Shown in pieces: positions 1-64,000 of a stretch of DNA of 64,000 nucleotides. Below the pieces are notes generated by a model that did not search any database, was not told the DNA's origin, and saw nothing but the letters and a program-made list of their open reading frames with translations. A program made the position numbers and the translations under genes. How positions within the stretch are numbered: position 1 is the stretch's first letter; each line of letters begins with the position of its first letter. Source of the stretch: Candidatus Aminicenantota bacterium (GTDB lineage Bacteria; Acidobacteriota; Aminicenantia; S016-38); the NCBI GenBank assembly GCA_027068075.1, contig JAMOUJ010000005.1, positions 372,001 through 436,000 of the forward strand, read 5' to 3'.

Positions 1-62
1 TTTAACAGGATGACGAGGATTACAAGACCCAGGGCCGCGGCTAACCAAATGATTTTCTTCAT
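1..62 (-). CDS. N-terminal fragment of an exported or membrane-anchored protein (possible ABC binding protein)
   Basis: Only about 20 codons are in the window; the gene runs off the left edge. They begin Met-Lys-Lys-Ile-Ile-Trp and continue into an unbroken hydrophobic run of Leu, Ala, Val and Ile, as in a signal peptide or membrane anchor. The ATG ending at 62 sits 5 nt after an AGGAGG ribosome site (68-73), a better spacing than the ATG just before it at 65. The gene follows two oligopeptide-type ABC permeases with no gap, so a solute-binding protein for that importer is the natural guess. That is inference from position; nothing in the visible residues proves it. Confidence 0.45.
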   Translation of the reverse strand, partial: MKKIIWLAAALGLVILVILL

Positions 63-71
63 CATCTCCTC

Positions 72-872
72 CTAAGAAGGTTTTACGAAAAAAAGGTCTC
101 TTGGTTTTTTTTCCTCGGCCATCATGAGAAGCCCCATGATCATGAAAAACAGGAAAAGGCCCGGGAAGAGGCTCAGCCATGGGGCCTGAAGAAGGAAGCC
201 CCGCCCGGCATCTATCATTCCCCCCAGGGAGGGCGTGGGGGGCTGAAGGCCCAGTCCAAGGAAACTCAGGGAGGACTCCGCCAGGATAACCCCCGCCATG
301 GAAACGGTGGCCTGAACCCTTATCACCGGAAGCACATGAGGAAGGGTGTGGTGGAGGAAGATCCAGGGGTAGGAGGCCCCCAGGGCCAGGGAGGATGTTA
401 TAAAATCCTCTTCCCTTAACTTGATGGCAATTCCCCGGGAAAGACGGCAGTAGGAGGTCCAGCCCGAAAAGGAAAGGGCGAGGATCAGGTTCCAGAAACC
501 ACCTCCCAGGAGGGCCACGAAGGTAAGGGCCAGCAGAAAACCGGGAAAGGCCAGAAGGAGGTCCACCGCCCTCATAAGAACTTCATCCAGAACTCCCCCC
601 ACCATTCCGGAAAGGGAACCCAGGGCGGTGCCCAGGAGGGAGGTAATGGCCACCACCATGAAGGAGAGGGCCAGGGATATGAAAACTCCCAGGGCCACCC
701 TTTTGGCCACATCCCTGCCCAGGAAGTCCGTTCCCATGGGATGGTTCCAGGATGGGGGCATGAGCCTCTCCTGCATGTTTACCTCCGTGGCGCTGCCGGG
801 CAGAAGAAGTAGAAGGCCGGAGATTATCACGGGAAGGAGAAAGAGAGATAGCCCGGTTTTATTTAGCCTCAA
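72..872 (-). CDS. ABC transporter permease, DppC/OppC type
   Basis: A 266-residue inner-membrane permease of the peptide/nickel importer family. After one N-terminal membrane segment it carries the family motif HPMGTDFLGRDV (about residues 45-56). A series of hydrophobic segments follows, then an EAA-type cytoplasmic loop (ALGASYPWIFLHHTLPHV region) that docks on the ATPase. Length is slightly below the usual 280-300. It overlaps the end of its partner permease by 14 nt and is followed directly by an exported protein. No ATPase gene is visible, so either it lies beyond the left edge or the transporter borrows one. Substrate (peptides, nickel or sugars) cannot be told from the sequence. Confidence 0.88.
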   Translation of the reverse strand: MRLNKTGLSLFLLPVIISGLLLLLPGSATEVNMQERLMPPSWNHPMGTDFLGRDVAKRVALGVFISLALSFMVVAITSLLGTALGSLSGMVGGVLDEVLMRAVDLLLAFPGFLLALTFVALLGGGFWNLILALSFSGWTSYCRLSRGIAIKLREEDFITSSLALGASYPWIFLHHTLPHVLPVIRVQATVSMAGVILAESSLSFLGLGLQPPTPSLGGMIDAGRGFLLQAPWLSLFPGLFLFFMIMGLLMMAEEKKPRDLFFVKPS

Positions 873-1788
873 GGTGCCTCCCGAGTCTGATCTTGGGGTC
901 TATGAGGGGATAGGAAAGGTCCACCGCCAGATTAACCAGAACATACACCCCGGAAATGAAGATGACCAGTCCCTGGACCAGGGGGTAATCCCTTTCCCCA
1001 ATGGCCCTTATGAGAAGGGTTCCTATTCCCGGGATGGAAAATACCCTCTCGGTGATGATGGTTCCCGTCAGAAGGGCGCCGGCCTCAAGTCCCATCACCG
1101 TGATGATGGGCACCAGGGCGTTGGGGAGAATGTGACGAAACAGGATTCTTTTTCTGGAAAGTCCCCTGGCCCACAGGGCCAAAACATAGGGCTTTTCCGA
1201 TTCCTGGTGTAGGGATTTTCTTATGATTTTTACCAGATAGGCTGAGAGGCCGGTGGCCAGGGTTACGGCGGGCAGGACGAAGTGGACCAGGGAGTCCGCC
1301 CCTGAAACGGGAAAAAGTTTGAGCCTGACGGAGAACAGAAGAATGAGGATGGGGCCCAACCAGAAGTTGGGGATGGCCAGACCCCAGGTGGACAGGAGAA
1401 ACACGGGCAGGTCCAGACCGGGCTTCAGGGAGGCTATAATGCCCAGGGGGAAGGAGAAGACCACGGTAAGGAGAAGGGCAAAGAAGGCCAGTTTCAGCGT
1501 GTAGGGCAGGTGGGAGCGTATTGTTTCGGAAACCCTCTGGCCTGAAATGAGGGACCTTCCCAGGTCTGCCCGCACCAATCCCCGGAGAAAGGAAATGTAT
1601 TGAGCCCACAGGGGCCTATCCAGGCCCAATTCCCTTCTCAGGGATTCAACCTGGGAGGGCCTGGCGTTTTCCCCCAGTATTATTTCCACGGGATCCGAAG
1701 GAAGGAGCCTCATTAAAAAAAAGACCAGTGAGGCAGCGGCCCACAATATCAGGACTCCTGAAGCCAACCTTTTAGCCAGATAACTCAT
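859..1788 (-). CDS. ABC transporter permease, DppB/OppB type
   Basis: A 309-residue membrane permease that pairs with the DppC-type protein downstream. The N-terminus has the typical first membrane segment followed by the family's conserved periplasmic start (LPSDPVEIILGENA, then RRELGLDRPL). The C-terminal half contains the EAA loop (RKRILFRHILPNALVPII) and the characteristic VFSIPGIG stretch. Length is normal. Its ATG overlaps the TGA of the preceding sigma-54 activator by 4 nt, so importer and regulator are probably co-transcribed and translationally coupled; the regulator may control this uptake system. Substrate unknown. Confidence 0.9.
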   Translation of the reverse strand: MSYLAKRLASGVLILWAAASLVFFLMRLLPSDPVEIILGENARPSQVESLRRELGLDRPLWAQYISFLRGLVRADLGRSLISGQRVSETIRSHLPYTLKLAFFALLLTVVFSFPLGIIASLKPGLDLPVFLLSTWGLAIPNFWLGPILILLFSVRLKLFPVSGADSLVHFVLPAVTLATGLSAYLVKIIRKSLHQESEKPYVLALWARGLSRKRILFRHILPNALVPIITVMGLEAGALLTGTIITERVFSIPGIGTLLIRAIGERDYPLVQGLVIFISGVYVLVNLAVDLSYPLIDPKIRLGRHLEAK

Positions 1789-4700
1789 TTTAGGCCGTAT
1801 TTCCTTAAAAGATTATAAAGGTGCTGGCGGGAAATCCCCAGGAGAGAGGAAGCCCTGGAGACATCCCCCTCGGTGGCAAGGAGGGCCCTTTTTATGTAAT
1901 CCCGCTCCCACAGGGCCCTGGCCTCTTCCAGGGTTTTGAAGGCCCTGGAAGCCTGGAGTTCCGGCGGAAGGTGCTGGGGCAGAATGATGTTTTCTCCCTC
2001 CTCCAGCATGGAAACGGCAAAACGAAGGGTGCCTTCCAGTTCCCGGACATTTCCCGGCCAGGGGTAGTTCAGGAGGGCGGTTCTGACCCGCCGGGAAAGT
2101 TTTAATTCCCTGCCGGAGAATTTTTGGGCGAAGTAATGGGCCAGGACTGGAATGTCTTCCCTTCTTTCCCTCAGAGGAGGTATTTTTATGAGGAAGTGAG
2201 AAATCCTGTGGTAAAGGTCTCTTCTAAAAAGTCCCCTCTCCACTTCCTGAAGAAGGTCCTTATTGGTGGCCGATATCAGTTTGAAATCCACTTCCCTTTC
2301 TCTGGTTTCCCCCAGCCTTCGGAACCTCCCGTCCTGGAGGACCCTCAGGAGTTTGGCCTGGACCTCCAGGGGCATCTCCCCTATTTCGTCCAGGAAGAGC
2401 ACCCCTCCCCGGGCCTCCTCTATCAGCCCCGGTTTGTCCCTGTGGGCTCCAGTAAAGGCCCCCCTGGCGTAGCCGAAAAGTTCTGCTTCCAGGAGGTTTT
2501 CCGGGATGGAAGCACAGTTTACGGCTACAAAACTTCCTCCCTTCAGCATCGCGATGGAACGGGCCACCAATTCCTTTCCCGTTCCCGTTTCCCCGGTGAT
2601 GAGAACGGGTTCCCTGGTGGAAGCCGCCCTTCTTATTTCCGCAAAGACCCTCTGCATGGGCCTGGAACTCCCCCGCAGAAGCAGGAATTTCTCCCTGGGC
2701 CGGAGACCTCCGGCGGCGGTTTTCAGCAGGTTTTTAAGCCATTCCAGGTCTGCGGGGGAGAAAAAGGCCTCCTCCGAACTTCCCAGGAAGCCCACCAGTT
2801 CCCCGTATTCCAGAACTTGCCTGGCCAGGATGAAACTTCGGATTTTCTTTACGAAGAGTTCCTCCCTTTTGTCGGGGTCGGAGACTTCCGATAGGTTTTT
2901 TACGAGGCGGGCACGGGCTTCATCCCGGAGAACTGTCCAGGCCACCGGAGGGGATATGGCCCGGCTCAGCACCATCTGTTCTGCGGTGATGAGGAAGGCC
3001 GAGGGAATTTCCCCCCAGTTTTCCCTGGCCAGGCTCAGGAGCCTTCCGAGGATCTCCTCCTCACCTCCCCGGAATTCCTCCTTTTCCTCGCCGCGGCTTT
3101 CCAGGGCTTTTTCTATAGTCTTTGCCCGAAAACAACCCCTTCTTTTGTGCCACAGAAGGGACCTTCTTAGCCGGGGAAGGTCTGAACTCCTCCACAAATT
3201 TTCCCTGGCCATGAGGTAAGCCACGAAGTTTTCCAGGATTTCCCTCCGGTCCAGGGAAAAGTCCTTGGCGGCTTTCAACAGAAGGCTCCTTCTTCTTTGG
3301 AGGAGACCCATCAGGAGATTTCCCCAGGGGCCCGTGGTCTGAACCGGTTTTCCTTGAAGGTATGCAAGAACCGCCGGGTAAGGGGCAGGAAGATCGGCCT
3401 GCCCCAGGAGGGGCGTTTCCCTTTCCAGGGATACTTCGGAGACCTTCCAGGCCAGGTCCTCCAGTTCCCTCTTATTCCCGGCCCTCAAAAAGATTTCCGC
3501 CCCCTCCCGAAGGTATTTTTCTCCCTCTTCAAATTTCCCCTTTAGGTGAAGGAGGTACCCCAGAGAGATGGCGTCGTAGGCATGGGAGAGGGTTCCTTCT
3601 TCGCTTTTTTCGTAACTGAGGCGGTAGAGCCTCTCGGCCTTGTTCCATTCCCCTTTGAGGAGCAAAACCTCGGCCAGGTTATAACAGGCCAGCGTATAGG
3701 CCTTCTTTCTGCCCCAGGAGGAAAGAAGGGTCAGGGCCTTGGAGAAGAATTCCTCGGCCTTATCCAGATTTCCCAGCCGGTAGAAGAGGGCGCCGAGGTC
3801 GGAGAAGGCCCTGCCGGCGGTTTCCCCGTCCAGGTCCGAAAGGGCCTTTCGGAAAGCCTGGCGAAAATAGGCCTCCGCCAGGGCGGGGCTTCCCATCTTC
3901 TCCTGAACCTTTCCCGCCCAGAGGAAGGTCAAAGCCCGATCTTCTCCCCGGGGCTGAAAATTTCTTCCGGTAAGAAAGGCTTTGATGGCCTGACAGGGTC
4001 TTGTTCTGCATCTTTTAAGGATCTCTTCTGCTTTCCTTCTGTCTCCCCGGGCCAGGGCCCTTTCTACCTCCATTGCCCTGGGATACCTGGGGGAGGTTTT
4101 TATTTGAAGTTCCGGGGGAGGGCTACTCTCCGCCTGCTTTTCCCCGGGGCTTCCCATGAGGGCGGAGATGAGTTGCCCTGGAGAGGGGAAGTCTTTTATA
4201 AGGTCCAGGGTTTTTTCCTTTACCTCTTCGTCAAGAAATATCAGGTTGGCCTTCCATTGTTTCAGGGAAGGGGGAGACAACCTGATGTCGTAGGCTCCGT
4301 CTTCCTTCCCTTCCAGAATAAAGAGGGCCTGTGGAAAAGAGGCAAAGAGGAGTTTAAAGGCCTCCCGCGCCCTCCTTCCCTTATAGTTTTCCAGGGCCAC
4401 CACATCCCAGGGGCCTGACCTCAGGGCCCACTGGAGGTGGTCCTCCAGGGCCGGATGGGCGGCATCCAGGATAACCCCGTTGTGATTCAGACTGATGGCC
4501 CTCCTAAGGAGCCAGGATTTTCCCACCCCCTCAGGTCCCTGGACGCTGACCACCGCACCCTCCCTTCCCTCCTCCGCCAGGCGCAGGAGAAAAAGAAGTT
4601 CCTGCCTTTTAAATGGTCTCCAGCATAGGCGGGAGAAATGGGGGGCGTCTTCCTCCTGGGTCTCCTGGGATGAGCCGGTCCTGATTGGATAGGCGTATAA

Positions 4701-4925
4701 AAAGCCCTGGTTGGAATGTTCAAAGAAGCCGGAGACCTGAAGGTTCAGGGCCTTGTGAAAACACCTTCGGAGGGCCTCCCGCTGGGGGGAGATTTTCCAG
4801 GGGCCAGAACCTTTTCCCTTCACCAGAAGGTTTTTGCCCCGGATTTTTATCCGATCCATTAGATTGGCGTGCACTATAGGGGGGAAGGAAAGGATTCTTT
4901 TCACGGGGAAGAAGGGAAGTCTCAA
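1785..4925 (-). CDS. Sigma-54-dependent activator with N-terminal P-loop ATPase and TPR repeats
   Basis: A 1046-residue regulator with three parts. First comes a P-loop module with Walker A GPEGVGKS at about 130-137. A helical region with tetratricopeptide-like repeats follows (roughly 290-500). The C-terminal half is a full sigma-54 activator: AAA+ Walker A GETGTGKE near 778, the sigma-54 contact loop GAFTGA near 822, Walker B GGVLFLDE near 840, and a Fis-type helix-turn-helix over the last 35 residues. There is no response-receiver or PAS domain, so the ATPase/TPR part is presumably the sensor. The start is uncertain. The longest reading uses TTG at 4925, overlapping the upstream stop, but has no good ribosome site; an ATG at 4859 is an alternative. 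It lies at the end of a translation-gene operon and directly before an ABC importer. No -24/-12 promoter was recognised. Confidence 0.85.
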   Translation of the reverse strand: MRLPFFPVKRILSFPPIVHANLMDRIKIRGKNLLVKGKGSGPWKISPQREALRRCFHKALNLQVSGFFEHSNQGFLYAYPIRTGSSQETQEEDAPHFSRLCWRPFKRQELLFLLRLAEEGREGAVVSVQGPEGVGKSWLLRRAISLNHNGVILDAAHPALEDHLQWALRSGPWDVVALENYKGRRAREAFKLLFASFPQALFILEGKEDGAYDIRLSPPSLKQWKANLIFLDEEVKEKTLDLIKDFPSPGQLISALMGSPGEKQAESSPPPELQIKTSPRYPRAMEVERALARGDRRKAEEILKRCRTRPCQAIKAFLTGRNFQPRGEDRALTFLWAGKVQEKMGSPALAEAYFRQAFRKALSDLDGETAGRAFSDLGALFYRLGNLDKAEEFFSKALTLLSSWGRKKAYTLACYNLAEVLLLKGEWNKAERLYRLSYEKSEEGTLSHAYDAISLGYLLHLKGKFEEGEKYLREGAEIFLRAGNKRELEDLAWKVSEVSLERETPLLGQADLPAPYPAVLAYLQGKPVQTTGPWGNLLMGLLQRRRSLLLKAAKDFSLDRREILENFVAYLMARENLWRSSDLPRLRRSLLWHKRRGCFRAKTIEKALESRGEEKEEFRGGEEEILGRLLSLARENWGEIPSAFLITAEQMVLSRAISPPVAWTVLRDEARARLVKNLSEVSDPDKREELFVKKIRSFILARQVLEYGELVGFLGSSEEAFFSPADLEWLKNLLKTAAGGLRPREKFLLLRGSSRPMQRVFAEIRRAASTREPVLITGETGTGKELVARSIAMLKGGSFVAVNCASIPENLLEAELFGYARGAFTGAHRDKPGLIEEARGGVLFLDEIGEMPLEVQAKLLRVLQDGRFRRLGETREREVDFKLISATNKDLLQEVERGLFRRDLYHRISHFLIKIPPLRERREDIPVLAHYFAQKFSGRELKLSRRVRTALLNYPWPGNVRELEGTLRFAVSMLEEGENIILPQHLPPELQASRAFKTLEEARALWERDYIKRALLATEGDVSRASSLLGISRQHLYNLLRKYGLK

Positions 4926-7276
4926 GGGAGGAAGTCCGAGAACTTTTCCACCTTGTCAATGTAGGAGGAGTCCACCTGCCGAATCTCTTCCAGAAGTTTT
5001 TCTGCCTCATTTTTGTTGCCCAGGGCCTCGTAAACCTTGGCCAAATGATATTTTAGGCCCAGGTATTTCTCCGGTGGATATTCCCCCTCCTCCAGGCCTT
5101 TTTTGAAGGTTTCTATGGCTTCTTCGTAAAGGCCCTTTTCAAAAAGGCATATCCCGATGAGTTCCAGTGATTCCAATTTCTTATCGGGGCTTTTTTCCGA
5201 GATCTGAAACTCCGCCAGGGCTTCGTCAAACATTCCCATTTTGAAATAGGCCACGCCTAAATCAAAGTGGGTCTGGTAATCCTCCTCACCTATGGATGCG
5301 CTCATGGTGGAGGAAAGTTGTTTTATCATTTCCCAGTCTTCGCTTTCACGGTCCTTTATTTCCTCTTCCCCTAAGAAGTCCATGGCTTCCAGTTCCTGGG
5401 TTATGGCTTTGGCCAGGTCTACTAAATCTTCCTGGGAAACCTCAGGGGAGGGTTCCTGGGGCGGGAGTTCCTCCTTCTTCTCCTCCTTCATTCCGAATTC
5501 CTCCAGGACCCGGGAGATTTCTTCCTGGGAAGCGCTTTCCTCCGCTTTCTTTTTCTCCGGCAGGGATATCTCCTCCACCAGCCTATCCCATTCCCTGAGG
5601 GTTCCTGTCTCTGTCTCGCCTTCCTCCGGGGCCTCCATGTCCACATTGGTGTCCGATGGTTCCGGTTCCGCCGTCAGGGGAATTTCCAGTTCCATGTCCA
5701 CATTGGTGTCGGCCTGTTCTTTCTGCAGGCGCTCGCTTTCCGCCACCTCAAAGTCCAGGACCGTATCCTGGCCCTCCAGGAGTCTTTCCTCCTCCAGGAG
5801 GAGGTCTTCGTTAATCTCCTGGATTTCCTCTATTTCCTCTTCGGCCTGCTCTTCCATGCCCTTGGCCAGGGAGGAGAGCAGGGCCTCCATCTGGGAAATT
5901 TTCTCCGGATCGTTGGTCTCCGACCGTATGGCTTCTACCAACCTGTGACTTCCTTTCTGGTCCCCCTTTCGGATGTATATTTCAAGAAGTTTGAGTTTGG
6001 CGGGCCAGTAATCCGGGTATTTGAGGAGGATTTTTTCAATTTCGGATTCAGCCTTCATCCACAACTGGAGTTTCATGTAGTTTTCGGCTTCCTCCATGTG
6101 CATTTTCAAAAATTCTTCGGGGCTTTCCTCCTCTTCGCCCACCAGTAGAGCGTATTTTTCCTGGAAGTAAACATTGTCGGGATCAAGGCTCAAAAGTTTT
6201 TTGAGGGTTTTTATTAATTCTTCCTTACGGCCGGTGCTTTCGTATATCTCCGCCAGGGTGGTGAGGACGGCAATTTCGTTGTGCCTCTTCCCGGCTCGTT
6301 CGTATATTTCTGCAATCTTTTCCAGGGTTTTTATGTGGTTGGGATTTGCCTTCAGTATGGGGTTGAAGAGTTCCACCGCCACCTCTTCTTCCCCTTCCTC
6401 CAGCCGTTGTTCGGCCAGGGGGACCAACATTTCGTAGGCCTTGTCAAACTCTCCCTGGAAGATGAAAATATCCGCCAGTTTCTTCTTCAGGTCCTCGTCC
6501 TCTGGATTTTCCAGGAGAAGTTCCTGAAAGAGTTCCTGGGCCTGATCCAGTTTCTGGAAATCCATATAATACTCCGCCACCATTTTCTTTAATGCCGGCG
6601 AAGGACTTTTTTCCAGAAGGGGTAAGGCCAGTTCCTCAAAGAAGTTTGAGCGGGTGGTGGCGCTCAGTCTGCGGGCAAGTTCCAGGGCCTTGAGGCTGTG
6701 GGGCTGAAGAATCAGGGCCCTCTTCAATCTGGCCAGGGCCTTCTCCGTCTCCCCCATTTCTATTTCCTTTTCGGCCAGTTCCAGCAGTAATTCCACTCCC
6801 CTGTCCTTTTCTCCCTGGTTAAGGTAAAGGTTGAGTAGGGCCTCCTTTACTTTGGGGTCATCGGGAAGAAGGTTGGCAAGGCGTTCGTAAACCTCTGTGG
6901 CCTTTTTGTAATTCTGTTTTTTTATCAGGGTTTCTCCCAGGTGAATGAGAAGGTTTTTGGAGTTAACCGTGAGGCCAAGCCTTACATAGAGGTCCGCCAG
7001 GGTAAGTGTGTGATCAGGGTTTTTCGTGTCCAGAAGATAGACCTTTTTGAAGATGGCCAGGGCCTTTTTGAGGAACTCCCTTTCCAGATAGTAATTGCCC
7101 AGGCGGGTAAATATTCTGATGGCCTCCTCCTTCATGCCTGCCCTTTCGTACAGTTCCCCCAGTTTCCTCATCAAATACTCGTCCCGGGGCCTTTTTCTCA
7201 GGGCTCTTTCGTAAATGCGGATGGCCTCCTCTATTTTCCCCTGCCTAACTAATTTTTCTGGAGAAGAATCCCTCAT
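4922..7276 (-). CDS. Large TPR-repeat protein with acidic linker
   Basis: A 784-residue protein with no signal peptide, so probably cytoplasmic. Residues 1 to about 480 are nearly continuous tetratricopeptide repeats (for example AIRIYERALRKRP and ALAIFKKVYLLD). A very acidic, Glu-rich low-complexity linker follows, and a second TPR block closes the C-terminus, opening with EEDYQTHFDLGVAYFKMG. Within the linker the motif DTNVDME occurs twice. TPR arrays are protein-binding scaffolds; no enzyme domain is seen. Its ATG overlaps the rnhB stop by 4 nt and its own stop overlaps the sigma-54 activator start. A physical partnership with that regulator, itself TPR-bearing, is plausible but unproven. 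Confidence 0.8.
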   Translation of the reverse strand: MRDSSPEKLVRQGKIEEAIRIYERALRKRPRDEYLMRKLGELYERAGMKEEAIRIFTRLGNYYLEREFLKKALAIFKKVYLLDTKNPDHTLTLADLYVRLGLTVNSKNLLIHLGETLIKKQNYKKATEVYERLANLLPDDPKVKEALLNLYLNQGEKDRGVELLLELAEKEIEMGETEKALARLKRALILQPHSLKALELARRLSATTRSNFFEELALPLLEKSPSPALKKMVAEYYMDFQKLDQAQELFQELLLENPEDEDLKKKLADIFIFQGEFDKAYEMLVPLAEQRLEEGEEEVAVELFNPILKANPNHIKTLEKIAEIYERAGKRHNEIAVLTTLAEIYESTGRKEELIKTLKKLLSLDPDNVYFQEKYALLVGEEEESPEEFLKMHMEEAENYMKLQLWMKAESEIEKILLKYPDYWPAKLKLLEIYIRKGDQKGSHRLVEAIRSETNDPEKISQMEALLSSLAKGMEEQAEEEIEEIQEINEDLLLEEERLLEGQDTVLDFEVAESERLQKEQADTNVDMELEIPLTAEPEPSDTNVDMEAPEEGETETGTLREWDRLVEEISLPEKKKAEESASQEEISRVLEEFGMKEEKKEELPPQEPSPEVSQEDLVDLAKAITQELEAMDFLGEEEIKDRESEDWEMIKQLSSTMSASIGEEDYQTHFDLGVAYFKMGMFDEALAEFQISEKSPDKKLESLELIGICLFEKGLYEEAIETFKKGLEEGEYPPEKYLGLKYHLAKVYEALGNKNEAEKLLEEIRQVDSSYIDKVEKFSDFLP
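5634..5710. repeat. 20-nt direct repeat inside the TPR gene
   Basis: The same 20 nt occurs at 5634-5653 and 5691-5710, a period of 57 nt (19 codons). It keeps the reading frame and encodes two copies of Asp-Thr-Asn-Val-Asp-Met-Glu in the acidic linker. Exact nucleotide identity suggests recent duplication, or selection on a short linear motif. Confidence 0.9.
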
Positions 7277-7863
7277 TTTCGTCCTGAATTATATTTTAGG
7301 ACAAATTTGGTCCTATGGAAAGGGCTTGCCCCCCATTCCATCAGGCCCCTTCGGTGAGAAAGGGTGCCGTATCCCTTGTTTTGAGCCAGTTGGAAGTGGG
7401 GAAAGGCCGATGACATTCTAACGATAATCCTGTCCCTTATTACCTTGGCCACGATAGACGCTGCTGAAATCTGGGGAACGAGCCTATCCCCGTGGACCAC
7501 GGGCACGAGTTCAACCCCCGGGATTTCCGGAGCGGTGGGACCGTCCACCAGAACCGTGGTCGGTCTGGGGGTTAATCTTTCAACGGCCCGGGCCATGGCC
7601 CTGAGGGTGGCCTGAAGAACATTTTTTTCTTCAATTTCCTCCAGGGTTCCCAGGGAAAAAGACCAGGATAGGGACCTTTCCACTATGGTTCGGAAAAGTA
7701 ATTCCCTTTTCCCCGGGGAAAGTTCCTTGGAATCCCTCAGTCCCTCTATGCCTTCGGGGGGGAGGATTACCGCTGCGGCCACCAGGGGACCGAAGAGGGA
7801 TCCTCTCCCTGCCTCGTCCACCCCCGCAACAAACCCGGATGGGCTACTGATGCCTGGATGCAA
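7273..7863 (-). CDS. rnhB: Ribonuclease HII
   Basis: A 196-residue enzyme that nicks the RNA strand of RNA-DNA hybrids and removes single ribonucleotides from DNA. The N-terminal GVDEAGRGS supplies the catalytic Asp-Glu pair, followed by DSKELS. The block [20 protein letters not shown] and the C-terminal HRRGL and SPFHRTKF stretches match the RnhB family. Length is normal. The start is a TTG at 7863 inside the end of rplS (20-nt overlap), preceded by an AGAGG-like ribosome site; no ATG exists before the conserved block. Cytoplasmic; part of the ribosomal/tRNA-modification operon, an arrangement common in bacteria. Confidence 0.95.
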
Positions 7864-8194
7864 TTTTCCTCTTCATCTTCTTGGGGGTCAGGCCTCTCAG
7901 GAAGAAGAGTTTGGCTCGCCTTACCCTTCCCCTCTTGACCACTTCTATTTTTTCTATTCTGGGAGAGTGGAGGGGAAATATTCTTTCCACCCCTACTCCG
8001 AAGGATATTTTCCTTACGGTGAAGGTTTCTCTGGTTCCTCCTCCCCTTCTGGCGATGACGATTCCCTCAAAGACCTGGATCCTTTCCTTTCCCCCTTCCT
8101 TAATTCTAAGATGAACCCTGACGGTGTCTCCCGGTCTGAACTGGGGTATGTCCTCTTTTAGATGTTTCTTTTCAATCTCCTTGAGTTTCTCCAT
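7844..8194 (-). CDS. rplS: 50S ribosomal protein L19
   Basis: A 116-residue ribosomal protein that sits at the interface between the two subunits. It shows the family signature [20 protein letters not shown], the [12 protein letters not shown] block, then [18 protein letters not shown] and [10 protein letters not shown] near the end. Length is as expected. The ATG lies after a clear AGGAGG site and inside the last codons of trmD (23-nt overlap). The order rpsP, khpA, rimM, trmD, rplS is one of the most conserved bacterial operons. Confidence 0.98.
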
Positions 8195-8870
8195 GATACC
8201 TCCTTATAAGGTCTGGTCTGTTTTTTCGTGTTTTTTCCAGCGCCTTTTTTCTTTTCCATTCCTCTATTTTACCATGATCTCCGCTGAATAAAACCTCGGG
8301 CACGGTTAGGCCCTGAAAATTTCTGGGCCTCGTGTATTGGGGGTATTCCAGAAGATGGGGAGAGGAAAAACTTTCTTCCCGCAGGGATTCCTCCTTACCC
8401 ACCACCCCGGGGATTAGCCTGGAGACGGCATCCATTACGATGAGGGCTGCAGGTTCGCCCCCGGAAAGCACATAGTCTCCCACGGAAATTTCTTCGTCCG
8501 CCAGGTGCTCCGCCACCCTTTCGTCCACCCCCTCGTATCTGCCGCAAATTAAAACGATGTGTTCTTTTTGGGAAAGTTCCCGGGCCTTTTTCTGATGAAA
8601 GAGTTTTCCCGAGGCAGAGAGAAGAACGGTGTGGGAGGAGGGCGTTTTTATTCCACTGAGGGCCCGGTGTATGGGCTCTATTTTCATTATCATTCCGGCC
8701 CCCCCACCGAAGGGTCTGTCGTCCACGCTGCGGTGAAGGTCCCCGGTGAAGTCCCGGAGGTTGAAAATCTCCACCTCCACTGCCCCCGACTCTATGGCCC
8801 TGGAGAGGATTCCGTATTTCAGGGGGGAAGTGAAAAAATCGGGGAAGATGGTCAATACGGTAAATCTCAA
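8172..8870 (-). CDS. trmD: tRNA (guanine37-N1)-methyltransferase
   Basis: A 232-residue SPOUT-class enzyme that methylates G37 next to the anticodon, preventing +1 frameshifting. It contains the start [11 protein letters not shown], the [12 protein letters not shown] block, the knot region [13 protein letters not shown] and the [15 protein letters not shown] motif that binds S-adenosylmethionine. It starts with TTG in a four-base TTGA overlap with the rimM stop, 5-6 nt after a GGAGG site. Length is slightly short of the 240-250 norm at the C-terminus. Confidence 0.97.
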
Positions 8871-9328
8871 ATCTCCTCCAGACCGCGGGGGAGGACGGCC
8901 TCCAGAAATTCTCCCCTGTCCTGGCAGAGACTCAGGGGGATCAAGACCTCCTTCCCTTCAACGGTTTTCACCACAGCAACGAAGTTTCCCGGAATTTCCA
9001 TCACATCAATCACCGTCCCCAAAAGTTTTTCCCCGTGAAAGACCTGCTTGCCCACAGGTCCGGGTGTCTCTTCCTCATCCTCCTCCCCGTAAATCTCGTA
9101 TCCCCTGAGGGCCTCCGCCTCGTCAATGGAGTTTATTTCCCTTAACTTCAGCAGAAGAAATCTTCCGCCCTTTCTAAGTCTTTCAACGGTGAGGGCCCTT
9201 TCCTCTCCTTTCCTTCTAAAAATTAAAACAGACCCCGTACTCCTTTTTTCAAGGGAAAAATTTATGGGGAGAACCCTCAGTTCCCCACTCAAGCCGTGAG
9301 GTCTGAGGACCCTCCCTAATAAGGTCAA
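8867..9328 (-). CDS. rimM: Ribosome maturation factor RimM
   Basis: A 153-residue assembly factor for the 30S head that works with ribosomal protein S19. The N-terminal half is the RimM beta-barrel ([17 protein letters not shown]), the C-terminal half a PRC-type barrel ([19 protein letters not shown], then VLIPL). It is a little shorter than the typical 165-180 residues. The start is TTG in a TTGA overlap with the khpA stop. It sits between khpA and trmD exactly as in other bacteria. Confidence 0.95.
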
Positions 9329-9558
9329 CTTTCCAGAATCTCTAAGACATACCTCTTTTTGTCCCTCATACCCGCAGCGGAAAGTATAGTCCTTATAGCT
9401 TTAGCGGTCCTGCCCTGTTTTCCTATAACCTTGCCGAGATCGTGGGGGTCCACCTTGAGTTCAAGGATGGTGGTCTGCTCCCCTTCCACCTGATGAACCT
9501 GAACCTTGTCCGGATTGTCAACCAAGGCTTTAGCGATCATTTCCACTAAGTCCTTCAC
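9325..9558 (-). CDS. khpA: KH-domain RNA-binding protein KhpA
   Basis: A 77-residue single KH domain of the YlqC/KhpA family. The RNA-binding loop is [15 protein letters not shown], preceded by a short N-terminal helix ([17 protein letters not shown]). The start codon is GTG at 9558, 6 nt after an AGGAGG site. Family members bind RNA and in some bacteria influence cell division or elongation together with KhpB; no khpB is in this window. It lies 11 nt after rpsP in the conserved ribosomal operon. Confidence 0.95.
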
Positions 9559-9569
9559 GGCAACCTCCT

Positions 9570-9824
9570 TTAATTATTTTTTTGAGCGTGCTCTTTGAGC
9601 CTTTTTATAAGGGATTGGACAGTTTTAGTTGCCTGGGCTCCACGCTGCTGCCAGTAATCCAGTTTCTCAAAATTGATTTTGATCTGAGGCTCCCGGGGCA
9701 GAGGGTTATAATACCCTATTTCATCCACGGTAGCGGTCCGAATAGGGCTTCTCCGTTCTACCACCACAATCCTGTAGAAGGGCTGCTTCTTCTTTCCCAT
9801 TCTCATCAACTTTATGCTGAGCAT
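9570..9824 (-). CDS. rpsP: 30S ribosomal protein S16
   Basis: An 84-residue 30S subunit protein. The start [20 protein letters not shown] and the following block [10 protein letters not shown] are diagnostic of S16, as is [13 protein letters not shown]. Its ATG follows an AGGAGGTAACC site. It is 27 nt downstream of ffh and 11 nt upstream of khpA, so it is likely read from the ffh promoter. A TATATT hexamer on the minus strand just before it might give extra transcription. Confidence 0.98.
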
Positions 9825-9851
9825 GGTTACCTCCTGTTTTCTAAATATAGG

Positions 9852-11159
9852 TTAACCCATAAAATTATCCATGTCAATCCCCTGGAGCAATTTGCGGAAG
9901 TTCTTGGACTTGAGCATTTTTTTCATCTGAAAAAATCCCTTCAGGAGTTGGTTCACTTCGGAGACGGGCCTTCCGCTTCCCCGGGCTATTCTTCTTTTCC
10001 TGCTGGCGTCTATTATTTCAGGCCTTTCCCTCTCTCCCCGGGTCATGGAGTTTATTATGGCCTCCATATGGGTGAGTTTTTTATCCTCTATTTTTCCTAC
10101 CCCCGGCATCTTGGGAAGAAAGGCGACGAGTTTAGATAGGCCGCCGAGTTTCTTCAGTAGGCGTATTTGTTTTCTCAGGTCCTCCATGTTAAAGGTCTGT
10201 TTTTTTAGCCTCTCCGCCAGGCGTCGGGCCTCCTTTTCCTCCACCTTTTTTTCCGTTTCTTCTATTAGGGATAAAAGGTCTCCCATACCCAGGATCCTGG
10301 AGGCCATCCTTTCGGGAATGAAGGGCTCCAGGTCCTCCATCTTTTCTCCGGTGCCAATGAATTTTATGGGCTTTCCCGTGGTGTAGGTGATGGAAAGGGC
10401 CGCTCCTCCCCGGGCGTCTCCGTCCATTTTGGTTAGGATCACCGAGTCAAAGCCTACGGCTTCCTGAAAGTTTTTGGCGGAAAGGAGGGCGTCCTGACCG
10501 GTCATGGAATCGGCCACCAGGATTGTTTCTTGGGGTTGAAGAGAGGCCTTTATTTTCTTTAACTCTTCCATAAGGGGTTTATCCACATGAAGCCTTCCCG
10601 CCGTATCCACCAGAACGAAGCGGTATGAGGAATCCTTCAATTTGCTCAATTCCTCAAGGGCACCGTCCAGGGAAGGGGGGACGGGAAGGAAGTCCACCCC
10701 GGCCCGCTGTGCCGTCTTCTCCAATTGTTCCTGGGCGGCGGCCCTTTTCAGGTCCAGGGAAACCACCGCCACCCTGCCCCTTTCCTTCAGGAGATAGGCC
10801 AGTTTCCCTGCGGTGGTGGTCTTTCCAGAGCCCTGCAGGCCCAGGAGAAGGTAGAAATTTACTCCTGACGAGGCCTTCAGGGGCTTGTTCCCTTCCCCAC
10901 CCAGCAGGGTCGTCAACTCCTGGTGAACTATCTTAACCACCGTTTGGTACGGAGTGAGGGATTTTCTGACCTCCTCCGCCAGGAGTTTTTCTCTGAGGGA
11001 GGAAACGAACTCCCTCACTGCCCGGTAGTTGACATCGGCCTCCAGCAGGGCCAGCCTGATTTCTCTCAGGGCCGGTTCCACATTGTGTTCGGAGAGATGG
11101 CCTTCCCCTTTTATTTTTCTAAGAAACCGTTGGAATCCTTCAGATACTCTTTCCAGCAT
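9852..11159 (-). CDS. ffh: Signal recognition particle protein Ffh
   Basis: A 435-residue GTPase that binds 4.5S/SRP RNA and delivers ribosomes making membrane proteins to the FtsY receptor. Order: N-terminal four-helix N domain; G domain with GLQGSGKTTTAGKLAYLL, the VSLDLKRAAAQEQL stretch, DTAGRL and TKMDGDARGGAAL; then the Met-rich M domain with the RNA-binding block RKRRIARGSGR. Length is normal. The ATG has no ribosome site; instead a TAAAAT hexamer ends 6 nt upstream, so the mRNA may begin at the start codon. It heads the long minus-strand operon down to position 1. Confidence 0.98.
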   Translation of the reverse strand: MLERVSEGFQRFLRKIKGEGHLSEHNVEPALREIRLALLEADVNYRAVREFVSSLREKLLAEEVRKSLTPYQTVVKIVHQELTTLLGGEGNKPLKASSGVNFYLLLGLQGSGKTTTAGKLAYLLKERGRVAVVSLDLKRAAAQEQLEKTAQRAGVDFLPVPPSLDGALEELSKLKDSSYRFVLVDTAGRLHVDKPLMEELKKIKASLQPQETILVADSMTGQDALLSAKNFQEAVGFDSVILTKMDGDARGGAALSITYTTGKPIKFIGTGEKMEDLEPFIPERMASRILGMGDLLSLIEETEKKVEEKEARRLAERLKKQTFNMEDLRKQIRLLKKLGGLSKLVAFLPKMPGVGKIEDKKLTHMEAIINSMTRGERERPEIIDASRKRRIARGSGRPVSEVNQLLKGFFQMKKMLKSKNFRKLLQGIDMDNFMG

Positions 11160-11165
11160 AGGGAA

Positions 11166-11183
11166 ATTTTATCATGATAAAAT
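11166..11183. promoter_or_regulatory. 18-bp palindrome forming back-to-back extended -10 promoters of ffh and tadA
   Basis: A perfect 18-bp palindrome lies between the divergent ffh and tadA genes. Each strand reads TGATAAAAT, an extended -10 element (TGn plus TAAAAT), and on each side the hexamer ends exactly 6 nt before the ATG. The two elements share the centre, so only one polymerase could open the site at a time. No -35 element is visible on either side. Neither gene has a ribosome site. Confidence 0.75.
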
Positions 11184-11189
11184 ACTGCC

Positions 11190-11624
11190 ATGGAGAAATG
11201 GATGCGGCTGGCCATGGAGGAAGCCCTCAGGGGAGAGCAAGAGGGGGAAGTGCCCGTGGGGGCGGTGCTGGTTCTGGAGGGCAGGCTCCTGGCGGCGGCC
11301 CACAACAGGAGTATTGGTCTCTGCGATCCCACCGCCCATGCGGAAATCCTGGTCTTGAGACGGGGAGGGGAAATTTTAGGCAATTATCGCCTGGAGGGAA
11401 CCGACCTTTATGTAACCAAGGAACCCTGCCTTATGTGCCTGGGAGCCATGCTCCACGCCCGGATAAGGAGGCTGGTCTTTGGAGCCCGGGACGAAAAGGG
11501 AGGGGCCTTTTCCGCCTTTTCCGTGGACCTCTCCAGGGCCAATCACCGTCTTCAGGTGGTGGGGGGCATTATGGAAGAGGAAAACGCGGAGTTGCTGAGG
11601 AGATTCTTCGCCGAAAGGAGGTGA
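11190..11624 (+). CDS. tadA: tRNA adenosine(34) deaminase TadA
   Basis: A 144-residue zinc deaminase that converts A34 to inosine in tRNA-Arg(ACG). The zinc site is visible: His50-Ala-Glu52 with Glu52 as proton shuttle, and Pro-Cys80-x2-Cys83. The block KGGAFSAFSVDL is in the right place but departs from the usual KxGAxGS form. The C-terminus LLRRFFAERR is typical. The ATG follows a TAAAAT hexamer by 6 nt and lacks a ribosome site, suggesting a leaderless message. The antiporter gene follows immediately. Confidence 0.95.
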   Translation: MEKWMRLAMEEALRGEQEGEVPVGAVLVLEGRLLAAAHNRSIGLCDPTAHAEILVLRRGGEILGNYRLEGTDLYVTKEPCLMCLGAMLHARIRRLVFGARDEKGGAFSAFSVDLSRANHRLQVVGGIMEEENAELLRRFFAERR

Positions 11625-11625
11625 T

Positions 11626-12885
11626 TTGCTCTATTTTGCGCTGATTACGGCTTTTCTGGTGGGGGCCGGGTATCTTTTATCCCATCTTCCTGCCCGCTCC
11701 TCCTATCTTTTGAGCCGAGAAACCGCCGGGTTCGGCTATCTGGTTTTGGCATCTATTTTCGGAGGAAAAATCCTCTCCGGAACGGTTTTGCCCCAGGTCA
11801 CCGGATACCTGTTTACGGGAATTCTGGTGGGGCCTTCCTTTCTGAACATAATTGATAAGTTAACCCTTGCCCGCCTTTCCTTTGTGGACGAAATTGCCCT
11901 GGCCCTCATTGCCTTTGCTGCCGGGGCCAAGGTGGACCTCAAAGAACTCAAGGGAAATTTTCGGGATGTGGTGGGGGTGATAGTGTTTCAGATCCTGGGG
12001 GTGGTTCTAATTTACGGGGTATTTTCCCCGGTTTTCTTCAAACTTCTGGGAGTGCGTGGAAATTTCTTCCTCTATTTTCTCGTCTTCCTGGTGTTGACCA
12101 CGGCGGCCATCGCCAAGTCCCCGGCCACCACCATCGCCGTTATAATGGAGACCAAGGCCGAGGGGAAGTTCACCGACATAATAGTCGGCATAACGGTTCT
12201 CAAGGATGTGGTCATCGTTTTCCTGTTCACCGTGGTGGTGGCCCTTCTTTCGTCGGCGGAGGGCTTCAACGCAGGGGTGTTCGGTAAACTTCTGGTGGAA
12301 CTTGCCCTTTCCGTGGCGGTGGGGGGGCTGTTTTCGGTTCTTATAATTTTCTACTTCGCTTATTTTCAGGGAGGCCGTTTATCCTTCATATTGATAACCG
12401 CCTTTCTTTTGGCTTCCATTTCCCATCATCTTCATTTTCACTCCATCATGGCTGCCATGACCGCCGGCATCCTGGTAAGGAACCTTTCTCCCTTTGGTCA
12501 CGATTTTCTCCACAACCTTTACGATGCATCGGTTCCCATCCTCGCCGTTTTCTTCTCCGTTACGGGAGCCAGCATGGACCTTGCGGTGGTTAAAACCATA
12601 CTTCCCGCATCCCTTTTCTTCGTGGTGGTGAGGCTGGCTTCCCTTTATCTGGGCACCCGCTTTGGGGCCCGGGACCCCCAGGTGAAGAAATTCGGATGGA
12701 TGGCCTTTATCAGTCAGGCCGGGTTAACCCTGGGATTCGCTTCCCTGGTGGGGTCCTATTTTAAAGACTACGGACCCCTGCTCAAAAACCTCATAATATC
12801 CACGGTGATAATGAGCATGGTGATAGGCCCCCCCCTCTTTCTGATTTCCCTCAGGAAGGCCGGGGATGTGAAAGCCTCTAAATGA
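11626..12885 (+). CDS. Cation/proton antiporter, CPA2 (Kef/NapA) family
   Basis: A 419-residue inner-membrane protein with about 12 hydrophobic segments. It has the CPA2-type early motif GYLFTGILVGPSFL, a following inner helix IALALIAFAAGAKVDL, and a later AKSPATT stretch that fits the region of the ion-binding unwound helices. No C-terminal nucleotide-binding (TrkA) domain is present, so regulation differs from KefB/C. It starts with TTG at 11626, 5 nt after a strong AGGAGG site placed over the tadA stop. Ion specificity (sodium or potassium) is not readable. It overlaps the convergent lipoprotein gene tail by 8 nt. Confidence 0.85.
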   Translation: MLYFALITAFLVGAGYLLSHLPARSSYLLSRETAGFGYLVLASIFGGKILSGTVLPQVTGYLFTGILVGPSFLNIIDKLTLARLSFVDEIALALIAFAAGAKVDLKELKGNFRDVVGVIVFQILGVVLIYGVFSPVFFKLLGVRGNFFLYFLVFLVLTTAAIAKSPATTIAVIMETKAEGKFTDIIVGITVLKDVVIVFLFTVVVALLSSAEGFNAGVFGKLLVELALSVAVGGLFSVLIIFYFAYFQGGRLSFILITAFLLASISHHLHFHSIMAAMTAGILVRNLSPFGHDFLHNLYDASVPILAVFFSVTGASMDLAVVKTILPASLFFVVVRLASLYLGTRFGARDPQVKKFGWMAFISQAGLTLGFASLVGSYFKDYGPLLKNLIISTVIMSMVIGPPLFLISLRKAGDVKASK

Positions 12886-13351
12886 GGGCCTTTATGTGAA
12901 TTTTCTTCTTCACCTTTAATTTCATTCTTTTGATACGATCTATTATCTCAAAGAGCAGAGTGTAGTCACCGGCGGGAAGGTTCTTGGTGAAAACTATGGT
13001 GTTGAGGAAAAGGAGATGGGGGGGAAGTTCCTTGAGCACCACGGTCTGGTCCACCTCCACCTTGGAATAAACTACTGAGCCTTCGCTGTTTATTATCTTC
13101 AAGAGTTCCATCACCGAAATTTTGAATCCGTTTTCAACCTTGAGATAACCGAAGTTTTCCACGAAGAGTTTTACCCCCACGGTCTCTCCCTGAACGAATT
13201 CGCTCTTGTTTAACTTAACCTCCTGGTTTCCATCCACGCGGTAGAAATAAAAATCCTTTAGTTTGAGGGGCTGCCTTTTCGTTCCCTTCCTGCACCCCGT
13301 CAAGAGGAGCAGGGATAAAGTCGTAATTAGAATGAGAGTTTTTTTATTCAT
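12878..13351 (-). CDS. Putative lipoprotein of unknown function
   Basis: A 157-residue protein whose N-terminus is a lipoprotein signal: two lysines, a hydrophobic run and the lipobox LLTGC, so the mature protein should be lipid-anchored at Cys20. The rest is predicted beta-rich with many Val, Lys and Tyr; a stretch such as GETVGVKLFVENFGYLK suggests an immunoglobulin-like fold. I do not recognise the family. It overlaps the end of the ClC gene by 8 nt and is the last gene of the PP2C-plsC-clc operon. Confidence 0.75.
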   Translation of the reverse strand: MNKKTLILITTLSLLLLTGCRKGTKRQPLKLKDFYFYRVDGNQEVKLNKSEFVQGETVGVKLFVENFGYLKVENGFKISVMELLKIINSEGSVVYSKVEVDQTVVLKELPPHLLFLNTIVFTKNLPAGDYTLLFEIIDRIKRMKLKVKKKIHIKALI

Positions 13352-15050
13352 AATTTCCTCCTTTTGTTTCCATTTTTTCCATGATTTTCCTGAGAAAGTC
13401 CCCCATGGAGAGGACGCCCAACAGTTTTTCGTGATCCCTGGGGTCCAGCACCGGGAGGATGTCCGTGGGACTGTCCGCCAGCCTGGTGAGGGCTATGCTC
13501 AGGGGCATATCCGGATGAAGGTGGGCGGTTATGTGGGAAAGGATCTCCCCTACCTTTTTGTCCCCCTCCCCCCTGAGGTAGGCTCTCTTCAATTCCGACT
13601 TGGTAACCATGCCTATGTATCTGCCGTCTTTGTCCACCACCGGGTAGGAAGAGAAGGGGAGGAGGTTCAGGATCTCGTTGACCTGAGATACCGTGTAGTC
13701 GGCGGGGATGATGTCAAAGTCCACCCGCATCACATCCTTCACCAGGATCTCTTCCAGAACCCCACCCGCTTCCTTGGGTATAAGGCTTCCCTCCTCCAGC
13801 ATAATGGCTTCGGTGGCGGAGTATTCGTAGAGGGCCTGGGATATTATGTAACTTACCCCGGTGGTCAACATCAGGGGAAGGAGAATAGAACTGTTCATTT
13901 TCGTGAGTTCAAAGATCAGGAGGAAGGCCGTCAGGGGAACCCGGAAGGCTCCTCCGAAGAAGGCCCCCATACCTACTATGGCATAGGCTCCGGGGGATGC
14001 TATGGGGAAGGGGAAGAGAAGGGAAAAGACCTTCCACATGAAGAGCCCGGAAAAGGCCCCGAGGAAGAAGGAGGGGGCGTACATTCCTCCGCTGGCGTCG
14101 GAGCCGATGGACAGGGAGGTCATCAGTAATTTTCCCAGCAGGAGCACGGCCACCGTTTCCAGGGAGGAGGGCTTGTTCATGAATTCCGTCAGGGTTTCAT
14201 AGCCGGTTCCCATAACCTGGGGAAGTACCAGGGCCACGGCGGATATCACCCCTCCCACCGCCGCCAGCCTGAACTCTATAGGGAGTTTGGTTTTCTTGAA
14301 GAACGCCTTGACCTTCTGGTTGAGTCGGATAAAGGCCACGGAAATAGGGGCTATAAAGAGGCCCAGCAAGGCGTAATAGAAGAGTTCGTATGGGGAGAGG
14401 AGTTTAAATTCGGGGACGGAGAACATGAGGAGATGCCCTCCCACCCATTTTTGTATGGCAGAGGCGAAGACCGTGGCTATGAAGGACGCTCCCACTATCC
14501 TGGCGCTGAAATTTCCCAGGATTTCTTCCAGCATGTAGGTAACGCCGGACATGGGGGCGCCGAAGGCCGCCGAAATTCCGCTTCCGGCCCCTATGCTTAC
14601 CAGGACCCGGGTGTTTCTGGTGGAGAGGTGGAAGGCGTTGGCCAGAAAGGAACCGGCTCCGGCACCGATGGCCACCGAGGGGCCTTCGGGGCCCAGGGAA
14701 AAACCGGTTCCCACATTGATGGAACTGGCCAGAAAGCGGAAGAAGGTGGTTTTAAGAGGAATTTTTCCCCCGAAAAAGGAGAGCATCCTCCTTACATAGC
14801 CCACCCCTCCGCCACCGGCTTCCCGGCAGAATCGGATGATAAGCCCCGCCAGGAAACCGCCCACCACGGGAGAAAGAATCCAGACTCCCCCCTTCATGTA
14901 GGTGAGGTTGGAGACGAAATGAACGGAAAACCGGAAGGCGGCATCCAGAAGTCCCACCAGGAACCCCAGAACGATTATAAGCACGATGAGAAGTTGCTCT
15001 TCCCGTATGTATATTTTTTTGAGGAGGGCTTTAACCCTGGGCCAGGGCAT
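13344..15050 (-). CDS. ClC-family chloride channel/antiporter with CBS domains
   Basis: A 568-residue membrane protein. The ClC pore motifs are in order: GPEGPSVAIGAGAGSF (with the gating Glu), GAGSGISAAFGAPMSGV, and GGMYAPSFFLGAF (the anion-binding GxFxP-type loop). Residues from about 430 to the end form a pair of CBS domains (VKDVMRVDFDIIPADYTV and later LLGVLSMGDFLRKIM) that usually bind adenine nucleotides and tune gating. Whether it works as a channel or a proton antiporter cannot be decided here. It overlaps plsC by 20 nt and is co-transcribed with it. Confidence 0.93.
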   Translation of the reverse strand: MPWPRVKALLKKIYIREEQLLIVLIIVLGFLVGLLDAAFRFSVHFVSNLTYMKGGVWILSPVVGGFLAGLIIRFCREAGGGGVGYVRRMLSFFGGKIPLKTTFFRFLASSINVGTGFSLGPEGPSVAIGAGAGSFLANAFHLSTRNTRVLVSIGAGSGISAAFGAPMSGVTYMLEEILGNFSARIVGASFIATVFASAIQKWVGGHLLMFSVPEFKLLSPYELFYYALLGLFIAPISVAFIRLNQKVKAFFKKTKLPIEFRLAAVGGVISAVALVLPQVMGTGYETLTEFMNKPSSLETVAVLLLGKLLMTSLSIGSDASGGMYAPSFFLGAFSGLFMWKVFSLLFPFPIASPGAYAIVGMGAFFGGAFRVPLTAFLLIFELTKMNSSILLPLMLTTGVSYIISQALYEYSATEAIMLEEGSLIPKEAGGVLEEILVKDVMRVDFDIIPADYTVSQVNEILNLLPFSSYPVVDKDGRYIGMVTKSELKRAYLRGEGDKKVGEILSHITAHLHPDMPLSIALTRLADSPTDILPVLDPRDHEKLLGVLSMGDFLRKIMEKMETKGGNYE

Positions 15051-15723
15051 TTCCGATGACCTCCTTTAATCTCCTGCAAATCTCCTCCGGAGGGCCTTCG
15101 GGGGAGAGGGGTTTTAAAAATTTTACCCTCACCTTTCCGGGCCTGGGAACCCACTGGCCCCGGGGAAGAAGTTCCCTGGAATTGAAGAAAACCACCGGGA
15201 GTAGGGGAACTCCCGCCAGTTTTCCCAGTTTGCAGGCTCCCTTTTTAAACCTTCCCAAACTTCCGTCCCTGGTTCTCGTTCCCTCGGGGAATATCAGCAG
15301 GACGCTACCCTTCTTTAGCAACTCCTCCGCTTCCTTGTAAGCCAGGGAGGCCTTGAGGGGATGCCCTCTCTTTACCTTTACGAAGCCGGCCATCTTAAGG
15401 GCCTGTCCAATCCAGGGAATTTTGAAGATGCTTTCCTTTATCATGGCCTTTACGGGATAGGGAAAATGGGAGATGAAGAAGGGACCGTCTATGTAACTCT
15501 GGTGGTTGGGAGTCACCAGGAAGGGGGGAGTGGGGATGTTTTCCTGTCCCTCCACCTGGAAACGAATTCCCAGAAGGGAAAAGGAGGTTCGCCAGAAGAA
15601 CCTGTAGGCTTCATAGAGGGGTTTTTCCTTTTTGAAGAGCCAGCAGTAAATGAGAAGGGGAGTTATCAACAGATGAAAGATCACCAGGAAGATGACGAAA
15701 AGGACAAACCGCAGAAATCTCAT
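15031..15723 (-). CDS. plsC: 1-acyl-sn-glycerol-3-phosphate acyltransferase
   Basis: A 230-residue membrane-associated enzyme making phosphatidic acid from lysophosphatidic acid. It has an N-terminal membrane segment, the catalytic NHQSYIDG (HX4D) box, the FVKVKRG block and the phosphate-binding FPEGTRTRDG motif, followed by KKGACKLGKLAGVPLLPV. Length and motif spacing are typical. Its ATG overlaps the end of the PP2C gene by 4 nt. It is flanked by phosphatase and chloride channel genes with no obvious lipid link. Confidence 0.93.
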   Translation of the reverse strand: MRFLRFVLFVIFLVIFHLLITPLLIYCWLFKKEKPLYEAYRFFWRTSFSLLGIRFQVEGQENIPTPPFLVTPNHQSYIDGPFFISHFPYPVKAMIKESIFKIPWIGQALKMAGFVKVKRGHPLKASLAYKEAEELLKKGSVLLIFPEGTRTRDGSLGRFKKGACKLGKLAGVPLLPVVFFNSRELLPRGQWVPRPGKVRVKFLKPLSPEGPPEEICRRLKEVIGNALAQG

Positions 15724-16613
15724 TTAAGCCGGGTTTCTATGGAATGGGATTTAACGATGGACTTCTCGGCCTTTTTCTCCACCAGAAGTCCCCCCAGAAG
15801 GAGGGCCAGGAGGATGGATAGGACCAGCACAAGTGAAAGGATGTCTATGAAGGGTTCCACCTTCCTTTTTCCGGTATCTTCCCCGGAATTTACGGCGGAG
15901 ACCACGATTACAGTAATGTTATCTTTTCCTCCTCTTTCGTTGGCCAGGGTCAGGAGTTTTTTCACCGCCTCCCTGGGGGAGAAATCCCGGGCTATTTTTT
16001 TGATTTCCTCGTCGGCAAGGTGTATGGTCAGCCCATCGCTGCACAAGATGAAGGTTTCGTCCCCCTTTAAGTGAATGGGACCCACCAACTGGGGATGAAC
16101 CTCCCCGAGAACGCCCACGGATTCGTAAAGTATGTTCTTCTTGGGATGGTTTCTTGCTTCCTCCGGGGAGATGCTCCCGTCCATCAGGAGTTTTTCCACC
16201 AGGGAATGGTCTTTCGTGAGTTTAAGGAGGGTATCCCCCCTTAGGAGATAAACCCTGGAGTCGCCCACATGGGCAATAAAGGCAGTGCGGTCCCGGATGT
16301 AAAGGACGGTAAGGGTGGTCCCCATTCCCACGGTGGAAGAGGCCTTCTTGCCCGCCTTGAATATTTCCTCGTTGGCCCTTTCAAAGGCGGATAGCAACAG
16401 AGGCAAAGGGTTTCCTCCGGTATCCCTGGCCAATTCTTCCCTTACGATTTTACACGCCATGGAACTGGCCACCTCCCCCGCCAGATGTCCTCCCATGCCG
16501 TCGGCCACGATGAACAGATAGTTTCCCGGGGAAAGTTCCTCCGCAAGAAAACAGTCCTCGTTTTTCTTCCGGACCTTCCCCCGATGGGTGTCCCCAAAAA
16601 ACTGAATTTCCAT
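15720..16613 (-). CDS. PP2C-family serine/threonine protein phosphatase with C-terminal membrane anchor
   Basis: A 297-residue Mn/Mg-dependent phosphatase. PP2C motifs in order: KVRKKNEDCFL, VADGMGGHLAGEVAS (metal Asp), TTLTVLYI, HVGDSRVYLL, LCSDGL and GGKDNITVIVV. After the catalytic domain (about 1-240) comes a hydrophobic segment near residues 257-280, which would tether it to the inner membrane with the enzyme in the cytoplasm. No partner Hanks-type kinase is in the window. The ATG has no ribosome site and lies 7 nt after a TAAAAT hexamer, suggesting a leaderless message. Confidence 0.93.
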   Translation of the reverse strand: MEIQFFGDTHRGKVRKKNEDCFLAEELSPGNYLFIVADGMGGHLAGEVASSMACKIVREELARDTGGNPLPLLLSAFERANEEIFKAGKKASSTVGMGTTLTVLYIRDRTAFIAHVGDSRVYLLRGDTLLKLTKDHSLVEKLLMDGSISPEEARNHPKKNILYESVGVLGEVHPQLVGPIHLKGDETFILCSDGLTIHLADEEIKKIARDFSPREAVKKLLTLANERGGKDNITVIVVSAVNSGEDTGKRKVEPFIDILSLVLVLSILLALLLGGLLVEKKAEKSIVKSHSIETRLK

Positions 16614-16620
16614 GGTTTAA

Positions 16621-16652
16621 ATTTTACCCTAATTTGGGAGAATGGTTAAAAT
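16621..16652. promoter_or_regulatory. Divergent -10 elements for the PP2C operon and mpg
   Basis: Between the two divergent ATGs there are only 45 nt. On the minus strand TAAAAT (16626-16621) ends 7 nt before the PP2C ATG; on the plus strand TAAAAT (16647-16652) ends 6 nt before the mpg ATG. Neither gene has a ribosome site and no convincing -35 is seen, so both mRNAs may start at the AUG. Confidence 0.65.
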
Positions 16653-16658
16653 CAAAGG

Positions 16659-17240
16659 ATGAAGGAAGTTAAAGAAGGTTTTTTCCTTTTAAATCCCCTG
16701 GAGGCCTTGCCTGAGATCCTGGGCAAGATCTTATTTTATCAGGGAGTGGGAGGAAGAATAGTGGAGGCAGAATCTTATCTGGGGGAGGAGGACCCGGGGT
16801 CCTTTGCTTACAGGGGGAGGAAGGGCTTAAAAAGGGATGCCCTTTACAGGCCTCCGGGAAGCCTTTTCCTATACAGAATCCATGGCCACATACTTTTGAA
16901 CATAATCTTCCTTCCGGAGGGTCAGCCAGGGGCCCTGCTGATAAGGGCTCTGGAGCCCACCCGGGGTCTTGATGCCATGAAGGAGAGAAGGGGCATCCAG
17001 GATATTCGCAAACTCTGTGCCGGACCGGGGAGGTTAACCCGGGCCCTGGGCTTAGAAATATCACTGGACGGTAGTTTTTTAAATCGGGGACCGGTTAAAC
17101 TTCTGGAGGGAGGGTTAAGGCCCGGAGAGGAAGTGGAATACTCCGGCAGGATAGGGATAAAACGGGGAAGGGATTTGCCCTATCGGGCTTACATAAAGAA
17201 CTCCCCTTATATAAGCCGACGAGGGGATTCGAACCCCTGA
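16659..17240 (+). CDS. mpg: DNA-3-methyladenine glycosylase (alkyladenine glycosylase family)
   Basis: A 193-residue base-excision repair enzyme that removes alkylated purines and hypoxanthine. Family features are VGGRIVEAESYLGEEDPGSF (the VEAE Glu activates water), the RDALYRPPGSLFLY block and HILLNII. The C-terminal LPYRAYIKNSPYISRR matches the usual PWRFYIKGxxxVSR-like end of the family. The last eight codons (from 17214) and the stop lie inside the tRNA-Thr gene on the other strand. The start is an ATG 6 nt after a TAAAAT hexamer with no ribosome site. Confidence 0.92.
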   Translation: MKEVKEGFFLLNPLEALPEILGKILFYQGVGGRIVEAESYLGEEDPGSFAYRGRKGLKRDALYRPPGSLFLYRIHGHILLNIIFLPEGQPGALLIRALEPTRGLDAMKERRGIQDIRKLCAGPGRLTRALGLEISLDGSFLNRGPVKLLEGGLRPGEEVEYSGRIGIKRGRDLPYRAYIKNSPYISRRGDSNP

Positions 17241-17286
17241 CCTGCTGATTACGAATCAGCTGCTCTGCCTGCTGAGCTACGTCGGC
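17214..17286 (-). tRNA. tRNA-Thr (anticodon CGU)
   Basis: Read on the minus strand the sequence folds as a complete cloverleaf: 7-bp acceptor stem GCCGACG/CGTCGGC, D-arm GCTC...GAGC, anticodon stem GCTGA/TCAGC around the loop TTCGTAA (anticodon CGT), and T-arm AGGGG/CCCCT with TTCGAAT. CCA is not encoded; position 73 is U. A minus-strand TGATATAAT element at 17305-17297 places the transcription start 3-4 nt before the mature 5' end. The 3' end overlaps the mpg coding region by 27 nt. Confidence 0.96.
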
Positions 17287-17292
17287 TTGGGG

Positions 17293-17305
17293 TAAAATTA
17301 TATCA
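17293..17305. promoter_or_regulatory. Overlapping divergent -10 elements: MetH-reactivation gene and tRNA-Thr
   Basis: On the plus strand TAAAAT (17293-17298) ends 6 nt before the ATG at 17305. On the minus strand an extended -10, TGATATAAT (17305-17297), shares two bases with it and lies 10 nt from the tRNA 5' end. The two promoters therefore exclude each other, as at ffh/tadA. Confidence 0.65.
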
Positions 17306-17904
17306 TGGTGAAGTTAGTAAAGGAGATTCCCTACAGGATAAACGAAAGGGCTTTCTGGGCTCTACTGGGATACAAAAAAGGGAAAACCGAGATTTCCAGG
17401 GACATGCTTGAGAGGGTGGAAAGGGTTCTGGAGAAGGGCAGAAGGGTGGTGGAGTCCGCGGGTCTATACGGCCTTTTTCCTATAGAAAACCTTACCCGCC
17501 GGGAAGTGAAGTTCCACGGCAAAACGGTGAAAAGCAGGAGTCTGGCAGAGCACTGCCGGGGTTTTTCTCACCTTTACCTCATGGCTGTTACCATCGGGGA
17601 GGAATTTGATGCCCTGCTCGGAAGGGTTCCCCTGGAGGAAGCGGTGATCCTGGATGCCTTTGGATCCGAGGCGGTGGAGGCGGTGGCTGAAAGCCTAAAC
17701 AGGGCCATTGAAAGGGAAGGAGTACACTTCGGCCTTACCAGATTCAACCGGAGGTTTTCTCCCGGCTATGGGGACCTTCCCCTGAAGACCAACCGCTTGT
17801 TTGAGGAATTGCTGGGGCTTCGTAGAATCGGTGTCCGGGTGAGCGATAGGTTTTCTCTTATCCCCTCCAAGTCCATAACTGCTATAATTCCAGCAGGAGG
17901 ATAG
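17305..17904 (+). CDS. Stand-alone methionine synthase (MetH) reactivation-domain protein
   Basis: A 199-residue cytoplasmic protein corresponding to the C-terminal S-adenosylmethionine-binding activation domain of cobalamin-dependent methionine synthase. The key loop RFSPGYGDLPL matches the R-x3-G-Y motif that binds SAM, and DAFGSEAVEAVAESLN and GVRVSDRFSLIPSKSITAI fit the rest of the fold. In several thermophiles and Firmicutes MetH lacks this domain and a separate protein supplies it; metH itself is not in the window. The start is an ATG 6 nt after TAAAAT with no ribosome site. The hydrolase gene follows without a gap. Confidence 0.8.
   Translation: MVKLVKEIPYRINERAFWALLGYKKGKTEISRDMLERVERVLEKGRRVVESAGLYGLFPIENLTRREVKFHGKTVKSRSLAEHCRGFSHLYLMAVTIGEEFDALLGRVPLEEAVILDAFGSEAVEAVAESLNRAIEREGVHFGLTRFNRRFSPGYGDLPLKTNRLFEELLGLRRIGVRVSDRFSLIPSKSITAIIPAGG
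17880..17888 (+). promoter_or_regulatory. Possible internal extended -10 for the hydrolase-UDG operon
   Basis: TGCTATAAT occurs inside the last codons of the preceding gene, 16 nt before the hydrolase ATG; a good AGGAGG ribosome site lies between. The match to an extended -10 is exact, but the sequence is also coding (Thr-Ala-Ile-Ile), so chance is possible. Confidence 0.35.
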
Positions 17905-18660
17905 ATGCTGGGAATAATAGAAAATTTTTTTAAAAACGCAAAGATCCCGCCTTCCATGACCCCGGCCCACCATGGCCTTGCTTATCAGGATGTGGAAATA
18001 AAGAGCTACGGTAGGCTACTTAAAGGATGGATTCTGGGCGAGGGGGAGGAGAAGGTAGTTCTGGTTCACGGCTGGGGGGCCAATCGGGAGGTTTTTCTCC
18101 CTCTGATGAGGTTTCTGGCTCCCCACTTTGCCCTTCTGGCCTTTGACGCCAGCAACCACGGAGAAAGCAGTCCCTACTGGCCCGTGAGCATAAAAGTTTT
18201 CTGGGAGGACATCGGGGCAGCCCTGGATTTTCTTGGGGGAGAGGCTTATCTGGTGGGGCATTCCATGGGCGGGGCCTCCTCCATCATCGCTGCCAATACC
18301 TATTCCCGGGTAAAAAAAGTGGCCGCCCTGGCCCCCTTTGCTTCCACCGAAGAGATCACCGAAAGGATGATGGGGGTACTCCCTTCCTCTTTGCGGAAAA
18401 GGGTGATGAAGAGGATTGAAAGGGAGGTGGGTTTTTCCCTGAAGGAATTTTCCCCTCTGAACTACATGTGCCGGCGGAAAATACCCCACCTCCTGGTCCA
18501 CGGGGAGGAGGACGAGACCGTTCCCGTGGAGGATTCCATCCGGCTCAAGGAAGTTTGTCCGGGGGCGGAGACCCTTTTCCTCCCCGGAGAGGACCATAAG
18601 TCCATCCTCGCATCGGAAACTGTCCTCAGGAGGGTAGAAGAATTTTTAAGGAAGAGTTAA
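17905..18660 (+). CDS. Alpha/beta-hydrolase
   Basis: A 251-residue serine hydrolase. The nucleophile elbow is GHSMGG (about residues 120-125), preceded by the VLVHGWGANRE oxyanion region. HGEEDETVP carries the acidic residue and the C-terminal GEDHKSI the catalytic histidine. The N-terminus resembles membrane-proximal bacterial hydrolases, but no signal peptide is clear. Substrate unknown. The ATG follows the stop of the MetH-reactivation gene directly and has an AGGAGG site 4 nt upstream. Confidence 0.85.
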   Translation: MLGIIENFFKNAKIPPSMTPAHHGLAYQDVEIKSYGRLLKGWILGEGEEKVVLVHGWGANREVFLPLMRFLAPHFALLAFDASNHGESSPYWPVSIKVFWEDIGAALDFLGGEAYLVGHSMGGASSIIAANTYSRVKKVAALAPFASTEEITERMMGVLPSSLRKRVMKRIEREVGFSLKEFSPLNYMCRRKIPHLLVHGEEDETVPVEDSIRLKEVCPGAETLFLPGEDHKSILASETVLRRVEEFLRKS

Positions 18661-18725
18661 AGGAATACGCCCGGTTTCTCCGGGAAATAAGCGACGGATT
18701 TCTCACCCTTAAAAGGGAGGAACTG

Positions 18726-19280
18726 ATGAGGGAGGTGGAGGAGGAGGTGGCCCGGTGTAGGAAGTGTTCCCTTCACGCCACCAGGAGAAATTATGTCCTG
18801 GGGGAGGGAAACCTGTTGGCCGAGATATTCTTCGTGGGAGAAGCCCCGGGTGCCCGGGAGGACGCCACCGGGAGACCCTTCGTGGGCAGGGCCGGGGAAC
18901 TCCTAACCAGGATAATAAAGGCCATGGGTTATACCCGGAGGGATGTGTACATAGGGAACATTCTAAAATGCCGGCCACCGGGCAACAGAACCCCTTCTGA
19001 GGAGGAGCAGAAGGCCTGTTTTCCGTATCTTAAGAGGCAAATAGAAATAATAAAACCCCGGGTTCTCGTGGCCCTGGGAAGGGTGGCGGCGGTAAACCTC
19101 ACGGGAGAAAAGACCAGCCTTTCCGCCATGAGGGGAAGGATTCACCGCTTTGAGGGAATCCCCGTGGTGGTCACCTACCACCCCTCCTACCTCCTTCAGA
19201 GGGGAGAACCCCGGGAACTCAAGAAGATGGTGTGGGAAGACATGAAACTCGCCCTGAGGATAATCCATGGAGAGGTATAG
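18726..19280 (+). CDS. Family-4 uracil-DNA glycosylase (iron-sulfur type)
   Basis: A 184-residue thermostable-type enzyme removing uracil produced by cytosine deamination. The four iron-sulfur cysteines are visible as C11-x2-C14, C82 and C98. Motif 1 is GEAPGAREDATGRPFVGRAG and the second active-site motif is HPSYLL (152-157). Length matches the family. The reading frame is open upstream into the hydrolase end, but the ATG at 18726 lies 7 nt after GGGAGG and aligns with known starts. The 65 nt between it and the hydrolase hold no gene, only a short CCCGG/CCGGG inverted repeat. It overlaps the following radical SAM gene by 14 nt. Confidence 0.94.
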   Translation: MREVEEEVARCRKCSLHATRRNYVLGEGNLLAEIFFVGEAPGAREDATGRPFVGRAGELLTRIIKAMGYTRRDVYIGNILKCRPPGNRTPSEEEQKACFPYLKRQIEIIKPRVLVALGRVAAVNLTGEKTSLSAMRGRIHRFEGIPVVVTYHPSYLLQRGEPRELKKMVWEDMKLALRIIHGEV

Positions 19281-20232
19281 AAAATACAGCAGGTATCTCC
19301 GGGAAAAATACGGCGCCAGGGTCCACAGGGTCCCCCTCCAGGGAGGATTTTACTGCCCCAATCGTGACGGGAGGCTTTCCAGTTCCGGCTGCATATTCTG
19401 CGATGTTTACGGCTCCGGTCCCCTGACCCTGCGGCCGGCTCCCCTAGGCGAGCAACTCAGGAAGGGCATGGAGGGGGCCAGGAGGAGGTACGGTGCGAAA
19501 TACTTCATCGCTTATTTCCAGGCCTTCACCAACACCTACCACAGGCCAGAGGTGTTAAGGGAGAGGTTTTCCCAGGTTTTAAATGTACCGGAGGTGGTGG
19601 AGGTTTCCATCGGCACCAGGCCCGATTGTCTCCCAGAGGAGACCCTGGATGTACTGGAGGAGGTGGCCCGGCAGAAGACCCTTTGGGTGGAAATAGGGCT
19701 TGAAAGTTCCCACCTTCCCTCCCTCAAGTGGCTCAGGAGAAATCATGGACTGGCGGATTTCGTGGATGCGGTTATTCGTACCTCCAGGAGGAGGGGCATA
19801 AACATAGCCACCCATGTAATCCTGGGTCTTCCGGGGGAAGGCCGGGAGGAGGTGAAGGAAACCGCCAGAATTATATCCTCCCTTCCGGTGAAGGGGGTGA
19901 AGATTCACCCCTTACATGTTCTGAGGAACACCGAACTGGAAAGGATTTATCTCCGTGGGGAACTTCGCCTTCCATCCATGGAGGAATTCGTTTCTCAGGC
20001 GGTGGATTTCCTTGAAAACCTACGGGAGGACATTGTGGTGATGAGGATTTCCGGAGAAAGGTCCCGGGAACTCTTCGTGGCCCCCGAATGGGCCCTCAAA
20101 AAACAGGAGGTTTTGCGGAGGGTAGAAGAAGAAATGGAGAGGAGAGATACACGGCAAGGGGCGAAACTGAAATTGGGGCTTTCCGCCGATGAATGCTCTC
20201 CCCTGAGGGAGATTGTCAGGTTTCAGGAATAA
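19267..20232 (+). CDS. Radical SAM protein, TIGR01212 (YhcC-like) family
   Basis: A 321-residue radical SAM enzyme. Its cluster cysteines are spaced as in the TIGR01212/YhcC group (Cys, then SGCIFCD; the first spacing is longer than the usual CxxxCxxC). The N-terminal YRKYSRYLREKYGARVHRV and the interior TYHRPEVLRERF and LVEIGLES-like blocks are typical. The family's reaction is not established to my knowledge. It begins inside the end of the UDG gene, so the two are coupled. The leuD promoter lies inside its last codons. Confidence 0.87.
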   Translation: MERYRKYSRYLREKYGARVHRVPLQGGFYCPNRDGRLSSSGCIFCDVYGSGPLTLRPAPLGEQLRKGMEGARRRYGAKYFIAYFQAFTNTYHRPEVLRERFSQVLNVPEVVEVSIGTRPDCLPEETLDVLEEVARQKTLWVEIGLESSHLPSLKWLRRNHGLADFVDAVIRTSRRRGINIATHVILGLPGEGREEVKETARIISSLPVKGVKIHPLHVLRNTELERIYLRGELRLPSMEEFVSQAVDFLENLREDIVVMRISGERSRELFVAPEWALKKQEVLRRVEEEMERRDTRQGAKLKLGLSADECSPLREIVRFQE

Positions 20233-20242
20233 TTTGTATAAT
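20213..20242 (+). promoter_or_regulatory. leuD promoter
   Basis: TTGTCA (20213-20218) and TATAAT (20237-20242) are 18 nt apart, ending 18 nt before the leuD ATG. A GGAGG ribosome site lies in the short leader. The promoter overlaps the end of the radical SAM gene. Confidence 0.65.
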
Positions 20243-20260
20243 TTTCCACGGAGGTGCGCC

Positions 20261-20755
20261 ATGAAGTTGAAGGGTAGGGTTTTGAAATACGGGGACGACA
20301 TAAACACCGATGTTATTTTCCCCGGAAGATATACATACAAAAATCTCTCCCCCGAAGAGATGGCCTCTCATGCCATGGAGGACCTGGACCCTGATTTTTC
20401 CCGGAAGGTAAAGCCCGGGGACATTATTTTCGCAGGGAAAAACTTCGGCATGGGTTCCTCCAGGGAGCAGGCGGTCCTTGCCCTCAAATATTCCGGCATA
20501 GCCGCCATTGTGGCTAAGTCCTTCGCAAGGATCTATTACAGGAATTGCATAAACGCAGGCCTCCCGGCCATAGAACTTCCCTCCGCCGTGGAAGCCGTCA
20601 GGGAGGGAGATGAGGTGGAAATTGACCTTGAAGGGGGGCGGATCATCACCCCGGCGGGAACCTTCTCCTTTCCTCCCTTTCCTCCCAGGGTGAGGGAAAT
20701 TCTCACGGCAGGAGGGTTGATCCCCTACACCAGAAAGAGACTGGGTCTTTCCTAA
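20261..20755 (+). CDS. leuD: 3-isopropylmalate dehydratase small subunit (LeuD-like)
   Basis: A 164-residue swivel-domain subunit of an aconitase-type hydratase. It opens with KLKGRVLKYGDDINTDVI, has the small-subunit block GKNFGMGSSREQAVLALK, and continues with FARIYYRNCINAGLP. The short form is the type seen in archaea and thermophilic bacteria, where it can serve leucine synthesis or a related homoaconitase reaction. The large subunit is not nearby. The ATG at 20261 follows GGAGG; an upstream in-frame extension to 20213 is rejected because it crosses the promoter. It overlaps the convergent ftsX tail by 4 nt. Confidence 0.88.
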   Translation: MKLKGRVLKYGDDINTDVIFPGRYTYKNLSPEEMASHAMEDLDPDFSRKVKPGDIIFAGKNFGMGSSREQAVLALKYSGIAAIVAKSFARIYYRNCINAGLPAIELPSAVEAVREGDEVEIDLEGGRIITPAGTFSFPPFPPRVREILTAGGLIPYTRKRLGLS

Positions 20756-21591
20756 AAATCTCTGGTGAAAATCAGGGAAGACAGGATTCCCACTGCGCAG
20801 CCCAGAAGGGGCACGGCCCACAAGTAAATTCCCGGCAGGGATGATAGGAATTCCGGGAATTTTCCTCTCAGCGCCAGGAAAGAGATCAGAAAAAGGCCCA
20901 GGCCCAGAAGGGAGCCTATGAGGGAGATGGCGGCTCCCATGAAGATGAAGGGGGCCGAAGAAAATCCCGGGGAGGCCCCCAGCAGTTCCATTAATTGCCT
21001 TTCCCACCTGTGGGAGGCTACACCCACCGCCACCAGGTTTCCGATGATCAAGGCCGAGGCAAGGCCCAAGAGAAGCACGAGGAAGCCGCCCACGGCCTCA
21101 AATTTTGCCTTTAAGGAACGGAATTTTTCCACGGCGTCCCACTGGAAGACCACATCCTCCACTCCCCTTTCTCTTCTTAGGTTCTGAAGAACCGCCCGGA
21201 TTTTAACGGGGTCCTCGGAAGAGGAGAATTTTATCAGGAGGTTAGGGGGGATGGGATTATCTTCCCCCAGGGCCTCGGCCAGGTCAGGATATAGGCGCGA
21301 GAATTCTTCCCGGGCTTCCTCCCGGGATACGTATCGCCAGTTTTCCACCTTGATCTTTCCCCTAAGAAGGGAGATTATCTCCTCCGGAGAGGCTTCCTGG
21401 GTTAAAAATATCCTGGCGGAAAGTTCAGACCCCAACCTCTCTATCTGAAGGGAGAGATTGTGGTGAATCAGAAGAAACCAGTAAAGGACGAAGACGGAGA
21501 GGGATAGAACCAGGAGAGGAAGAAATACGGCCCGGGGATTGGCCACCAGGTCCCTGAGAAATACCTTCATTCCGTAGAGGAGTTTTCTCAT
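20752..21591 (-). CDS. ftsX: Cell division protein FtsX
   Basis: A 279-residue inner-membrane protein with an N-terminal membrane segment, a periplasmic domain and three C-terminal membrane segments. With FtsE it forms an ABC-like complex at the division site that activates cell-wall hydrolases. Visible features are the ARIFLTQEASPEEI stretch, the VEDVVFQWDAVEKF region and a FtsX core with ASHRWERQLMELLGASPGF. Its ATG overlaps the ftsE stop by 4 nt. Confidence 0.93.
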   Translation of the reverse strand: MRKLLYGMKVFLRDLVANPRAVFLPLLVLSLSVFVLYWFLLIHHNLSLQIERLGSELSARIFLTQEASPEEIISLLRGKIKVENWRYVSREEAREEFSRLYPDLAEALGEDNPIPPNLLIKFSSSEDPVKIRAVLQNLRRERGVEDVVFQWDAVEKFRSLKAKFEAVGGFLVLLLGLASALIIGNLVAVGVASHRWERQLMELLGASPGFSSAPFIFMGAAISLIGSLLGLGLFLISFLALRGKFPEFLSSLPGIYLWAVPLLGCAVGILSSLIFTRDF

Positions 21592-22247
21592 TTGATCCTC
21601 TTTATTCGCCCGTAGGAGAGTTCCACTATCTTTCCTCCGAATTCCTCCACCAGGGATGTGTCGTGGGTAGCCACCACCACGGTGGTTCCCTTGAGGTTCA
21701 GGGCCTTGAAGATTCTGAGTATTTTTCTGGAGAGGAAGGGGTCCAGGTTCCCCGTGGGTTCGTCGGCCAACAGGATCTCCGGGGCTCCCACTATGGCTCT
21801 GGCTATGGCCACCCTTTGTTGTTCCCCTCCGGAAAGGGAGGAGGGAAGGTCCTGGGCTTTGTGGATTATTTCAAAATTCTGCAGGAGGGAGGTGACCCTG
21901 CGGGAAATCTCCCTGCGGCCTTTCCCCCGAATAATCAGGGGAAGGGCCACATTTTCGTATACGGAAAGATAAGGAATGAGGCGAAAATCCTGGAAAACCA
22001 CGCCCAGTTTCCTCCGGTAAAGGTAAATTTTCCTGCGGCTTATCCTGGAGATGTCAATGTTTCCGAAAAATATTTTTCCCCGGGTAGGCAGTTCCTCCCG
22101 GGTTATAAGTTTTATTATGGTGGTTTTTCCGGCTCCGGAGGGACCTGTAATGAAGACGAATTCCCCCTTTTCCACGGATAAACTTATGTTCTCCAGGGCG
22201 TGATAAGGGGGGGAATAGGTTTTGTAAACCCCCACTAATCTCAGCAT
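21588..22247 (-). CDS. ftsE: Cell division ATP-binding protein FtsE
   Basis: A 219-residue ABC ATPase partner of FtsX. Walker A is GPSGAGKTT, the Q-loop VVFQDFRLIP, the signature LSGGEQQRVAIARA, and Walker B EILLADEPTGNLD, with the H-loop ATHD. Length is the FtsE standard. It overlaps the transketolase stop by 1 nt. The coupling with transketolase and gatB is not a common arrangement but fits a housekeeping operon. Confidence 0.95.
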   Translation of the reverse strand: MLRLVGVYKTYSPPYHALENISLSVEKGEFVFITGPSGAGKTTIIKLITREELPTRGKIFFGNIDISRISRRKIYLYRRKLGVVFQDFRLIPYLSVYENVALPLIIRGKGRREISRRVTSLLQNFEIIHKAQDLPSSLSGGEQQRVAIARAIVGAPEILLADEPTGNLDPFLSRKILRIFKALNLKGTTVVVATHDTSLVEEFGGKIVELSYGRIKRIK

Positions 22248-23191
22248 TAACCCCTTTCCAGAAAGTCCAGGATTTCTTCCTTTACCCCCACGGGATCCAG
22301 GCGGAAATAGGCCAGAAGTTGCATGGCCTCCCCTGACCGTCCAAAGAGGTCCTGGACTCCGTGAATCCTCATTTTTACCGGATAGTTCTGGCTCAGATAC
22401 TCTGCCACGGCGGAGCCGAGCCCTCCGATGACCGAATGTTCTTCGGCGGTAAAAACCTTCCCGGTTTTTCGGGCCGAGGTCTCTATGGTTTTGCCGTCCA
22501 GGGGTTTTATGCTGGGGGAATTGATCACCTCCACGGAAATTCCCTCCTTCTCCAGGTCCTCCGCCGCCATAAGCAGGCTGTATACGGTTATTCCTGTCCC
22601 CACGGCGGTGAGGTCCCTCCCTTCTTTGATGACCTGGGCCCTTCCTATTTCAAACCTATGGTTTTCGTCAAATATAACCGGGAATTTGGCCCTGGATAGC
22701 CTTACATAGGCAGGACCCTCTCCCTCTATGACCCTTCTAACCACCGCCTTGGTTTCGTAATAATCCGCAGGGCAAAATACCTTCATGTTGGGGAGAACCC
22801 TCATGAGGGCGAAGTCTTCCAGCATCTGATGGGTGGCTCCGTCCTCTCCCACCGTTACCCCTCCATGGGTGGCGATTATTTTCACATTGGCCCGGGCATA
22901 GGCGATGGACTGGCGTATCTGCTCCCAGGCCCTTCCGGTGGCAAAAATGGAGAAGGTGGAAACCACCGGCCTTTTTCCGGCGAGGGCAAATCCAGCGGCG
23001 GTGGCCATCATATCCTGTTCCGATACCCCCAGGTTAAAGAACCTTTCCGGAAACTTGGCTCCGAAGCGGGCGGTTCTTGTGGAACCGGAGAGGTCCGCAT
23101 CCAGCACTACTATGTCGGGGTATTTCTCCCCCATTTCCAGCAAGACCTCTCCGTAGGCGTCCCTGAGGTGCTTAAGTTCAAATTCCCGCAT
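22247..23191 (-). CDS. Transketolase, C-terminal subunit
   Basis: A 314-residue half of a split transketolase, carrying the pyrimidine-binding and C-terminal domains. The block DADLSGSTRTARF, the SEQDMMATAAGFALAGKRP region containing the TPP-activating Glu, THGGVTVGEDGATHQ and the C-terminal EEHSVIGGLGSAVAE identify it. It works with the adjacent N-terminal half in the non-oxidative pentose phosphate pathway. Two-gene transketolases are usual in archaea, Firmicutes and thermophiles. The reading frames overlap by 14 nt. Confidence 0.93.
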   Translation of the reverse strand: MREFELKHLRDAYGEVLLEMGEKYPDIVVLDADLSGSTRTARFGAKFPERFFNLGVSEQDMMATAAGFALAGKRPVVSTFSIFATGRAWEQIRQSIAYARANVKIIATHGGVTVGEDGATHQMLEDFALMRVLPNMKVFCPADYYETKAVVRRVIEGEGPAYVRLSRAKFPVIFDENHRFEIGRAQVIKEGRDLTAVGTGITVYSLLMAAEDLEKEGISVEVINSPSIKPLDGKTIETSARKTGKVFTAEEHSVIGGLGSAVAEYLSQNYPVKMRIHGVQDLFGRSGEAMQLLAYFRLDPVGVKEEILDFLERG

Positions 23192-24032
23192 TTTCCAACT
23201 CCTTCTCCTTTTTCTCCAGTTCCTCCAGGGCCAGGCCCATTTCCTTTTCCGTGGGAGGAACTCCGTGGAATTTTACCTTCCCCTCCATGAAGGAGACCCC
23301 CTTGCCCTTTACGGTTTTGGCTATTATTACCGTGGGCTTTCCCTTGACTTCCTCGGCCCAGTTCAGGGCTTCTATTATCTGGCGAATATTGTGTCCGTCT
23401 ATCTCCCTTACCTCCCATCCAAAGGCCTTCCACTTCTCCGCCACCGGCTCCACGGTTTTTATTTCGTTGACGGGGCCGTCTATCTGAAGTCCGTTGTAAT
23501 CCACTATGGCGGTGAGATTGTCAAGTTTATAATGGGAGGCCGTCATAGCCGCTTCCCATATCTGGCCCTCCTGCATTTCCCCATCGCCTATAAGCACATA
23601 CACCCTCCTGGGGGAGCGGTCCAGTTTGAAGGCCAGGGCTATGCCGTTGGCCACCGAGAGGCCCTGACCCAGGGAGCCCGTGGACATTTCCACCCCCGGG
23701 GTCATAAGCCTGTCCGGATGACCCTGAAGGTGGGAGCGAAGTTTTCGGAAGTCCTTAAGTTCTTCCACAGGAAAAAACCCGGCCTCCGCCAGGGCAGCGT
23801 AGAGAACCGGTGCGGCGTGACCTTTGCTGAGTATGAACATGTCCCTGCCGGCCCACTGCGGGTTTTTGGGATCTAATTTCATCTTGTAAAAGAACAGAAC
23901 CGCCAGTATGTCCGCAGCGGAAAGGGATCCTCCGGGATGGCCGGATTTGGCCAGTCCCGTCATTCTTACGATGTGTTTCCTGAGTTTGAGGGCGATTTTT
24001 TTCAACCTCAAGATCTCCTTATTGCTCACCAT
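23178..24032 (-). CDS. Transketolase, N-terminal subunit
   Basis: A 284-residue half binding the diphosphate of thiamine diphosphate. The motif GDGEMQEGQIWEAAMTA, ending in the Asn-type metal site DYNGLQIDG, is the TPP-binding signature. SGHPGGSLSAADILAVLFF and SKGHAAPVLYAALAE are also typical. It is encoded immediately before the C-terminal half and overlaps gatB by 14 nt. Cytoplasmic. Confidence 0.94.
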   Translation of the reverse strand: MVSNKEILRLKKIALKLRKHIVRMTGLAKSGHPGGSLSAADILAVLFFYKMKLDPKNPQWAGRDMFILSKGHAAPVLYAALAEAGFFPVEELKDFRKLRSHLQGHPDRLMTPGVEMSTGSLGQGLSVANGIALAFKLDRSPRRVYVLIGDGEMQEGQIWEAAMTASHYKLDNLTAIVDYNGLQIDGPVNEIKTVEPVAEKWKAFGWEVREIDGHNIRQIIEALNWAEEVKGKPTVIIAKTVKGKGVSFMEGKVKFHGVPPTEKEMGLALEELEKKEKELENAGI

Positions 24033-25419
24033 TTAAAACCTCCCCCAGAATTTTATTGACCAATTTGGGATTAGCCTTTCCCCCGGTTTTTTTCATCACC
24101 TGTCCCACGAAAAATCCCAGGAGCCCCCTTTTCCCTTTGCGGTAACTCTCCACCTTGTCGGGAAATTCCCCCAGCACCCCTTCTATTATACTCCTTAACT
24201 GGGCCTCGTCGCTTATTTGAAGGAGGCCTTTCTCTTCTACTATTTTTTCGGGATCCTTACCATCCATGACGGCTTCTTCCAGGACTTCCTTGGCCTTCAA
24301 CCGGGATATTTTTCCATCCCTGACCAGAACCAGAATTTTTTCCAGGGTTCGGGGAGAGACTCTGTGGCCCCCGTGGAAGAGTTTTAAAACATCCGTTTTT
24401 ACCCAGTTGGCCACCTCCCTGGGATGCGGGAAGTTTTCCAGGGTTTTTTCAAAGAGAATGGAAATTTCCACTTCCGAACAGAGAATCCTGGCGGTTTCCG
24501 GGTCCAGCCCCAGTTCATTGATGTATCTTTCTTCCCTTTCCCATGGAAGTTCTCCTATCCGGGATTTTATGCTGGATATCTGGTCGTCGGTCAGTATCAG
24601 GGGGGGGAGGTCCGGTTCTGGAAAATACCTGTAATCGTGGGCTTCCTCCTTGCTCCTCATGGGAAAGGTAATGCCCTTTTGACTATCAAAGCCCCGGGTT
24701 TCCTGTTTTATCCTCCCACCGGAATTGAGGATTTCCTCCTGCCTTTTTATCTCGTATTCCAGGGCCTTTGCTAGGAATCTGAAGGAATTGAGGTTTTTAA
24801 CCTCGGTTTTCACCCCCAGGGATTTGCTTCCCCTGGGGCGGAGGGAAAGATTGGCGTCGCAGCGGAGGTTACCCTTCTCCATATCGGCGTCAGAGACCCC
24901 GGCGTATATGGCCGCCAGGCGCAGGGTTTTGAGGAATTCCACCGCCTCCTGGGGAGAGGAAATGTCGGGCCTGGTAACTATTTCTGCCAGGGGAACCCCG
25001 CATCGGTTGAAGTCCACCAGCGTTTCTTCCTCCGTATGAATGGATTTGCCGGAATCCTCCTCTATGTGGAGCCTTTCTATCCTTATTTTTTTCCCGGATC
25101 TCAGTTGAATGTAGCCGTCCCGGGCCAGGGGAAACCTGTGCTGGGTGATCTGATAACCCTTGGGAAGGTCCGGGTAAAAATAATTCTTTCTGGCGAAGTA
25201 GGAGGTTTTGTTCACGGTGCAGTTCAGGGCCAGGGCAAGTTTTACCGCCTGTCTCACCGCTTCCTCGTTCAGGACCGGAAGGGTTCCGGGATGCCCAAGG
25301 CAAACCGGGCATACATTGGTGTTGGGAGGGTCCCCGTAGGAATTGCGGCAGGAGCAGAAGAGTTTTGTGGCGGTCTGAAGTTGAATGTGTATTTCCAAGC
25401 CAATGACAGGTTCCCACAT
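24019..25419 (-). CDS. gatB: Aspartyl/glutamyl-tRNA amidotransferase subunit B
   Basis: A 466-residue subunit that binds misacylated Glu-tRNA(Gln) or Asp-tRNA(Asn) and transfers ammonia supplied by GatA. It starts with EPVIGLEIHIQLQTATKLFC, a GatB hallmark, and shows the zinc cysteines CSCRN and CPVCLGHPG, the LPKGYQITQ block and HDYRYFPEPDLPPL. The C-terminal YqeY-like helical domain ends near LVNKILGEVL. GatA and GatC are not in the window. A TATAAT lies 10 nt before the ATG, so the leader is 3-4 nt at most and has no ribosome site. Confidence 0.97.
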   Translation of the reverse strand: MWEPVIGLEIHIQLQTATKLFCSCRNSYGDPPNTNVCPVCLGHPGTLPVLNEEAVRQAVKLALALNCTVNKTSYFARKNYFYPDLPKGYQITQHRFPLARDGYIQLRSGKKIRIERLHIEEDSGKSIHTEEETLVDFNRCGVPLAEIVTRPDISSPQEAVEFLKTLRLAAIYAGVSDADMEKGNLRCDANLSLRPRGSKSLGVKTEVKNLNSFRFLAKALEYEIKRQEEILNSGGRIKQETRGFDSQKGITFPMRSKEEAHDYRYFPEPDLPPLILTDDQISSIKSRIGELPWEREERYINELGLDPETARILCSEVEISILFEKTLENFPHPREVANWVKTDVLKLFHGGHRVSPRTLEKILVLVRDGKISRLKAKEVLEEAVMDGKDPEKIVEEKGLLQISDEAQLRSIIEGVLGEFPDKVESYRKGKRGLLGFFVGQVMKKTGGKANPKLVNKILGEVLNGEQ

Positions 25420-25429
25420 TTTAGAGGTT

Positions 25430-25438
25430 ATTATAGCA
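25430..25438 (-). promoter_or_regulatory. Extended -10 promoter of gatB
   Basis: On the minus strand TGCTATAAT is an exact extended -10 element. The hexamer ends 10 nt before the gatB ATG; no -35 hexamer fits at the right distance. The mRNA would have a 3-4 nt leader. Confidence 0.65.
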
Positions 25439-25467
25439 TTGAAAATTTACCCATGGGAAAATATAAT
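25439..25467 (+). promoter_or_regulatory. Promoter of the radical SAM-EndoQ-Rsb operon
   Basis: TTGAAA (25439-25444) and TATAAT (25462-25467) are 17 nt apart, a standard housekeeping promoter. The start codon lies 14 nt after the hexamer, giving a leader of about 7 nt without a ribosome site. Confidence 0.7.
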
Positions 25468-25481
25468 ATCCCTTCAATCAA

Positions 25482-26543
25482 ATGAAATTCTACGCCAACT
25501 TAACCAAATTCCTGGCCGGTGGACTAAATCCCCTTATGGGGCCAGTTAAAATCCAGTGGGAACTTACCTATAGGTGCAATCTCCGGTGCCGTCACTGTCA
25601 TCTGTGGAAAATAAAGGAGGAAAATCGGCTTCCACTCCAGAGAATAAAGGAAGTGCTGGAGGAACTGAAGGCCCTGGGCGGCAGGTATGTCTCCTTTTCC
25701 GGAGGAGAACTCTTCCTGCTGCGGGAAAGTTTTGAAATACTGGCCTTCGCCAAAGGCTTGGGGTTCCGGGTGGCGGCCAATTCCAACGGATGGCTTCTGG
25801 ACAAAAAGAACGCCCGGAGGCTGGCGGAAACCGGTATAGATGCCGTGTTTCTCTCCCTGGACGGTCCGAAGCACATCCACGACTGGATCCGGGGGGTGGA
25901 TGGAGCCTGGGACAGGGTCATGGCGGCCATAAAGAATGTAAGGGAAGCGGGGGAAAAACCCAGGGTTTTCGTCAACATAACCCTTAACCGAAAAAACCTC
26001 CCCTATCTGGTGGAAACCATTGAGATGGCTGTAAACCAGGGGGTGCATGCGGTAACCCTGGAGCCCGTGCACCGCATAGAAAAATATTCTCCAGAGGAGG
26101 ACCTGGGCCTTACCCCGGAGGATGTCCCTCTTCTCCGGGAAAAGATTGAGGAGGCCCTGAAGAAATTTCCCCGTTACCTTCCTCATTTTCACGCTTATTT
26201 GAGGAAGTTTCCCGAGTTCGTGGAGGACCCGGAGGCGGTAAAAAGAACCTTCCGCTGCATAGCCGGGTATTTATCAGTTCAGATTCATCCCAACGGGGAT
26301 GTACATCCCTGCCCCGTGGCCTTCAGGAAATTGGGAAACCTGCGGGAGTCTTCCTTTCGGGAAATATGGTTTTCCCCGGAGGCTCAGAAATTAAGAAAGG
26401 ACATAAAGGAGGGCAGGCATCCCCCCTGCCTTTTTACCTGCGTGGGACCCGCCAATCTTTATTTAAGTTATGTGAGAAAGGGTATGTTCTGGAAATTTCT
26501 GGCTCCGGGATTCATCGAATATGTTATAAAAGAGAAGTTATGA
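25482..26543 (+). CDS. Radical SAM protein with C-terminal SPASM-like region
   Basis: A 353-residue radical SAM enzyme. The cluster motif CNLRCRHCH lies near residue 34, followed by FSGGELFLL and SLDGP, as in the MoaA/PqqE/heme-maturase group. C-terminal cysteines around CIAGYLSVQIHPNGDVHPCP indicate an auxiliary-cluster (SPASM or twitch) region. Substrate unknown. It opens a seven-gene plus-strand operon and its stop overlaps the ATG of a second radical SAM protein by 4 nt. Confidence 0.87.
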   Translation: MKFYANLTKFLAGGLNPLMGPVKIQWELTYRCNLRCRHCHLWKIKEENRLPLQRIKEVLEELKALGGRYVSFSGGELFLLRESFEILAFAKGLGFRVAANSNGWLLDKKNARRLAETGIDAVFLSLDGPKHIHDWIRGVDGAWDRVMAAIKNVREAGEKPRVFVNITLNRKNLPYLVETIEMAVNQGVHAVTLEPVHRIEKYSPEEDLGLTPEDVPLLREKIEEALKKFPRYLPHFHAYLRKFPEFVEDPEAVKRTFRCIAGYLSVQIHPNGDVHPCPVAFRKLGNLRESSFREIWFSPEAQKLRKDIKEGRHPPCLFTCVGPANLYLSYVRKGMFWKFLAPGFIEYVIKEKL

Positions 26544-27508
26544 AACACATCGTCCATCTGGGAAAACTTTATCTCCATTACCGAAAAAGGTCCCTGAGGG
26601 TTCCGGCTCCCCCCACCAGGATCTGGCTGGAGCCCACCAATGCCTGTAATCTGAGATGTATAATGTGCCCCAACGGCCAGGATTACAGTTCTCTCAAGAG
26701 GGGAATGATGGACTGGGGGTTGTTTGCGGCCCTGCTGGATCAGATAAAGGATTTTGCCTACGATGTGAACCTTTTCCATAGGGGCGAGAGCCTTCTACAT
26801 CCTCGTTTCCTGGAGATGGTGGAGGCAACGGCCAGGGCAGGTCTCAGGCCCCGGCTTCACACCAACGCCACCCTCCTCACCAGGGAGTATTCCCGACAAC
26901 TCATAAAGGCGGGCCTTGATTTTATTTCCTTTTCCTTTGATGGATACGACAAGGATATGTACGAAAAAATAAGGGTGGGGGCGAAGTTTGAAGAGGTCCT
27001 TCAGAACATAATCGGTTTTCTTGAGGAAAAGAAGAAAATGGGGTCAAAGAAGCCCTATGCGGTCCTGGAGGTCATGGAGGTGGTGAAGAAGGACGAGGCC
27101 CTGATGGAGCAGGAGCGCCGGCGGTTCAAGGCCAGGTTTGAAGGTCTCCCCCTGGACAGATTTATCATCCGTAAAATTCACAATTGGGCCGGCCTTTACG
27201 GGGAGCCTCCCCGGGGCAGGTACACCCCATGCACCTTTCCCTATTACTCCATGACGATTTTCTACGACGGAAAGGTTCCGGCCTGCCCCCAGGACTTTTT
27301 TGGAGAGATAATCGTCGGAGATGCCACCAGGGAGCCCCTTCTTGAAATATGGAACGGCAAGAGAATGGTGGAACTCAGACGCTCCTTTCAAAGAAAGGAA
27401 AATCCAAAGCATCCCAGATGCGAAAAATGCGATATGATTTATAGGGAGACCCTTCTGGGGATTCCGAAATCCTATTTAAAATTCTTCTTAAAGGAGAACA
27501 TCGGATGA
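26540..27508 (+). CDS. Radical SAM/SPASM protein
   Basis: A 322-residue radical SAM enzyme with CNLRCIMCPNG as cluster motif (about residue 34) and a C-terminal SPASM region: CTFPYYSMTIFYDGKVPACPQD, then CEKCD. The layout matches enzymes that modify peptides or small precursors. No precursor peptide is obvious nearby. An ATG at 26540 overlapping the previous stop is preferred over a longer in-frame extension into that gene, which has no motif. Its end overlaps the endonuclease Q ATG by 4 nt. Confidence 0.87.
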   Translation: MKHIVHLGKLYLHYRKRSLRVPAPPTRIWLEPTNACNLRCIMCPNGQDYSSLKRGMMDWGLFAALLDQIKDFAYDVNLFHRGESLLHPRFLEMVEATARAGLRPRLHTNATLLTREYSRQLIKAGLDFISFSFDGYDKDMYEKIRVGAKFEEVLQNIIGFLEEKKKMGSKKPYAVLEVMEVVKKDEALMEQERRRFKARFEGLPLDRFIIRKIHNWAGLYGEPPRGRYTPCTFPYYSMTIFYDGKVPACPQDFFGEIIVGDATREPLLEIWNGKRMVELRRSFQRKENPKHPRCEKCDMIYRETLLGIPKSYLKFFLKENIG

Positions 27509-28770
27509 GGTTTCTGGCCGATCTTCATGTCCATTCCCGTTATTCCCGGGCCACATCCAAGGATATGGACCTGGCCCACATGGCATCCTGGGCCAAGGCC
27601 AAGGGTTTGAAGGTGGTGGCCACGGGAGATTTTACCCATCCGGACTGGTTGTTCAACATAAAGACCCAACTTCAGGAGATGGAGAACGGACTTCTTACCC
27701 TGAGGGAGCCCGTCAGGGGACAGGATTATCCCGTGGAAGTGGAGCCGGGGGATGTTTATTTCGTCCTCTCGGTGGAGGTCAGCCTCATATACGCCCTGGG
27801 GAAAAGGGTGAGAAAGATCCATGTGGTGGTTCTGGCGGAAAACCTGGAGGATGCCCAGTCCATAAACTCGGCCCTGGCTGCCCGGGGGAACCTTCAGGCC
27901 GATGGGAGACCCACCTTCGGGATGGACATCCGAAAATTCATAGAACTCATAAAAATCGCCGCCCCTTCCGCAGGGATAATTCCAGCCCACATCTGGACTC
28001 CCTGGTTTTCCCTCTTCGGGGCCAATTCAGGCTTTGATTCCATTGAAGAGTGCTGCGGGGATCTGGCCCAGCACATCCTGGCCCTGGAGACGGGTCTTAG
28101 TTCGGACCCTCCCATGAACTGGAGGCTTTCTGCCCTGGACCCTTACCCTCTTGTGTCCAATTCCGACGCCCACTCCCCGGCCAATCTGGGGCGGGAGGCC
28201 AACCTCTTTGATGCGGACCTTTCCTACCGGGGGATCGTGGAGGCCATAAAGACCAGAAAGGGGTTTCTCAAAACCGTGGAGTTCTTTCCCGAAGAGGGAA
28301 AATACCATTACGATGGTCACCGAAACTGTGGGGTTAGACTTTCTCCCAGGGAGGCCCTTAAGTTGAACAATATTTGTCCCGTGTGCGGAAAACCCCTTAC
28401 GGTAGGGGTGGCTCACCGGGTGGAGGTCTTAGCGGACAGGGAAGAGGGCTACAGGCCCGAGAACGCGGTGGATTATCAACACCTTTTTCCCCTTCAGGAA
28501 ATTATCGCCAAGGCCCAGGGGAAGGGGAAGCAGACCAAATCGGTGATGGAGGCGTATTTTTCGGCCATCAACTACCTGGGAGACGAGTTTAAAGTGTTGA
28601 CGGAGGTTCCCACTGAGGAGATCCGGCGGGTTCTGGGCCCCAGGGTGGCCCGGGCCGTGGAGAACATGAGGAGGGGAAAGGTCAGGGTAGAACCGGGATA
28701 CGATGGAGTATACGGAATTATAGACCCCTTCGGGGAAGAGGAGGAAAAGGGGCAGGAAAGTCTTTTTTAA
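27505..28770 (+). CDS. Endonuclease Q (PHP-domain nuclease for deaminated DNA)
   Basis: A 421-residue nuclease that, in characterised archaeal and Bacillus relatives, cuts 5' of uracil, hypoxanthine, xanthine and abasic sites. The PHP metal site begins with DLHVHSRYS (6-14) and continues with GDFTHPDW, EVSLIY, PAHIWTPWFS and SNSDAHSP. A zinc-binding insert shows C275, C291-x2-C294 and H305. The last five residues, QESLF (417-421), resemble the bacterial sliding-clamp motif QL(S/D)LF. It lies in an operon with NDK and anti-sigma regulators. ATG start overlapping the previous stop, with AAGGAG upstream. Confidence 0.9.
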   Translation: MRFLADLHVHSRYSRATSKDMDLAHMASWAKAKGLKVVATGDFTHPDWLFNIKTQLQEMENGLLTLREPVRGQDYPVEVEPGDVYFVLSVEVSLIYALGKRVRKIHVVVLAENLEDAQSINSALAARGNLQADGRPTFGMDIRKFIELIKIAAPSAGIIPAHIWTPWFSLFGANSGFDSIEECCGDLAQHILALETGLSSDPPMNWRLSALDPYPLVSNSDAHSPANLGREANLFDADLSYRGIVEAIKTRKGFLKTVEFFPEEGKYHYDGHRNCGVRLSPREALKLNNICPVCGKPLTVGVAHRVEVLADREEGYRPENAVDYQHLFPLQEIIAKAQGKGKQTKSVMEAYFSAINYLGDEFKVLTEVPTEEIRRVLGPRVARAVENMRRGKVRVEPGYDGVYGIIDPFGEEEEKGQESLF

Positions 28771-28782
28771 CAAGGAGGTCAA

Positions 28783-29199
28783 ATGGAAAGAACCCTGGGA
28801 ATAATCAAACCGGAAATCGTGGAAAGGGCCCTGGTGGGGAAGATAATTTCAAGGGTGGAGGAGTCGGGCCTGAAGATAGTGGCCATGAAAATGGTGAGGC
28901 TTACCAAAAGGCAGGCTGAGGAGTTTTACCATGTCCATCGGGGAAAGTTTTTCTTTGACGAACTGACCACTTATATGTCAGGTGGACCGGTGGTGGTGAT
29001 GGTCCTGGAGGGGGAGGAGGCCATATCCCGGTGGAGGGCTCTCATGGGGGCTACAGATCCAGCCAGGGCCCAGGAGGGCACCATAAGGAAGGATTTCGGC
29101 ACAGACATCCAGAGAAACGCCGTCCACGGCTCCGACTCCCCTGAATCGGCTGCCTTTGAAATAGGGTTCTTTTTCTCTGGGCTTGAACTCCATGCTTGA
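28783..29199 (+). CDS. ndk: Nucleoside diphosphate kinase
   Basis: A 138-residue enzyme equilibrating nucleoside tri- and diphosphates through a phosphohistidine. It shows TLGIIKPEIVERALVGKI, ATDPARAQEGTIRKDFG and the active-site NAVHGSDS. Length is the bacterial standard. The ATG follows AAGGAGG. It sits after endonuclease Q, a link between nucleotide supply and DNA repair that is suggestive only. The STAS gene begins inside its final codons. Confidence 0.95.
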   Translation: MERTLGIIKPEIVERALVGKIISRVEESGLKIVAMKMVRLTKRQAEEFYHVHRGKFFFDELTTYMSGGPVVVMVLEGEEAISRWRALMGATDPARAQEGTIRKDFGTDIQRNAVHGSDSPESAAFEIGFFFSGLELHA

Positions 29200-29542
29200 T
29201 ATTAAAACCGAAGAAAGGGAAGGCGTGGTCCTCGTCCTTCCCCGGGGGAAAATAGACCCCCTGACCGTGGAGGACTTTGAAAGGGAACTGGAAAAGAACA
29301 TAAAAGAGGGTAAGGTTAAGATCGTTCTGGACTGTTCGGAACTGGAATACATTTCCTCGGCGGGACTGGGGGTTCTCATAGGACACATAGAGGAAATAAG
29401 GGAAAAGGGAGGGGATCTGGTCATATGCTGTGCCTCCCCCAGGGTCTATCAGATCTTTGATCTGCTGGGTTTCACCAAGATTTACAGGTTTACCCCGGAC
29501 AGGGATTCCGCCTTCAGGGTTTTTCTTGATGCACAGGGTTAA
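29192..29542 (+). CDS. STAS-domain anti-sigma factor antagonist
   Basis: A 116-residue single STAS domain, like SpoIIAA/RsbV. It carries the loop DCSELEYISSAGLGVLIGH in which the second serine of the ISSAGL motif is the usual phosphorylation site. It would be phosphorylated by the anti-sigma kinase next door and dephosphorylated by the PP2C-type protein downstream. The ATG at 29192 lies inside ndk; a TTG three codons earlier is an alternative. Confidence 0.88.
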   Translation: MLDIKTEEREGVVLVLPRGKIDPLTVEDFERELEKNIKEGKVKIVLDCSELEYISSAGLGVLIGHIEEIREKGGDLVICCASPRVYQIFDLLGFTKIYRFTPDRDSAFRVFLDAQG

Positions 29543-29939
29543 ACTCAGGGTCCCCGCCAGTTACAAATTTTTAAGCCCGGTTTTTTACCTTACTGAGAAA
29601 CTTATAGAGACCTTTTCCAGCGACGAGAAGGCTCTGGCCGTCTTTCCCCTGGCGGTTCAGGAAATAATGGCCAACATCATAGAGCATTCCTACCAGGGCA
29701 GGGAAGGGGAGATCGCCATTATGTGGGAAGTGGACGAGGAAGGAATAGAGGTGAATTTTCTCTTCGGCGGAAGGAGGGTGGAAATTCCCCGAAGAGATTT
29801 TGACCTGATGAAAAAAATGAAGGAGAGGAGGGGTAGGGGGTTGGGGCTGGAAATCGTAAGAAAAATTGCCGACGAGATGGAATACGGGAAAAAGGGAGGG
29901 AAGAACTGGTGGCGGATAGCAAGGAAATTCAGGAACTAA
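29529..29939 (+). CDS. Anti-sigma factor serine kinase, HATPase/RsbW-type
   Basis: A 136-residue GHKL-fold ATPase. The N-box is AVQEIMANIIEHSYQG (Glu and Asn for magnesium) and the G-box GRGLGLEIVRKIAD. Such proteins bind a sigma factor and phosphorylate the STAS antagonist. The ATG at 29529 lies in the end of the STAS gene; a longer in-frame reading is rejected because it is only an alternate frame of that gene. Overlaps by 31 nt with the phosphatase gene. Confidence 0.88.
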   Translation: MHRVKLRVPASYKFLSPVFYLTEKLIETFSSDEKALAVFPLAVQEIMANIIEHSYQGREGEIAIMWEVDEEGIEVNFLFGGRRVEIPRRDFDLMKKMKERRGRGLGLEIVRKIADEMEYGKKGGKNWWRIARKFRN

Positions 29940-31138
29940 AAAGGGCCCTTCAACTCAAGGAATACGAACTGGAGAATTTCCTCCAATACGCCCGCCAGAT
30001 AATAAAAATCCTGGACGAAGAAAGGGTTTTCAGGGCCTTTCTCTCTGCGGTTATGGGCCAGATAGGGTCTCCCCGGGCCCTGCTCAGGATAAAGACCCTG
30101 GACCGGGTTTTCGTCCTTTGGAAGGGTTTTGAACTGGGGGAAGAAGTTAAGGAGAGAATAGAAAGGGAGGGCAAGGGTATTCGCCAAGTGCTGGAGAGTC
30201 TTGGGCTCAGCGTGGTCATAGACCTCTCCTTCGCTTCCGAGGAAACCGCTTTGTTTTTGAGGCAGAGGGGCATAGAGCATTTTTTAAGCCTGAAGGAGAA
30301 TTTCCTGGCCTTAACCGCCGGAGACCTGAGTCAGGAAGCGTTGAACTACATAAGGGCCCTTTATCAAATAACCCTCCTTGCCTACGAAAACATACTCTTT
30401 CACCGGGAAGTTCTCAAGCGGCAGAGGCTGGAGAGGGAACTGGAGATAGCCCGGGCTATCCAGACCGGTCTTCTTCCCGGGGAGGTTAAAATTGACGGCT
30501 ACGATGCCTTCGCCCGGAGCATTCCCTCCCATCAGGTGGGAGGAGATTATTACGATGTCATTGAGAGGGGGAGGACCACCCTGGCGGTGATAGGGGATGT
30601 GGCCGGCAAGGGAATCCCGGCGGCTCTTATAATGGCTAACCTCCAGGCTTCCCTCAAGACCCTGGTAAAGTTTTTCTCCGGGGAACTGGGGGACCTCATG
30701 GGCCTGCTTAACAAGGGCCTTATGGAGGGGGCCTCACCGGAGGGGCCCGTGTTCGTTACCTTTTTTGCTGTGGAACTGGGGAAGGAAGGGGATCTTCTCT
30801 ACACCAATGCAGGCCATAATCCGCCCATATTGGTGAGAAGGGATGGGGAAGTTCTGGAACTTACCCGGGGGGGGTTGGTTCTTGGGGTGGCGGATGTTCC
30901 CTATGGCGCCGAAAGGGAAAGGATGTTTCCCGGGGACCTTCTTTTTATGTATACCGATGGATTGAGCGAAGCCACCTTCCTGGACGGGAGCGAACTGGGA
31001 AGGGATAGGTTGAAAAAGATGGTTCAAGATATGAGAGAACTTTCCCCTCGGGAGATAGGGGATAAACTGCTTTCCACCCTTTCTAAGTTTTACGAAGTTT
31101 CGGACGACCTTACGATTTTTATCCTTAAGAAAGTTTAG
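29909..31138 (+). CDS. PP2C/SpoIIE-type phosphatase, RsbU-like
   Basis: A 409-residue protein. The first third starts with a coiled-coil-like helix and a GAF-like region that is probably the sensor. The catalytic domain starts near residue 180 (LEIARAIQTGLLP), with QVGGDYYDV, VIGDVAGKGIPAAL, TNAGHNPP and MYTDGLSEA as phosphatase motifs. It should dephosphorylate the STAS protein, freeing the sigma factor. It starts with GTG at 29909. The gene ends at a perfect 13-bp inverted repeat. Confidence 0.92.
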   Translation: MADSKEIQELKRALQLKEYELENFLQYARQIIKILDEERVFRAFLSAVMGQIGSPRALLRIKTLDRVFVLWKGFELGEEVKERIEREGKGIRQVLESLGLSVVIDLSFASEETALFLRQRGIEHFLSLKENFLALTAGDLSQEALNYIRALYQITLLAYENILFHREVLKRQRLERELEIARAIQTGLLPGEVKIDGYDAFARSIPSHQVGGDYYDVIERGRTTLAVIGDVAGKGIPAALIMANLQASLKTLVKFFSGELGDLMGLLNKGLMEGASPEGPVFVTFFAVELGKEGDLLYTNAGHNPPILVRRDGEVLELTRGGLVLGVADVPYGAERERMFPGDLLFMYTDGLSEATFLDGSELGRDRLKKMVQDMRELSPREIGDKLLSTLSKFYEVSDDLTIFILKKV

Positions 31139-31164
31139 GGGAGGGAACGGGTCCCTCCCCTAAA
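31134..31164. terminator. 13-bp perfect inverted repeat between convergent genes (probable bidirectional terminator)
   Basis: TTTAGGGGAGGGA (31134-31146) and its exact complement (31152-31164) flank a 5-nt loop. It begins within the rsbU-like stop codon and lies just before the end of the convergent gene. The GC-rich stem with A/T ends resembles an intrinsic terminator, but the U-tract on either side is short. Confidence 0.75.
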
Positions 31165-31165
31165 T

Positions 31166-34100
31166 TTAAAATTCCAGAACGGGAAGTTTCTTCCTGCGGA
31201 GTTTTCTGTTTATCCCCGGAAGGGATTTCAGGATTTTTTGAGCCTCTACCCTCTTTTCTTCAAACCTTTTCCTCAAAACCCTGAAATAGGCCTTCTGTGA
31301 ATCGGTGGGCCTTCCTCCGTAGGAGATAACAGAACTGTAAAGTCCTATGATCTTCTCGTACAACCTCTCGCCGGCCATCATTCCCTCGTGGTTGATGATT
31401 TCCCCGTGCAATTTCCACAATCTGGACGAAAGGTTCTTCAGTTGTCGCCGGAGTTTTCCCCTGGTTTTTTCCGAAAGTTTTTCGGCCCTTTCCTTGAGGT
31501 TCTTGATTCTGTTGAGGAAATCCGATGCCTCCTCCAGCAGGGAGTACAGGTCTTTAACCAGAGCCTTTCTTTCCCGCCTCTCTTCCAGGCTGTGGCCAGC
31601 CAGTGGATCGGGAAGCACCTGAATTTCCCCTTCAAAAACTTTGCTGCCCTTTATCAGCCTCACCCTGTATTTTCCCTCGTCTATCATGGGACCGAAGGGG
31701 GCGAATAACATCAGGCCTGTTCCCTTGGGGGCCCGGGGGGGTTTTAGCCTCATGTTCCAGTAAATTCTGTTGAGACCCCGGCTCTTGGTGGCAGGGAGGG
31801 TTTTCACTACCCGGCCCTTTTCATCCAGAATCTCAATCTTCATGTGGCCGAAAATGGGCCTTTTCTTCAGGTAGTAACTTATGTAGAGCCCGTCGGTGAA
31901 GTTTTCTCCGAAGAACTGGGCATCGCCGGGAAAGTCCTGTTCCCAGGCGGTTGTTCTCTGGATGGCTGGTCTTGTGGGGAGGATGGCCGCTTCCTTTTCC
32001 ATGATTTGCGGGGTAAGGGCCCTCAGGGGCGTTATATCGTCAATTATCATTATTCCCCTTCCGTGGGTGGCCAGAATTAAATCCGCCTCCCTGGGATGAA
32101 TGGCCAGGTCCCTCACCGCCACCGGGGGCATCTCCTTTACCTTACTCCAGGACTTTCCGCCATCAATGGATACGAAAAGACCGAATTCTGTCCCCAGGAA
32201 AAGGAGGTCAGGGTTCTTCAGGTCTTCCTTTACCACATGGCAATATCCGTTTATCTCCGGGGAGGAAATTCTTTTCCAGGTCTTTCCGAAGTCCTCGGTT
32301 TTGTAAACATATGGCTTCATGTCCCCGGTTCTGTGCCCGTCAAAGGTGGCGTAGGCCACCGCCGGATTGAAGTGGCTGGCCTCCACGGAGGAGACCCAGG
32401 TATGGGGAGGAAGGTCGGGGACATTGGCGGCCACATTTTCCCAGTGTTTTCCTCCGTCCCGGGTGACCTGAAGGTTTCCGTCGTCGGTTCCCACCCAGAT
32501 TATGTTTTCGTCCAGCGGACTCTCGGAGATGGCCACTATGGTGCAGTGGTTTTCCGCTCCGGTTACATCCCTGGTGATTCCGCCGGATTCCTCCTGTCTC
32601 TGTTTATTCGGATCGTTGGTGGTGAGGTCCGGGGATATTTTTTCCCAATTTTCTCCCATGTCCCGGGAGCGGAAGAGAAACTGGGCTCCGATGTAGATGG
32701 TGTTGGGATCGTGATGGGACAGGGCCACGGCGGCGTTCCAGTTGAATCTGTATTTGGGCTCCGAAGGATCGCTGGGCATGGGCTTAATGTCCCGGGCTTC
32801 CCGGGTTCTGCGGTTGAATCTAACCAGATTTCCCCCTTGCCACGAATAATAGATGATGTCCGGGTTCTTAGGGTGGGGAAAAACATAGAATCCATCCCCT
32901 ATCCCGATGTTCTTCCAGTCCCTGTTGGTGAGGGAGCCTCCGTATTTTCTGGAGGGGCCATACCAGGAACCGTTGTCCTGAAGTCCCCCGTAAACATTGT
33001 AGGGATGGGCCATGTCGTAGAACACATGGTAGAACTGGGAGACAGGGAGGTTGTTGGCAAAGCGGAAGGTCCCTCCTCCGTTGTAGGAAATGTATATTCC
33101 TCCGTCGGAGCCGATGATGATCCTCTGGGGATCCTTGGGGTCTATCCAAATGGGGTGAATGTCCGAATGGACAGAGCCGTACACAAAGTCAAAACTCTTC
33201 CCCCCATCGGAACTTTTGGTAAGAACCAGCCCCGCCACATATATGGTTTTGTGGTTCTCTGGGGAAACGACCAGATTGGAAAAATAAAAGGGGCGCATTT
33301 TAACGAAAATGGAATCCTTCACCTTCACCCAGTTTTCCCCCATGTCGTCGCTTCTGTAAAGTCCACCGTCTTTCCTGGCTTCCACTGTGGCATAGAGGGT
33401 CTGGGGCCTTGAGGGGGCCACGGCAATGGCTATTCTCCCGAAGGGAGGCTCGGGCAGGCCCCGGTGAATTTTTTTCCAGGTCTTTCCTCCGTCCTTGCTT
33501 CTGTAAAGTCCGCTTCCCGGTCCCCCGGAGGTGAAGAACCAGGGGAGGCGTCGGAATTCCCACATGGAAGCGTAGATGATGTCCGGCTCCTGGGGATCCA
33601 TTTCCATGTCGGCACACCCGGTCCTTTCGTTTACATAAAGGAGTTTCTTCCAGGTTTTTCCCCCGTCGGTGGTTTTGTAAACTCCCCTTTCTTTGCTGTC
33701 GTTCCAGAGGTGGCCCAGAACGCACACATATACGGTTTTGGAGTCCCCGGGCTTCACCATGATTTTTGCGATCCTTTCGCTGGACTCAAGGCCCATGAAT
33801 TTCCAGGTGATCCCGCCGTCGTCGCTTTTGTAAAGGCCTGTTCCCACGGATACGCTGTTTCTGACATTGCATTCCCCGGTTCCCACCCATATGGTATTGG
33901 GGTTGTTGGGGTCCACGGCTATGGAACCTATGGACTGGGAAAAACTGTCAAATATGGGCTTGAAGGTTATTCCCCCGTCCACGCTTTTCCACACCCCTCC
34001 TCCGGCGGTTCCCACATATATGGTTTTAGGGTTGGAGGAGGGGGAGTCTATGGCAGTGATCCTTCCCCCCATCACCGCGGGGCCTATGCTTCTGGGGCGA

Positions 34101-34174
34101 AGGCCTGAAAAATTCAATCTCCCCCCTGCCCACGCCAGAAGAGGGATAAGGAGAAGGAGTATTCTCCTTTTCAC
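31166..34174 (-). CDS. Exported BNR/sortilin-type beta-propeller protein
   Basis: A 1002-residue protein with a signal peptide (MKRRILLLLIPLLAWAGG). Residues from about 25 to 720 are built of repeats with the pattern SxDGGxTW and GLYRSKDGGKTWKK, typical of BNR/Asp-box propellers related to VPS10/sortilin domains. The C-terminal 280 residues contain a beta-rich domain and a charged helical segment (LEERRERKALVKDLYSLLEE). Its role is unknown; such proteins are abundant in Acidobacteriota and Bacteroidota, where they are predicted extracytoplasmic binding or scaffold proteins. GTG start at 34174 after AGGAGG, 10 nt downstream of the LolA-like gene. Confidence 0.85.
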   Translation of the reverse strand: MKRRILLLLIPLLAWAGGRLNFSGLRPRSIGPAVMGGRITAIDSPSSNPKTIYVGTAGGGVWKSVDGGITFKPIFDSFSQSIGSIAVDPNNPNTIWVGTGECNVRNSVSVGTGLYKSDDGGITWKFMGLESSERIAKIMVKPGDSKTVYVCVLGHLWNDSKERGVYKTTDGGKTWKKLLYVNERTGCADMEMDPQEPDIIYASMWEFRRLPWFFTSGGPGSGLYRSKDGGKTWKKIHRGLPEPPFGRIAIAVAPSRPQTLYATVEARKDGGLYRSDDMGENWVKVKDSIFVKMRPFYFSNLVVSPENHKTIYVAGLVLTKSSDGGKSFDFVYGSVHSDIHPIWIDPKDPQRIIIGSDGGIYISYNGGGTFRFANNLPVSQFYHVFYDMAHPYNVYGGLQDNGSWYGPSRKYGGSLTNRDWKNIGIGDGFYVFPHPKNPDIIYYSWQGGNLVRFNRRTREARDIKPMPSDPSEPKYRFNWNAAVALSHHDPNTIYIGAQFLFRSRDMGENWEKISPDLTTNDPNKQRQEESGGITRDVTGAENHCTIVAISESPLDENIIWVGTDDGNLQVTRDGGKHWENVAANVPDLPPHTWVSSVEASHFNPAVAYATFDGHRTGDMKPYVYKTEDFGKTWKRISSPEINGYCHVVKEDLKNPDLLFLGTEFGLFVSIDGGKSWSKVKEMPPVAVRDLAIHPREADLILATHGRGIMIIDDITPLRALTPQIMEKEAAILPTRPAIQRTTAWEQDFPGDAQFFGENFTDGLYISYYLKKRPIFGHMKIEILDEKGRVVKTLPATKSRGLNRIYWNMRLKPPRAPKGTGLMLFAPFGPMIDEGKYRVRLIKGSKVFEGEIQVLPDPLAGHSLEERRERKALVKDLYSLLEEASDFLNRIKNLKERAEKLSEKTRGKLRRQLKNLSSRLWKLHGEIINHEGMMAGERLYEKIIGLYSSVISYGGRPTDSQKAYFRVLRKRFEEKRVEAQKILKSLPGINRKLRRKKLPVLEF

Positions 34175-34184
34175 CGTCCCCCTC

Positions 34185-34886
34185 CTATTTCTTCATCTGA
34201 AATATGGAATCGTCCACCGGGATGTTGATTTCTATTTTGCTTATGGTTACCTGGCTCACTACCTTTCCCCCGGACCTGGTTTCAATGTAGAAGGGGTAGG
34301 TTATCCCGTTCACCTGATTATAGTCTCCGAATACCGTCTCGGCGGTGATCTCTCTTCCCTGTCTCTTGCCGTGGAAATCCATTTTGAGTTCCAGGCCCGT
34401 TTCTTTGTCTATGTAGTAGATCATAATCTCCCCGTTGGGTTTGGTTAGTTTGATTTTGTAAACGGGATTGCCCTCAAACTCCCCCTCCCCCAGAAACTCT
34501 ATCTTGTACCCCAGGTCCTTGTAATAGATGAGAGGATCCTTGAACCAGTTTTGTTCCTTAAACTGTTCCGCCTGCTGAGGGGGCATTGGCTGGGGTTCGG
34601 GGCTTATCATGGGCATTATCCACCAGGCGGTTTTTCCGTCGTAGGCCTGAACTATTTTCTGCCCCTGCACGGTGGTTTCCATCCTTATTTTGTCGGGCAT
34701 TTTCATCCAGGTTTCAAAGGGCATTTCCATCCCCTGGGCGGTGATTTTGCCCACGGCATGAATGGTCTTAATCGCTCTGAGTTTCTCAAGTCCACCCTTG
34801 GCCTTGTAGTTCTTGTTGAGAACATCCTGAAGGGTCACGGCTGAGAGAAAACTCAGCCCCAAGAATAGAGCCAGAACTTTTTTCAT
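34185..34886 (-). CDS. LolA-like outer-membrane lipoprotein-sorting protein
   Basis: A 233-residue protein with a signal peptide (MKKVLALFLGLSFLSAVT). The mature part resembles the LolA/DUF4292 half-barrel: GKITAQGMEMPFETWMKMPD, a long YIDKETGLELKMDF and an end NIPVDDSIFQMK. Members carry lipoproteins or sit in the periplasm as carriers. The ATG follows AGGAGG; a TATAAG on the minus strand at 34911-34906 is a possible -10. It precedes the BNR protein and is likely in the same operon. Confidence 0.75.
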   Translation of the reverse strand: MKKVLALFLGLSFLSAVTLQDVLNKNYKAKGGLEKLRAIKTIHAVGKITAQGMEMPFETWMKMPDKIRMETTVQGQKIVQAYDGKTAWWIMPMISPEPQPMPPQQAEQFKEQNWFKDPLIYYKDLGYKIEFLGEGEFEGNPVYKIKLTKPNGEIMIYYIDKETGLELKMDFHGKRQGREITAETVFGDYNQVNGITYPFYIETRSGGKVVSQVTISKIEINIPVDDSIFQMKK

Positions 34887-34938
34887 GGTTCACCTCCTTT
34901 TAAATCTTATACGGATTTTCCACCTCTTTGTTTTGAAT

Positions 34939-34944
34939 TATAAT
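34939..34944 (+). promoter_or_regulatory. -10 element of nth
   Basis: TATAAT ends exactly 7 nt before the nth ATG. There is no ribosome site and no recognisable -35, so a leaderless transcript is likely. Confidence 0.6.
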
Positions 34945-34951
34945 TTCCTGG

Positions 34952-35611
34952 ATGAAGGAAAAGATAGAGAAGGTTTATCAGATCCTTCGGAGGGAAATTC
35001 CCCTCCCGGCTAAAAAGAAACTCCCTCCGGTGGAGGAACTCGTCCTCACCATACTCTCCCAGAACACTTCCGACAGAAACAGAGACCGGGCCTGGGCAAA
35101 ACTACGGGAGAAATTCCCCACCTTGGAGGCCCTGGCAGAGGCTCCCCTGGAGGAAATAGAGGAGGCCATCAGGCCGGCGGGGCTTTACAGGCAAAAGGCC
35201 AGGAGCATAAAAAAGGCCTTAAAAAGTTTGCGGGAGAAGTTCGGAACCTTGGAAATACCCCTCCGGGGAGAAGATGCCTACGAATTTCTCCTTTCCCTGG
35301 ACGGGGTGGGTCCCAAGACCGCTGCGGTGGTGAGCCTTTTTTCCCTTGGTCATCCGCATTTTCCCGTGGATACCCACATCTTCAGGGTTTCCAATAGGAT
35401 CCCCCTGGTGGAGGGAAAATCCAGGGAAAAGGTCCAGGAGCAATTGAATCAGGTGGTTCCCGACGGCATAAAGGAGGAGTTTCACCTTTTGCTTATAGAA
35501 CTGGGCCGAAGGTATTGCAGGCCAAAACCCCGGTGCGAGAAATGCCCCCTGAGGGGTTTATGCCGATTCGCCGCCCTCCACGGCCTCCAGCCAGGCCAGG
35601 GCCAGGTCTGA
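34952..35611 (+). CDS. nth: Endonuclease III (DNA glycosylase/AP lyase)
   Basis: A 219-residue base-excision repair enzyme for oxidised pyrimidines. The HhH-GPD catalytic residues are visible: Lys122 (LDGVGPKTAAVV) and Asp140 (FPVDTHIFRV). The 4Fe-4S cluster cysteines are C189-x5-C195-x2-C198-x5-C204, one residue shorter in the first spacing than in the E. coli enzyme. The last 54 nt overlap the tail of the convergent HerA-like gene. TATAAT ends 7 nt before the ATG; no ribosome site. Confidence 0.95.
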   Translation: MKEKIEKVYQILRREIPLPAKKKLPPVEELVLTILSQNTSDRNRDRAWAKLREKFPTLEALAEAPLEEIEEAIRPAGLYRQKARSIKKALKSLREKFGTLEIPLRGEDAYEFLLSLDGVGPKTAAVVSLFSLGHPHFPVDTHIFRVSNRIPLVEGKSREKVQEQLNQVVPDGIKEEFHLLLIELGRRYCRPKPRCEKCPLRGLCRFAALHGLQPGQGQV

Positions 35612-37867
35612 AATTATCACATCGTTTCTTTCCAGGGTAACTGGGTGTTCTCTTATGTCCTCCGCCATCCGGGCGTATTTTTCCTTGAGCATGGCCTCTT
35701 CCTTTTCCATCTCTTCCTGGAGCAGGGAAATTCTCTCCTTGATGTCCTCTATCCTTTCCTGGATGCTTTCCATTTTGTGCTTGGTCTCGGCGGTCATCCT
35801 TCTCCTCCTGGCCGTCCTGGTAAGCACGGTGGTGGGCTTTCTTCCCAGGGCCAGACCCAGGAGAATTTCCCCGATGGAAAGGGCCTCCTCGGCGGCCCTG
35901 CCCTTGTATCTGGCCTTCAGGCCCTCCAGGCGGGCCTGGGCAGAGCGCAGTTTTGTTTCCAGGCTCTGAAGTTTACGGGAGTATTTATCCTTGATCTTTT
36001 CCATCTCCCTCCTCATCCTTCCCTGGGCCGCCTCCCTGCACCTGAGTTCAAAGGCAGCCCTGTCTTCCCCCATCTGGCTTATCAGTTTTAAGGAGGGATT
36101 TCTGTAAAGGATTATTTTTTTCGTGGCTATAAGATGGTCCTTAATCCTTTTCTTTAGGGAATTTATGGTCTTGACGGTCAGGGAAGCGGGCAGGGGGAGG
36201 AAACGGGCGCCCTCCCCTGGTTTTTCCCGGAGTTCCCCCTGGAATTCCTCCATGCGTTCCCCCTTCAGGTCCGTGGCCAGCCGCAATTTTTCCCTCTGAT
36301 AAAAGCCGAACCTCGGTTCGTCAAAGAGCACCTCCACGGAGGCCAGCAGGTGGGGAGAGTAAAGCGGGCGCGGGCTGTCCGTGTCTTCGTAGAAAACATC
36401 CAGACCCGCAGGGGAGGCAGGGGGGTAGGAGAGGTAGTTCTCCTGAGCCGGGGTTTTCTCCACCCTGGGGGTGGGGGCCGGTTTACCCTGATTGAGGGAT
36501 TTTATCTGGAGCCTGGTCAGGGGACCTGCCAGATAGGACATGGCCCATCGGGTCTTGAAAATCTGAGGCCCCTTTCCCTTGGCGTCGTGAAGGAGAAAAA
36601 CCCTGGAGGAGAGTCCCTGAAGTATTCTGGCCAGTTCCCCCCGGTTTATTTCAACGCCCTGGGAGGTGATGGCCCCTTCCAGGCCCTCCAGCACCCTTTC
36701 CCGGTCCCCTTCCGCCTGGAGTTTTCCTATAAACCAGGTCCCTATATTCGTAAGTCCCTTGTAATCTATGTCCTTGGGGTTCTGGGTGACCAGAACCACC
36801 CCCAGCCCGAAGGCCCGGGCCTGTTTCAGGAGCAGGAGGAGTGGATTTTTAGAGGGGGGATTGTAGGGATATGGGGGAAGGTAACCGTAAATTTCGTCCA
36901 TGTAGAGGATGTATTTCAACTGGGAGGAACCGGGAAGGGTCCTAACGAAGGAAAGCACCTCGTTGAAGAGGAGGCTGACGAAGAACATCCTCTCCCTTTC
37001 CGAAAGGTGGGAAATGTAGAAGATGTTGATGGGCGTTTTTCCGTCTCCCCGGTAAAGGGTGGAGGCATCCAGGGCTTCTCCTTGCCTCCACAGTCTGAAG
37101 TTGGGCGAGGCCACCAGGTTGTTCATCTTCAGGGCCAGGGCAAGCCTCTCCTGGGGTGGGAAGATGGTGTCTATGTCAAAGACTCCCATTTTCTTTATGG
37201 GAGGCTGCTGTATGGCCAATATTAAGTCCTCCAGGGTGATTCCCCGGCCCATGCGCCAGAAGTATTCAATGATGGTGGAGAGGAAAATGTGGGCGGGGTT
37301 TTTCAGGGGGTCCGCCTCTTCTCCCAGTAGATTCAATAGGGCGGATACGGAGTTTTTGATTTTTTCCAGGTAGAGTTCCGGGTCCTGGTTGAAGTCCGTC
37401 GGGGGTTTTTCAAAACCGCTTATTATGTTGACCTGTAGACCTGCGGTGGAGCCGGGGGTGAAGATTCTCACCCGAACCTTCTCCCTGAATTCCCTGAGTC
37501 TCTCCGGGGTTATGTCCCAGGATTGGAGCCCGTTTCTCCACTTTTCCGCCATTTCCCGGGCGTATTCTTCCCTGGTTTTCCCCTTGATGGAGGCCTCCTC
37601 CTGGGAAATCCAGGGGAGGAAGTCCTCTGGTTTCAGATCCGGAAAGACCAGGGCCAGGTTGGAGACATCTCCCTTGGGGTCAATGGCGATTATGGGTATG
37701 TTCTGAAGGGCTGCTTCCTCCAGCAGGTCTATACACAGACCCGTTTTTCCGCTCCCCGTCATTCCGAAGACTACGGCGTGGGTGGTGAGGTGGGAGGATT
37801 TGTAAAGCAGTTTTTCCCCTAAATTTTCCCCGTCAAATTTTTTGCCGAGATAGAATTTTCCTTCCAT
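35558..37867 (-). CDS. HerA-like ATPase (DUF87/FtsK-HerA superfamily)
   Basis: A 769-residue P-loop ATPase. Walker A is FGMTGSGKTG (about residues 34-43), followed by IIAIDPKGDVSNLA, and Walker B is YILYMDEIYGYLPP. The C-terminal 170 residues are strongly charged and coiled-coil-like. HerA-type ATPases translocate DNA with the NurA nuclease or act in plasmid/defence systems; no NurA is beside it. The ATG has no ribosome site; TGGTAGAAT ends 6 nt upstream, inside the comEC tail. Function beyond an ATP-driven DNA or protein motor is unknown. Confidence 0.8.
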   Translation of the reverse strand: MEGKFYLGKKFDGENLGEKLLYKSSHLTTHAVVFGMTGSGKTGLCIDLLEEAALQNIPIIAIDPKGDVSNLALVFPDLKPEDFLPWISQEEASIKGKTREEYAREMAEKWRNGLQSWDITPERLREFREKVRVRIFTPGSTAGLQVNIISGFEKPPTDFNQDPELYLEKIKNSVSALLNLLGEEADPLKNPAHIFLSTIIEYFWRMGRGITLEDLILAIQQPPIKKMGVFDIDTIFPPQERLALALKMNNLVASPNFRLWRQGEALDASTLYRGDGKTPINIFYISHLSERERMFFVSLLFNEVLSFVRTLPGSSQLKYILYMDEIYGYLPPYPYNPPSKNPLLLLLKQARAFGLGVVLVTQNPKDIDYKGLTNIGTWFIGKLQAEGDRERVLEGLEGAITSQGVEINRGELARILQGLSSRVFLLHDAKGKGPQIFKTRWAMSYLAGPLTRLQIKSLNQGKPAPTPRVEKTPAQENYLSYPPASPAGLDVFYEDTDSPRPLYSPHLLASVEVLFDEPRFGFYQREKLRLATDLKGERMEEFQGELREKPGEGARFLPLPASLTVKTINSLKKRIKDHLIATKKIILYRNPSLKLISQMGEDRAAFELRCREAAQGRMRREMEKIKDKYSRKLQSLETKLRSAQARLEGLKARYKGRAAEEALSIGEILLGLALGRKPTTVLTRTARRRRMTAETKHKMESIQERIEDIKERISLLQEEMEKEEAMLKEKYARMAEDIREHPVTLERNDVIISDLALAWLEAVEGGESA

Positions 37868-37873
37868 GAAAAT

Positions 37874-37882
37874 ATTCTACCA
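37874..37882 (-). promoter_or_regulatory. Extended -10 element before the HerA-like gene
   Basis: TGGTAGAAT on the minus strand ends 6 nt before the ATG at 37867 and lies between the comEC stop and the start codon. It could give a leaderless transcript independent of the upstream operon. Confidence 0.5.
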
Positions 37883-40027
37883 GGAGGAGCACGGAAGACA
37901 AGTGTCCACTCCCTTCTCTCGTATTCTAACGGCTCCGCATCGGGATGTGAGAAACACCTTCTTTGAAAACCTTTTCAGCCTTTGCAGGGTTTGAGGGTGT
38001 GGAAAACCGTAGGGATTGTTCTCTCCGCATGAGATGATGGAGTACACGGGGAGGGTTCTTTTCAAGAAATCTTCGCTGGAACTTTTTCTGCTCCCGTGGT
38101 GGGCCACCTTGAGAATTCGGATTCTCTCCAGTTGAGGGAGGATTTCCGCTTCCTCCTCATGACCGATATCTCCGGAGAGGAGAACGCTTTGCTCCCCGTG
38201 CTTTACCAGGAGAACCAGGGAATCGGAATTTTCCGGGGGACCCGGGGGCAGGGAGGGCGGCCAGAGAACCCTGATGGTGCAACTTCCGATTTTCAGCACA
38301 TCCCCCCTTTTTAAAGAATAGGAGCGGCGGGCCAGGGAAGTAATCTTTCCGAAGAGAGGGCTCTGGGCCTTCCTGGAGTAAAAGACTTTCTTTACCTTGA
38401 AATTCCTTGCCACCGCCACCAGGCCGCCGGCGTGGTCGGGATGAAAGTGGGAGACGAAGACCGCATCCAGGTCCTTCAGGCCCTGGGCCCATAGGGCTCT
38501 GGATGTTACGAATTCCCCCACATAATCCCTGTCCTTACCTCCTCCCCCGTCGTAGAGGAAAGCGGAGGGGGGGCATTTCACCAGAACCGAGTCCCCCTGG
38601 CCCACATCCAGAAACACCACTTCAAAGGAGGTGAGTTTTGTGGAGGGGAAAAACAAGAGAAAAAGGACGGAGGCGAGGAAAAGGGGTTTTTTTCTTGAGA
38701 GGATCAGAATAGCCGCCGCCCCGAGAACCAGGAGGATGGGAAGGTCGGGCACCGTCAAAACAGTGGAAGAAAATCTGTCCAGGGAAAGGAGAACATCTAT
38801 AAGAAACTTAGAGACCGTCAGAAGGGGCGAAAGCCCCAGGAGGCCCCCCGAGGACAGGAGGATAATGGGTGGGACCAGGGCGGTCCCTATGAGGTTGGTC
38901 AGAGGGGCAAGGAGGTTTATCCGGTGAAAGTGGTAAAGGGAGAGGGGTAAGGAGAAAAAGAAGGCCACCGTAGAGAAGAAGAGGGTCTTGGAAAGGACGG
39001 GGAGGTTTCTCAGGCGGGGAATAAACAGTATGAGGCCCAGGGAAACGAAGTAGGTGAGTTGAAAGCCCGCCGAAAGGAAGGCCAGGGGATTTGCCAGGAG
39101 GGAAACTATCAGGGAAAGGGAGATGATGTTTATGAGGTTGATGTCCCTCTCAAGAATTTTCCCCAGAATAACCAGAAGGGCCATAAAGGTGGCCCTGTTT
39201 ACCGATGGGGAGGGCTCCACCCAGAGGTAGAAGAGAATCAGGAAAAGGGCGGTGGCCCAGAGCCTCAGTTTTTTGCGGTAAAAAACCAGGCCCAGAACTG
39301 TCCAGATAAAGAAGGAGAAAAGGGCTATGTGGGCCCCGGAAATGGCCATGAGGTGGTAAATTCCCGCCCTTCTGAGGGCCTGTCCTTCTTCGTTGCCCAT
39401 GGGATAGCGCTGACCCAGGACCAGGGCTGAGATGATCCCGGAATAGGGAGAAGGAAGGGAGGATGCCTTCAGGGAGGCCTTCTCCTTGAGTTCGTAAAGG
39501 GGCCTCAGGATAGGGAAGGGAAAGGCGGTGCCGGTTTTCTTGAAAAACAATGTGGATTTGGAGGAGGCGAAAAAACTGAGGCCGCTGGAGAATCGGAACC
39601 GATTTTCCACCCCGAAATTACAGGGATGCTCCCAGGGATAGGGCATTATGGAGGTGAAAATCCTGTCCCCCCTCCAGTAATTCTTCAGCCTTCCCCTGAC
39701 GGTAAGGAGGACTTTCCCCTGGGGGATTTTCAGGAGTAACCTGGTTTTTTCCCCTTGATATTCAGGGTTTTTCAGGAGTTTTCCATTTACATCCGTGTAT
39801 TGGTATGGGGTGAAGTTCGGTCGGTTGATGTGGACCAGTCTACGGATGGAAAGGTTTTCTCCCAGGAAGAAGAGTAAGGCCAGAATAAAGAACCACCTCG
39901 TTTTGCCCCTGGACCCCAAGGCCAGAACTCCGCAGACAAGGAGCAGGACCAGGGGATATTCTACCCCGAAGAGGAAGCCGGCTATGTTTCCTGCCAGAAG
40001 GGCCAGGGCCGGTAGGGTTAAGGGCAT
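37877..40027 (-). CDS. comEC: DNA internalization protein ComEC/Rec2
   Basis: A 716-residue membrane channel for single-stranded DNA uptake in natural transformation. N-terminal hydrophobic segments and an OB-like part are followed by the competence core (YRRAGIYHLM-type region with LMAISGAHIALFSFF) and about ten more membrane spans. The C-terminal metallo-beta-lactamase-like domain has VFVSHFHPDHAGG and LLSGDIGHEEEAEIL and may degrade the non-transported strand. No other competence gene is in the window, so transformability is unproven. It follows the Nudix gene with a 1-nt overlap. Confidence 0.93.
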   Translation of the reverse strand: MPLTLPALALLAGNIAGFLFGVEYPLVLLLVCGVLALGSRGKTRWFFILALLFFLGENLSIRRLVHINRPNFTPYQYTDVNGKLLKNPEYQGEKTRLLLKIPQGKVLLTVRGRLKNYWRGDRIFTSIMPYPWEHPCNFGVENRFRFSSGLSFFASSKSTLFFKKTGTAFPFPILRPLYELKEKASLKASSLPSPYSGIISALVLGQRYPMGNEEGQALRRAGIYHLMAISGAHIALFSFFIWTVLGLVFYRKKLRLWATALFLILFYLWVEPSPSVNRATFMALLVILGKILERDINLINIISLSLIVSLLANPLAFLSAGFQLTYFVSLGLILFIPRLRNLPVLSKTLFFSTVAFFFSLPLSLYHFHRINLLAPLTNLIGTALVPPIILLSSGGLLGLSPLLTVSKFLIDVLLSLDRFSSTVLTVPDLPILLVLGAAAILILSRKKPLFLASVLFLLFFPSTKLTSFEVVFLDVGQGDSVLVKCPPSAFLYDGGGGKDRDYVGEFVTSRALWAQGLKDLDAVFVSHFHPDHAGGLVAVARNFKVKKVFYSRKAQSPLFGKITSLARRSYSLKRGDVLKIGSCTIRVLWPPSLPPGPPENSDSLVLLVKHGEQSVLLSGDIGHEEEAEILPQLERIRILKVAHHGSRKSSSEDFLKRTLPVYSIISCGENNPYGFPHPQTLQRLKRFSKKVFLTSRCGAVRIREKGVDTCLPCSSW

Positions 40028-40404
40028 CAGGGTTTTTTAAGCGTTTTGATGAGTTTTTCGTCCGCCGGGGAGAGGGGATATCGGAACAGATCCTCCCATT
40101 TTACCCACTCCACCCGGGTATGGCTGCTCTTCCGTTTCATTTTGCCCAGGGGGGTGCACAGGTAGGCAACCAAGTCTATGTTGATGTCCGGATATCGGTG
40201 GTGAACTTTTCCAAGGAATCGCTCTACCTTTACTTCCATGGCGAATTCTTCTTGAAATTCCCTTTTAAGGGCATCCTCGTCCCTTTCCCCGGGTTCCACT
40301 TTTCCCCCGGGAAATTCCCACAATCCCCTTCTTTCCCCGTCCTTCCTTTGACCTATAAGAACTCTGCCCCGGGAATCCTTTACAATTCCAGCGACTACCC
40401 TCAC
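40027..40404 (-). CDS. Nudix hydrolase (MutT-like)
   Basis: A 125-residue pyrophosphohydrolase. The Nudix box is GKVEPGERDEDALKREFQEE; its catalytic Glu residues are intact, but the final Gly of the consensus is Ala. The N-terminal VVAGIVKDSRGRVLIGQRK and ...GLWEFPGG are MutT-like, suggesting oxidised-nucleotide cleaning. It overlaps the oxidoreductase gamma-subunit stop by 4 nt and lies last before comEC in the operon. Confidence 0.88.
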   Translation of the reverse strand: MRVVAGIVKDSRGRVLIGQRKDGERRGLWEFPGGKVEPGERDEDALKREFQEEFAMEVKVERFLGKVHHRYPDINIDLVAYLCTPLGKMKRKSSHTRVEWVKWEDLFRYPLSPADEKLIKTLKKP

Positions 40405-40940
40405 ACCAGGGTGTATCCTAATCGGACCGCCTTGAGGTTTATCTCTTCGTAACCCCTGGGGACCCTTTTGGGAATGAAGTCCTCCAGTTCCTCCCTGGTC
40501 AACAGCCCGGTGAGTTTTGCCGTGACGGCGAGGCTCAGGGTGGAGACGGTAACCACATTGCCTATTTCCTTGGCAGCGGTTTCTATCAGGGGGATCCTGT
40601 AGATGCGGTATTTCGGGTCGTTGAACTCCTCCACCAGGTTGGAGTCAAGCACTATGATGGCCCCCTCCTTTATGTCCTGAAAATAGGTTCTGAAGGATTT
40701 TTCGCTGGTGGAAAGATAATAATCCACGCTGGTAGTTTTGGGGAAATAGATGGGGTTTTTGTCCACGATTACATCCACCTTGGTGGGACCTCCCCTCACC
40801 TGGGCGGTGTAGCGGGGACTGTGGATGGCGTAAAGCCCCTTATACTGAACCACGGCCTCTGCCAGCATGGCTCCGGCGGTGATAATTCCCTGTCCCCCTA
40901 TGGCGCTGAAGCGCAGTTCGTAATGGGTTATTTCCTTCAT
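40401..40940 (-). CDS. korC: 2-oxoacid:ferredoxin oxidoreductase, gamma subunit
   Basis: A 179-residue subunit with the family start RFSAIGGQGIITAGAMLAEA and block YAIHSPRYTAQVRGGPTKVDV. In the four-subunit enzyme it completes the complex that oxidatively decarboxylates 2-oxoacids, reducing ferredoxin. The gene order ferredoxin-alpha-beta-gamma matches the OorDABC-type 2-oxoglutarate enzyme. Each gene overlaps the next by 4 nt. Substrate assignment (2-oxoglutarate versus branched-chain 2-oxoacids) is inference. Confidence 0.85.
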   Translation of the reverse strand: MKEITHYELRFSAIGGQGIITAGAMLAEAVVQYKGLYAIHSPRYTAQVRGGPTKVDVIVDKNPIYFPKTTSVDYYLSTSEKSFRTYFQDIKEGAIIVLDSNLVEEFNDPKYRIYRIPLIETAAKEIGNVVTVSTLSLAVTAKLTGLLTREELEDFIPKRVPRGYEEINLKAVRLGYTLV

Positions 40941-41752
40941 TTCTTTCCCCCTGCCCGTTGTATTAATTCCTCGTAAAGTTCGGTGTACTCCTTCCTCTCT
41001 TTATCTTCGTGGAAAACCCCCAGGATGATCTTATCCTTTATCTCCTCGGGGTCCTTCCGTTTGGCCACATTCATGGGGATAATTCTGTCGTTGATCCACC
41101 GGAGCATGGTTATCTGGTCCTTGAGTTTGTTTCTTCGTCCCAGGTTTATGTGGCAGTTGGATATGGCCTCCACCACGGAGAATCCCTTGTGCTGGAAGGA
41201 ACGCTCTATGAGTTTGGCCAGGTTTCTGGGGCGGGTGACCGATTCCCTGGCCACGAAGGTGGCCCCGGCGGCGATGGCCAGTTTTACCACATCAAAATTG
41301 GGCTCTATGTTTCCGTAAGGGGTGGTCTGCGTCCTGAACATCTGGGGTGTCGTGGGGGAGACCTGGCCTCCGGTCATTCCGTAAACCGAGTTGTTTATGA
41401 TTATGAGTTTGATGTCAATATTTCTCCGGGCTGCGTGGATGAAGTGGTTCCCCCCTATGGCCAGGGCATCTCCGTCGCCGCTCACCACCACCACATGTTT
41501 TTCGGGCCTTGCCAATTTTACTCCGGTGGCGAAGGCCAGGGGTCTCCCGTGGGTGGTGTGCATGGTATTGGCGTTTACATAGGTGGACATCCTTCCGGAG
41601 CATCCGATCCCGGTAATGAAGGCAATGTCTTCCCTTTTCCACTTGAGGGCGTCAAAGGCCCTGACCATGGCCTGCATGATGGTTCCTATGCCGCATCCCG
41701 GACACCAGGAGTGGGGAAGTTTGAAGGTCCTTACATAATCCATATAACTCAT
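40937..41752 (-). CDS. korB: 2-oxoacid:ferredoxin oxidoreductase, beta (TPP-binding) subunit
   Basis: A 271-residue thiamine-diphosphate subunit. The TPP motif GDGDALAIGGNHFIHAARRN is clear and is followed by INNSVYGMTGGQVSPTT. N-terminal HSWCPGCGIGTI cysteines help hold an iron-sulfur cluster. Size and order fit the beta subunit of 2-oxoglutarate:ferredoxin oxidoreductase. Cytoplasmic. Confidence 0.9.
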   Translation of the reverse strand: MSYMDYVRTFKLPHSWCPGCGIGTIMQAMVRAFDALKWKREDIAFITGIGCSGRMSTYVNANTMHTTHGRPLAFATGVKLARPEKHVVVVSGDGDALAIGGNHFIHAARRNIDIKLIIINNSVYGMTGGQVSPTTPQMFRTQTTPYGNIEPNFDVVKLAIAAGATFVARESVTRPRNLAKLIERSFQHKGFSVVEAISNCHINLGRRNKLKDQITMLRWINDRIIPMNVAKRKDPEEIKDKIILGVFHEDKERKEYTELYEELIQRAGGKK

Positions 41753-42873
41753 AATTCCTCCCTCAACTTTTCCGTGAATTCCACGGGGCTTATGGGGGTG
41801 CCGTCGGCCTTAAGCAGGGTGGCCACATCCCGGCGGAGGACCCTTTCCACTTCGTAGACCATCTGTCCCAGGTTCATCTCCGCCACCAGTACCTTTTTCT
41901 TGCCCACGGCCCTCTTCAGGGGTTTGTCAGGGAAGGGCCAGAGGGTGATGGGCCTGAAAAGCCCAACCTTCTCCCCTTCGGCCCTCAGGCGGTCTATGGC
42001 TTCCTTGGCGGCTCTGGCCACGGAACCGTAGGCGAAGACCACCAGTTCCGCATCCTCCACCAGGTAGGACTCGTTCTTCCATATTTTTTCTTTGTGCTTT
42101 TCTATTTTTGCTTCCCTCAGATGGGATAAATAGGCCACCTTTTCCGGGTCCGTGGTGGGAAAGCCCATTTCGTCGTGGGCCAGACTCTCAAAGTGAAAAT
42201 TGTATCCCTGGAAAAAATTGGGAAGAAGGGGGGGGTCTCCTTCGTGTCTTTCGTAGGTGTAGAAATCCAGCCGATCCAGACCCGAAGGGGGAAGTTTTCT
42301 TTCCTCCAGCGTGATTTCGTCCTCCTCGGGAACCTCCACCACCTCGTAAGTGTGGGCGAGGATTTCGTCCAGGAGGAGAATTACCGGGTTTCTATACCTT
42401 TCCGCCAGGTTGAAGGCCCTTATGGTTTCCATGTAAATCTCCGTGGGAAAGGCCGGGGCCAGCACTATTATGGGATGGTCTCCGTGGGTTCCCCACCTGG
42501 CCTGCATGACATCCCCCTGGGCGGGATGGGTGGGGAGTCCAGTGGAGGGGCCTCCCCTCATTACATTCACGATGACCACGGGAACCTCCATCATGCAGGC
42601 AAGGCCGATGTGTTCCTGTTTCAGGGAAAACCCTGGGCCGGAGGTGGCGGTCATGGACTTCATCCCCGCCACCGAAGCCCCTATGGCCGCAGCCATGGAG
42701 GCGATTTCGTCCTCCATCTGGATGAATTTCCCCCCTACCCTGGGAAGAAGTTTGGACATTTCCGCCGCCAGTTCAGAGGAGGGGGTTATGGGGTATCCAG
42801 CGTAGAACCTGCATCCTGCGGCTATGGCGGCGTGGGCCACGGTTTCGTTCCCGGGCATAACCACCTTCTTCAT
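41749..42873 (-). CDS. korA: 2-oxoacid:ferredoxin oxidoreductase, alpha subunit
   Basis: A 374-residue subunit. It begins GNETVAHAAIAAGCRFYAGYPITPSSE, a hallmark of alpha subunits, and has the conserved ATSGPGFSLKQEHIG region, MRGGPSTGLPT, and a C-terminal EMNLGQM stretch. Length (374) equals that of the characterised OorA family. It overlaps the ferredoxin and beta-subunit genes by 4 nt each. Central carbon metabolism, ferredoxin-linked. Confidence 0.9.
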   Translation of the reverse strand: MKKVVMPGNETVAHAAIAAGCRFYAGYPITPSSELAAEMSKLLPRVGGKFIQMEDEIASMAAAIGASVAGMKSMTATSGPGFSLKQEHIGLACMMEVPVVIVNVMRGGPSTGLPTHPAQGDVMQARWGTHGDHPIIVLAPAFPTEIYMETIRAFNLAERYRNPVILLLDEILAHTYEVVEVPEEDEITLEERKLPPSGLDRLDFYTYERHEGDPPLLPNFFQGYNFHFESLAHDEMGFPTTDPEKVAYLSHLREAKIEKHKEKIWKNESYLVEDAELVVFAYGSVARAAKEAIDRLRAEGEKVGLFRPITLWPFPDKPLKRAVGKKKVLVAEMNLGQMVYEVERVLRRDVATLLKADGTPISPVEFTEKLREEL

Positions 42874-43154
42874 TTCTCCTCCTTCCTTTCCTTTATTTCA
42901 ATGGCGAAGTCCGGACACTGATAAACGCAGAAGTTGCAAAGGGTGCAGTATTCGGGGGCCACGGCTTCTGCGGAGTAGTTGTATATATTTTTCTTGTTCT
43001 CCACCATTTCCAAAACCCCGGTGGGACACACGAAGACGCAGAGGGCACAACTTTTACACAGGTCTGGATTGATTATAATTTCCACATTCTTGTTGTAGGG
43101 TTTTTTCCGCCTTTTTCGGACTTCAATGTTTAATTCCTCAATTACATTACCCAT
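42870..43154 (-). CDS. korD: Two-[4Fe-4S] ferredoxin subunit of the 2-oxoacid oxidoreductase
   Basis: A 94-residue electron carrier. Two clusters are evident: CKSCALCVFVCP and CTLCNFCVYQCP, each C-x2-C-x2-C-x3-CP. It is the first gene of the operon; a TTGAAA-N17-TATAAT promoter lies upstream, and the ATG follows a GGGAGG ribosome site. Confidence 0.92.
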   Translation of the reverse strand: MGNVIEELNIEVRKRRKKPYNKNVEIIINPDLCKSCALCVFVCPTGVLEMVENKKNIYNYSAEAVAPEYCTLCNFCVYQCPDFAIEIKERKEEK

Positions 43155-43181
43155 GTTTATAACCTCCCATCAAAGACAGAA

Positions 43182-43210
43182 ATTATATTCCTTAGTTGAT
43201 TTTTTTTCAA
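43182..43210 (-). promoter_or_regulatory. Promoter of the 2-oxoacid oxidoreductase-Nudix-comEC operon
   Basis: On the minus strand TTGAAA (43210-43205) and TATAAT (43187-43182) are 17 nt apart. The predicted start near 43175 leaves a leader of about 20 nt containing GGGAGG, 8 nt from the ATG. Confidence 0.75.
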
Positions 43211-43239
43211 ATAACTGGTTTGTCAAAATTGGGGGCGGG

Positions 43240-43267
43240 TTGATTTTCCCTACCAAATTGGTAAAAT
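43240..43267 (+). promoter_or_regulatory. Promoter of the OsmC gene
   Basis: TTGATT (43240-43245), a 16-nt spacer and an extended TGGTAAAAT (43259-43267). The leader carries AAGGAGG before the ATG at 43296. Confidence 0.6.
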
Positions 43268-43295
43268 TAAGGGAATTCAGCCCAAGGAGGAAAAG

Positions 43296-43727
43296 ATGGC
43301 GGAGACTAAAAAGGTTGTGGTGAAAATGGTGGAAGGGCTTCAGATGGTGGGCCGCAGCGGAAGCGGTCACGCCATCGTGATAGACCAGGTGGAGGAGGTA
43401 AACGGCCTGGACCAGGGCCCTCAGCCCATGGAACTTCTCCTCATGGCCCTGGCCTCCTGCACCGGGATGGACATTATCTCCATAATGAAGAAGAAAAGAC
43501 AGGACCTGAGGGGATTCTGGATTGAGGTGGAGGGGGAGAGGGCGGACGAGCACCCCAAGGTCTACACCAGGATAAGGCTGAAGTTCTATTTTGAGGGGAA
43601 AAACCTTTCAAAGGAGGCGGTGGAAAGGTCTATCTTTCTCTCCCAGAACAAGTATTGCCCCGTCACGGCCATGCTTAGGGATGCCGTCCCCGTAGAGACG
43701 GAATACGAGATTATTGAAACCCCCTGA
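43296..43727 (+). CDS. OsmC/Ohr-family protein (thiol peroxidase fold)
   Basis: A 143-residue cytoplasmic protein. Two cysteines, C55 (in LASCTGMDI) and C121 (in NKYCPVTAM), occupy the OsmC redox positions that reduce organic hydroperoxides. The substrate-binding Glu/Arg residues cannot be assigned with certainty. It has its own promoter and an AAGGAGG site. It overlaps the B12 permease tail (convergent) by 17 nt. Confidence 0.9.
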   Translation: MAETKKVVVKMVEGLQMVGRSGSGHAIVIDQVEEVNGLDQGPQPMELLLMALASCTGMDIISIMKKKRQDLRGFWIEVEGERADEHPKVYTRIRLKFYFEGKNLSKEAVERSIFLSQNKYCPVTAMLRDAVPVETEYEIIETP

Positions 43728-44616
43728 GGGCCAGGTAAAGGAACAGGGGGGCGCCCACCAGGGCCGTGATGAGGCCCACGGGGATTTCCCAGGGAGAAAG
43801 AAGGGTCCTGGAAATCAGGTCCGAAAGGAGCAGCACCGTGGCCCCCATCAACATGGCTCCGGGCAGTAGTTTTTTGTGGGACCATCCCCAGATCCTTCTG
43901 CCTATGTGAGGGGAGATCAATCCTACAAATCCGATTACCCCGGCCAGGCTCACCACCGCTGCGGAGAGGAGGGTGGCGGCGAAAAGCACCCAGGCCTGAG
44001 TTCTTTTGTAATTTAAGCCCATGGTTTCGGCTTCCCTGCCCCAAAGCAGAAGGTCCAGGTGGGCGGTTTTCGTCAGGGGCAGAACCATGGCGGGGAGGGC
44101 CAGAAGGAGGACCACCACCTCCCGGAGGCCCGTTCCGGATAGGCTCCCCAGAAGCCAGAAGATGAGGTCCGCCGAAGGGTTTTCGCTCTTGAGAAGCATA
44201 AGGATGGAGTTCAGGGCCGTGAGAAAGGCGCCGGTGGAGAGGCCCACTAAAAGCAGAGTTTCCCTGGACGGATGAAGGGTCCTGGCCAGAAAGTACACGA
44301 ATCCCACGCACAGAAGGGCGAAAACAAAGGAGGAGAGGGAGAGGGCGTATACGGAGGAAAGGGAAAGTATGTAGAGGCCCACCAGGGCTCCCGTGGAGGC
44401 CCCGGCGGAGACGCCCAGTATGTAGGGTTCCACCAGGGGATTTTGGAAGACGGCCTGAAGAAGAAGACCCGAGGTGGAAAGGTAACTTCCGGCCAGAACG
44501 GCAAAGAGTCCCCGGAAGAGCCTGTAAGAAAGGACCTGGGCCGACGAGGGAAGCCCTCCGGGTCCCATCAGAATGTAGAGGGCAAAGGAAAGGAGGAGAA
44601 CGCCCATCCAAATCAT
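43711..44616 (-). CDS. btuC: ABC transporter permease, FecCD/BtuC type (cobalamin import)
   Basis: A 301-residue inner-membrane permease of the metal-chelate/vitamin family. Features are PLVEPYILGVSAGASTGALV, the GREAETMGLNYKR cytoplasmic stretch, GVIGFVGLISPHIGRRIWG (the ATPase-coupling loop) and LISRTLLSPWEIPVGLITAL. The ATG at 44616 overlaps the binding-protein stop by 4 nt; a longer in-frame reading to 44724 is rejected because it runs through that gene. The riboswitch upstream makes cobalamin the substrate. Confidence 0.88.
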   Translation of the reverse strand: MIWMGVLLLSFALYILMGPGGLPSSAQVLSYRLFRGLFAVLAGSYLSTSGLLLQAVFQNPLVEPYILGVSAGASTGALVGLYILSLSSVYALSLSSFVFALLCVGFVYFLARTLHPSRETLLLVGLSTGAFLTALNSILMLLKSENPSADLIFWLLGSLSGTGLREVVVLLLALPAMVLPLTKTAHLDLLLWGREAETMGLNYKRTQAWVLFAATLLSAAVVSLAGVIGFVGLISPHIGRRIWGWSHKKLLPGAMLMGATVLLLSDLISRTLLSPWEIPVGLITALVGAPLFLYLALRGFQ

Positions 44617-45425
44617 TCTTCCACCAACCTTTCGTAAACCTCTGCCAGGCGCAGTGTGGGCCTCAACAAAAGGTTCGGTTCCACCATTATAACCCTTATC
44701 CTTTCCATGGGGAGGGCCTTCCACGGGAATTTGTGAACCCAGAATTTATCTGAATCCCGGCGGCCCGGGGCGAGAATGACCCGGGGTCTGGCCCGGAAAA
44801 TCTCCTCTCCGCTCAGGATTTTCCATCCCCTGGCCCGGCAGATGTTCTCCCAGCCGGCCCTCCTCACCAGGTCGTCCAGAAATGTCTCCCGGCAGGCGCT
44901 CCAGTGGGGAGGAGCCGGAAACCCCACGAATATCTTTCCTCTTTTTTTGTCCTGGAACCTTACCCTTTCCAGAAACCGCCTGACCTTCTCCCTGGCGGTT
45001 TTTCCCCTTCCGGAGATGAGCCCGAGGGTAAGAACGGTTTCTCCCACTTCCTCAAGGGAGCGGGGCTCCTTGAAGGAAAAAACTTCCAGGCCCAGCCTCT
45101 CCATTTCCGTAATTATCTTGATGGGTGTGGGTTGCATCACCAGCACCAGGTTTGGCCTGAGAGAAATCAGCATCTCAATGTTCGGGTTTATTATCCCCCC
45201 CAGTTTTCTGGGCCCCTCCAGATGGGAAAAACTGCTCACCCCCACCAGGAGGTCCCGGGCTCCCAGTTCAATCAGGGAGTCCGTCAGGGCCGGGGAAAGG
45301 GAGGCCAGCCTTTTTACCGGCGGGTTTATACTGTGAATCCGGCCCAGGGAATCCCTGAGGGTCAAAGGTAAGACCAGGAAGGTCAGAAGTAGAAATGCCA
45401 AAGACTTCCCGTATGTTTTCTTCAT
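44613..45425 (-). CDS. btuF: Periplasmic B12-binding protein (BtuF-like)
   Basis: A 270-residue ABC binding protein with a hydrophobic signal sequence (no lipobox Cys) followed by VKRLASLSPALTDSLIELG, ARDLLVGVSSF and LISLRPNLVLVM, typical of the BtuF/TroA class. It feeds the adjacent permease. The ATG at 45425 has a GGGAGG site 6 nt upstream, although the first 158 nt are also the end of the ATPase gene. That overlap is large for this window. Confidence 0.85.
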   Translation of the reverse strand: MKKTYGKSLAFLLLTFLVLPLTLRDSLGRIHSINPPVKRLASLSPALTDSLIELGARDLLVGVSSFSHLEGPRKLGGIINPNIEMLISLRPNLVLVMQPTPIKIITEMERLGLEVFSFKEPRSLEEVGETVLTLGLISGRGKTAREKVRRFLERVRFQDKKRGKIFVGFPAPPHWSACRETFLDDLVRRAGWENICRARGWKILSGEEIFRARPRVILAPGRRDSDKFWVHKFPWKALPMERIRVIMVEPNLLLRPTLRLAEVYERLVEE

Positions 45426-46071
45426 TCAAAACCTCCCGGGGAACTCCCCTTTCCTTTATCTCTCCCCTGGCTATAAGATAAACCTGCTGACATAGGGTGG
45501 CCAGGGAAAGGTTGTGTTCGCTTACCAGAACCGTTTTTCCCTCCTGGGCCGCCTCCTCCAGTATTTTGTAAATGGCCACCTGGTTTTTGATGTCCAGATT
45601 GGAGGCGGGTTCGTCCAGGAGTAGGAAATCAGTGCCCTGGGCCAGCACCCGGGCCACCAGGACCATCCTCCTCTCCCCTTCGCTTATTTCCGTAAACAGG
45701 CTTTCCCTTAATTTGAGGATTCCTACCCTATCCATGATCTCCAGGGGGGAACAACTGGAGGTGGAAAAACACCCCATGGCCACCACCTCTTCCACGGGAA
45801 AAGGGAAGAAAAACTGACTCCTCTGTTGCAAAAAGGCCAATTTTCTCGCCCTGGCGTCTGGAGATAATTTCCAGACCGGTTTCCCCTCCAGGAGAGCCTC
45901 TCCGGAAGAGGGCCTTCTCAGCCCTGCCAGGGTTTCCAGAAGGAGGGTTTTGCCTGCCCCATTGGGGCCTATCAGACAGGCCAAACTGGCAGGGGCCAGG
46001 GAGAGGGAAACCCCCCTCAGGAGGTCCCTCCCCCGTAGATTAAGACGAATTTCCCTGGCTTCCAGCATCAA
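45268..46071 (-). CDS. btuD: ABC transporter ATPase, FecE/BtuD type
   Basis: A 267-residue ATPase of the cobalamin importer. Walker A LIGPNGAGKT (33-42), signature ISEGERRMVLVA (near 129, with SEGE instead of the usual SGGE), Walker B FLLLDEPASNLD (149-160) and H-loop His186 (VSEHN). The family tail ENIREVFGI (218-226) lies inside the overlap with the binding-protein gene; the last 40 residues are an unusual Pro/Gly-rich extension read in another frame over that gene's start. Confidence 0.9.
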   Translation of the reverse strand: MMLEAREIRLNLRGRDLLRGVSLSLAPASLACLIGPNGAGKTLLLETLAGLRRPSSGEALLEGKPVWKLSPDARARKLAFLQQRSQFFFPFPVEEVVAMGCFSTSSCSPLEIMDRVGILKLRESLFTEISEGERRMVLVARVLAQGTDFLLLDEPASNLDIKNQVAIYKILEEAAQEGKTVLVSEHNLSLATLCQQVYLIARGEIKERGVPREVLNEENIREVFGISTSDLPGLTFDPQGFPGPDSQYKPAGKKAGLPFPGPDGLPD

Positions 46072-47888
46072 AAACCGAATTCCATCCCCCCATACAGGGT
46101 CCTTCCCGGGGAAGGATAACCGAAGATGTCCTGGTACTTTTCGTTGAAGATGTTGTCGGCCCTGAGGAAAATCTCCAGGTCTTTCCAGGCTTGGTACCGG
46201 AGAATAAGATTTACCAGTTTGTAGGAGGGATTGTTCACCGTCCTCCAGTTCAGGTCGTCAAAATCCTTTCTCTCTCCAACGAATACGAAGGATAGCCCGA
46301 GGCTGGCCCTGTCCAGGGGGGACCATCCCAGAAAGGCCTTGAAGAGCCAGCGGGGCCTCCTCATCATTTCTTCGTCCCTGGAGAGGTCCCTGGCGTTCAG
46401 GTGGGAAAGGGAAAGGAGGGCGGACACCTTTCCTGCCCTGATGCTGGCCTTTCCCTCCCAGCCGGTTATCCTGGCCTTTCCCAGGTTGGAAAACTTCCAG
46501 GAGGGAAAATCAAAAATTATGAGGTTCTTGAAGTCCGTTTTGAAGGATGTAAAGGATATAAGGGCCTGCCCCAGGACCACATCCACCCCTCCCTCGTACC
46601 CCTCGCTTTCCTCGGGTTTGAGCAGGGGATTTCCCCAGGGTCCCCAGGTTTCCGAGGGCGAGGGGAAACGGAAGCCCTGAGAATAGGATGCCCTTAATTT
46701 TATCCTTTCGGTAACCCAGAAGGAGGAAGAAACCTTGGGCGAAAACTTGTCTCCGTATCCCTTGGAATGGGAGAAGCCTCCACCCACGGAGAAGAAAAAC
46801 CTCTTTCCCTGATAAACGAGGTTCGCCCAGGAATCAATGTAGTAGGGCCTGAGATTGAGGTAGTTGATGCGGAAGTTGTTTTTGGACTCAAGGCTCAATT
46901 TTCTCCAGAGACTTCCTGCCGAGAGAAGGAATCCGCCTCCCATGTTCCACTCCACCTGGGAGTAAATTCCCCTTTCCTTCAGCAGGGTGGAAGCGTTGGT
47001 CATGCCCCAGGGATCGTGGGGATCGGTGAAGATGTAGGATTTGTAAAAATAAAAGGGAGAAAAGGTAAGCCTCAGATTTTCCGTTCTGTAGGAGATGGGA
47101 AGAGCCCCGATGAAGATCTTGTCCCTGGCCCTTCTCCCCTGAGCCGGTATTCCCCGGGCAATGAAGGGAATGTAGCCCAGTTGGTTGGTGTATATGAGGT
47201 AGGGGTTAAAGTCCACCTTGCCCAGGGTGAAGGTGGATGTGGAATAGACGGAATTTCTTTTGTAGCGGTTGTTGGGGGCAACACCGGCGGTGTTGAAATA
47301 ACTATAACCTGCCTTCAGGGAGAAATTTTTCCCCTTTATTCCTGACTTACCCTCCAAGGAGAGGGTTGACATACCTCCGGCCATAACCCGGATGGAGGAA
47401 GCGGGTGTTCTGTCCAGGGCCAGAAAGGAAGCAAACCCCATGGCCCCGTCCCCCCAGAGGGATGACTGGGGTCCCATGACCATCTGAACCGACGAAAGGA
47501 AGAAGGCGGGAACGGCGTCCAGGGGAAGGGCGTAGGAGTTGGGATCCAGCATGGGAACTCCCTCCAGGGCGAAGATCCCCCGGGAGGTTGAGACCCCCCG
47601 GAAAAAGGAGGAGGAAATTATCCCGTGGGAATTGTAATTGGGAATGTAGGCCGAGGGCAAAAGTTGAAGGGCTTCCTTGAGGTCCTGGGCGGCGGATTCT
47701 TTCAGTTCTTCGGCGGTTAAGTTCTCCACAGAATTGGCAAGGCTGAGGATGGGCACCGGGGTTTTCTCCGCCACTACCACCACCACCTCTTCCTTCAGGA
47801 CCTTTTCCGGATTTTTCCTCTTTTCCTCGGTGGGTTTGCCTGCCCAGACCAGATGCGAGGCCAGGAGCAGGAGTAGAAGTTTTTTCAT
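46068..47888 (-). CDS. btuB: TonB-dependent outer-membrane receptor (BtuB-like)
   Basis: A 606-residue outer-membrane channel. The signal peptide MKKLLLLLLASHLVWAG is followed by a TonB-box-like EEVVVVVAEK, a plug domain (ALQLLPSAYIPNYN and FRGVSTSRGIFALEGVPML), and a beta-barrel ending in an aromatic residue (YGGMEFGF). The upstream cobalamin riboswitch assigns it to vitamin B12 or cobinamide import. The ATG follows AAGGAGG. First gene of the btuB-D-F-C operon. Confidence 0.9.
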   Translation of the reverse strand: MKKLLLLLLASHLVWAGKPTEEKRKNPEKVLKEEVVVVVAEKTPVPILSLANSVENLTAEELKESAAQDLKEALQLLPSAYIPNYNSHGIISSSFFRGVSTSRGIFALEGVPMLDPNSYALPLDAVPAFFLSSVQMVMGPQSSLWGDGAMGFASFLALDRTPASSIRVMAGGMSTLSLEGKSGIKGKNFSLKAGYSYFNTAGVAPNNRYKRNSVYSTSTFTLGKVDFNPYLIYTNQLGYIPFIARGIPAQGRRARDKIFIGALPISYRTENLRLTFSPFYFYKSYIFTDPHDPWGMTNASTLLKERGIYSQVEWNMGGGFLLSAGSLWRKLSLESKNNFRINYLNLRPYYIDSWANLVYQGKRFFFSVGGGFSHSKGYGDKFSPKVSSSFWVTERIKLRASYSQGFRFPSPSETWGPWGNPLLKPEESEGYEGGVDVVLGQALISFTSFKTDFKNLIIFDFPSWKFSNLGKARITGWEGKASIRAGKVSALLSLSHLNARDLSRDEEMMRRPRWLFKAFLGWSPLDRASLGLSFVFVGERKDFDDLNWRTVNNPSYKLVNLILRYQAWKDLEIFLRADNIFNEKYQDIFGYPSPGRTLYGGMEFGF

Positions 47889-47894
47889 AGAACG

Positions 47895-47957
47895 CCTCCT
47901 TGTTCGTTTTAGGAGGGGAAACCTATGGACTTCATCCCCCCTCCGAAGATGAAGCCT
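47895..47957 (-). promoter_or_regulatory. Mutually exclusive hairpins controlling the btuB ribosome site
   Basis: Between aptamer and btuB three pairings compete. Stem A: GGCTTCATC (47956-47948) with GATGAAGTC (47936-47928), one G-U pair. Stem B: GGAGGGG (47944-47938) with CCCCTCC (47918-47912). Stem C: CCTCCT (47916-47911) with the ribosome site AGGAGG (47900-47895). A and B cannot coexist without a pseudoknot, and B competes with C. Likely B leaves the site open, and A permits C and blocks it. Model from complementarity only. Confidence 0.55.
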
Positions 47958-47964
47958 CGGCCCG

Positions 47965-48113
47965 GGCTGGTAGGTCTTCTGGCTCCCGGATCTACCTACT
48001 CCCCACGCCTTCCCATCCCGTCGTGCGGGACAGTGGCCTCTGTGGGTTTCGTCCCCGGTTACAGCTGCGGGGGCAGCGGTGGCCTTTCACCACCTTCCCT
48101 GGCCCAGCCCAGG
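47965..48113 (-). ncRNA. Cobalamin riboswitch (B12 element)
   Basis: Read on the minus strand, the segment contains the conserved core GCTGCCCCCGCAGCTGTAA, then GCCACTG, GGGATGGGAAGGCG and the B12 box GAGCCAGAAGACCTACC (47985-47969). The 5' end is set by a promoter with TTGAAT and TAAAAT 17 nt apart. Downstream of the aptamer, hairpins that could hide or expose the btuB ribosome site are present (see separate entry). The opposite strand carries an open frame at 47925 in front of ftsK, which is not a gene. Confidence 0.95.
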
Positions 48114-48119
48114 GAAAAA

Positions 48120-48148
48120 ATTTTACCCCTGCGCCGGGTAAAATTCAA
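48120..48148 (-). promoter_or_regulatory. Promoter of the cobalamin-riboswitch transcript
   Basis: On the minus strand TTGAAT (48148-48143) and TAAAAT (48125-48120) are 17 nt apart, placing the start near 48113. The same DNA forms a 9-bp inverted repeat (48120-48128 and 48136-48144). Confidence 0.65.
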
Positions 48149-48242
48149 GGGTCATTTTCAAGGGCGTGGAACCGTTCCCTCCGGCCTTCCGGGAAAAGAA
48201 GGACCTCCTTCTGCGGGAGAAGATTCAAAGGGATTTCTGAGA

Positions 48243-48248
48243 TATAAT
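48243..48248 (+). promoter_or_regulatory. -10 element of ftsK
   Basis: TATAAT ends exactly 6 nt before a GTG start at 48255. No ribosome site precedes the GTG, so a leaderless mRNA is likely. The remaining intergenic DNA back to 48150 shows no gene. Confidence 0.55.
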
Positions 48249-48254
48249 TTAAAG

Positions 48255-50360
48255 GTGAAGAGGAGGGAAATATTTTCGCTGGTTCTTTTTTTTCTGGGTC
48301 TCTTTCTGGGTGGAAGCCTCCTGAGTTTTTCCCCTTCAAGTTTGGAAAGGGGCCAGGGGATTTTCGGTAATTGGGGACTCAGGGCAGCCCACTGGATGCT
48401 CCAGGCCTTTGGCTATGGCTCCCTGGCCTTCGTGTTTTTCCTTTTTCTCTGGGCCCTGGCCTCGTGGCTTGAGAAGAGAATATGGTTTTTCCCCAGGCTG
48501 ATAGCCCTGTTTCTCTTTTCCTCCTCGGTGGCCACCGTCCTGGCAGGTCTTTTGCCCCAGGGACTTTACGCTCCAGGAGGAGTGGTGGGGGAGATGATCT
48601 TCAGGTCGTTCCTTCCCCTGGTGGGGAAGGGAGGGGTTTTTCTCATTGCCCTTCTTCTGGCGGTTCTTTCCCTTTATTCCTTTTCCAATTTTTCCCTCAA
48701 AAGGGTTTTACAATACCTCGGAAAGGGATTTCGGTTCTTCCTATCCCGGATGGAGGTAAAGGTAAGGGTTCCCACGGGCCGGGCTCTGGAGGCACCGGAG
48801 CCTCGCAGACCCAAGAGGGCCAAGCCGGCAAGGAAGGGCAAGGAGAAAATTAAAGTCCGAAAGGAACGCAGGAAAAGGGAGGATCGCCGGAGGGAGCCCC
48901 AACTCTTCCCGGCCCTGGAATACCAGGAACCCCCCGTAGAATTTCTGAAAAAGCCCGTCCATGAGGAGGAAGTTTCCCTGGAGGAAATGAGGGAGAACTC
49001 CCGGGAAATTGAGGAAAAACTTAGAGAATTTGGCATAAGGGGGGAGGTGGTGAAGGTTAATCCGGGACCGGTGGTCACCGTTTACGAGTTCAAGCCTGAG
49101 CCCGGCATCCGGGTTTCCCAGGTAATAGGGGCCTCTTCCGATGTGGCCTTAGCCCTGGGGGCTGAAAATGTGAGGATCGCCAGGCTTCCCGGAAAGAAAA
49201 CCATAGGCATAGAAGTGCCCAACAGAAGGAGACAGATTATATACCTCAGGGAGATTATAGAATCCAGGGAATTCATTCAGTCCCACTCCCCCCTGACCCT
49301 GGCCATTGGAAAGAATGTGGACGGTAGCCCCTTCGTGGTGGACCTGAGACCCTTCCCTCACCTCCTGATTGGAGGAGCCACGGGGATGGGGAAAAGCGTG
49401 GCCCTCAACGCCATGCTCCTCTCCATAATCTACAAGGCAAAACCCGACGAGGTAAAGTTTCTCCTGATAGATCCCAAGAGGGTGGAGTTTCCTATTTACA
49501 ACGGGATACCGTATTTGCTGTCTCCGGTGGTAACCCGGGTGGACAAGGCCATTCAGAGCCTCATATGGGCCGTTAAGGAGATGGAGAGAAGGTTGGGGCT
49601 TCTGGAAAAACTGAGGGTAAGGAATATATCCCAGTATCGCATAAAGGCAGAGCAACTGCGTCAGGAAGGCCAGGAGGTGGAACAACTACCTTACATAGTG
49701 ATCGTGATAGACGAACTTGCCAACCTCATGCTGTCGGCCCAGAAGGACATGGAAAGCCTGCTAACCCGCCTGGCCCAGGAGGCCCGGGCCCCGGGCATTC
49801 ATCTCATTCTGGCCACCCAGAGGCCCTCCACGGACATAATAACCGGCACCATAAAGAACAATTTTCCCGCCAGAATAGCCCTGGGGGTTCCTTCCCGGTT
49901 TGATTCCAAGACCATCCTTGACCAGGAGGGGGCCGAGAAACTTCTCAACAAGGGGGACATGCTGTTCAAATCCCCCAACTCCTCCATTTTGAGGAGGGTT
50001 CACGGCGCCTTCGTCAGCGAGGAAGAGGTTTTAAAGGTAATAGAGTATTTGAAAAGCAGCGGTGCTCCGCAGTATCGGGACATATTTTCGGAGGTGAAGG
50101 AGAGGGGAAGGGGTTCGGCCCTGGGGCTTTCTTCCAGCGAGGACCTGTATAGGAAGGCCATCAAATTGGTCCTCACCACCGGGAAAACCTCCGCTACCTA
50201 CCTGCAAACCAGGTTGAGGATCGGTTTTCCCAAGGCCTCCCGTTTTCTTATGATGATGGAGGAGGATGGTATATTGTCCCGGGAGGATCCCAAGACCAAA
50301 AGGAGGGAAATTCTGGTGGATCCCCAGGAGTATTTAAGTAGTCTGGAGGAGGGAGAATGA
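48255..50360 (+). CDS. ftsK: DNA translocase FtsK/SpoIIIE
   Basis: A 701-residue division-septum DNA pump. N-terminal membrane segments (to about 150), a basic linker, then the motor: GGATGMGKSVALNAMLLS (Walker A), FLLIDPKRVEFPIYNG, VIVIDELANLM (Walker B) and LATQRPSTDIITG. The C-terminal winged-helix gamma domain (TYLQTRLRIGFPKASRFL) reads KOPS-type sites. The GTG at 48255 is preferred; an in-frame extension to 47925 runs antisense through the riboswitch and has no family sequence. Confidence 0.95.
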   Translation: MKRREIFSLVLFFLGLFLGGSLLSFSPSSLERGQGIFGNWGLRAAHWMLQAFGYGSLAFVFFLFLWALASWLEKRIWFFPRLIALFLFSSSVATVLAGLLPQGLYAPGGVVGEMIFRSFLPLVGKGGVFLIALLLAVLSLYSFSNFSLKRVLQYLGKGFRFFLSRMEVKVRVPTGRALEAPEPRRPKRAKPARKGKEKIKVRKERRKREDRRREPQLFPALEYQEPPVEFLKKPVHEEEVSLEEMRENSREIEEKLREFGIRGEVVKVNPGPVVTVYEFKPEPGIRVSQVIGASSDVALALGAENVRIARLPGKKTIGIEVPNRRRQIIYLREIIESREFIQSHSPLTLAIGKNVDGSPFVVDLRPFPHLLIGGATGMGKSVALNAMLLSIIYKAKPDEVKFLLIDPKRVEFPIYNGIPYLLSPVVTRVDKAIQSLIWAVKEMERRLGLLEKLRVRNISQYRIKAEQLRQEGQEVEQLPYIVIVIDELANLMLSAQKDMESLLTRLAQEARAPGIHLILATQRPSTDIITGTIKNNFPARIALGVPSRFDSKTILDQEGAEKLLNKGDMLFKSPNSSILRRVHGAFVSEEEVLKVIEYLKSSGAPQYRDIFSEVKERGRGSALGLSSSEDLYRKAIKLVLTTGKTSATYLQTRLRIGFPKASRFLMMMEEDGILSREDPKTKRREILVDPQEYLSSLEEGE

Positions 50361-52006
50361 GAGATAAATTTCGCAACAGGGCCACGGCGGCGCTCCTGGT
50401 TTTGGTGCCTCTTCTGGCCAGCGATGCTCTGGTGAGGAGGCAAGTGTGGGAATTCAGGAAAAGGAAGGGGGGGTATAGTTTTTTGATGAAGAGGACGGTT
50501 AAGCGGCTGGGCTGGGGAGCCAGGGATTTTATGAAGTCCTTTGAAATAGTCCTACCCAGGGAATATCCCTTCAAGGTTCTCAGGGCCTACACGGTTAATT
50601 CCCGGGGAAGAAAGGTAAATGTTCCCCCCGGTGCCATCCGCTCCTTTCCACACCTTGCCCTTTTCCCCTATTTTTCCTTCCTGAGGAAATACAGAATAGA
50701 TTTTCCCAGCGTGGAAATTCCTTCCGAATCCCATGTGGAGATTAAGGGTTATGTCCCGGAGGTCCTGGACGAGAAATTTCTTCTCCTGGAACCCTATCCC
50801 TCTCTGGAGAAGAGGTGGGTTCTGGTGGGATTCCGGCGAATGTATTTCCATGCCCGGGATTTTTCCCCCCAGCAAGTCCAGGGGCCGGGGATGGACCAGC
50901 AGGGAAGAGTTCTCCGCTTCGTGAACCTTCCTCCCTATCCCCGGGAACCCCTTCAGCCGAAGCCCCCTTCTCTGGTGATTTCCACCAGGGAAGGTTGGGG
51001 TGACCTGGAAAAGGAAGTGAGGGAAATTCTGGCCTCGGGAGGATTGAAGGATAAGGTGAAAATCAGGGGCCTTTTCTCCGCCATAGGTTTCCTTAAGGCC
51101 AGGGTAAAGCCCGTGGAGTTGCCCATTAAGTGGTCCCTCCTTTATGCCAGAGGCGGGGCCGAGGTTCTGAGGAGCGGGTACGGGAGCCCCGTGGAATTGG
51201 CCATGCTTCTCCGGGATGTTCTGGTCCAGAACGGTTACGAAGCCTTTATTTATTTTTCGGCACCCCGGGAGGCCTTTTCGGAGGCGGTCCCGGCCCTGTC
51301 CCAGTTTGATGGGGTGGGGGTTTACCTGCCGGGCCCGGGGCTCTATATATCCTCCCGATTTTCTCCCCTTAAACTTCCCGTGGACAGGGTCCTGTGGGTA
51401 TTCTCTTCCACGCCGCATTTTCAGAAGACTTCCCCCATGAAACCCGGGGAGAACGGGCTCTGGGCGAGACTGGAATTGAAGGGAGGGGAAGTCCGGGGCG
51501 AAATGCGTGGCCGGGGGAACTTCATCCTTTACGGCGATCCTTTCAAGACAGGAGGTCTATACCTGAAGAGATTGGGGTTGAAGGTGGAGGTGAAGGAGGC
51601 CAGCCTTGAGGGAAACACCCTCCGTTTTTCCGCCATCCTTCTCAGCAAGGACAACATGATAAGGATAAGGCCGGACCTGGGACTTTTGCCGGAGGGCCCC
51701 GAAGGTTTTGGAGAGGGCAGAGCCACCCCAGTGGAACTTCCTCAGCCCTTTACGGTAGACATAGAACTTAAGGTTCTAAAGCCCGTGGAGGCCGTATACC
51801 TTCCCTCCCCCCGGAAAACCATCTTTAAATTCGGCCGTTTTTCCCTGGACCTTCAGAGGGATGAGGAGGGAATCGCCCTTCACTTTCGGCTTTCCCTCCA
51901 CCGAAGACGGATCCCACCGACCATGGCCCCCGACCTGGCGAGGCTAATAAAACTCTGCCGCAGTCCGGAAATTACCTCTCTGGTGTTGCTTCCACCCAGA
52001 CTTTAG
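50357..52006 (+). CDS. Exported protein, degenerate DUF3857/transglutaminase-like
   Basis: A 549-residue protein with a signal-like start (LVLVPLLASDA). The N-terminal half has beta-strands reminiscent of DUF3857 proteins (VLPREYPFKVLRAYTVNSRGR), and the segment GYGSPVELAMLLRDVLVQNGYEAFIYF aligns in character with the transglutaminase core but lacks its catalytic cysteine. The C-terminal half is beta-rich. I do not recognise it with confidence. It starts inside the ftsK stop (4-nt overlap), so it is co-expressed with the division protein. Confidence 0.55.
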   Translation: MRDKFRNRATAALLVLVPLLASDALVRRQVWEFRKRKGGYSFLMKRTVKRLGWGARDFMKSFEIVLPREYPFKVLRAYTVNSRGRKVNVPPGAIRSFPHLALFPYFSFLRKYRIDFPSVEIPSESHVEIKGYVPEVLDEKFLLLEPYPSLEKRWVLVGFRRMYFHARDFSPQQVQGPGMDQQGRVLRFVNLPPYPREPLQPKPPSLVISTREGWGDLEKEVREILASGGLKDKVKIRGLFSAIGFLKARVKPVELPIKWSLLYARGGAEVLRSGYGSPVELAMLLRDVLVQNGYEAFIYFSAPREAFSEAVPALSQFDGVGVYLPGPGLYISSRFSPLKLPVDRVLWVFSSTPHFQKTSPMKPGENGLWARLELKGGEVRGEMRGRGNFILYGDPFKTGGLYLKRLGLKVEVKEASLEGNTLRFSAILLSKDNMIRIRPDLGLLPEGPEGFGEGRATPVELPQPFTVDIELKVLKPVEAVYLPSPRKTIFKFGRFSLDLQRDEEGIALHFRLSLHRRRIPPTMAPDLARLIKLCRSPEITSLVLLPPRL

Positions 52007-53145
52007 AGTTTTATCCTGTATAAAAAGGCCCCGAATCCCCACAACCTGAGCACTATGCAGAGGAGCCATCCGATGTATGGGATAATGCTTATGATGAGGA
52101 TGAGAACAAGTCCCAGGGGATAACTGAGCCAGGGGGATGCCTCCTTCCTCGTGGCCCACCTCAGAATTATGGAGCCAACGGCAAAGGCTGCCAGGAGTTT
52201 TGCCAGGTAGAGTCCCATCAGGAAGACCGGGATGGCGAAGACGCTTACCAGCCAGGTGTAGACCAGGGCGAAAAAGGCCAGTATTGCCACCACGAAGATC
52301 ACCACCAGGGCAGCCCCCAGAAGGAGGGCCTTGAGGGGTTTGCTGAGGATTTCATCCCTGAGTTTTTTCACCGTGGCGGGGAAGAGGAAGAGGAATATGT
52401 ACCCAAGGACCAGGGAACTTATGAACCAGGAAAGTTTAAACCAGGCCCCGGAAAGGAAGAAGGATTTTTTCTTCGTGGGTTTTTCCGCCGGTTTCTCCTC
52501 CAGAAGTTCCTTCGGTTTTTCGGATTTCTTCTGAAGTTTTTTCCCGGAGTATTTGTGATAGGTGATTTTTCCCAGCACCGCTCCCTCTGGAACATCCACC
52601 TGCGCCGGTGTCCAGTATTCAAGGTTCCCCTCAATTTTCGTCTCCGGAAGAATTACCAGCCTCCTGGCCTTTACCCTCACATCGGAGTGAAAGGTTCCCG
52701 CCAGGATGACCTCGTTACCTCCCAGGTGGGCTTTCCCCGTTACCGTCCCGAAGACATCAATTTCGTCGCCGGCGGCATAAAGGTCCCCGGTCACCTCCGC
52801 CCCCTTCTCCAATTTTAGTTCCTGGCCGGCGAAGAGAATGTCCCTCTGGATTTTACCGTTGGCCTCCAGGGCCCTTCCCAGGAACCTTACGCTTCGGGTA
52901 ATCGTTCCGTTCAGGACCAATTTCTCGCCCAGGAAGAAAATCCCCCCTTCCACATCCTGGACCCTGGCCTTGCGTCCGAAGAAGATAACATCGCCCTGGA
53001 CTCCCTGGGCTATAAGTTCTTCCCCTGTGGCGTAGAGGTCCCCCTGGAGGTTTGAGACCTCCACCAGTTTACCCTTTTTGAAGTTGGCTCCCATGGTGGG
53101 GAGAACCAGAAAAACGGTTACCAAAAATATTAATACTTTCCTCAT
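52003..53145 (-). CDS. Bactofilin-like polymer-forming membrane protein
   Basis: A 380-residue protein: a signal or anchor segment, then residues about 25-180 with bactofilin-type repeats (GDLYATGEEL, GTITRSVRFLGRAL, GDLYAAGDEIDVFG), a charged Pro/Lys linker, and four C-terminal membrane segments (about 240-380). Bactofilins form cytoskeletal filaments, but here the polymer domain appears extracytoplasmic because of the signal sequence. Function unknown. Its ATG follows AGGAGG. The tail overlaps the plus-strand gene by 4 nt. Confidence 0.75.
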   Translation of the reverse strand: MRKVLIFLVTVFLVLPTMGANFKKGKLVEVSNLQGDLYATGEELIAQGVQGDVIFFGRKARVQDVEGGIFFLGEKLVLNGTITRSVRFLGRALEANGKIQRDILFAGQELKLEKGAEVTGDLYAAGDEIDVFGTVTGKAHLGGNEVILAGTFHSDVRVKARRLVILPETKIEGNLEYWTPAQVDVPEGAVLGKITYHKYSGKKLQKKSEKPKELLEEKPAEKPTKKKSFFLSGAWFKLSWFISSLVLGYIFLFLFPATVKKLRDEILSKPLKALLLGAALVVIFVVAILAFFALVYTWLVSVFAIPVFLMGLYLAKLLAAFAVGSIILRWATRKEASPWLSYPLGLVLILIISIIPYIGWLLCIVLRLWGFGAFLYRIKL

Positions 53146-53171
53146 TTTTCCCTCCTTTTAAGGATGTTATT

Positions 53172-53180
53172 ATTTTACCA
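53172..53180 (-). promoter_or_regulatory. Extended -10 of the bactofilin-like gene
   Basis: TGGTAAAAT on the minus strand lies about 26 nt before the ATG at 53145. The leader carries an AGGAGG ribosome site (53156-53151), so unlike many genes here this one is not leaderless. Confidence 0.5.
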
Positions 53181-53198
53181 TTTATTTCAGCGCTTTTA

Positions 53199-53207
53199 TG
53201 CTATAAT
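53199..53207 (+). promoter_or_regulatory. Extended -10 of the Alg14-like glycosyltransferase gene
   Basis: TGCTATAAT is an exact extended -10. The hexamer ends 11 nt before the ATG, giving a leader of about 4 nt without a ribosome site. It is back-to-back with the bactofilin promoter. Confidence 0.6.
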
Positions 53208-53218
53208 TTTCCCCAAAG

Positions 53219-53683
53219 ATGGGGAAAAAAGGCGAGAAAATATGTTTGGTATCCTCATCCGGAGGGCATCTTTTTCAACTGTATCTTCTAAAGCCGTGGT
53301 GGGAAAAGCATCCCAGGCTGTGGGTTAGTTTTAAAAAGGCGGATGCCCTATCCCTTTTGAAGGGAGAGAAGGTTTACTGGGCCCATTTCCCCACCACAAG
53401 AAACCTCTGGAATTTGTTGAGAAACACCCTTTTAGCCCTGAAGGTCTTCGTGAAGGAAAGGCCCTGGCTTGTGGTTTCCACCGGAGCCGGGGTGGCGGTG
53501 CCCTTTTTCTGGCTTGCCAAAGTCTTTGGGGCAAAGACGGTTTACATAGAAGTCTACGACAGGATAAACTCCCCCACCCTCACCGGGAAACTGGTCTATC
53601 CCGTGACGGATCTCTTCGTCCTACAGTGGGAGGAACAGAAAAAGTTTTACCCCAGGGGGGTGGTTCTGGGAGGCCTTCTTTGA
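53219..53683 (+). CDS. Glycosyltransferase subunit, Alg14/PssD-like
   Basis: A 154-residue protein with the family start VSSSGGHLFQLYLLKPWW and a central STGAGVAVPFFWLAK, where the S-x-G-A motif matches Alg14/PssD. Such proteins recruit the catalytic Alg13/PssE partner to the membrane to add a sugar to a lipid-linked precursor. Its stop overlaps the partner start (TTGA), so the two are made together. Confidence 0.83.
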   Translation: MGKKGEKICLVSSSGGHLFQLYLLKPWWEKHPRLWVSFKKADALSLLKGEKVYWAHFPTTRNLWNLLRNTLLALKVFVKERPWLVVSTGAGVAVPFFWLAKVFGAKTVYIEVYDRINSPTLTGKLVYPVTDLFVLQWEEQKKFYPRGVVLGGLL

Positions 53684-54168
53684 TCTTCGCCACCCTGGGA
53701 ACCGATGAGCACCCCTTTACCCGGTTGGTGGAGGAATTGGAGCGCCTGGTGAGGGAGGGAAGGATAAGGGAGCGGGTGGTGGTTCAACGTGGTTTTACCC
53801 CCTACCAGGGGGAGTTGCTGGAAACCTACGAGATTCTTCCCTTTGACCGTCTGGTGAACTACATAAGGGAAGCCCGGGTGGTGATAACCCACGGGGGACC
53901 GGGAAGCATAGCCCTGTCGCTTTTACAGGGAAAGGTTCCCGTAGTGGTGCCCCGGGACCCGGCCCTGGGGGAGCATGTGGACGGACATCAAATTGAGTTC
54001 GTCAGGTTTTTAAAGGAAAGGGGGAGCATAATACCCGTTTTTCGCATAGAGGAATTGGGGGATGTTCTGGAGGGGTATAAGGAACGGGAGGTGAAGTACT
54101 CGCTCCAGGAAAGGATTGACCGCTTTCTGGCCAGGTTTGAGGAACTGCTGGCCGAACTTAAAGATTGA
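53680..54168 (+). CDS. Glycosyltransferase catalytic subunit, Alg13/PssE-like
   Basis: A 162-residue GT28 C-terminal-type domain: FATLGTDEHPFTRLVEELE at the start and the nucleotide-sugar site THGGPGSIALSLLQGKVPVVVP. It pairs with the preceding Alg14-like protein as a split glycosyltransferase for surface polysaccharide. The TTG at 53680 lies in a TTGA overlap, 5-6 nt after GGAGG; a longer in-frame reading is rejected. Tail overlaps the convergent GT4 gene by 11 nt. Confidence 0.83.
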   Translation: MIFATLGTDEHPFTRLVEELERLVREGRIRERVVVQRGFTPYQGELLETYEILPFDRLVNYIREARVVITHGGPGSIALSLLQGKVPVVVPRDPALGEHVDGHQIEFVRFLKERGSIIPVFRIEELGDVLEGYKEREVKYSLQERIDRFLARFEELLAELKD

Positions 54169-55315
54169 GAAGGGCGTTTTCAAATTTTTCCAGGATTTTT
54201 TCCCAGCGGAAATTTTCCTCTATGTAGTTCTTTCCGGCAATGGCCATTTCCCGGTAGAGGTCCCCATGGGTTAAGAGCAGTTCCGCCGCCGAGGCGAAGG
54301 AGAGGCAATCCCTGTAGGTCAGCCCGGCGCCGGACCTTTCCACATGCCCCCGGAGAACCGGCGAGGCTTCGTTGACCAGGGCGGGCTTCCCCAGGGCCAT
54401 GGATTCCAGCAGGAAATAGGAAAAACTCTCCAGGGAAGAGGGATGGACGGTGAGGGTGGAGGCGGCAATGGCGTCCCACTTGGCCTGCTCTGGCAGAAAC
54501 CCCAGATAAATTATCCTGGGGTCCGGGGGCAACTCCATGTTTAGCCTCCCAGCCAGGGCAAAGGAAGAGGGTCTGTATTGGGAGTAAGGTCCGAAGCACT
54601 GAAGCATCCCTCCGCAGCCCTTGCCTTCGTCTATTCGTCCCATGTAAAGGAATACAGGCTGGAACATGGGGAACCGGGAGAGGAAGAGGTTAGGGAAGGT
54701 TCTGGCCGGGGGGCTGATGCCGGCTCCTATCACCTGCCTCAGGTTGTCTCCGGGATAAGTCTTTTCCACCAGGTCCTTTTCCTCGTGGGAAAGAAACAGC
54801 AGGGCCCGGGGCAGGGAGAACACCCTTTCCATTATGCCCATGTAAAAGGGGGCTTCGTCGTGGGCCGTGGGGAAGAGGACGGCCCTGTCTCCCACCTGTT
54901 GGAGTCCAAAATATGTGGGATAGTAAAGGTATGTGAAGAAAACGAAGATGTCGTACTCGTCCTTTTCCCGGGCCAGGGCTTCCACCAGCCGGGGCACCAC
55001 GGGGCCCTGAAGGTGGAGCCATTCCTCCTCTTCCTGGGGCGACGGCTTCCCGGTGAAGAATTCCCGGCTCACCGCATTGAAGTTTTCCATGTCCCGCTCC
55101 CTTTCCACCGGAAACCTTTTTATCTTCACCCCCCTGAGCAGGGATTCCCCCGGGGGAAAGTAATTGGACCATGTGGTGTAGTCCAGGGCCGTGGTGGTAA
55201 AGACGGTGATGTCCCATCCCCGGGCGTAGAGCCTTTCTGCGTAGTCCCGGGCCAGTTTCTCCGATCCCCCCACCACTTCGCGGCCGTATCTTTGAACCAC
55301 AAAGGCGGCTTTCAT
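54158..55315 (-). CDS. Glycosyltransferase family 4 protein
   Basis: A 385-residue GT-B enzyme. The start has the donor-face pattern GGSEKLARDYAERL, and the C-terminal domain has LYMGRIDEGKG and PSSLESFSYFLLESMALGKP with the E-x7-E motif of GT4 retaining enzymes. Acceptor and donor sugars are unknown. It begins in the end of parB (4-nt overlap), so despite its function it is transcribed with parB and glyQS. Confidence 0.88.
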   Translation of the reverse strand: MKAAFVVQRYGREVVGGSEKLARDYAERLYARGWDITVFTTTALDYTTWSNYFPPGESLLRGVKIKRFPVERERDMENFNAVSREFFTGKPSPQEEEEWLHLQGPVVPRLVEALAREKDEYDIFVFFTYLYYPTYFGLQQVGDRAVLFPTAHDEAPFYMGIMERVFSLPRALLFLSHEEKDLVEKTYPGDNLRQVIGAGISPPARTFPNLFLSRFPMFQPVFLYMGRIDEGKGCGGMLQCFGPYSQYRPSSFALAGRLNMELPPDPRIIYLGFLPEQAKWDAIAASTLTVHPSSLESFSYFLLESMALGKPALVNEASPVLRGHVERSGAGLTYRDCLSFASAAELLLTHGDLYREMAIAGKNYIEENFRWEKILEKFENALLNL

Positions 55316-56055
55316 TTCAGTTCCAGGTCCCCCTTCTCCATCTTTTCCAGGAGTTGCCGGAGAAAATTAACTATTTTTTCCCGATCTATCTCCGATTTCA
55401 CACGGATTTTCACCTCCAGGCCCGTCTCCTCGTCCTTAAATTTTATGGAGCGACTCCGGGGTTTCATTTTCCTGGCCAGTTTCCGGGCCTCTTCCCGGGA
55501 TAGGTTTTCTGCGGCGATTTTTCGGGCCAGTTCCTCCATGGCTTCTTCGCTTTCCTGACGGGCTATAAGAAGGATCATGGATGAGGCGGTGATCCCGAGT
55601 TCCATGCACAGGGCCTTTATCCTGGGGGGCATGTTGGCTATTTCCAGCATCTCCGTTACTGTGGTTCTGGCCTTTCCTATTCTCTTAGCCAGTTCCTGAT
55701 GGGTGTATCCGTAAAGGGTGATGAGGGCCCTGTAGCCTTCGGCGATTTCAAAGGGGGTCAGGTCCTTACGCTGGATGTTTTCAATCAGGGCTATCTCCAT
55801 GGCCTCCCGGTCGTCCACATCCATTTCTATACACGGAAGGAGGGACAGGCCGGCCATTAAAGCCGCCCGATATCTTCTTTCCCCGGAAATAATTTCGTAT
55901 TTATCCCCCTTTTTCCTGACAATCAAAGGCTCTATTATCCCCTTTTCCCGAATGGATTCCGCCAGTTCCTGGAGGTCTCCCAGGATGTCCCGGGGCTGGT
56001 TTTTCCCGGGGATCAGTTGAGTTATGGGGATGTACTTAAAGGTTTTTTCTCTCAA
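55312..56055 (-). CDS. parB: ParB-like partition protein
   Basis: A 247-residue DNA-binding protein. CTP-binding ParB box ISGERRYRAALMAG, then LIENIQRKDLTPFEIAEGYRAL and a helix-turn-helix (YTHQELAKRIGKARTTVTEML). The C-terminus is charged and may dimerise. ParA is not adjacent and no parS site was recognised, so this could be the chromosome-segregation ParB or a Noc-like relative. It overlaps the glyS stop by 4 nt. Confidence 0.88.
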   Translation of the reverse strand: MREKTFKYIPITQLIPGKNQPRDILGDLQELAESIREKGIIEPLIVRKKGDKYEIISGERRYRAALMAGLSLLPCIEMDVDDREAMEIALIENIQRKDLTPFEIAEGYRALITLYGYTHQELAKRIGKARTTVTEMLEIANMPPRIKALCMELGITASSMILLIARQESEEAMEELARKIAAENLSREEARKLARKMKPRSRSIKFKDEETGLEVKIRVKSEIDREKIVNFLRQLLEKMEKGDLELK

Positions 56056-58088
56056 GGCTCCTGCAGGCGGGTGAAGTCCACAAATTTTTTGAAAAGCGCC
56101 TCCGCCCTTTGGAGAAGGGCTATCCTGTTATCCCTGATTTCGGGGTCCTTGTCCATGATCATGAGGTTTTCAAACAGGTCGTTTATGAAGGGGACCGTGG
56201 AAAGAAGACCGTCAAGGAAGGAAAGGTAATCCCTGTTCTCCAGGTAATCCCGGGAGGCGGTTTCCACGGCGGTGATGATTTCCATCAGATTTTTTTCGTG
56301 GGGGGAAGAGAGTTTATCCGGGTTCACTTCCCGGGGGGGCTGGCCCGAGGTTATGTTCTTTATCCTGCGGTGGGCCTGAACCAGGGCGGTGAGGGCCTCG
56401 GAATCCCGAATTTTTTCCAGGGCCTGGAGTTTTTCGTAGGCTGCGGAGAGGTCTAAGCCCTCGGCTTCCAGCACTGCCCTCACATAATCGTAGGGATAGC
56501 CTTCGGAGGAGAATTTTTGCTCAGCCCTCTTCAGGATGAATTCCTTGATCTCTTCCTCCAGGCTGGCGGAAAGGGTGATCTCCTCGGCCAGCAAGCCCAT
56601 GGCGGTTTCAATTAATTGGGAAAGGCCCACATTCAGTTTTCCCTCCACCATCAGCCTTATAATCCCCAGAGTGGCCCGTCTTACTCCCAGGGGATCTCCG
56701 CTTCCAGAGGGTCTATACCCCGTGGCGAAGGCCACCACCAGGTGGTCCAATTTGTCTACGAGGGAAAGAAGTTTACCCTCCTGGGTGGCGGGCAACCGGT
56801 CCCCCGAACCTGATGGTCTATAGTGGTCGTAGACGGCTCTCCAGAGTTCCTCTGGTTTTCCCTGATGTCTCAGGATGAGGCCTCCGGCAATTCCCTGAAG
56901 AGAGGGGAATTCCCCCACCAGTTCCGTCACAAGATCGCTTTTGCACAGGGCGGCGGCCTCCTTTAGAATGGGGTCGGCAACTCCGTCGGACACCAGTTTT
57001 TCCGCCAGGGTTTCCAGCCTTTGGGTTTTTTTGAGATAACTTCCCACCACATCGTTGTAGAGGATGTTCTCCAGTTCCTGGCGAAGTTCCTCTAAGGATT
57101 TTTCCCGATCCTTTTTCCAGAAGTAAAGGGCATCTTCCAGCCGGGCCCTGGCAACCCTTTCGTTTCCGGCTATTATTTTGCTGAGGTCGGAGCCGGGGTT
57201 GTCCGCCACCCCTACAAATTTGTTCACCGGGCCCTGGTCGTTTTTGAGGAGGTACAACCCCATCTCCTTCTCCAGGGAGGAGGTTATAATCTCCGACGGT
57301 AGTTCCATGTATTTTTCAGGGAAACTTCCGGAAAACACCGCAGGATATTCCACCGAATCCCTCCAGAATTCCATGACCTCCTGAGGAGGGGACTGATAGG
57401 TCTGGGCCCGGGCTTCCAGACCCCGGGAAATCATCTCCTCCCTCTCCTGATTCTTGGCCACCACGAAGGCATCCCTGAGGTCCCTGAAATAACCCTCTGC
57501 CGAGGAAACCTGCACAAAGATGGGGGAAAATATTCGGTGCCCCCTGGTTATTCTGGTGGCCCGCAGACCGAAGGCCTCCATTTCCACATCCCCGCCGTCG
57601 TATGAGGCCAGGAGGTTCTTAACCCGTCTGGAAAACCTGTGGCCGTTCCATCTCATGGTTTTGGGAAAGGGAATTTTGGTGAGAATTTGTGCTAAAAAGG
57701 TAGGAAATACCTCCTGGAAACTGGGGGCTTCCCTTCTTACCCTGAGGGCCAGATACTCTCCCTTCCCCTTTTCCACCCTTTCCAGTTCCTCTACCTCCAC
57801 TCCCATGCGGCGGGCAAAACCCGTGGCCGCCGGGGTGGGATTTCCCTCTTCGTCAAAGGCCAGGTTCACCGGGGGGCCCACCACCAGTTCTTCGGTGGGT
57901 GGGGCCACCAGTTCTCCCTTTATCACCAAGGTAATCCTTCTGGGGGTGGAGTATACTTCCAGGCCGTCGTAAGAAAAATTGGACTCCTGGAGGAATCCTT
58001 CTATTTTTCCCTTTAAAAACTCCCGGGCTATTTTCTGGTGGGAGACGGGCATGTCCTCCACCAGAAGTTCAAACAGAAATTCAGCCAT
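56052..58088 (-). CDS. glyS: Glycine--tRNA ligase, beta subunit
   Basis: A 678-residue subunit of the bacterial two-subunit glycyl-tRNA synthetase. It begins [22 protein letters not shown] and shows [11 protein letters not shown], the GATP-less central core with [11 protein letters not shown]-type [14 protein letters not shown] and the C-terminal anticodon-binding DALR-like region ending FVDFTRL. Normal length (680-690). It overlaps glyQ by 8 nt and is co-translated with it. Confidence 0.96.
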
Positions 58089-58926
58089 TTTTCCCCTCCA
58101 CGACTTTTTCCGCCACCCTGCAGGCTATGTCCCGGATTTTCAAGATGTATTTGGCCCTTTCCCCCACGCTTATGGCCCCCCGGGCATCCAGAAGGTTGAA
58201 GGTGTGGGAACACTTGAGAACATGGTCGTAGGCGGGAAGGACGAGGCCCTTTTCCAGCAGGTTTTCGGCTTCCTCTTCAAACATTTCAAAGAGCCTGAAG
58301 AGCATCTCCCTATCGGCCTCCTCAAAGTGATATCTGGAAAACTCCTTCTCCTCCTGGAGTCTGAGGTCGCCGTAGGTCTTTCCTCCTCCCCATTCCAACT
58401 GGTAGATGTTGTCCTTTTCTTCCAGGAACATCTCCAGCCTTTCTATCCCGTAGGTTATCTCCACTGGGATTACCTTGAGGTCTACCCCACCGGCCTGCTG
58501 AAAATATGTGAACTGGGTTATTTCCAACCCGTCCAGCAGAACCTGCCATCCGATTCCCCAGGCGCCCAGGGTGGGGGCTTCCCAATCGTCCTCGGCGAAG
58601 CGCAGATCGTGGGAGGTGAGTTCTATGCCTATGGCCTCCAGGCTCCTCAGGTAAACATTTATTATGTCCTCCGGGGCTGGCTTCATTACCACCTGGAACT
58701 GGAAGTGCTTTGCCACCCTGTGGGGGTTTTCCCCGTAGCGACCATCGGTGGGCCGGCGGGAAGGCTGAACATAGGCCACCTTCAATTCATCCTCCTGTAG
58801 AACCCTTATGAAGGTGTCCGGGGTCATGGTCCCGGCCCCCACCTCCAGGTCGTAGGGCTGGGCTATAAAGCAACCCTGCTCCGCCCAGAACTTCTGAAGG
58901 GAAAATATTAAGTCCTGAATGCTCAT
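58081..58926 (-). CDS. glyQ: Glycine--tRNA ligase, alpha subunit
   Basis: A 281-residue class II synthetase core. Diagnostic stretches are [23 protein letters not shown] (split by the family motif), [48 protein letters not shown] and [10 protein letters not shown]. It forms the tetramer with GlyS that charges tRNA-Gly. A weak TTGCAA-N17-TATCTT promoter precedes it, and the ATG follows AGGAGGAAGT. Confidence 0.97.
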
Positions 58927-58944
58927 ACTTCCTCCTCAAATTTG

Positions 58945-58973
58945 AAGATATCACAGGACCGGTGGCTTTGCAA
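58945..58973 (-). promoter_or_regulatory. Putative glyQ operon promoter
   Basis: On the minus strand TTGCAA (58973-58968) and TATCTT (58950-58945) are 17 nt apart; the AGGAGG ribosome site of glyQ follows. The -10 is a poor match. Confidence 0.4.
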
Positions 58974-58977
58974 CTTC

Positions 58978-60147
58978 CTATCTAACCTTCCACCAGAAGA
59001 GGAGGGCAGCCATGAGGGCAGCCCCTCCTCCGAAAAGGAAAGGGGCAGAGGGAGAGATGGAAAACCATAGAAAACCGGCTATCAAGGAGGCGGGTAGAAG
59101 TCCTATCCCCTCCAGGGTGGAAAGGAGACCCAGAAGGGTGGCCTTCCTTTCCCGGGGGGCCAGTTCGGCGACCAGGGCCTTCATCACCCCTTCGCTTACC
59201 CCGGAGTAAAGCCCGTATATCCCCATGGCGGCCCAGATCATGCCGGGTTTAAGGGCTATAAGGAAGTAAGAGGAGGAATATAGAAGATAACCCAGAATGA
59301 GAAGGGGTTTTCTTCCGATTTTATCCGAGAGCCTTCCGGCAGGATAACTCACCGCCATGTAGAAAAGGTTGTAGAAGAGATAGAGAAGGATCACCCTTTG
59401 GGGGGAAAATCCCAGGTCCGGTTCCGCCGCCCTGAGGAGGATGAACTGATTGGAGGAGTTTCCCAGGGTGAACAGGAAAACCACCGCCAAGACCCACCTT
59501 AACCTGCGGTCCAGGCCTGAGAAACTCAGCCTCACCGAGGAACCCAGGGCTCCCCTTCCCGTTTCCACGGCGGCCAGGAGGATGATAATTCCCAGAAGGG
59601 CCGGCACCAGGCTCGCCAGGAGCAGTTTCTTAAAAACCGGAATCCAGAGGGATGGCTCACCGGCGTGGAGGTGAAATTTTGATATGAGCCAGTAGGCTAT
59701 GAGGATTCCGATGACCGCCCCGGCGGTATCCATGGCCCTGTGGAGTCCAAAGGCCCCTCCCCTTTTTTTCTTCCCCACCGACTCGGCTATCAGAGCGTCC
59801 CTGGGAGCAGTTCTTACCCCCTTTCCAAACCTATCCACCACCCTACCCGCCAGGACCACGGGCCAGGATCGGGCCAGGTAGAAAAGGAATTTTCCCAGGG
59901 CGGAAAGGCTGTAGCCCGAGATGGCCAGGGGCTTTCTTTTGCCGATTCTATCGGAAATGGCCCCGGAAAAAACCTTGAGGATGGAGGCGGTGCTCTCCGC
60001 CAGACCTTCAATAAAGCCCAGGGCTACGGCCCCACCTCCCAGAGCCTTTATGTAAAGGGAAATTATGGGATAGACCATCTCAGAACTTATGTCGGTGAAA
60101 AAAGAGGTGAGACCCGTTATCCACACATTGGCCTTTCTTTTGAGCAT
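58978..60147 (-). CDS. Major facilitator superfamily transporter
   Basis: A 389-residue inner-membrane carrier with about 12 hydrophobic segments. The loop GAISDRIGKRKPLAISGY between the second and third segments and RLSDKIGRKPLLILGY between the eighth and ninth are the two copies of the MFS signature. The start MVYPIISLYIKALGGG suggests the drug/sugar exporter branch; substrate unknown. The ATG has no ribosome site and lies 6 nt after TGGTAAAAT (60162-60154), suggesting a leaderless mRNA. Confidence 0.87.
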   Translation of the reverse strand: MLKRKANVWITGLTSFFTDISSEMVYPIISLYIKALGGGAVALGFIEGLAESTASILKVFSGAISDRIGKRKPLAISGYSLSALGKFLFYLARSWPVVLAGRVVDRFGKGVRTAPRDALIAESVGKKKRGGAFGLHRAMDTAGAVIGILIAYWLISKFHLHAGEPSLWIPVFKKLLLASLVPALLGIIILLAAVETGRGALGSSVRLSFSGLDRRLRWVLAVVFLFTLGNSSNQFILLRAAEPDLGFSPQRVILLYLFYNLFYMAVSYPAGRLSDKIGRKPLLILGYLLYSSSYFLIALKPGMIWAAMGIYGLYSGVSEGVMKALVAELAPRERKATLLGLLSTLEGIGLLPASLIAGFLWFSISPSAPFLFGGGAALMAALLFWWKVR

Positions 60148-60153
60148 GGGGTT

Positions 60154-60162
60154 ATTTTACCA
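60154..60162 (-). promoter_or_regulatory. Extended -10 of the MFS gene
   Basis: TGGTAAAAT on the minus strand ends exactly 6 nt before the ATG at 60147. No -35 and no ribosome site. Confidence 0.6.
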
Positions 60163-60180
60163 GAGTTTACGGTAAAACGC

Positions 60181-60209
60181 TTGATGACCGCTAAACGCCG
60201 TCCTATAAT
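60181..60209 (+). promoter_or_regulatory. Promoter of the KaiC-like operon
   Basis: TTGATG (60181-60186) and TATAAT (60204-60209) are 17 nt apart. The leader of about 27 nt carries AGGAGG (60227-60232), 10 nt from the ATG, so this transcript has a conventional leader. Confidence 0.7.
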
Positions 60210-60242
60210 ATAAATAGACAGCATTCAGGAGGCGATCCCGCT

Positions 60243-61100
60243 ATGGGCGAAGAAAGGGAAATTATCAAAGAAAGCATACTGGTGGGTGGCGAAGCCATAG
60301 AAAAGGCCCCAAAGATAAAGGGAATTCCCACGGGGATAGAAGGCCTGGACGAATTGTTTTTCACCAACGAAGTCAAGGATGGGAAGGTGGTGAGGGTTCC
60401 CCTGGGGGGGATTCCCTCCTACTCCATTTTTAACATCACGGGGGTTTCGGATACCGGTAAATCCCTCATGGTGGAACAGTACGCCGTAAAGAGGGCCTCC
60501 GTAGGTGAAAAGGTGATCTTCGTAACCGTGGAGTCCCCGGCTCCCTTCGTCATCGGGGGAATCCAGGCGAGGTCCTACGCCATGGGCATAGACTTTGAAG
60601 AAATTAAGGACAACATAATCCTGATAGATGCGGCTTCCTACTCGGCTCTACGGGACAATCTTCCCACCCTTTTCAACACCCTGGCTTACGCCATAAAGAC
60701 CTACAAGGCCAGGCACACGGTGGTGGATTCCATAACCGGTTTGTTTGAAGCCAGGGAGATGATGGCCCGGACGGTGGTGCGCCAGGTATTCAATTTTCTG
60801 AAGAAATGGTATCAGACCGCCCTTTTCGTATCCCAGAAGAGAAGCGGCCACGAAGAACTTACGGCGGAGGCCGCCGGAGGTTATGCCGTGGGACACATAG
60901 TGGATGGGACTATGGTTCTCGCCAAGGTGCTGGTGGATTCCCAGTACAAGGCTAAACTTTACGGGAAGCCCGTGGGGGAAGTGGTGAGACTTTTCAGGAT
61001 AGACGGATGCCGTCTGGCAGGTCACGATACCAGGACCCGCTTTTTTGAAATAACCCCCGAAGGGCTGGTAAAAATAGGAAAGGCCCTGGGGGAAAAATAG
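60243..61100 (+). CDS. KaiC-like RecA-superfamily ATPase (thermophile AF_0795-type)
   Basis: A 285-residue single KaiC/RadA-like domain. Walker A GVSDTGKS (67-74) has an unusual Asp-Thr pair; the catalytic-region FVTVESPAPFVIGGIQAR and Walker B HTVVDSITGLFE (158-169) follow, then VSQKRSGHEELTAEAAGGYAVGHI split across the arginine-finger area. It lacks the second KaiC domain and any RadA zinc finger. I recall a TIGR03878-type family, AF_0795, found sporadically but only in thermophiles, paired with a TIGR03879 'near KaiC' protein; the next gene fits that partner. Role unknown. Confidence 0.75.
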   Translation: MGEEREIIKESILVGGEAIEKAPKIKGIPTGIEGLDELFFTNEVKDGKVVRVPLGGIPSYSIFNITGVSDTGKSLMVEQYAVKRASVGEKVIFVTVESPAPFVIGGIQARSYAMGIDFEEIKDNIILIDAASYSALRDNLPTLFNTLAYAIKTYKARHTVVDSITGLFEAREMMARTVVRQVFNFLKKWYQTALFVSQKRSGHEELTAEAAGGYAVGHIVDGTMVLAKVLVDSQYKAKLYGKPVGEVVRLFRIDGCRLAGHDTRTRFFEITPEGLVKIGKALGEK

Positions 61101-61115
61101 ACAAGGAGGTGACCC

Positions 61116-61739
61116 ATGGTTATAGAGGTAAGACCCATAGAGGAAGATTACGAAATTCTGGCCACCAGAGTTTTTCTGAAAACCCTGGACATAATCGGGG
61201 GGTTGAAGAAATTGGTGGAATACAGGACCCTCACCTGGCTTCCTTCCCTTGCCAGGTCTGCCATAGTGGTGGTTCTGCGGGAGGAGTTCTTTAAGACCGA
61301 CGAAGAGATCGCCGCAGAGGTGGGCCTCACCAAGCAGACGGTGAGGAACATACTGAGGGCTGACCCTGAGGCCGCCCTTCAGAAACTCCAGAGCATGGAG
61401 GAGTTCACCGATGAGGAGAGGAAAAATGTTCCCGTTCACCTGGCCGGAGGCCTGGCCAAAAGGGCCTACGAACTCATCAAGTATAAGGGAGAAGAGCCTC
61501 AGATCGCCCTGCTTTATACCTCCCAGACCGCCCAGGCCCTGGAGGTTCCGTGGGCCTACGCAGTGCTCAAGTCCCTCAAGGGCACCGATTTTCCCGTTCT
61601 CTCCCCCGAGACCCTGAAGGCCAAACTGGCAGGTATATCCATAAAGGGCAAGCCGGCGGAGGAGGTCGTTTACCTGATCTCGTATCCGGTTTCCAATCCA
61701 GCGGAATTACTTAAGAAAATAAGGGAAGTTTTGGGCTAA
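61116..61739 (+). CDS. HTH protein partner of the KaiC-like ATPase ('near-KaiC' type)
   Basis: A 207-residue protein. Residues about 58-85 form a helix-turn-helix (KTDEEIAAEVGLTKQTVRNI), followed by a helical segment and an alpha/beta C-terminal region. No enzyme motif is seen. Its position, 15 nt after the KaiC-like gene with a shared promoter and an AAGGAGGTG site, and its HTH match the TIGR03879-type partner known from thermophiles. It could be a DNA-binding regulator whose state is set by the ATPase. Confidence 0.7.
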   Translation: MVIEVRPIEEDYEILATRVFLKTLDIIGGLKKLVEYRTLTWLPSLARSAIVVVLREEFFKTDEEIAAEVGLTKQTVRNILRADPEAALQKLQSMEEFTDEERKNVPVHLAGGLAKRAYELIKYKGEEPQIALLYTSQTAQALEVPWAYAVLKSLKGTDFPVLSPETLKAKLAGISIKGKPAEEVVYLISYPVSNPAELLKKIREVLG

Positions 61740-61768
61740 ATCTCTGGGAAATCGGGCCCCTTATGTTT

Positions 61769-61774
61769 TATAAT
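61769..61774 (+). promoter_or_regulatory. -10 element of the UDP-glucose dehydrogenase gene
   Basis: TATAAT ends exactly 7 nt before the ATG at 61782; no ribosome site and no clear -35. Confidence 0.6.
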
Positions 61775-61781
61775 TTTCCCC

Positions 61782-63089
61782 ATGGACATAGGAGTATTTG
61801 GAATAGGATATGTGGGTCTGACCACAGCCCTGGGTTTTGCCAGCAAGGGCCACCGGGTTTTTGCGGTGGACAGGGACGAGGAGAAGGTAGAGAGCCTCCG
61901 CTCCGGTCAGGTTCCCATCTTTGAACCAGGGGCCCGGGAACTTTTAAGGGAAAATCTTTCCAGACTCCATTTTTCCACCCGGGGAGAGGATGCGGTGAAA
62001 AATGCGGAGGTTCTCTTCATCTCCGTGGGGACCCCCTCCCTTCCCGACGGGAGTGCGGACCTATCCCAGGTGGAGGAGGTGGCGAAGTTCATTGCGGAGC
62101 ACATGGAGGCTTACAAACTCATCGTGGAGAAGAGCACGGTTCCGGTCCACACCGCCTACTGGATAAAGAGGACCGTTAACCTTTACAAAAGGGGTGATGC
62201 CCCCTTTGATGTGGTGAGCAATCCGGAATTTCTCCGGGAGGGCAGTGCCCTCAGGGATTTTCTTCATCCCCACCGCATAGTCATCGGCACAGAAACGGAA
62301 AGGGCCCGGAAGATAATGGGGGAACTTTACCGGGACTTCAACGCCCCCATAATTTTCACCGATGTCAAAACCGCCGAGATAATAAAACACGCCTCCAATT
62401 CCTTCCTGGCCACTAAGATTTCCTTCATAAACATGGTGGCGGACCTCTGTGAGGCAGTGGGGGCCGATGTGGAGATGGTGGCCAGGGGAATGGGGCTTGA
62501 CCCCAGGATAGGAAAGGAATTTCTCCGGGCCGGGGTAGGATTCGGAGGAAGTTGTTTTCCCAAGGACATAAAGGCCTTTTACCGAATTGCCGAGGAGAAC
62601 CAGGTGGATTTTTCCCTGCTGAAGGAGGTGGAGAGGATAAATCTGGAAAGGCCGCTTAAATTTCTGAGGAAAATAAAGGGGGTCATGTGGAACCTGCGGG
62701 GCAAAAAGATAGGAGTTCTGGGGCTTTCCTTTAAACCCAACACCGACGATGTTCGGGAGGCCCCCAGCCTGAAGGTGATAGAACTGCTTTTAGGGGAGGG
62801 GGCAGAGGTGGAAGCCTACGACCCGGTGGCCGGGGAGAACGCAAAAAAGAGCATGCCCGCCCTTCGTCTTTCCCGGGATCCCTATTCCCTGGCCCAGGGA
62901 GCCAATGCCCTGGCCCTCATCACCGAATGGGAGGAGTTCCGGGACCTGGACTGGAAAAGGGTGAGGGAGCTCATGGATACCCCCATCGTTTTTGACGGGA
63001 GAAATTTTCTGGAGGGGAGAAAACTGGCCTCCCTGGGCTTTGAATATTACCCCGTGGGAAAACCTCCCATGGGGAAAAGAAATGGCTGA
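61782..63089 (+). CDS. ugd: UDP-glucose 6-dehydrogenase family protein
   Basis: A 435-residue NAD-dependent enzyme making UDP-glucuronate or a related nucleotide-sugar acid. N-terminal Rossmann motif GVFGIGYVGLTTA, VEKSTVPVHT, NPEFLREGSALRDF, catalytic Cys258 in GFGGSCFPKD, and C-terminal GLSFKPNTDDVREAP. Slightly longer variants act on UDP-ManNAc or UDP-GlcNAc, so the substrate is not certain. Leaderless start: TATAAT lies 7 nt before the ATG. It overlaps the methyltransferase gene by 8 nt. Confidence 0.92.
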   Translation: MDIGVFGIGYVGLTTALGFASKGHRVFAVDRDEEKVESLRSGQVPIFEPGARELLRENLSRLHFSTRGEDAVKNAEVLFISVGTPSLPDGSADLSQVEEVAKFIAEHMEAYKLIVEKSTVPVHTAYWIKRTVNLYKRGDAPFDVVSNPEFLREGSALRDFLHPHRIVIGTETERARKIMGELYRDFNAPIIFTDVKTAEIIKHASNSFLATKISFINMVADLCEAVGADVEMVARGMGLDPRIGKEFLRAGVGFGGSCFPKDIKAFYRIAEENQVDFSLLKEVERINLERPLKFLRKIKGVMWNLRGKKIGVLGLSFKPNTDDVREAPSLKVIELLLGEGAEVEAYDPVAGENAKKSMPALRLSRDPYSLAQGANALALITEWEEFRDLDWKRVRELMDTPIVFDGRNFLEGRKLASLGFEYYPVGKPPMGKRNG

Positions 63090-64000
63090 TATCCCGGCAG
63101 ATTTTCTATCGCGCTACCGCCAGGTCCTGGGCGAGGAGCGTTTGAAGGAACTGGTGAAGTTCGTATTCCTGCCCCTGAGGAGGTCGCTGAGGATTAACAC
63201 CTTGAAGGTTTCCATTCCTGACCTGGAGGCTCTTCTGTCCCGGGAAGGTTTTTACCTTAAGCCCGTTCCCTGGTGCCCCTCGGGTTTCTGGGTGGAGGGG
63301 GAATCTTCGCCGGGTAAATTGCTATTTCACATGATGGGGCTTTACTACATTCAGGACGCCTCCTCCATGGCCCCTCCTGAGGCCCTCGCCCCGAAACCCG
63401 GGGAGGTGGTCCTGGACATGGCCGCTGCCCCTGGGGGAAAGTCCACCCACCTGGCAGCTCTCATGGAGGGAAGGGGCATCTTGGTGGTGAACGAACCCCT
63501 CCTTTACCGGGCCAAGGTCCTGGTGGGGAACCTGGAGAGGATGGGGGTGAGGAACTCCGCCGTGAGCATAATGAGGGGAAACACCTTCGGGTGGAGGTTT
63601 CCCAACTTCTTTGACAGGGTTCTTCTTGATGCGCCGTGTTCCGCCGAGGGAAGCACCCGCAAGGACGAAACTTTTTTCAAAAAGTACTGGAATCTCTCCT
63701 ACATACGCAGGGCCCAGAATGTTCAGAAATCCCTCATAATCTCCGGCATCCACTCCCTTAAGCCCGGAGGGGTTTTGGTTTACTCCACCTGCACCATGAC
63801 ACCGGAGGAGAACGAAGCCATTCTCACCTACGCCCTGGAGGCCTTCCCCACCCAGGTGGAGGTGGAGGAGGTGAAACTCCCGGGACTTCGGACCATGGAG
63901 GGGGTTCAGGAGTTTGAAGGGGTGAAATACCACCCGGAGGTAAGGAAGATTGCCAGAATATGGCCCTTCCTCAACGACACCGAGGCCTTTACCGTATTCA
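63082..64000 (+). CDS. RsmB/NOP2/Sun-family RNA (cytosine-5) methyltransferase, truncated at the window edge
   Basis: At least 306 codons are present, running off the right edge. SAM-binding motif DMAAAPGGKSTHLAAL, the motif-IV cysteine in DAPCSAEGST, and the motif-VI cysteine in YSTCTMTPEENEA show an m5C RNA methyltransferase that uses two cysteines. The N-terminus has no NusB-like domain, so it resembles RsmF/NOP2 rather than RsmB. The ATG at 63082 overlaps the ugd stop by 8 nt. Target (rRNA or tRNA) unknown. Confidence 0.9.
   Translation, partial: MADIPADFLSRYRQVLGEERLKELVKFVFLPLRRSLRINTLKVSIPDLEALLSREGFYLKPVPWCPSGFWVEGESSPGKLLFHMMGLYYIQDASSMAPPEALAPKPGEVVLDMAAAPGGKSTHLAALMEGRGILVVNEPLLYRAKVLVGNLERMGVRNSAVSIMRGNTFGWRFPNFFDRVLLDAPCSAEGSTRKDETFFKKYWNLSYIRRAQNVQKSLIISGIHSLKPGGVLVYSTCTMTPEENEAILTYALEAFPTQVEVEEVKLPGLRTMEGVQEFEGVKYHPEVRKIARIWPFLNDTEAFTVF

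Follow-up and report, generated by a model that had tools for sequence, protein, structure and literature searches.

What does a single-domain KaiC-like ATPase do beside a helix-turn-helix (HTH) protein in the genome of a Candidatus Aminicenantota bacterium? The question is raised by two genes in a 64,000-nucleotide stretch of contig JAMOUJ010000005.1 (hereafter the window), which an earlier note, made from the sequence alone, had read as a thermophile-linked pair in which the ATPase may act as a switch or clock-like sensor on the DNA binding of its partner. Our answer, offered tentatively and with slightly under an even chance of being right, is a thermophile-specific module that joins an ATP-driven KaiC-type switch to a DNA-binding output and serves in heat response or chromosome protection. 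The most informative clue, missing from the earlier note, is the association of the pair with the gene for reverse gyrase (rgy) and with genes of chromosome architecture.

The locus in the window

Both open reading frames were found on the forward strand where the earlier note had placed them, the ATPase gene at 60243–61100 (285 aa) and the HTH gene at 61116–61739 (207 aa), separated by 15 bp and each preceded by a Shine-Dalgarno-like AGGAGG (60227–60232 and 61104–61109, respectively). The window's genome holds one copy of each, and the nearest named relative among the best 80 loci, at 94% identity, is a Candidatus Aminicenantes MAG.

A sigma-70-like promoter, TTGATG-17-TATAAT, was located at 60181–60209 (forward strand) by a consensus scan and by conservation, and leaves the pair a leader of about 27 nt. 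The claim that the pair has its own consensus promoter can be upheld in part: the -35 and -10 hexamers and the surroundings of the -10 element are kept in four Aminicenantes despite divergence of the flanks, but the scan itself performed no better than chance (one site found, 1.2 expected). An Rfam scan for a riboswitch or leader RNA of the pair gave no match. A conserved operator near the pair, also envisaged earlier, did not emerge: a comparison of the regions before 77 non-redundant kaiC genes and before 16 lone HTH genes gave no shared dyad above shuffled controls. An anti-phage defence system was considered and rejected, PADLOC assigning 0 families to both proteins; as to viral carriage, a phage search gave no match, and IMG/VR contained no relative of the HTH protein.

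A single-domain KaiC-like ATPase

The two families that the earlier note had named for these proteins proved to be the right ones. Against TIGR03878 (thermo_KaiC_2, the AF_0795 family) the ATPase scores 440.1 bits, with a cut-off of 232.2, and spans model positions 1–258 of 259, while the HTH protein scores 115.8 bits against TIGR03879 (near_KaiC_dom; cut-off 65.1). The ATPase contains one stretch matching the KaiC Pfam model PF06745 (182 bits), and hence a single KaiC domain of RecA fold, with P-loop and Walker B intact. The AlphaFold2 model (pLDDT 91, pTM 0.90) finds its nearest solved fold in PH0284 of Pyrococcus horikoshii (2dr3, E 4e-17), followed by KaiC CI domains.

The Walker A motif, GVSDTGKS (aa 67–74, 60441–60464), is real but had been called unusual, which overstates the case: it is an ordinary P-loop of the GxxxxGK[S/T] pattern and the norm of the family, identical in 48 of 71 homologues. 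Across these 71 sequences, drawn from many phyla, T66, G67, D70, T71, G72 and K73 of the P-loop are invariant, as are D162, S163, T165 and G166 of the Walker B motif TVVDSITGL (aa 159–167, 60717–60743) and E97 in VTVESP (60531–60533), a candidate catalytic glutamate that by motif would be equivalent to the catalytic Glu of KaiC. The same holds for C256, R257, H261 and D262 in a conserved C-terminal motif, RLFRIDGCRLAGHDT (aa 249–263, 60987–61031), and for H203 and H218. All of these features lie on the forward strand, and so does a near-invariant SQKRSGHEELTAEAAGGYAV loop (aa 197–216, 60831–60890; mean column identity 0.95), which reads SQKRSGHEE.xAEAAGGYAV across homologues and is partly disordered in the model (pLDDT < 50 at 201–204 and 209–212). 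This loop appears to sit where the RecA fold has its DNA-binding loop L2, and may contact DNA or a partner; we keep the equivalence purely positional, because the loop sequence had no match in the PDB, RecA and RadA L2 included.

A better match to recombinases than to KaiC, which would have spoken against the original reading, was not obtained, and a recombinase identity was rejected: RadB (27.1 bits, cut-off 172.4) and RadA (20.7 bits, cut-off 259) fall in the range of 21–27 bits, whereas TIGR03878 gives 440 and the KaiC Pfam model 182, and the Rad51 Pfam model reaches 16.3 bits with a cut-off of 22. The idea of a clock-like oscillator fares poorly as well. It can appeal to the KaiC-family fold and to the KaiC CI domains among the top structural matches, but the protein has one ATPase domain, with no second KaiC domain and thus no double-domain kinase architecture, it scores 40.6 bits against TIGR02655 (cut-off 546.25), and no KaiA or KaiB partner was seen in the flanks examined around the pair; we regard such an oscillator as very improbable.

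The HTH partner

The HTH gene shows a trait of its family, being encoded together with a KaiC-like partner, and all 79 homologues of its product match TIGR03879. The core domain of the family covers aa 25–122 (61188–61481, forward strand). Conservation of the protein is high over aa 12–124 and lower in the C-terminal third; partners of 125–127 aa in other thermophiles comprise little more than the core and lack the C-terminal third. According to the AlphaFold2 model (pLDDT 86) the protein is all-helical, and a comparison of its fold with the PDB returned no confident structural match. ParB and sigma region 4, the best PDB matches, were discarded as unusable (E 1.5–5, TM by query about 0.2). 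Weak similarity to sigma-70 regions is present in 28 of the 79 homologues.

The helix-turn-helix itself is assigned to aa 62–84 (61299–61367, forward strand; model helices 62–69 and 73–81), with TVRNILRADP as the predicted recognition helix. This helix is near-invariant across phyla (mean column identity 0.88 at aa 73–84 in the 79 homologues). Such constancy is not usual in a local regulator and would suit a structural component or part of a machine as well. For this reason, and because no shared operator was found, we do not give classical transcriptional regulation a higher weight.

Co-occurrence and distribution of the pair

The pair is present in other genomes, and its sporadic, thermophile-linked spread, as asserted in the earlier note, is borne out. 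Among 198 Acidobacteriota genomes the ATPase occurs in five and the HTH gene in the same five (0/193 of the others), and among 298 Campylobacterota genomes the ATPase occurs in 11, with the HTH gene adjacent in every case (11/11); two Campylobacterota that carry rgy and lack the ATPase lack the HTH gene too. For the best 80 loci, a sample biased to Aquificota as well as to close relatives and containing MAGs that may be mis-binned or incomplete, the HTH gene scores above cut-off in 46 of the 50 ATPase-positive genomes, including Aquificaceae in which the two genes are unlinked. Thermodesulfobacteriota carry the ATPase in 16/297 genomes. For the archaeal half of both families we relied on control genomes and the literature.

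Gene order is tight where the two genes are linked, their ends often overlapping or lying 0–28 bp apart, and in the cultured thermophile Thermomicrobium roseum they overlap. The description of the genes as side by side is accurate for the window and for roughly half of the loci compared; in Aquificaceae they are apart yet co-present. The Acidobacteriota ATPases outside the window's genome are 60–87% identical to that of the window, and in the ATPase tree the five fall in three separate places, namely the window clade, G047 with WOR-3, and G011/G039 beside Hydrothermota/WOR-3. This branching suggests that Acidobacteriota acquired the pair on more than one occasion, each time with both genes.

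Several lineages show arrangements of their own. At locus L031 (8199–9053, genome G047) a gene for a ClpP-like SDH-type membrane protease (PF01972) separates the HTH gene from the ATPase gene, its ends overlapping with theirs, and the protease is possibly a third member of the module in that lineage. The campylobacterotal genome G505 has, next to a normal pair, a second, fast-evolving TIGR03878 copy (L191) with no adjacent HTH gene. Where Aquificaceae have relocated the HTH partner, a small XRE-type HTH gene (about 75–90 aa) follows the ATPase gene at 10 loci (L045, L048, L053, L054, L057, L064, L067, L068, L076 and L079). ATPases from MAGs titled Bacteroidales and Deltaproteobacteria (loci L109 and L096) branch inside a Nitratiruptor-type clade, pointing to either transfer or mis-binning.

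The TIGR03878 family is restricted to thermophiles in that the best 80 loci come largely from vent and hot-spring lineages, thermophily of the MAGs being judged from lineage, the IVYWREL index and rgy, so that growth temperatures are indirect. Predicted IVYWREL temperatures in Acidobacteriota are higher for ATPase-positive genomes (64–93) than for ATPase-negative ones (28–73), although the ranges overlap and the samples are small. Heat alone could therefore explain the pattern: the pair might be unrelated to DNA topology, serving for instance metabolic or stress signalling, and merely travel together with rgy in hot habitats. The surroundings of the pair in the window, an MFS transporter gene upstream on the opposite strand and a UDP-glucose dehydrogenase gene downstream, are in line with that explanation.

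Links to reverse gyrase and to further chromosome genes

Reverse gyrase has been described as the one protein that every hyperthermophile has and mesophiles lack (PMC6878951). We detected rgy (E <= 1e-150) in 44 of the 50 ATPase-positive genomes behind the best 80 loci, and in Campylobacterota it is present in 11/11 ATPase-positive genomes compared with 2/287 ATPase-negative ones (Fisher p 2e-18, uncorrected for kinship). In 16 of the best 80 loci the pair directly adjoins rgy, which either follows the HTH gene or is divergent from the ATPase gene (L061); these loci belong to Hydrogenothermaceae/Persephonella and to Nitratiruptor-type bacteria, and their start and stop codons often overlap. 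The 11 Campylobacterota ATPases form two separate clades, in one of which (G251, G253, G287 and G333) rgy lies elsewhere in the genome, so that simple physical hitch-hiking with rgy cannot account for all of the association. Other chromosome genes recur as neighbours: a gene for SMC follows the HTH gene in four Thermodesulfobacteria loci, and the lone HTH genes of Aquificaceae follow either rpsA and an HU-type gene or an SF1 helicase gene. The order rpsA, HU-like gene, HTH gene is conserved in the Aquificaceae loci L152, L155, L160–L162 and L170–L173.

Within the 198 Acidobacteriota, full-length rgy was found in the window's genome only (1267 bits), unlinked to the pair; in the four other pair-bearing genomes rgy was not detected, and since these relatives have the ATPase, rgy is not obligatory for the pair. 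Selection of both in hot habitats, with no functional tie to topology, would accommodate these four genomes, but it has difficulty with the repeated direct adjacency and overlap with rgy in two phyla, with the divergent arrangement at L061, and with the independent neighbours SMC and HU. We consider it unlikely.

The rgy gene of the window's genome is at 7028–10435 on the reverse strand of contig C9 (locus L179; 1135 aa), and a TATAAT ends only 6 nt before the start codon, a distance at which the transcript may be leaderless. The promoters of rgy and kaiC in this genome have only one 7-mer in common, nothing beyond chance. Two other Aminicenantes MAGs (those behind L034 and L035) also carry rgy.

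The link between the pair and rgy is correlational. Nowhere in the literature searched are KaiC-like proteins and reverse gyrase connected by gene neighbourhood, or the accessions TIGR03878 and TIGR03879 discussed, and the quantitative link to rgy and other chromosome genes looks new. Co-inheritance with rgy, translational coupling in several lineages and unlinked persistence elsewhere make the pair a concrete candidate, open to testing, as partner or regulator of rgy, a gene whose induction in Nautilia profundicola exceeds 100-fold at 65 C (PMC2628731). A stronger version, to which we give rather less credence than to the general proposal, is that the pair is a companion of reverse gyrase in function, not recognised as such so far: a chromosome-protection module of two mobile genes, gained by bacteria on becoming (hyper)thermophilic, that would either act directly on DNA or influence how topology genes are expressed.

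Proposed function

In the general proposal, the KaiC-like ATPase, probably as a RecA-type ring, would bind and hydrolyse ATP and thereby control the engagement of DNA by its HTH partner, and the pair would help to keep or adjust the state of the chromosome in hot conditions, within one programme that also includes reverse gyrase. In the version that we favour, the ATPase would be a switch whose output is DNA binding by the HTH protein, and the pair would regulate chromosome-topology genes in response to heat or energy. In the literature searched we found no experiment on proteins of the TIGR03878/TIGR03879 pair; we infer that the two form a complex, bind DNA and behave as a switch, and likewise what their targets would be.

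The same neighbours could also be read more directly, with the ATPase itself acting on DNA and the HTH protein serving as a loader onto double-stranded DNA in a maintenance machine that has no transcriptional role. The company of rgy, SMC, HU, SF1 helicase and a DciA-like gene would suit such a machine, as would the near-invariance of both the HTH and the disordered ATPase loop at the L2 position, and the weak similarity of the HTH protein to ParB; moreover, the ATPase has a profile match (E 1e-12) to Sso2452 (2w0m), which binds ssDNA (PMC8708640). Yet the L2-like loop has no counterpart in the sequences of RecA or RadA, the RadA and RadB models stay far under cut-off, and the ParB similarity is mostly below significance. 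In Pyrococcus furiosus, the predicted transcriptional regulator PF1932 and the KaiC domain-containing PF1931 are strongly heat-induced, carry Phr motifs and are putative Phr targets (PMC10746257). That a predicted regulator and a KaiC protein behave there as a heat-shock target is compatible with either view. PF1931 probably belongs to the PH0284/UPF0273 group (TIGR03877), and with PF1932 would make up the sister pair, TIGR03877 plus TIGR03879. On balance, a direct maintenance machine seems to us possible but doubtful.

Should the pair prove to be such a partner or regulator of reverse gyrase, two families whose present annotations read no more than 'KaiC domain-containing protein' and 'probable regulatory domain' would acquire a function, and KaiC-like ATPases would have a role outside clocks and motility.

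Comparison with known systems

The two window proteins score above both curated cut-offs, and we found nothing that would exclude them from TIGR03878 and TIGR03879; they are thus members of known, functionally uncharacterised families. The label of an undescribed system is therefore apt for the function alone, as both families and their pairing are already named in NCBIfam. The nearest sister group, TIGR03877 (thermo_KaiC_1; PH0284/UPF0273), likewise consists of single-domain KaiC-like ATPases and contains the closest solved fold, but the window ATPase scores 61 bits against its cut-off of 307 and is about 25% identical to PH0284. TIGR03877 pairs with a second TIGR03879 family. Cyanobacterial KaiC is likewise a RecA-fold ATPase, and its P-loop and Walker B agree with those of the window ATPase, but it has two domains where the window ATPase has one, and the latter falls outside the circadian family TIGR02655.

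Sso2452, a Rad55-like RadA paralogue and anti-recombinase that binds ssDNA (PMC8708640), is also a single-domain KaiC-like ATPase of a thermophile and shows the profile match given above, but its identity to the window ATPase is low and the literature searched reports no HTH partner for it. CirA–CsmR of Haloferax volcanii, in which the KaiC-like protein CirA works with a transcription factor (PMC13286277), offers a precedent for control of such a factor by a KaiC-like protein; unlike the thermophile pair, that system belongs to a mesophilic halophile and has its role in motility and cell shape.
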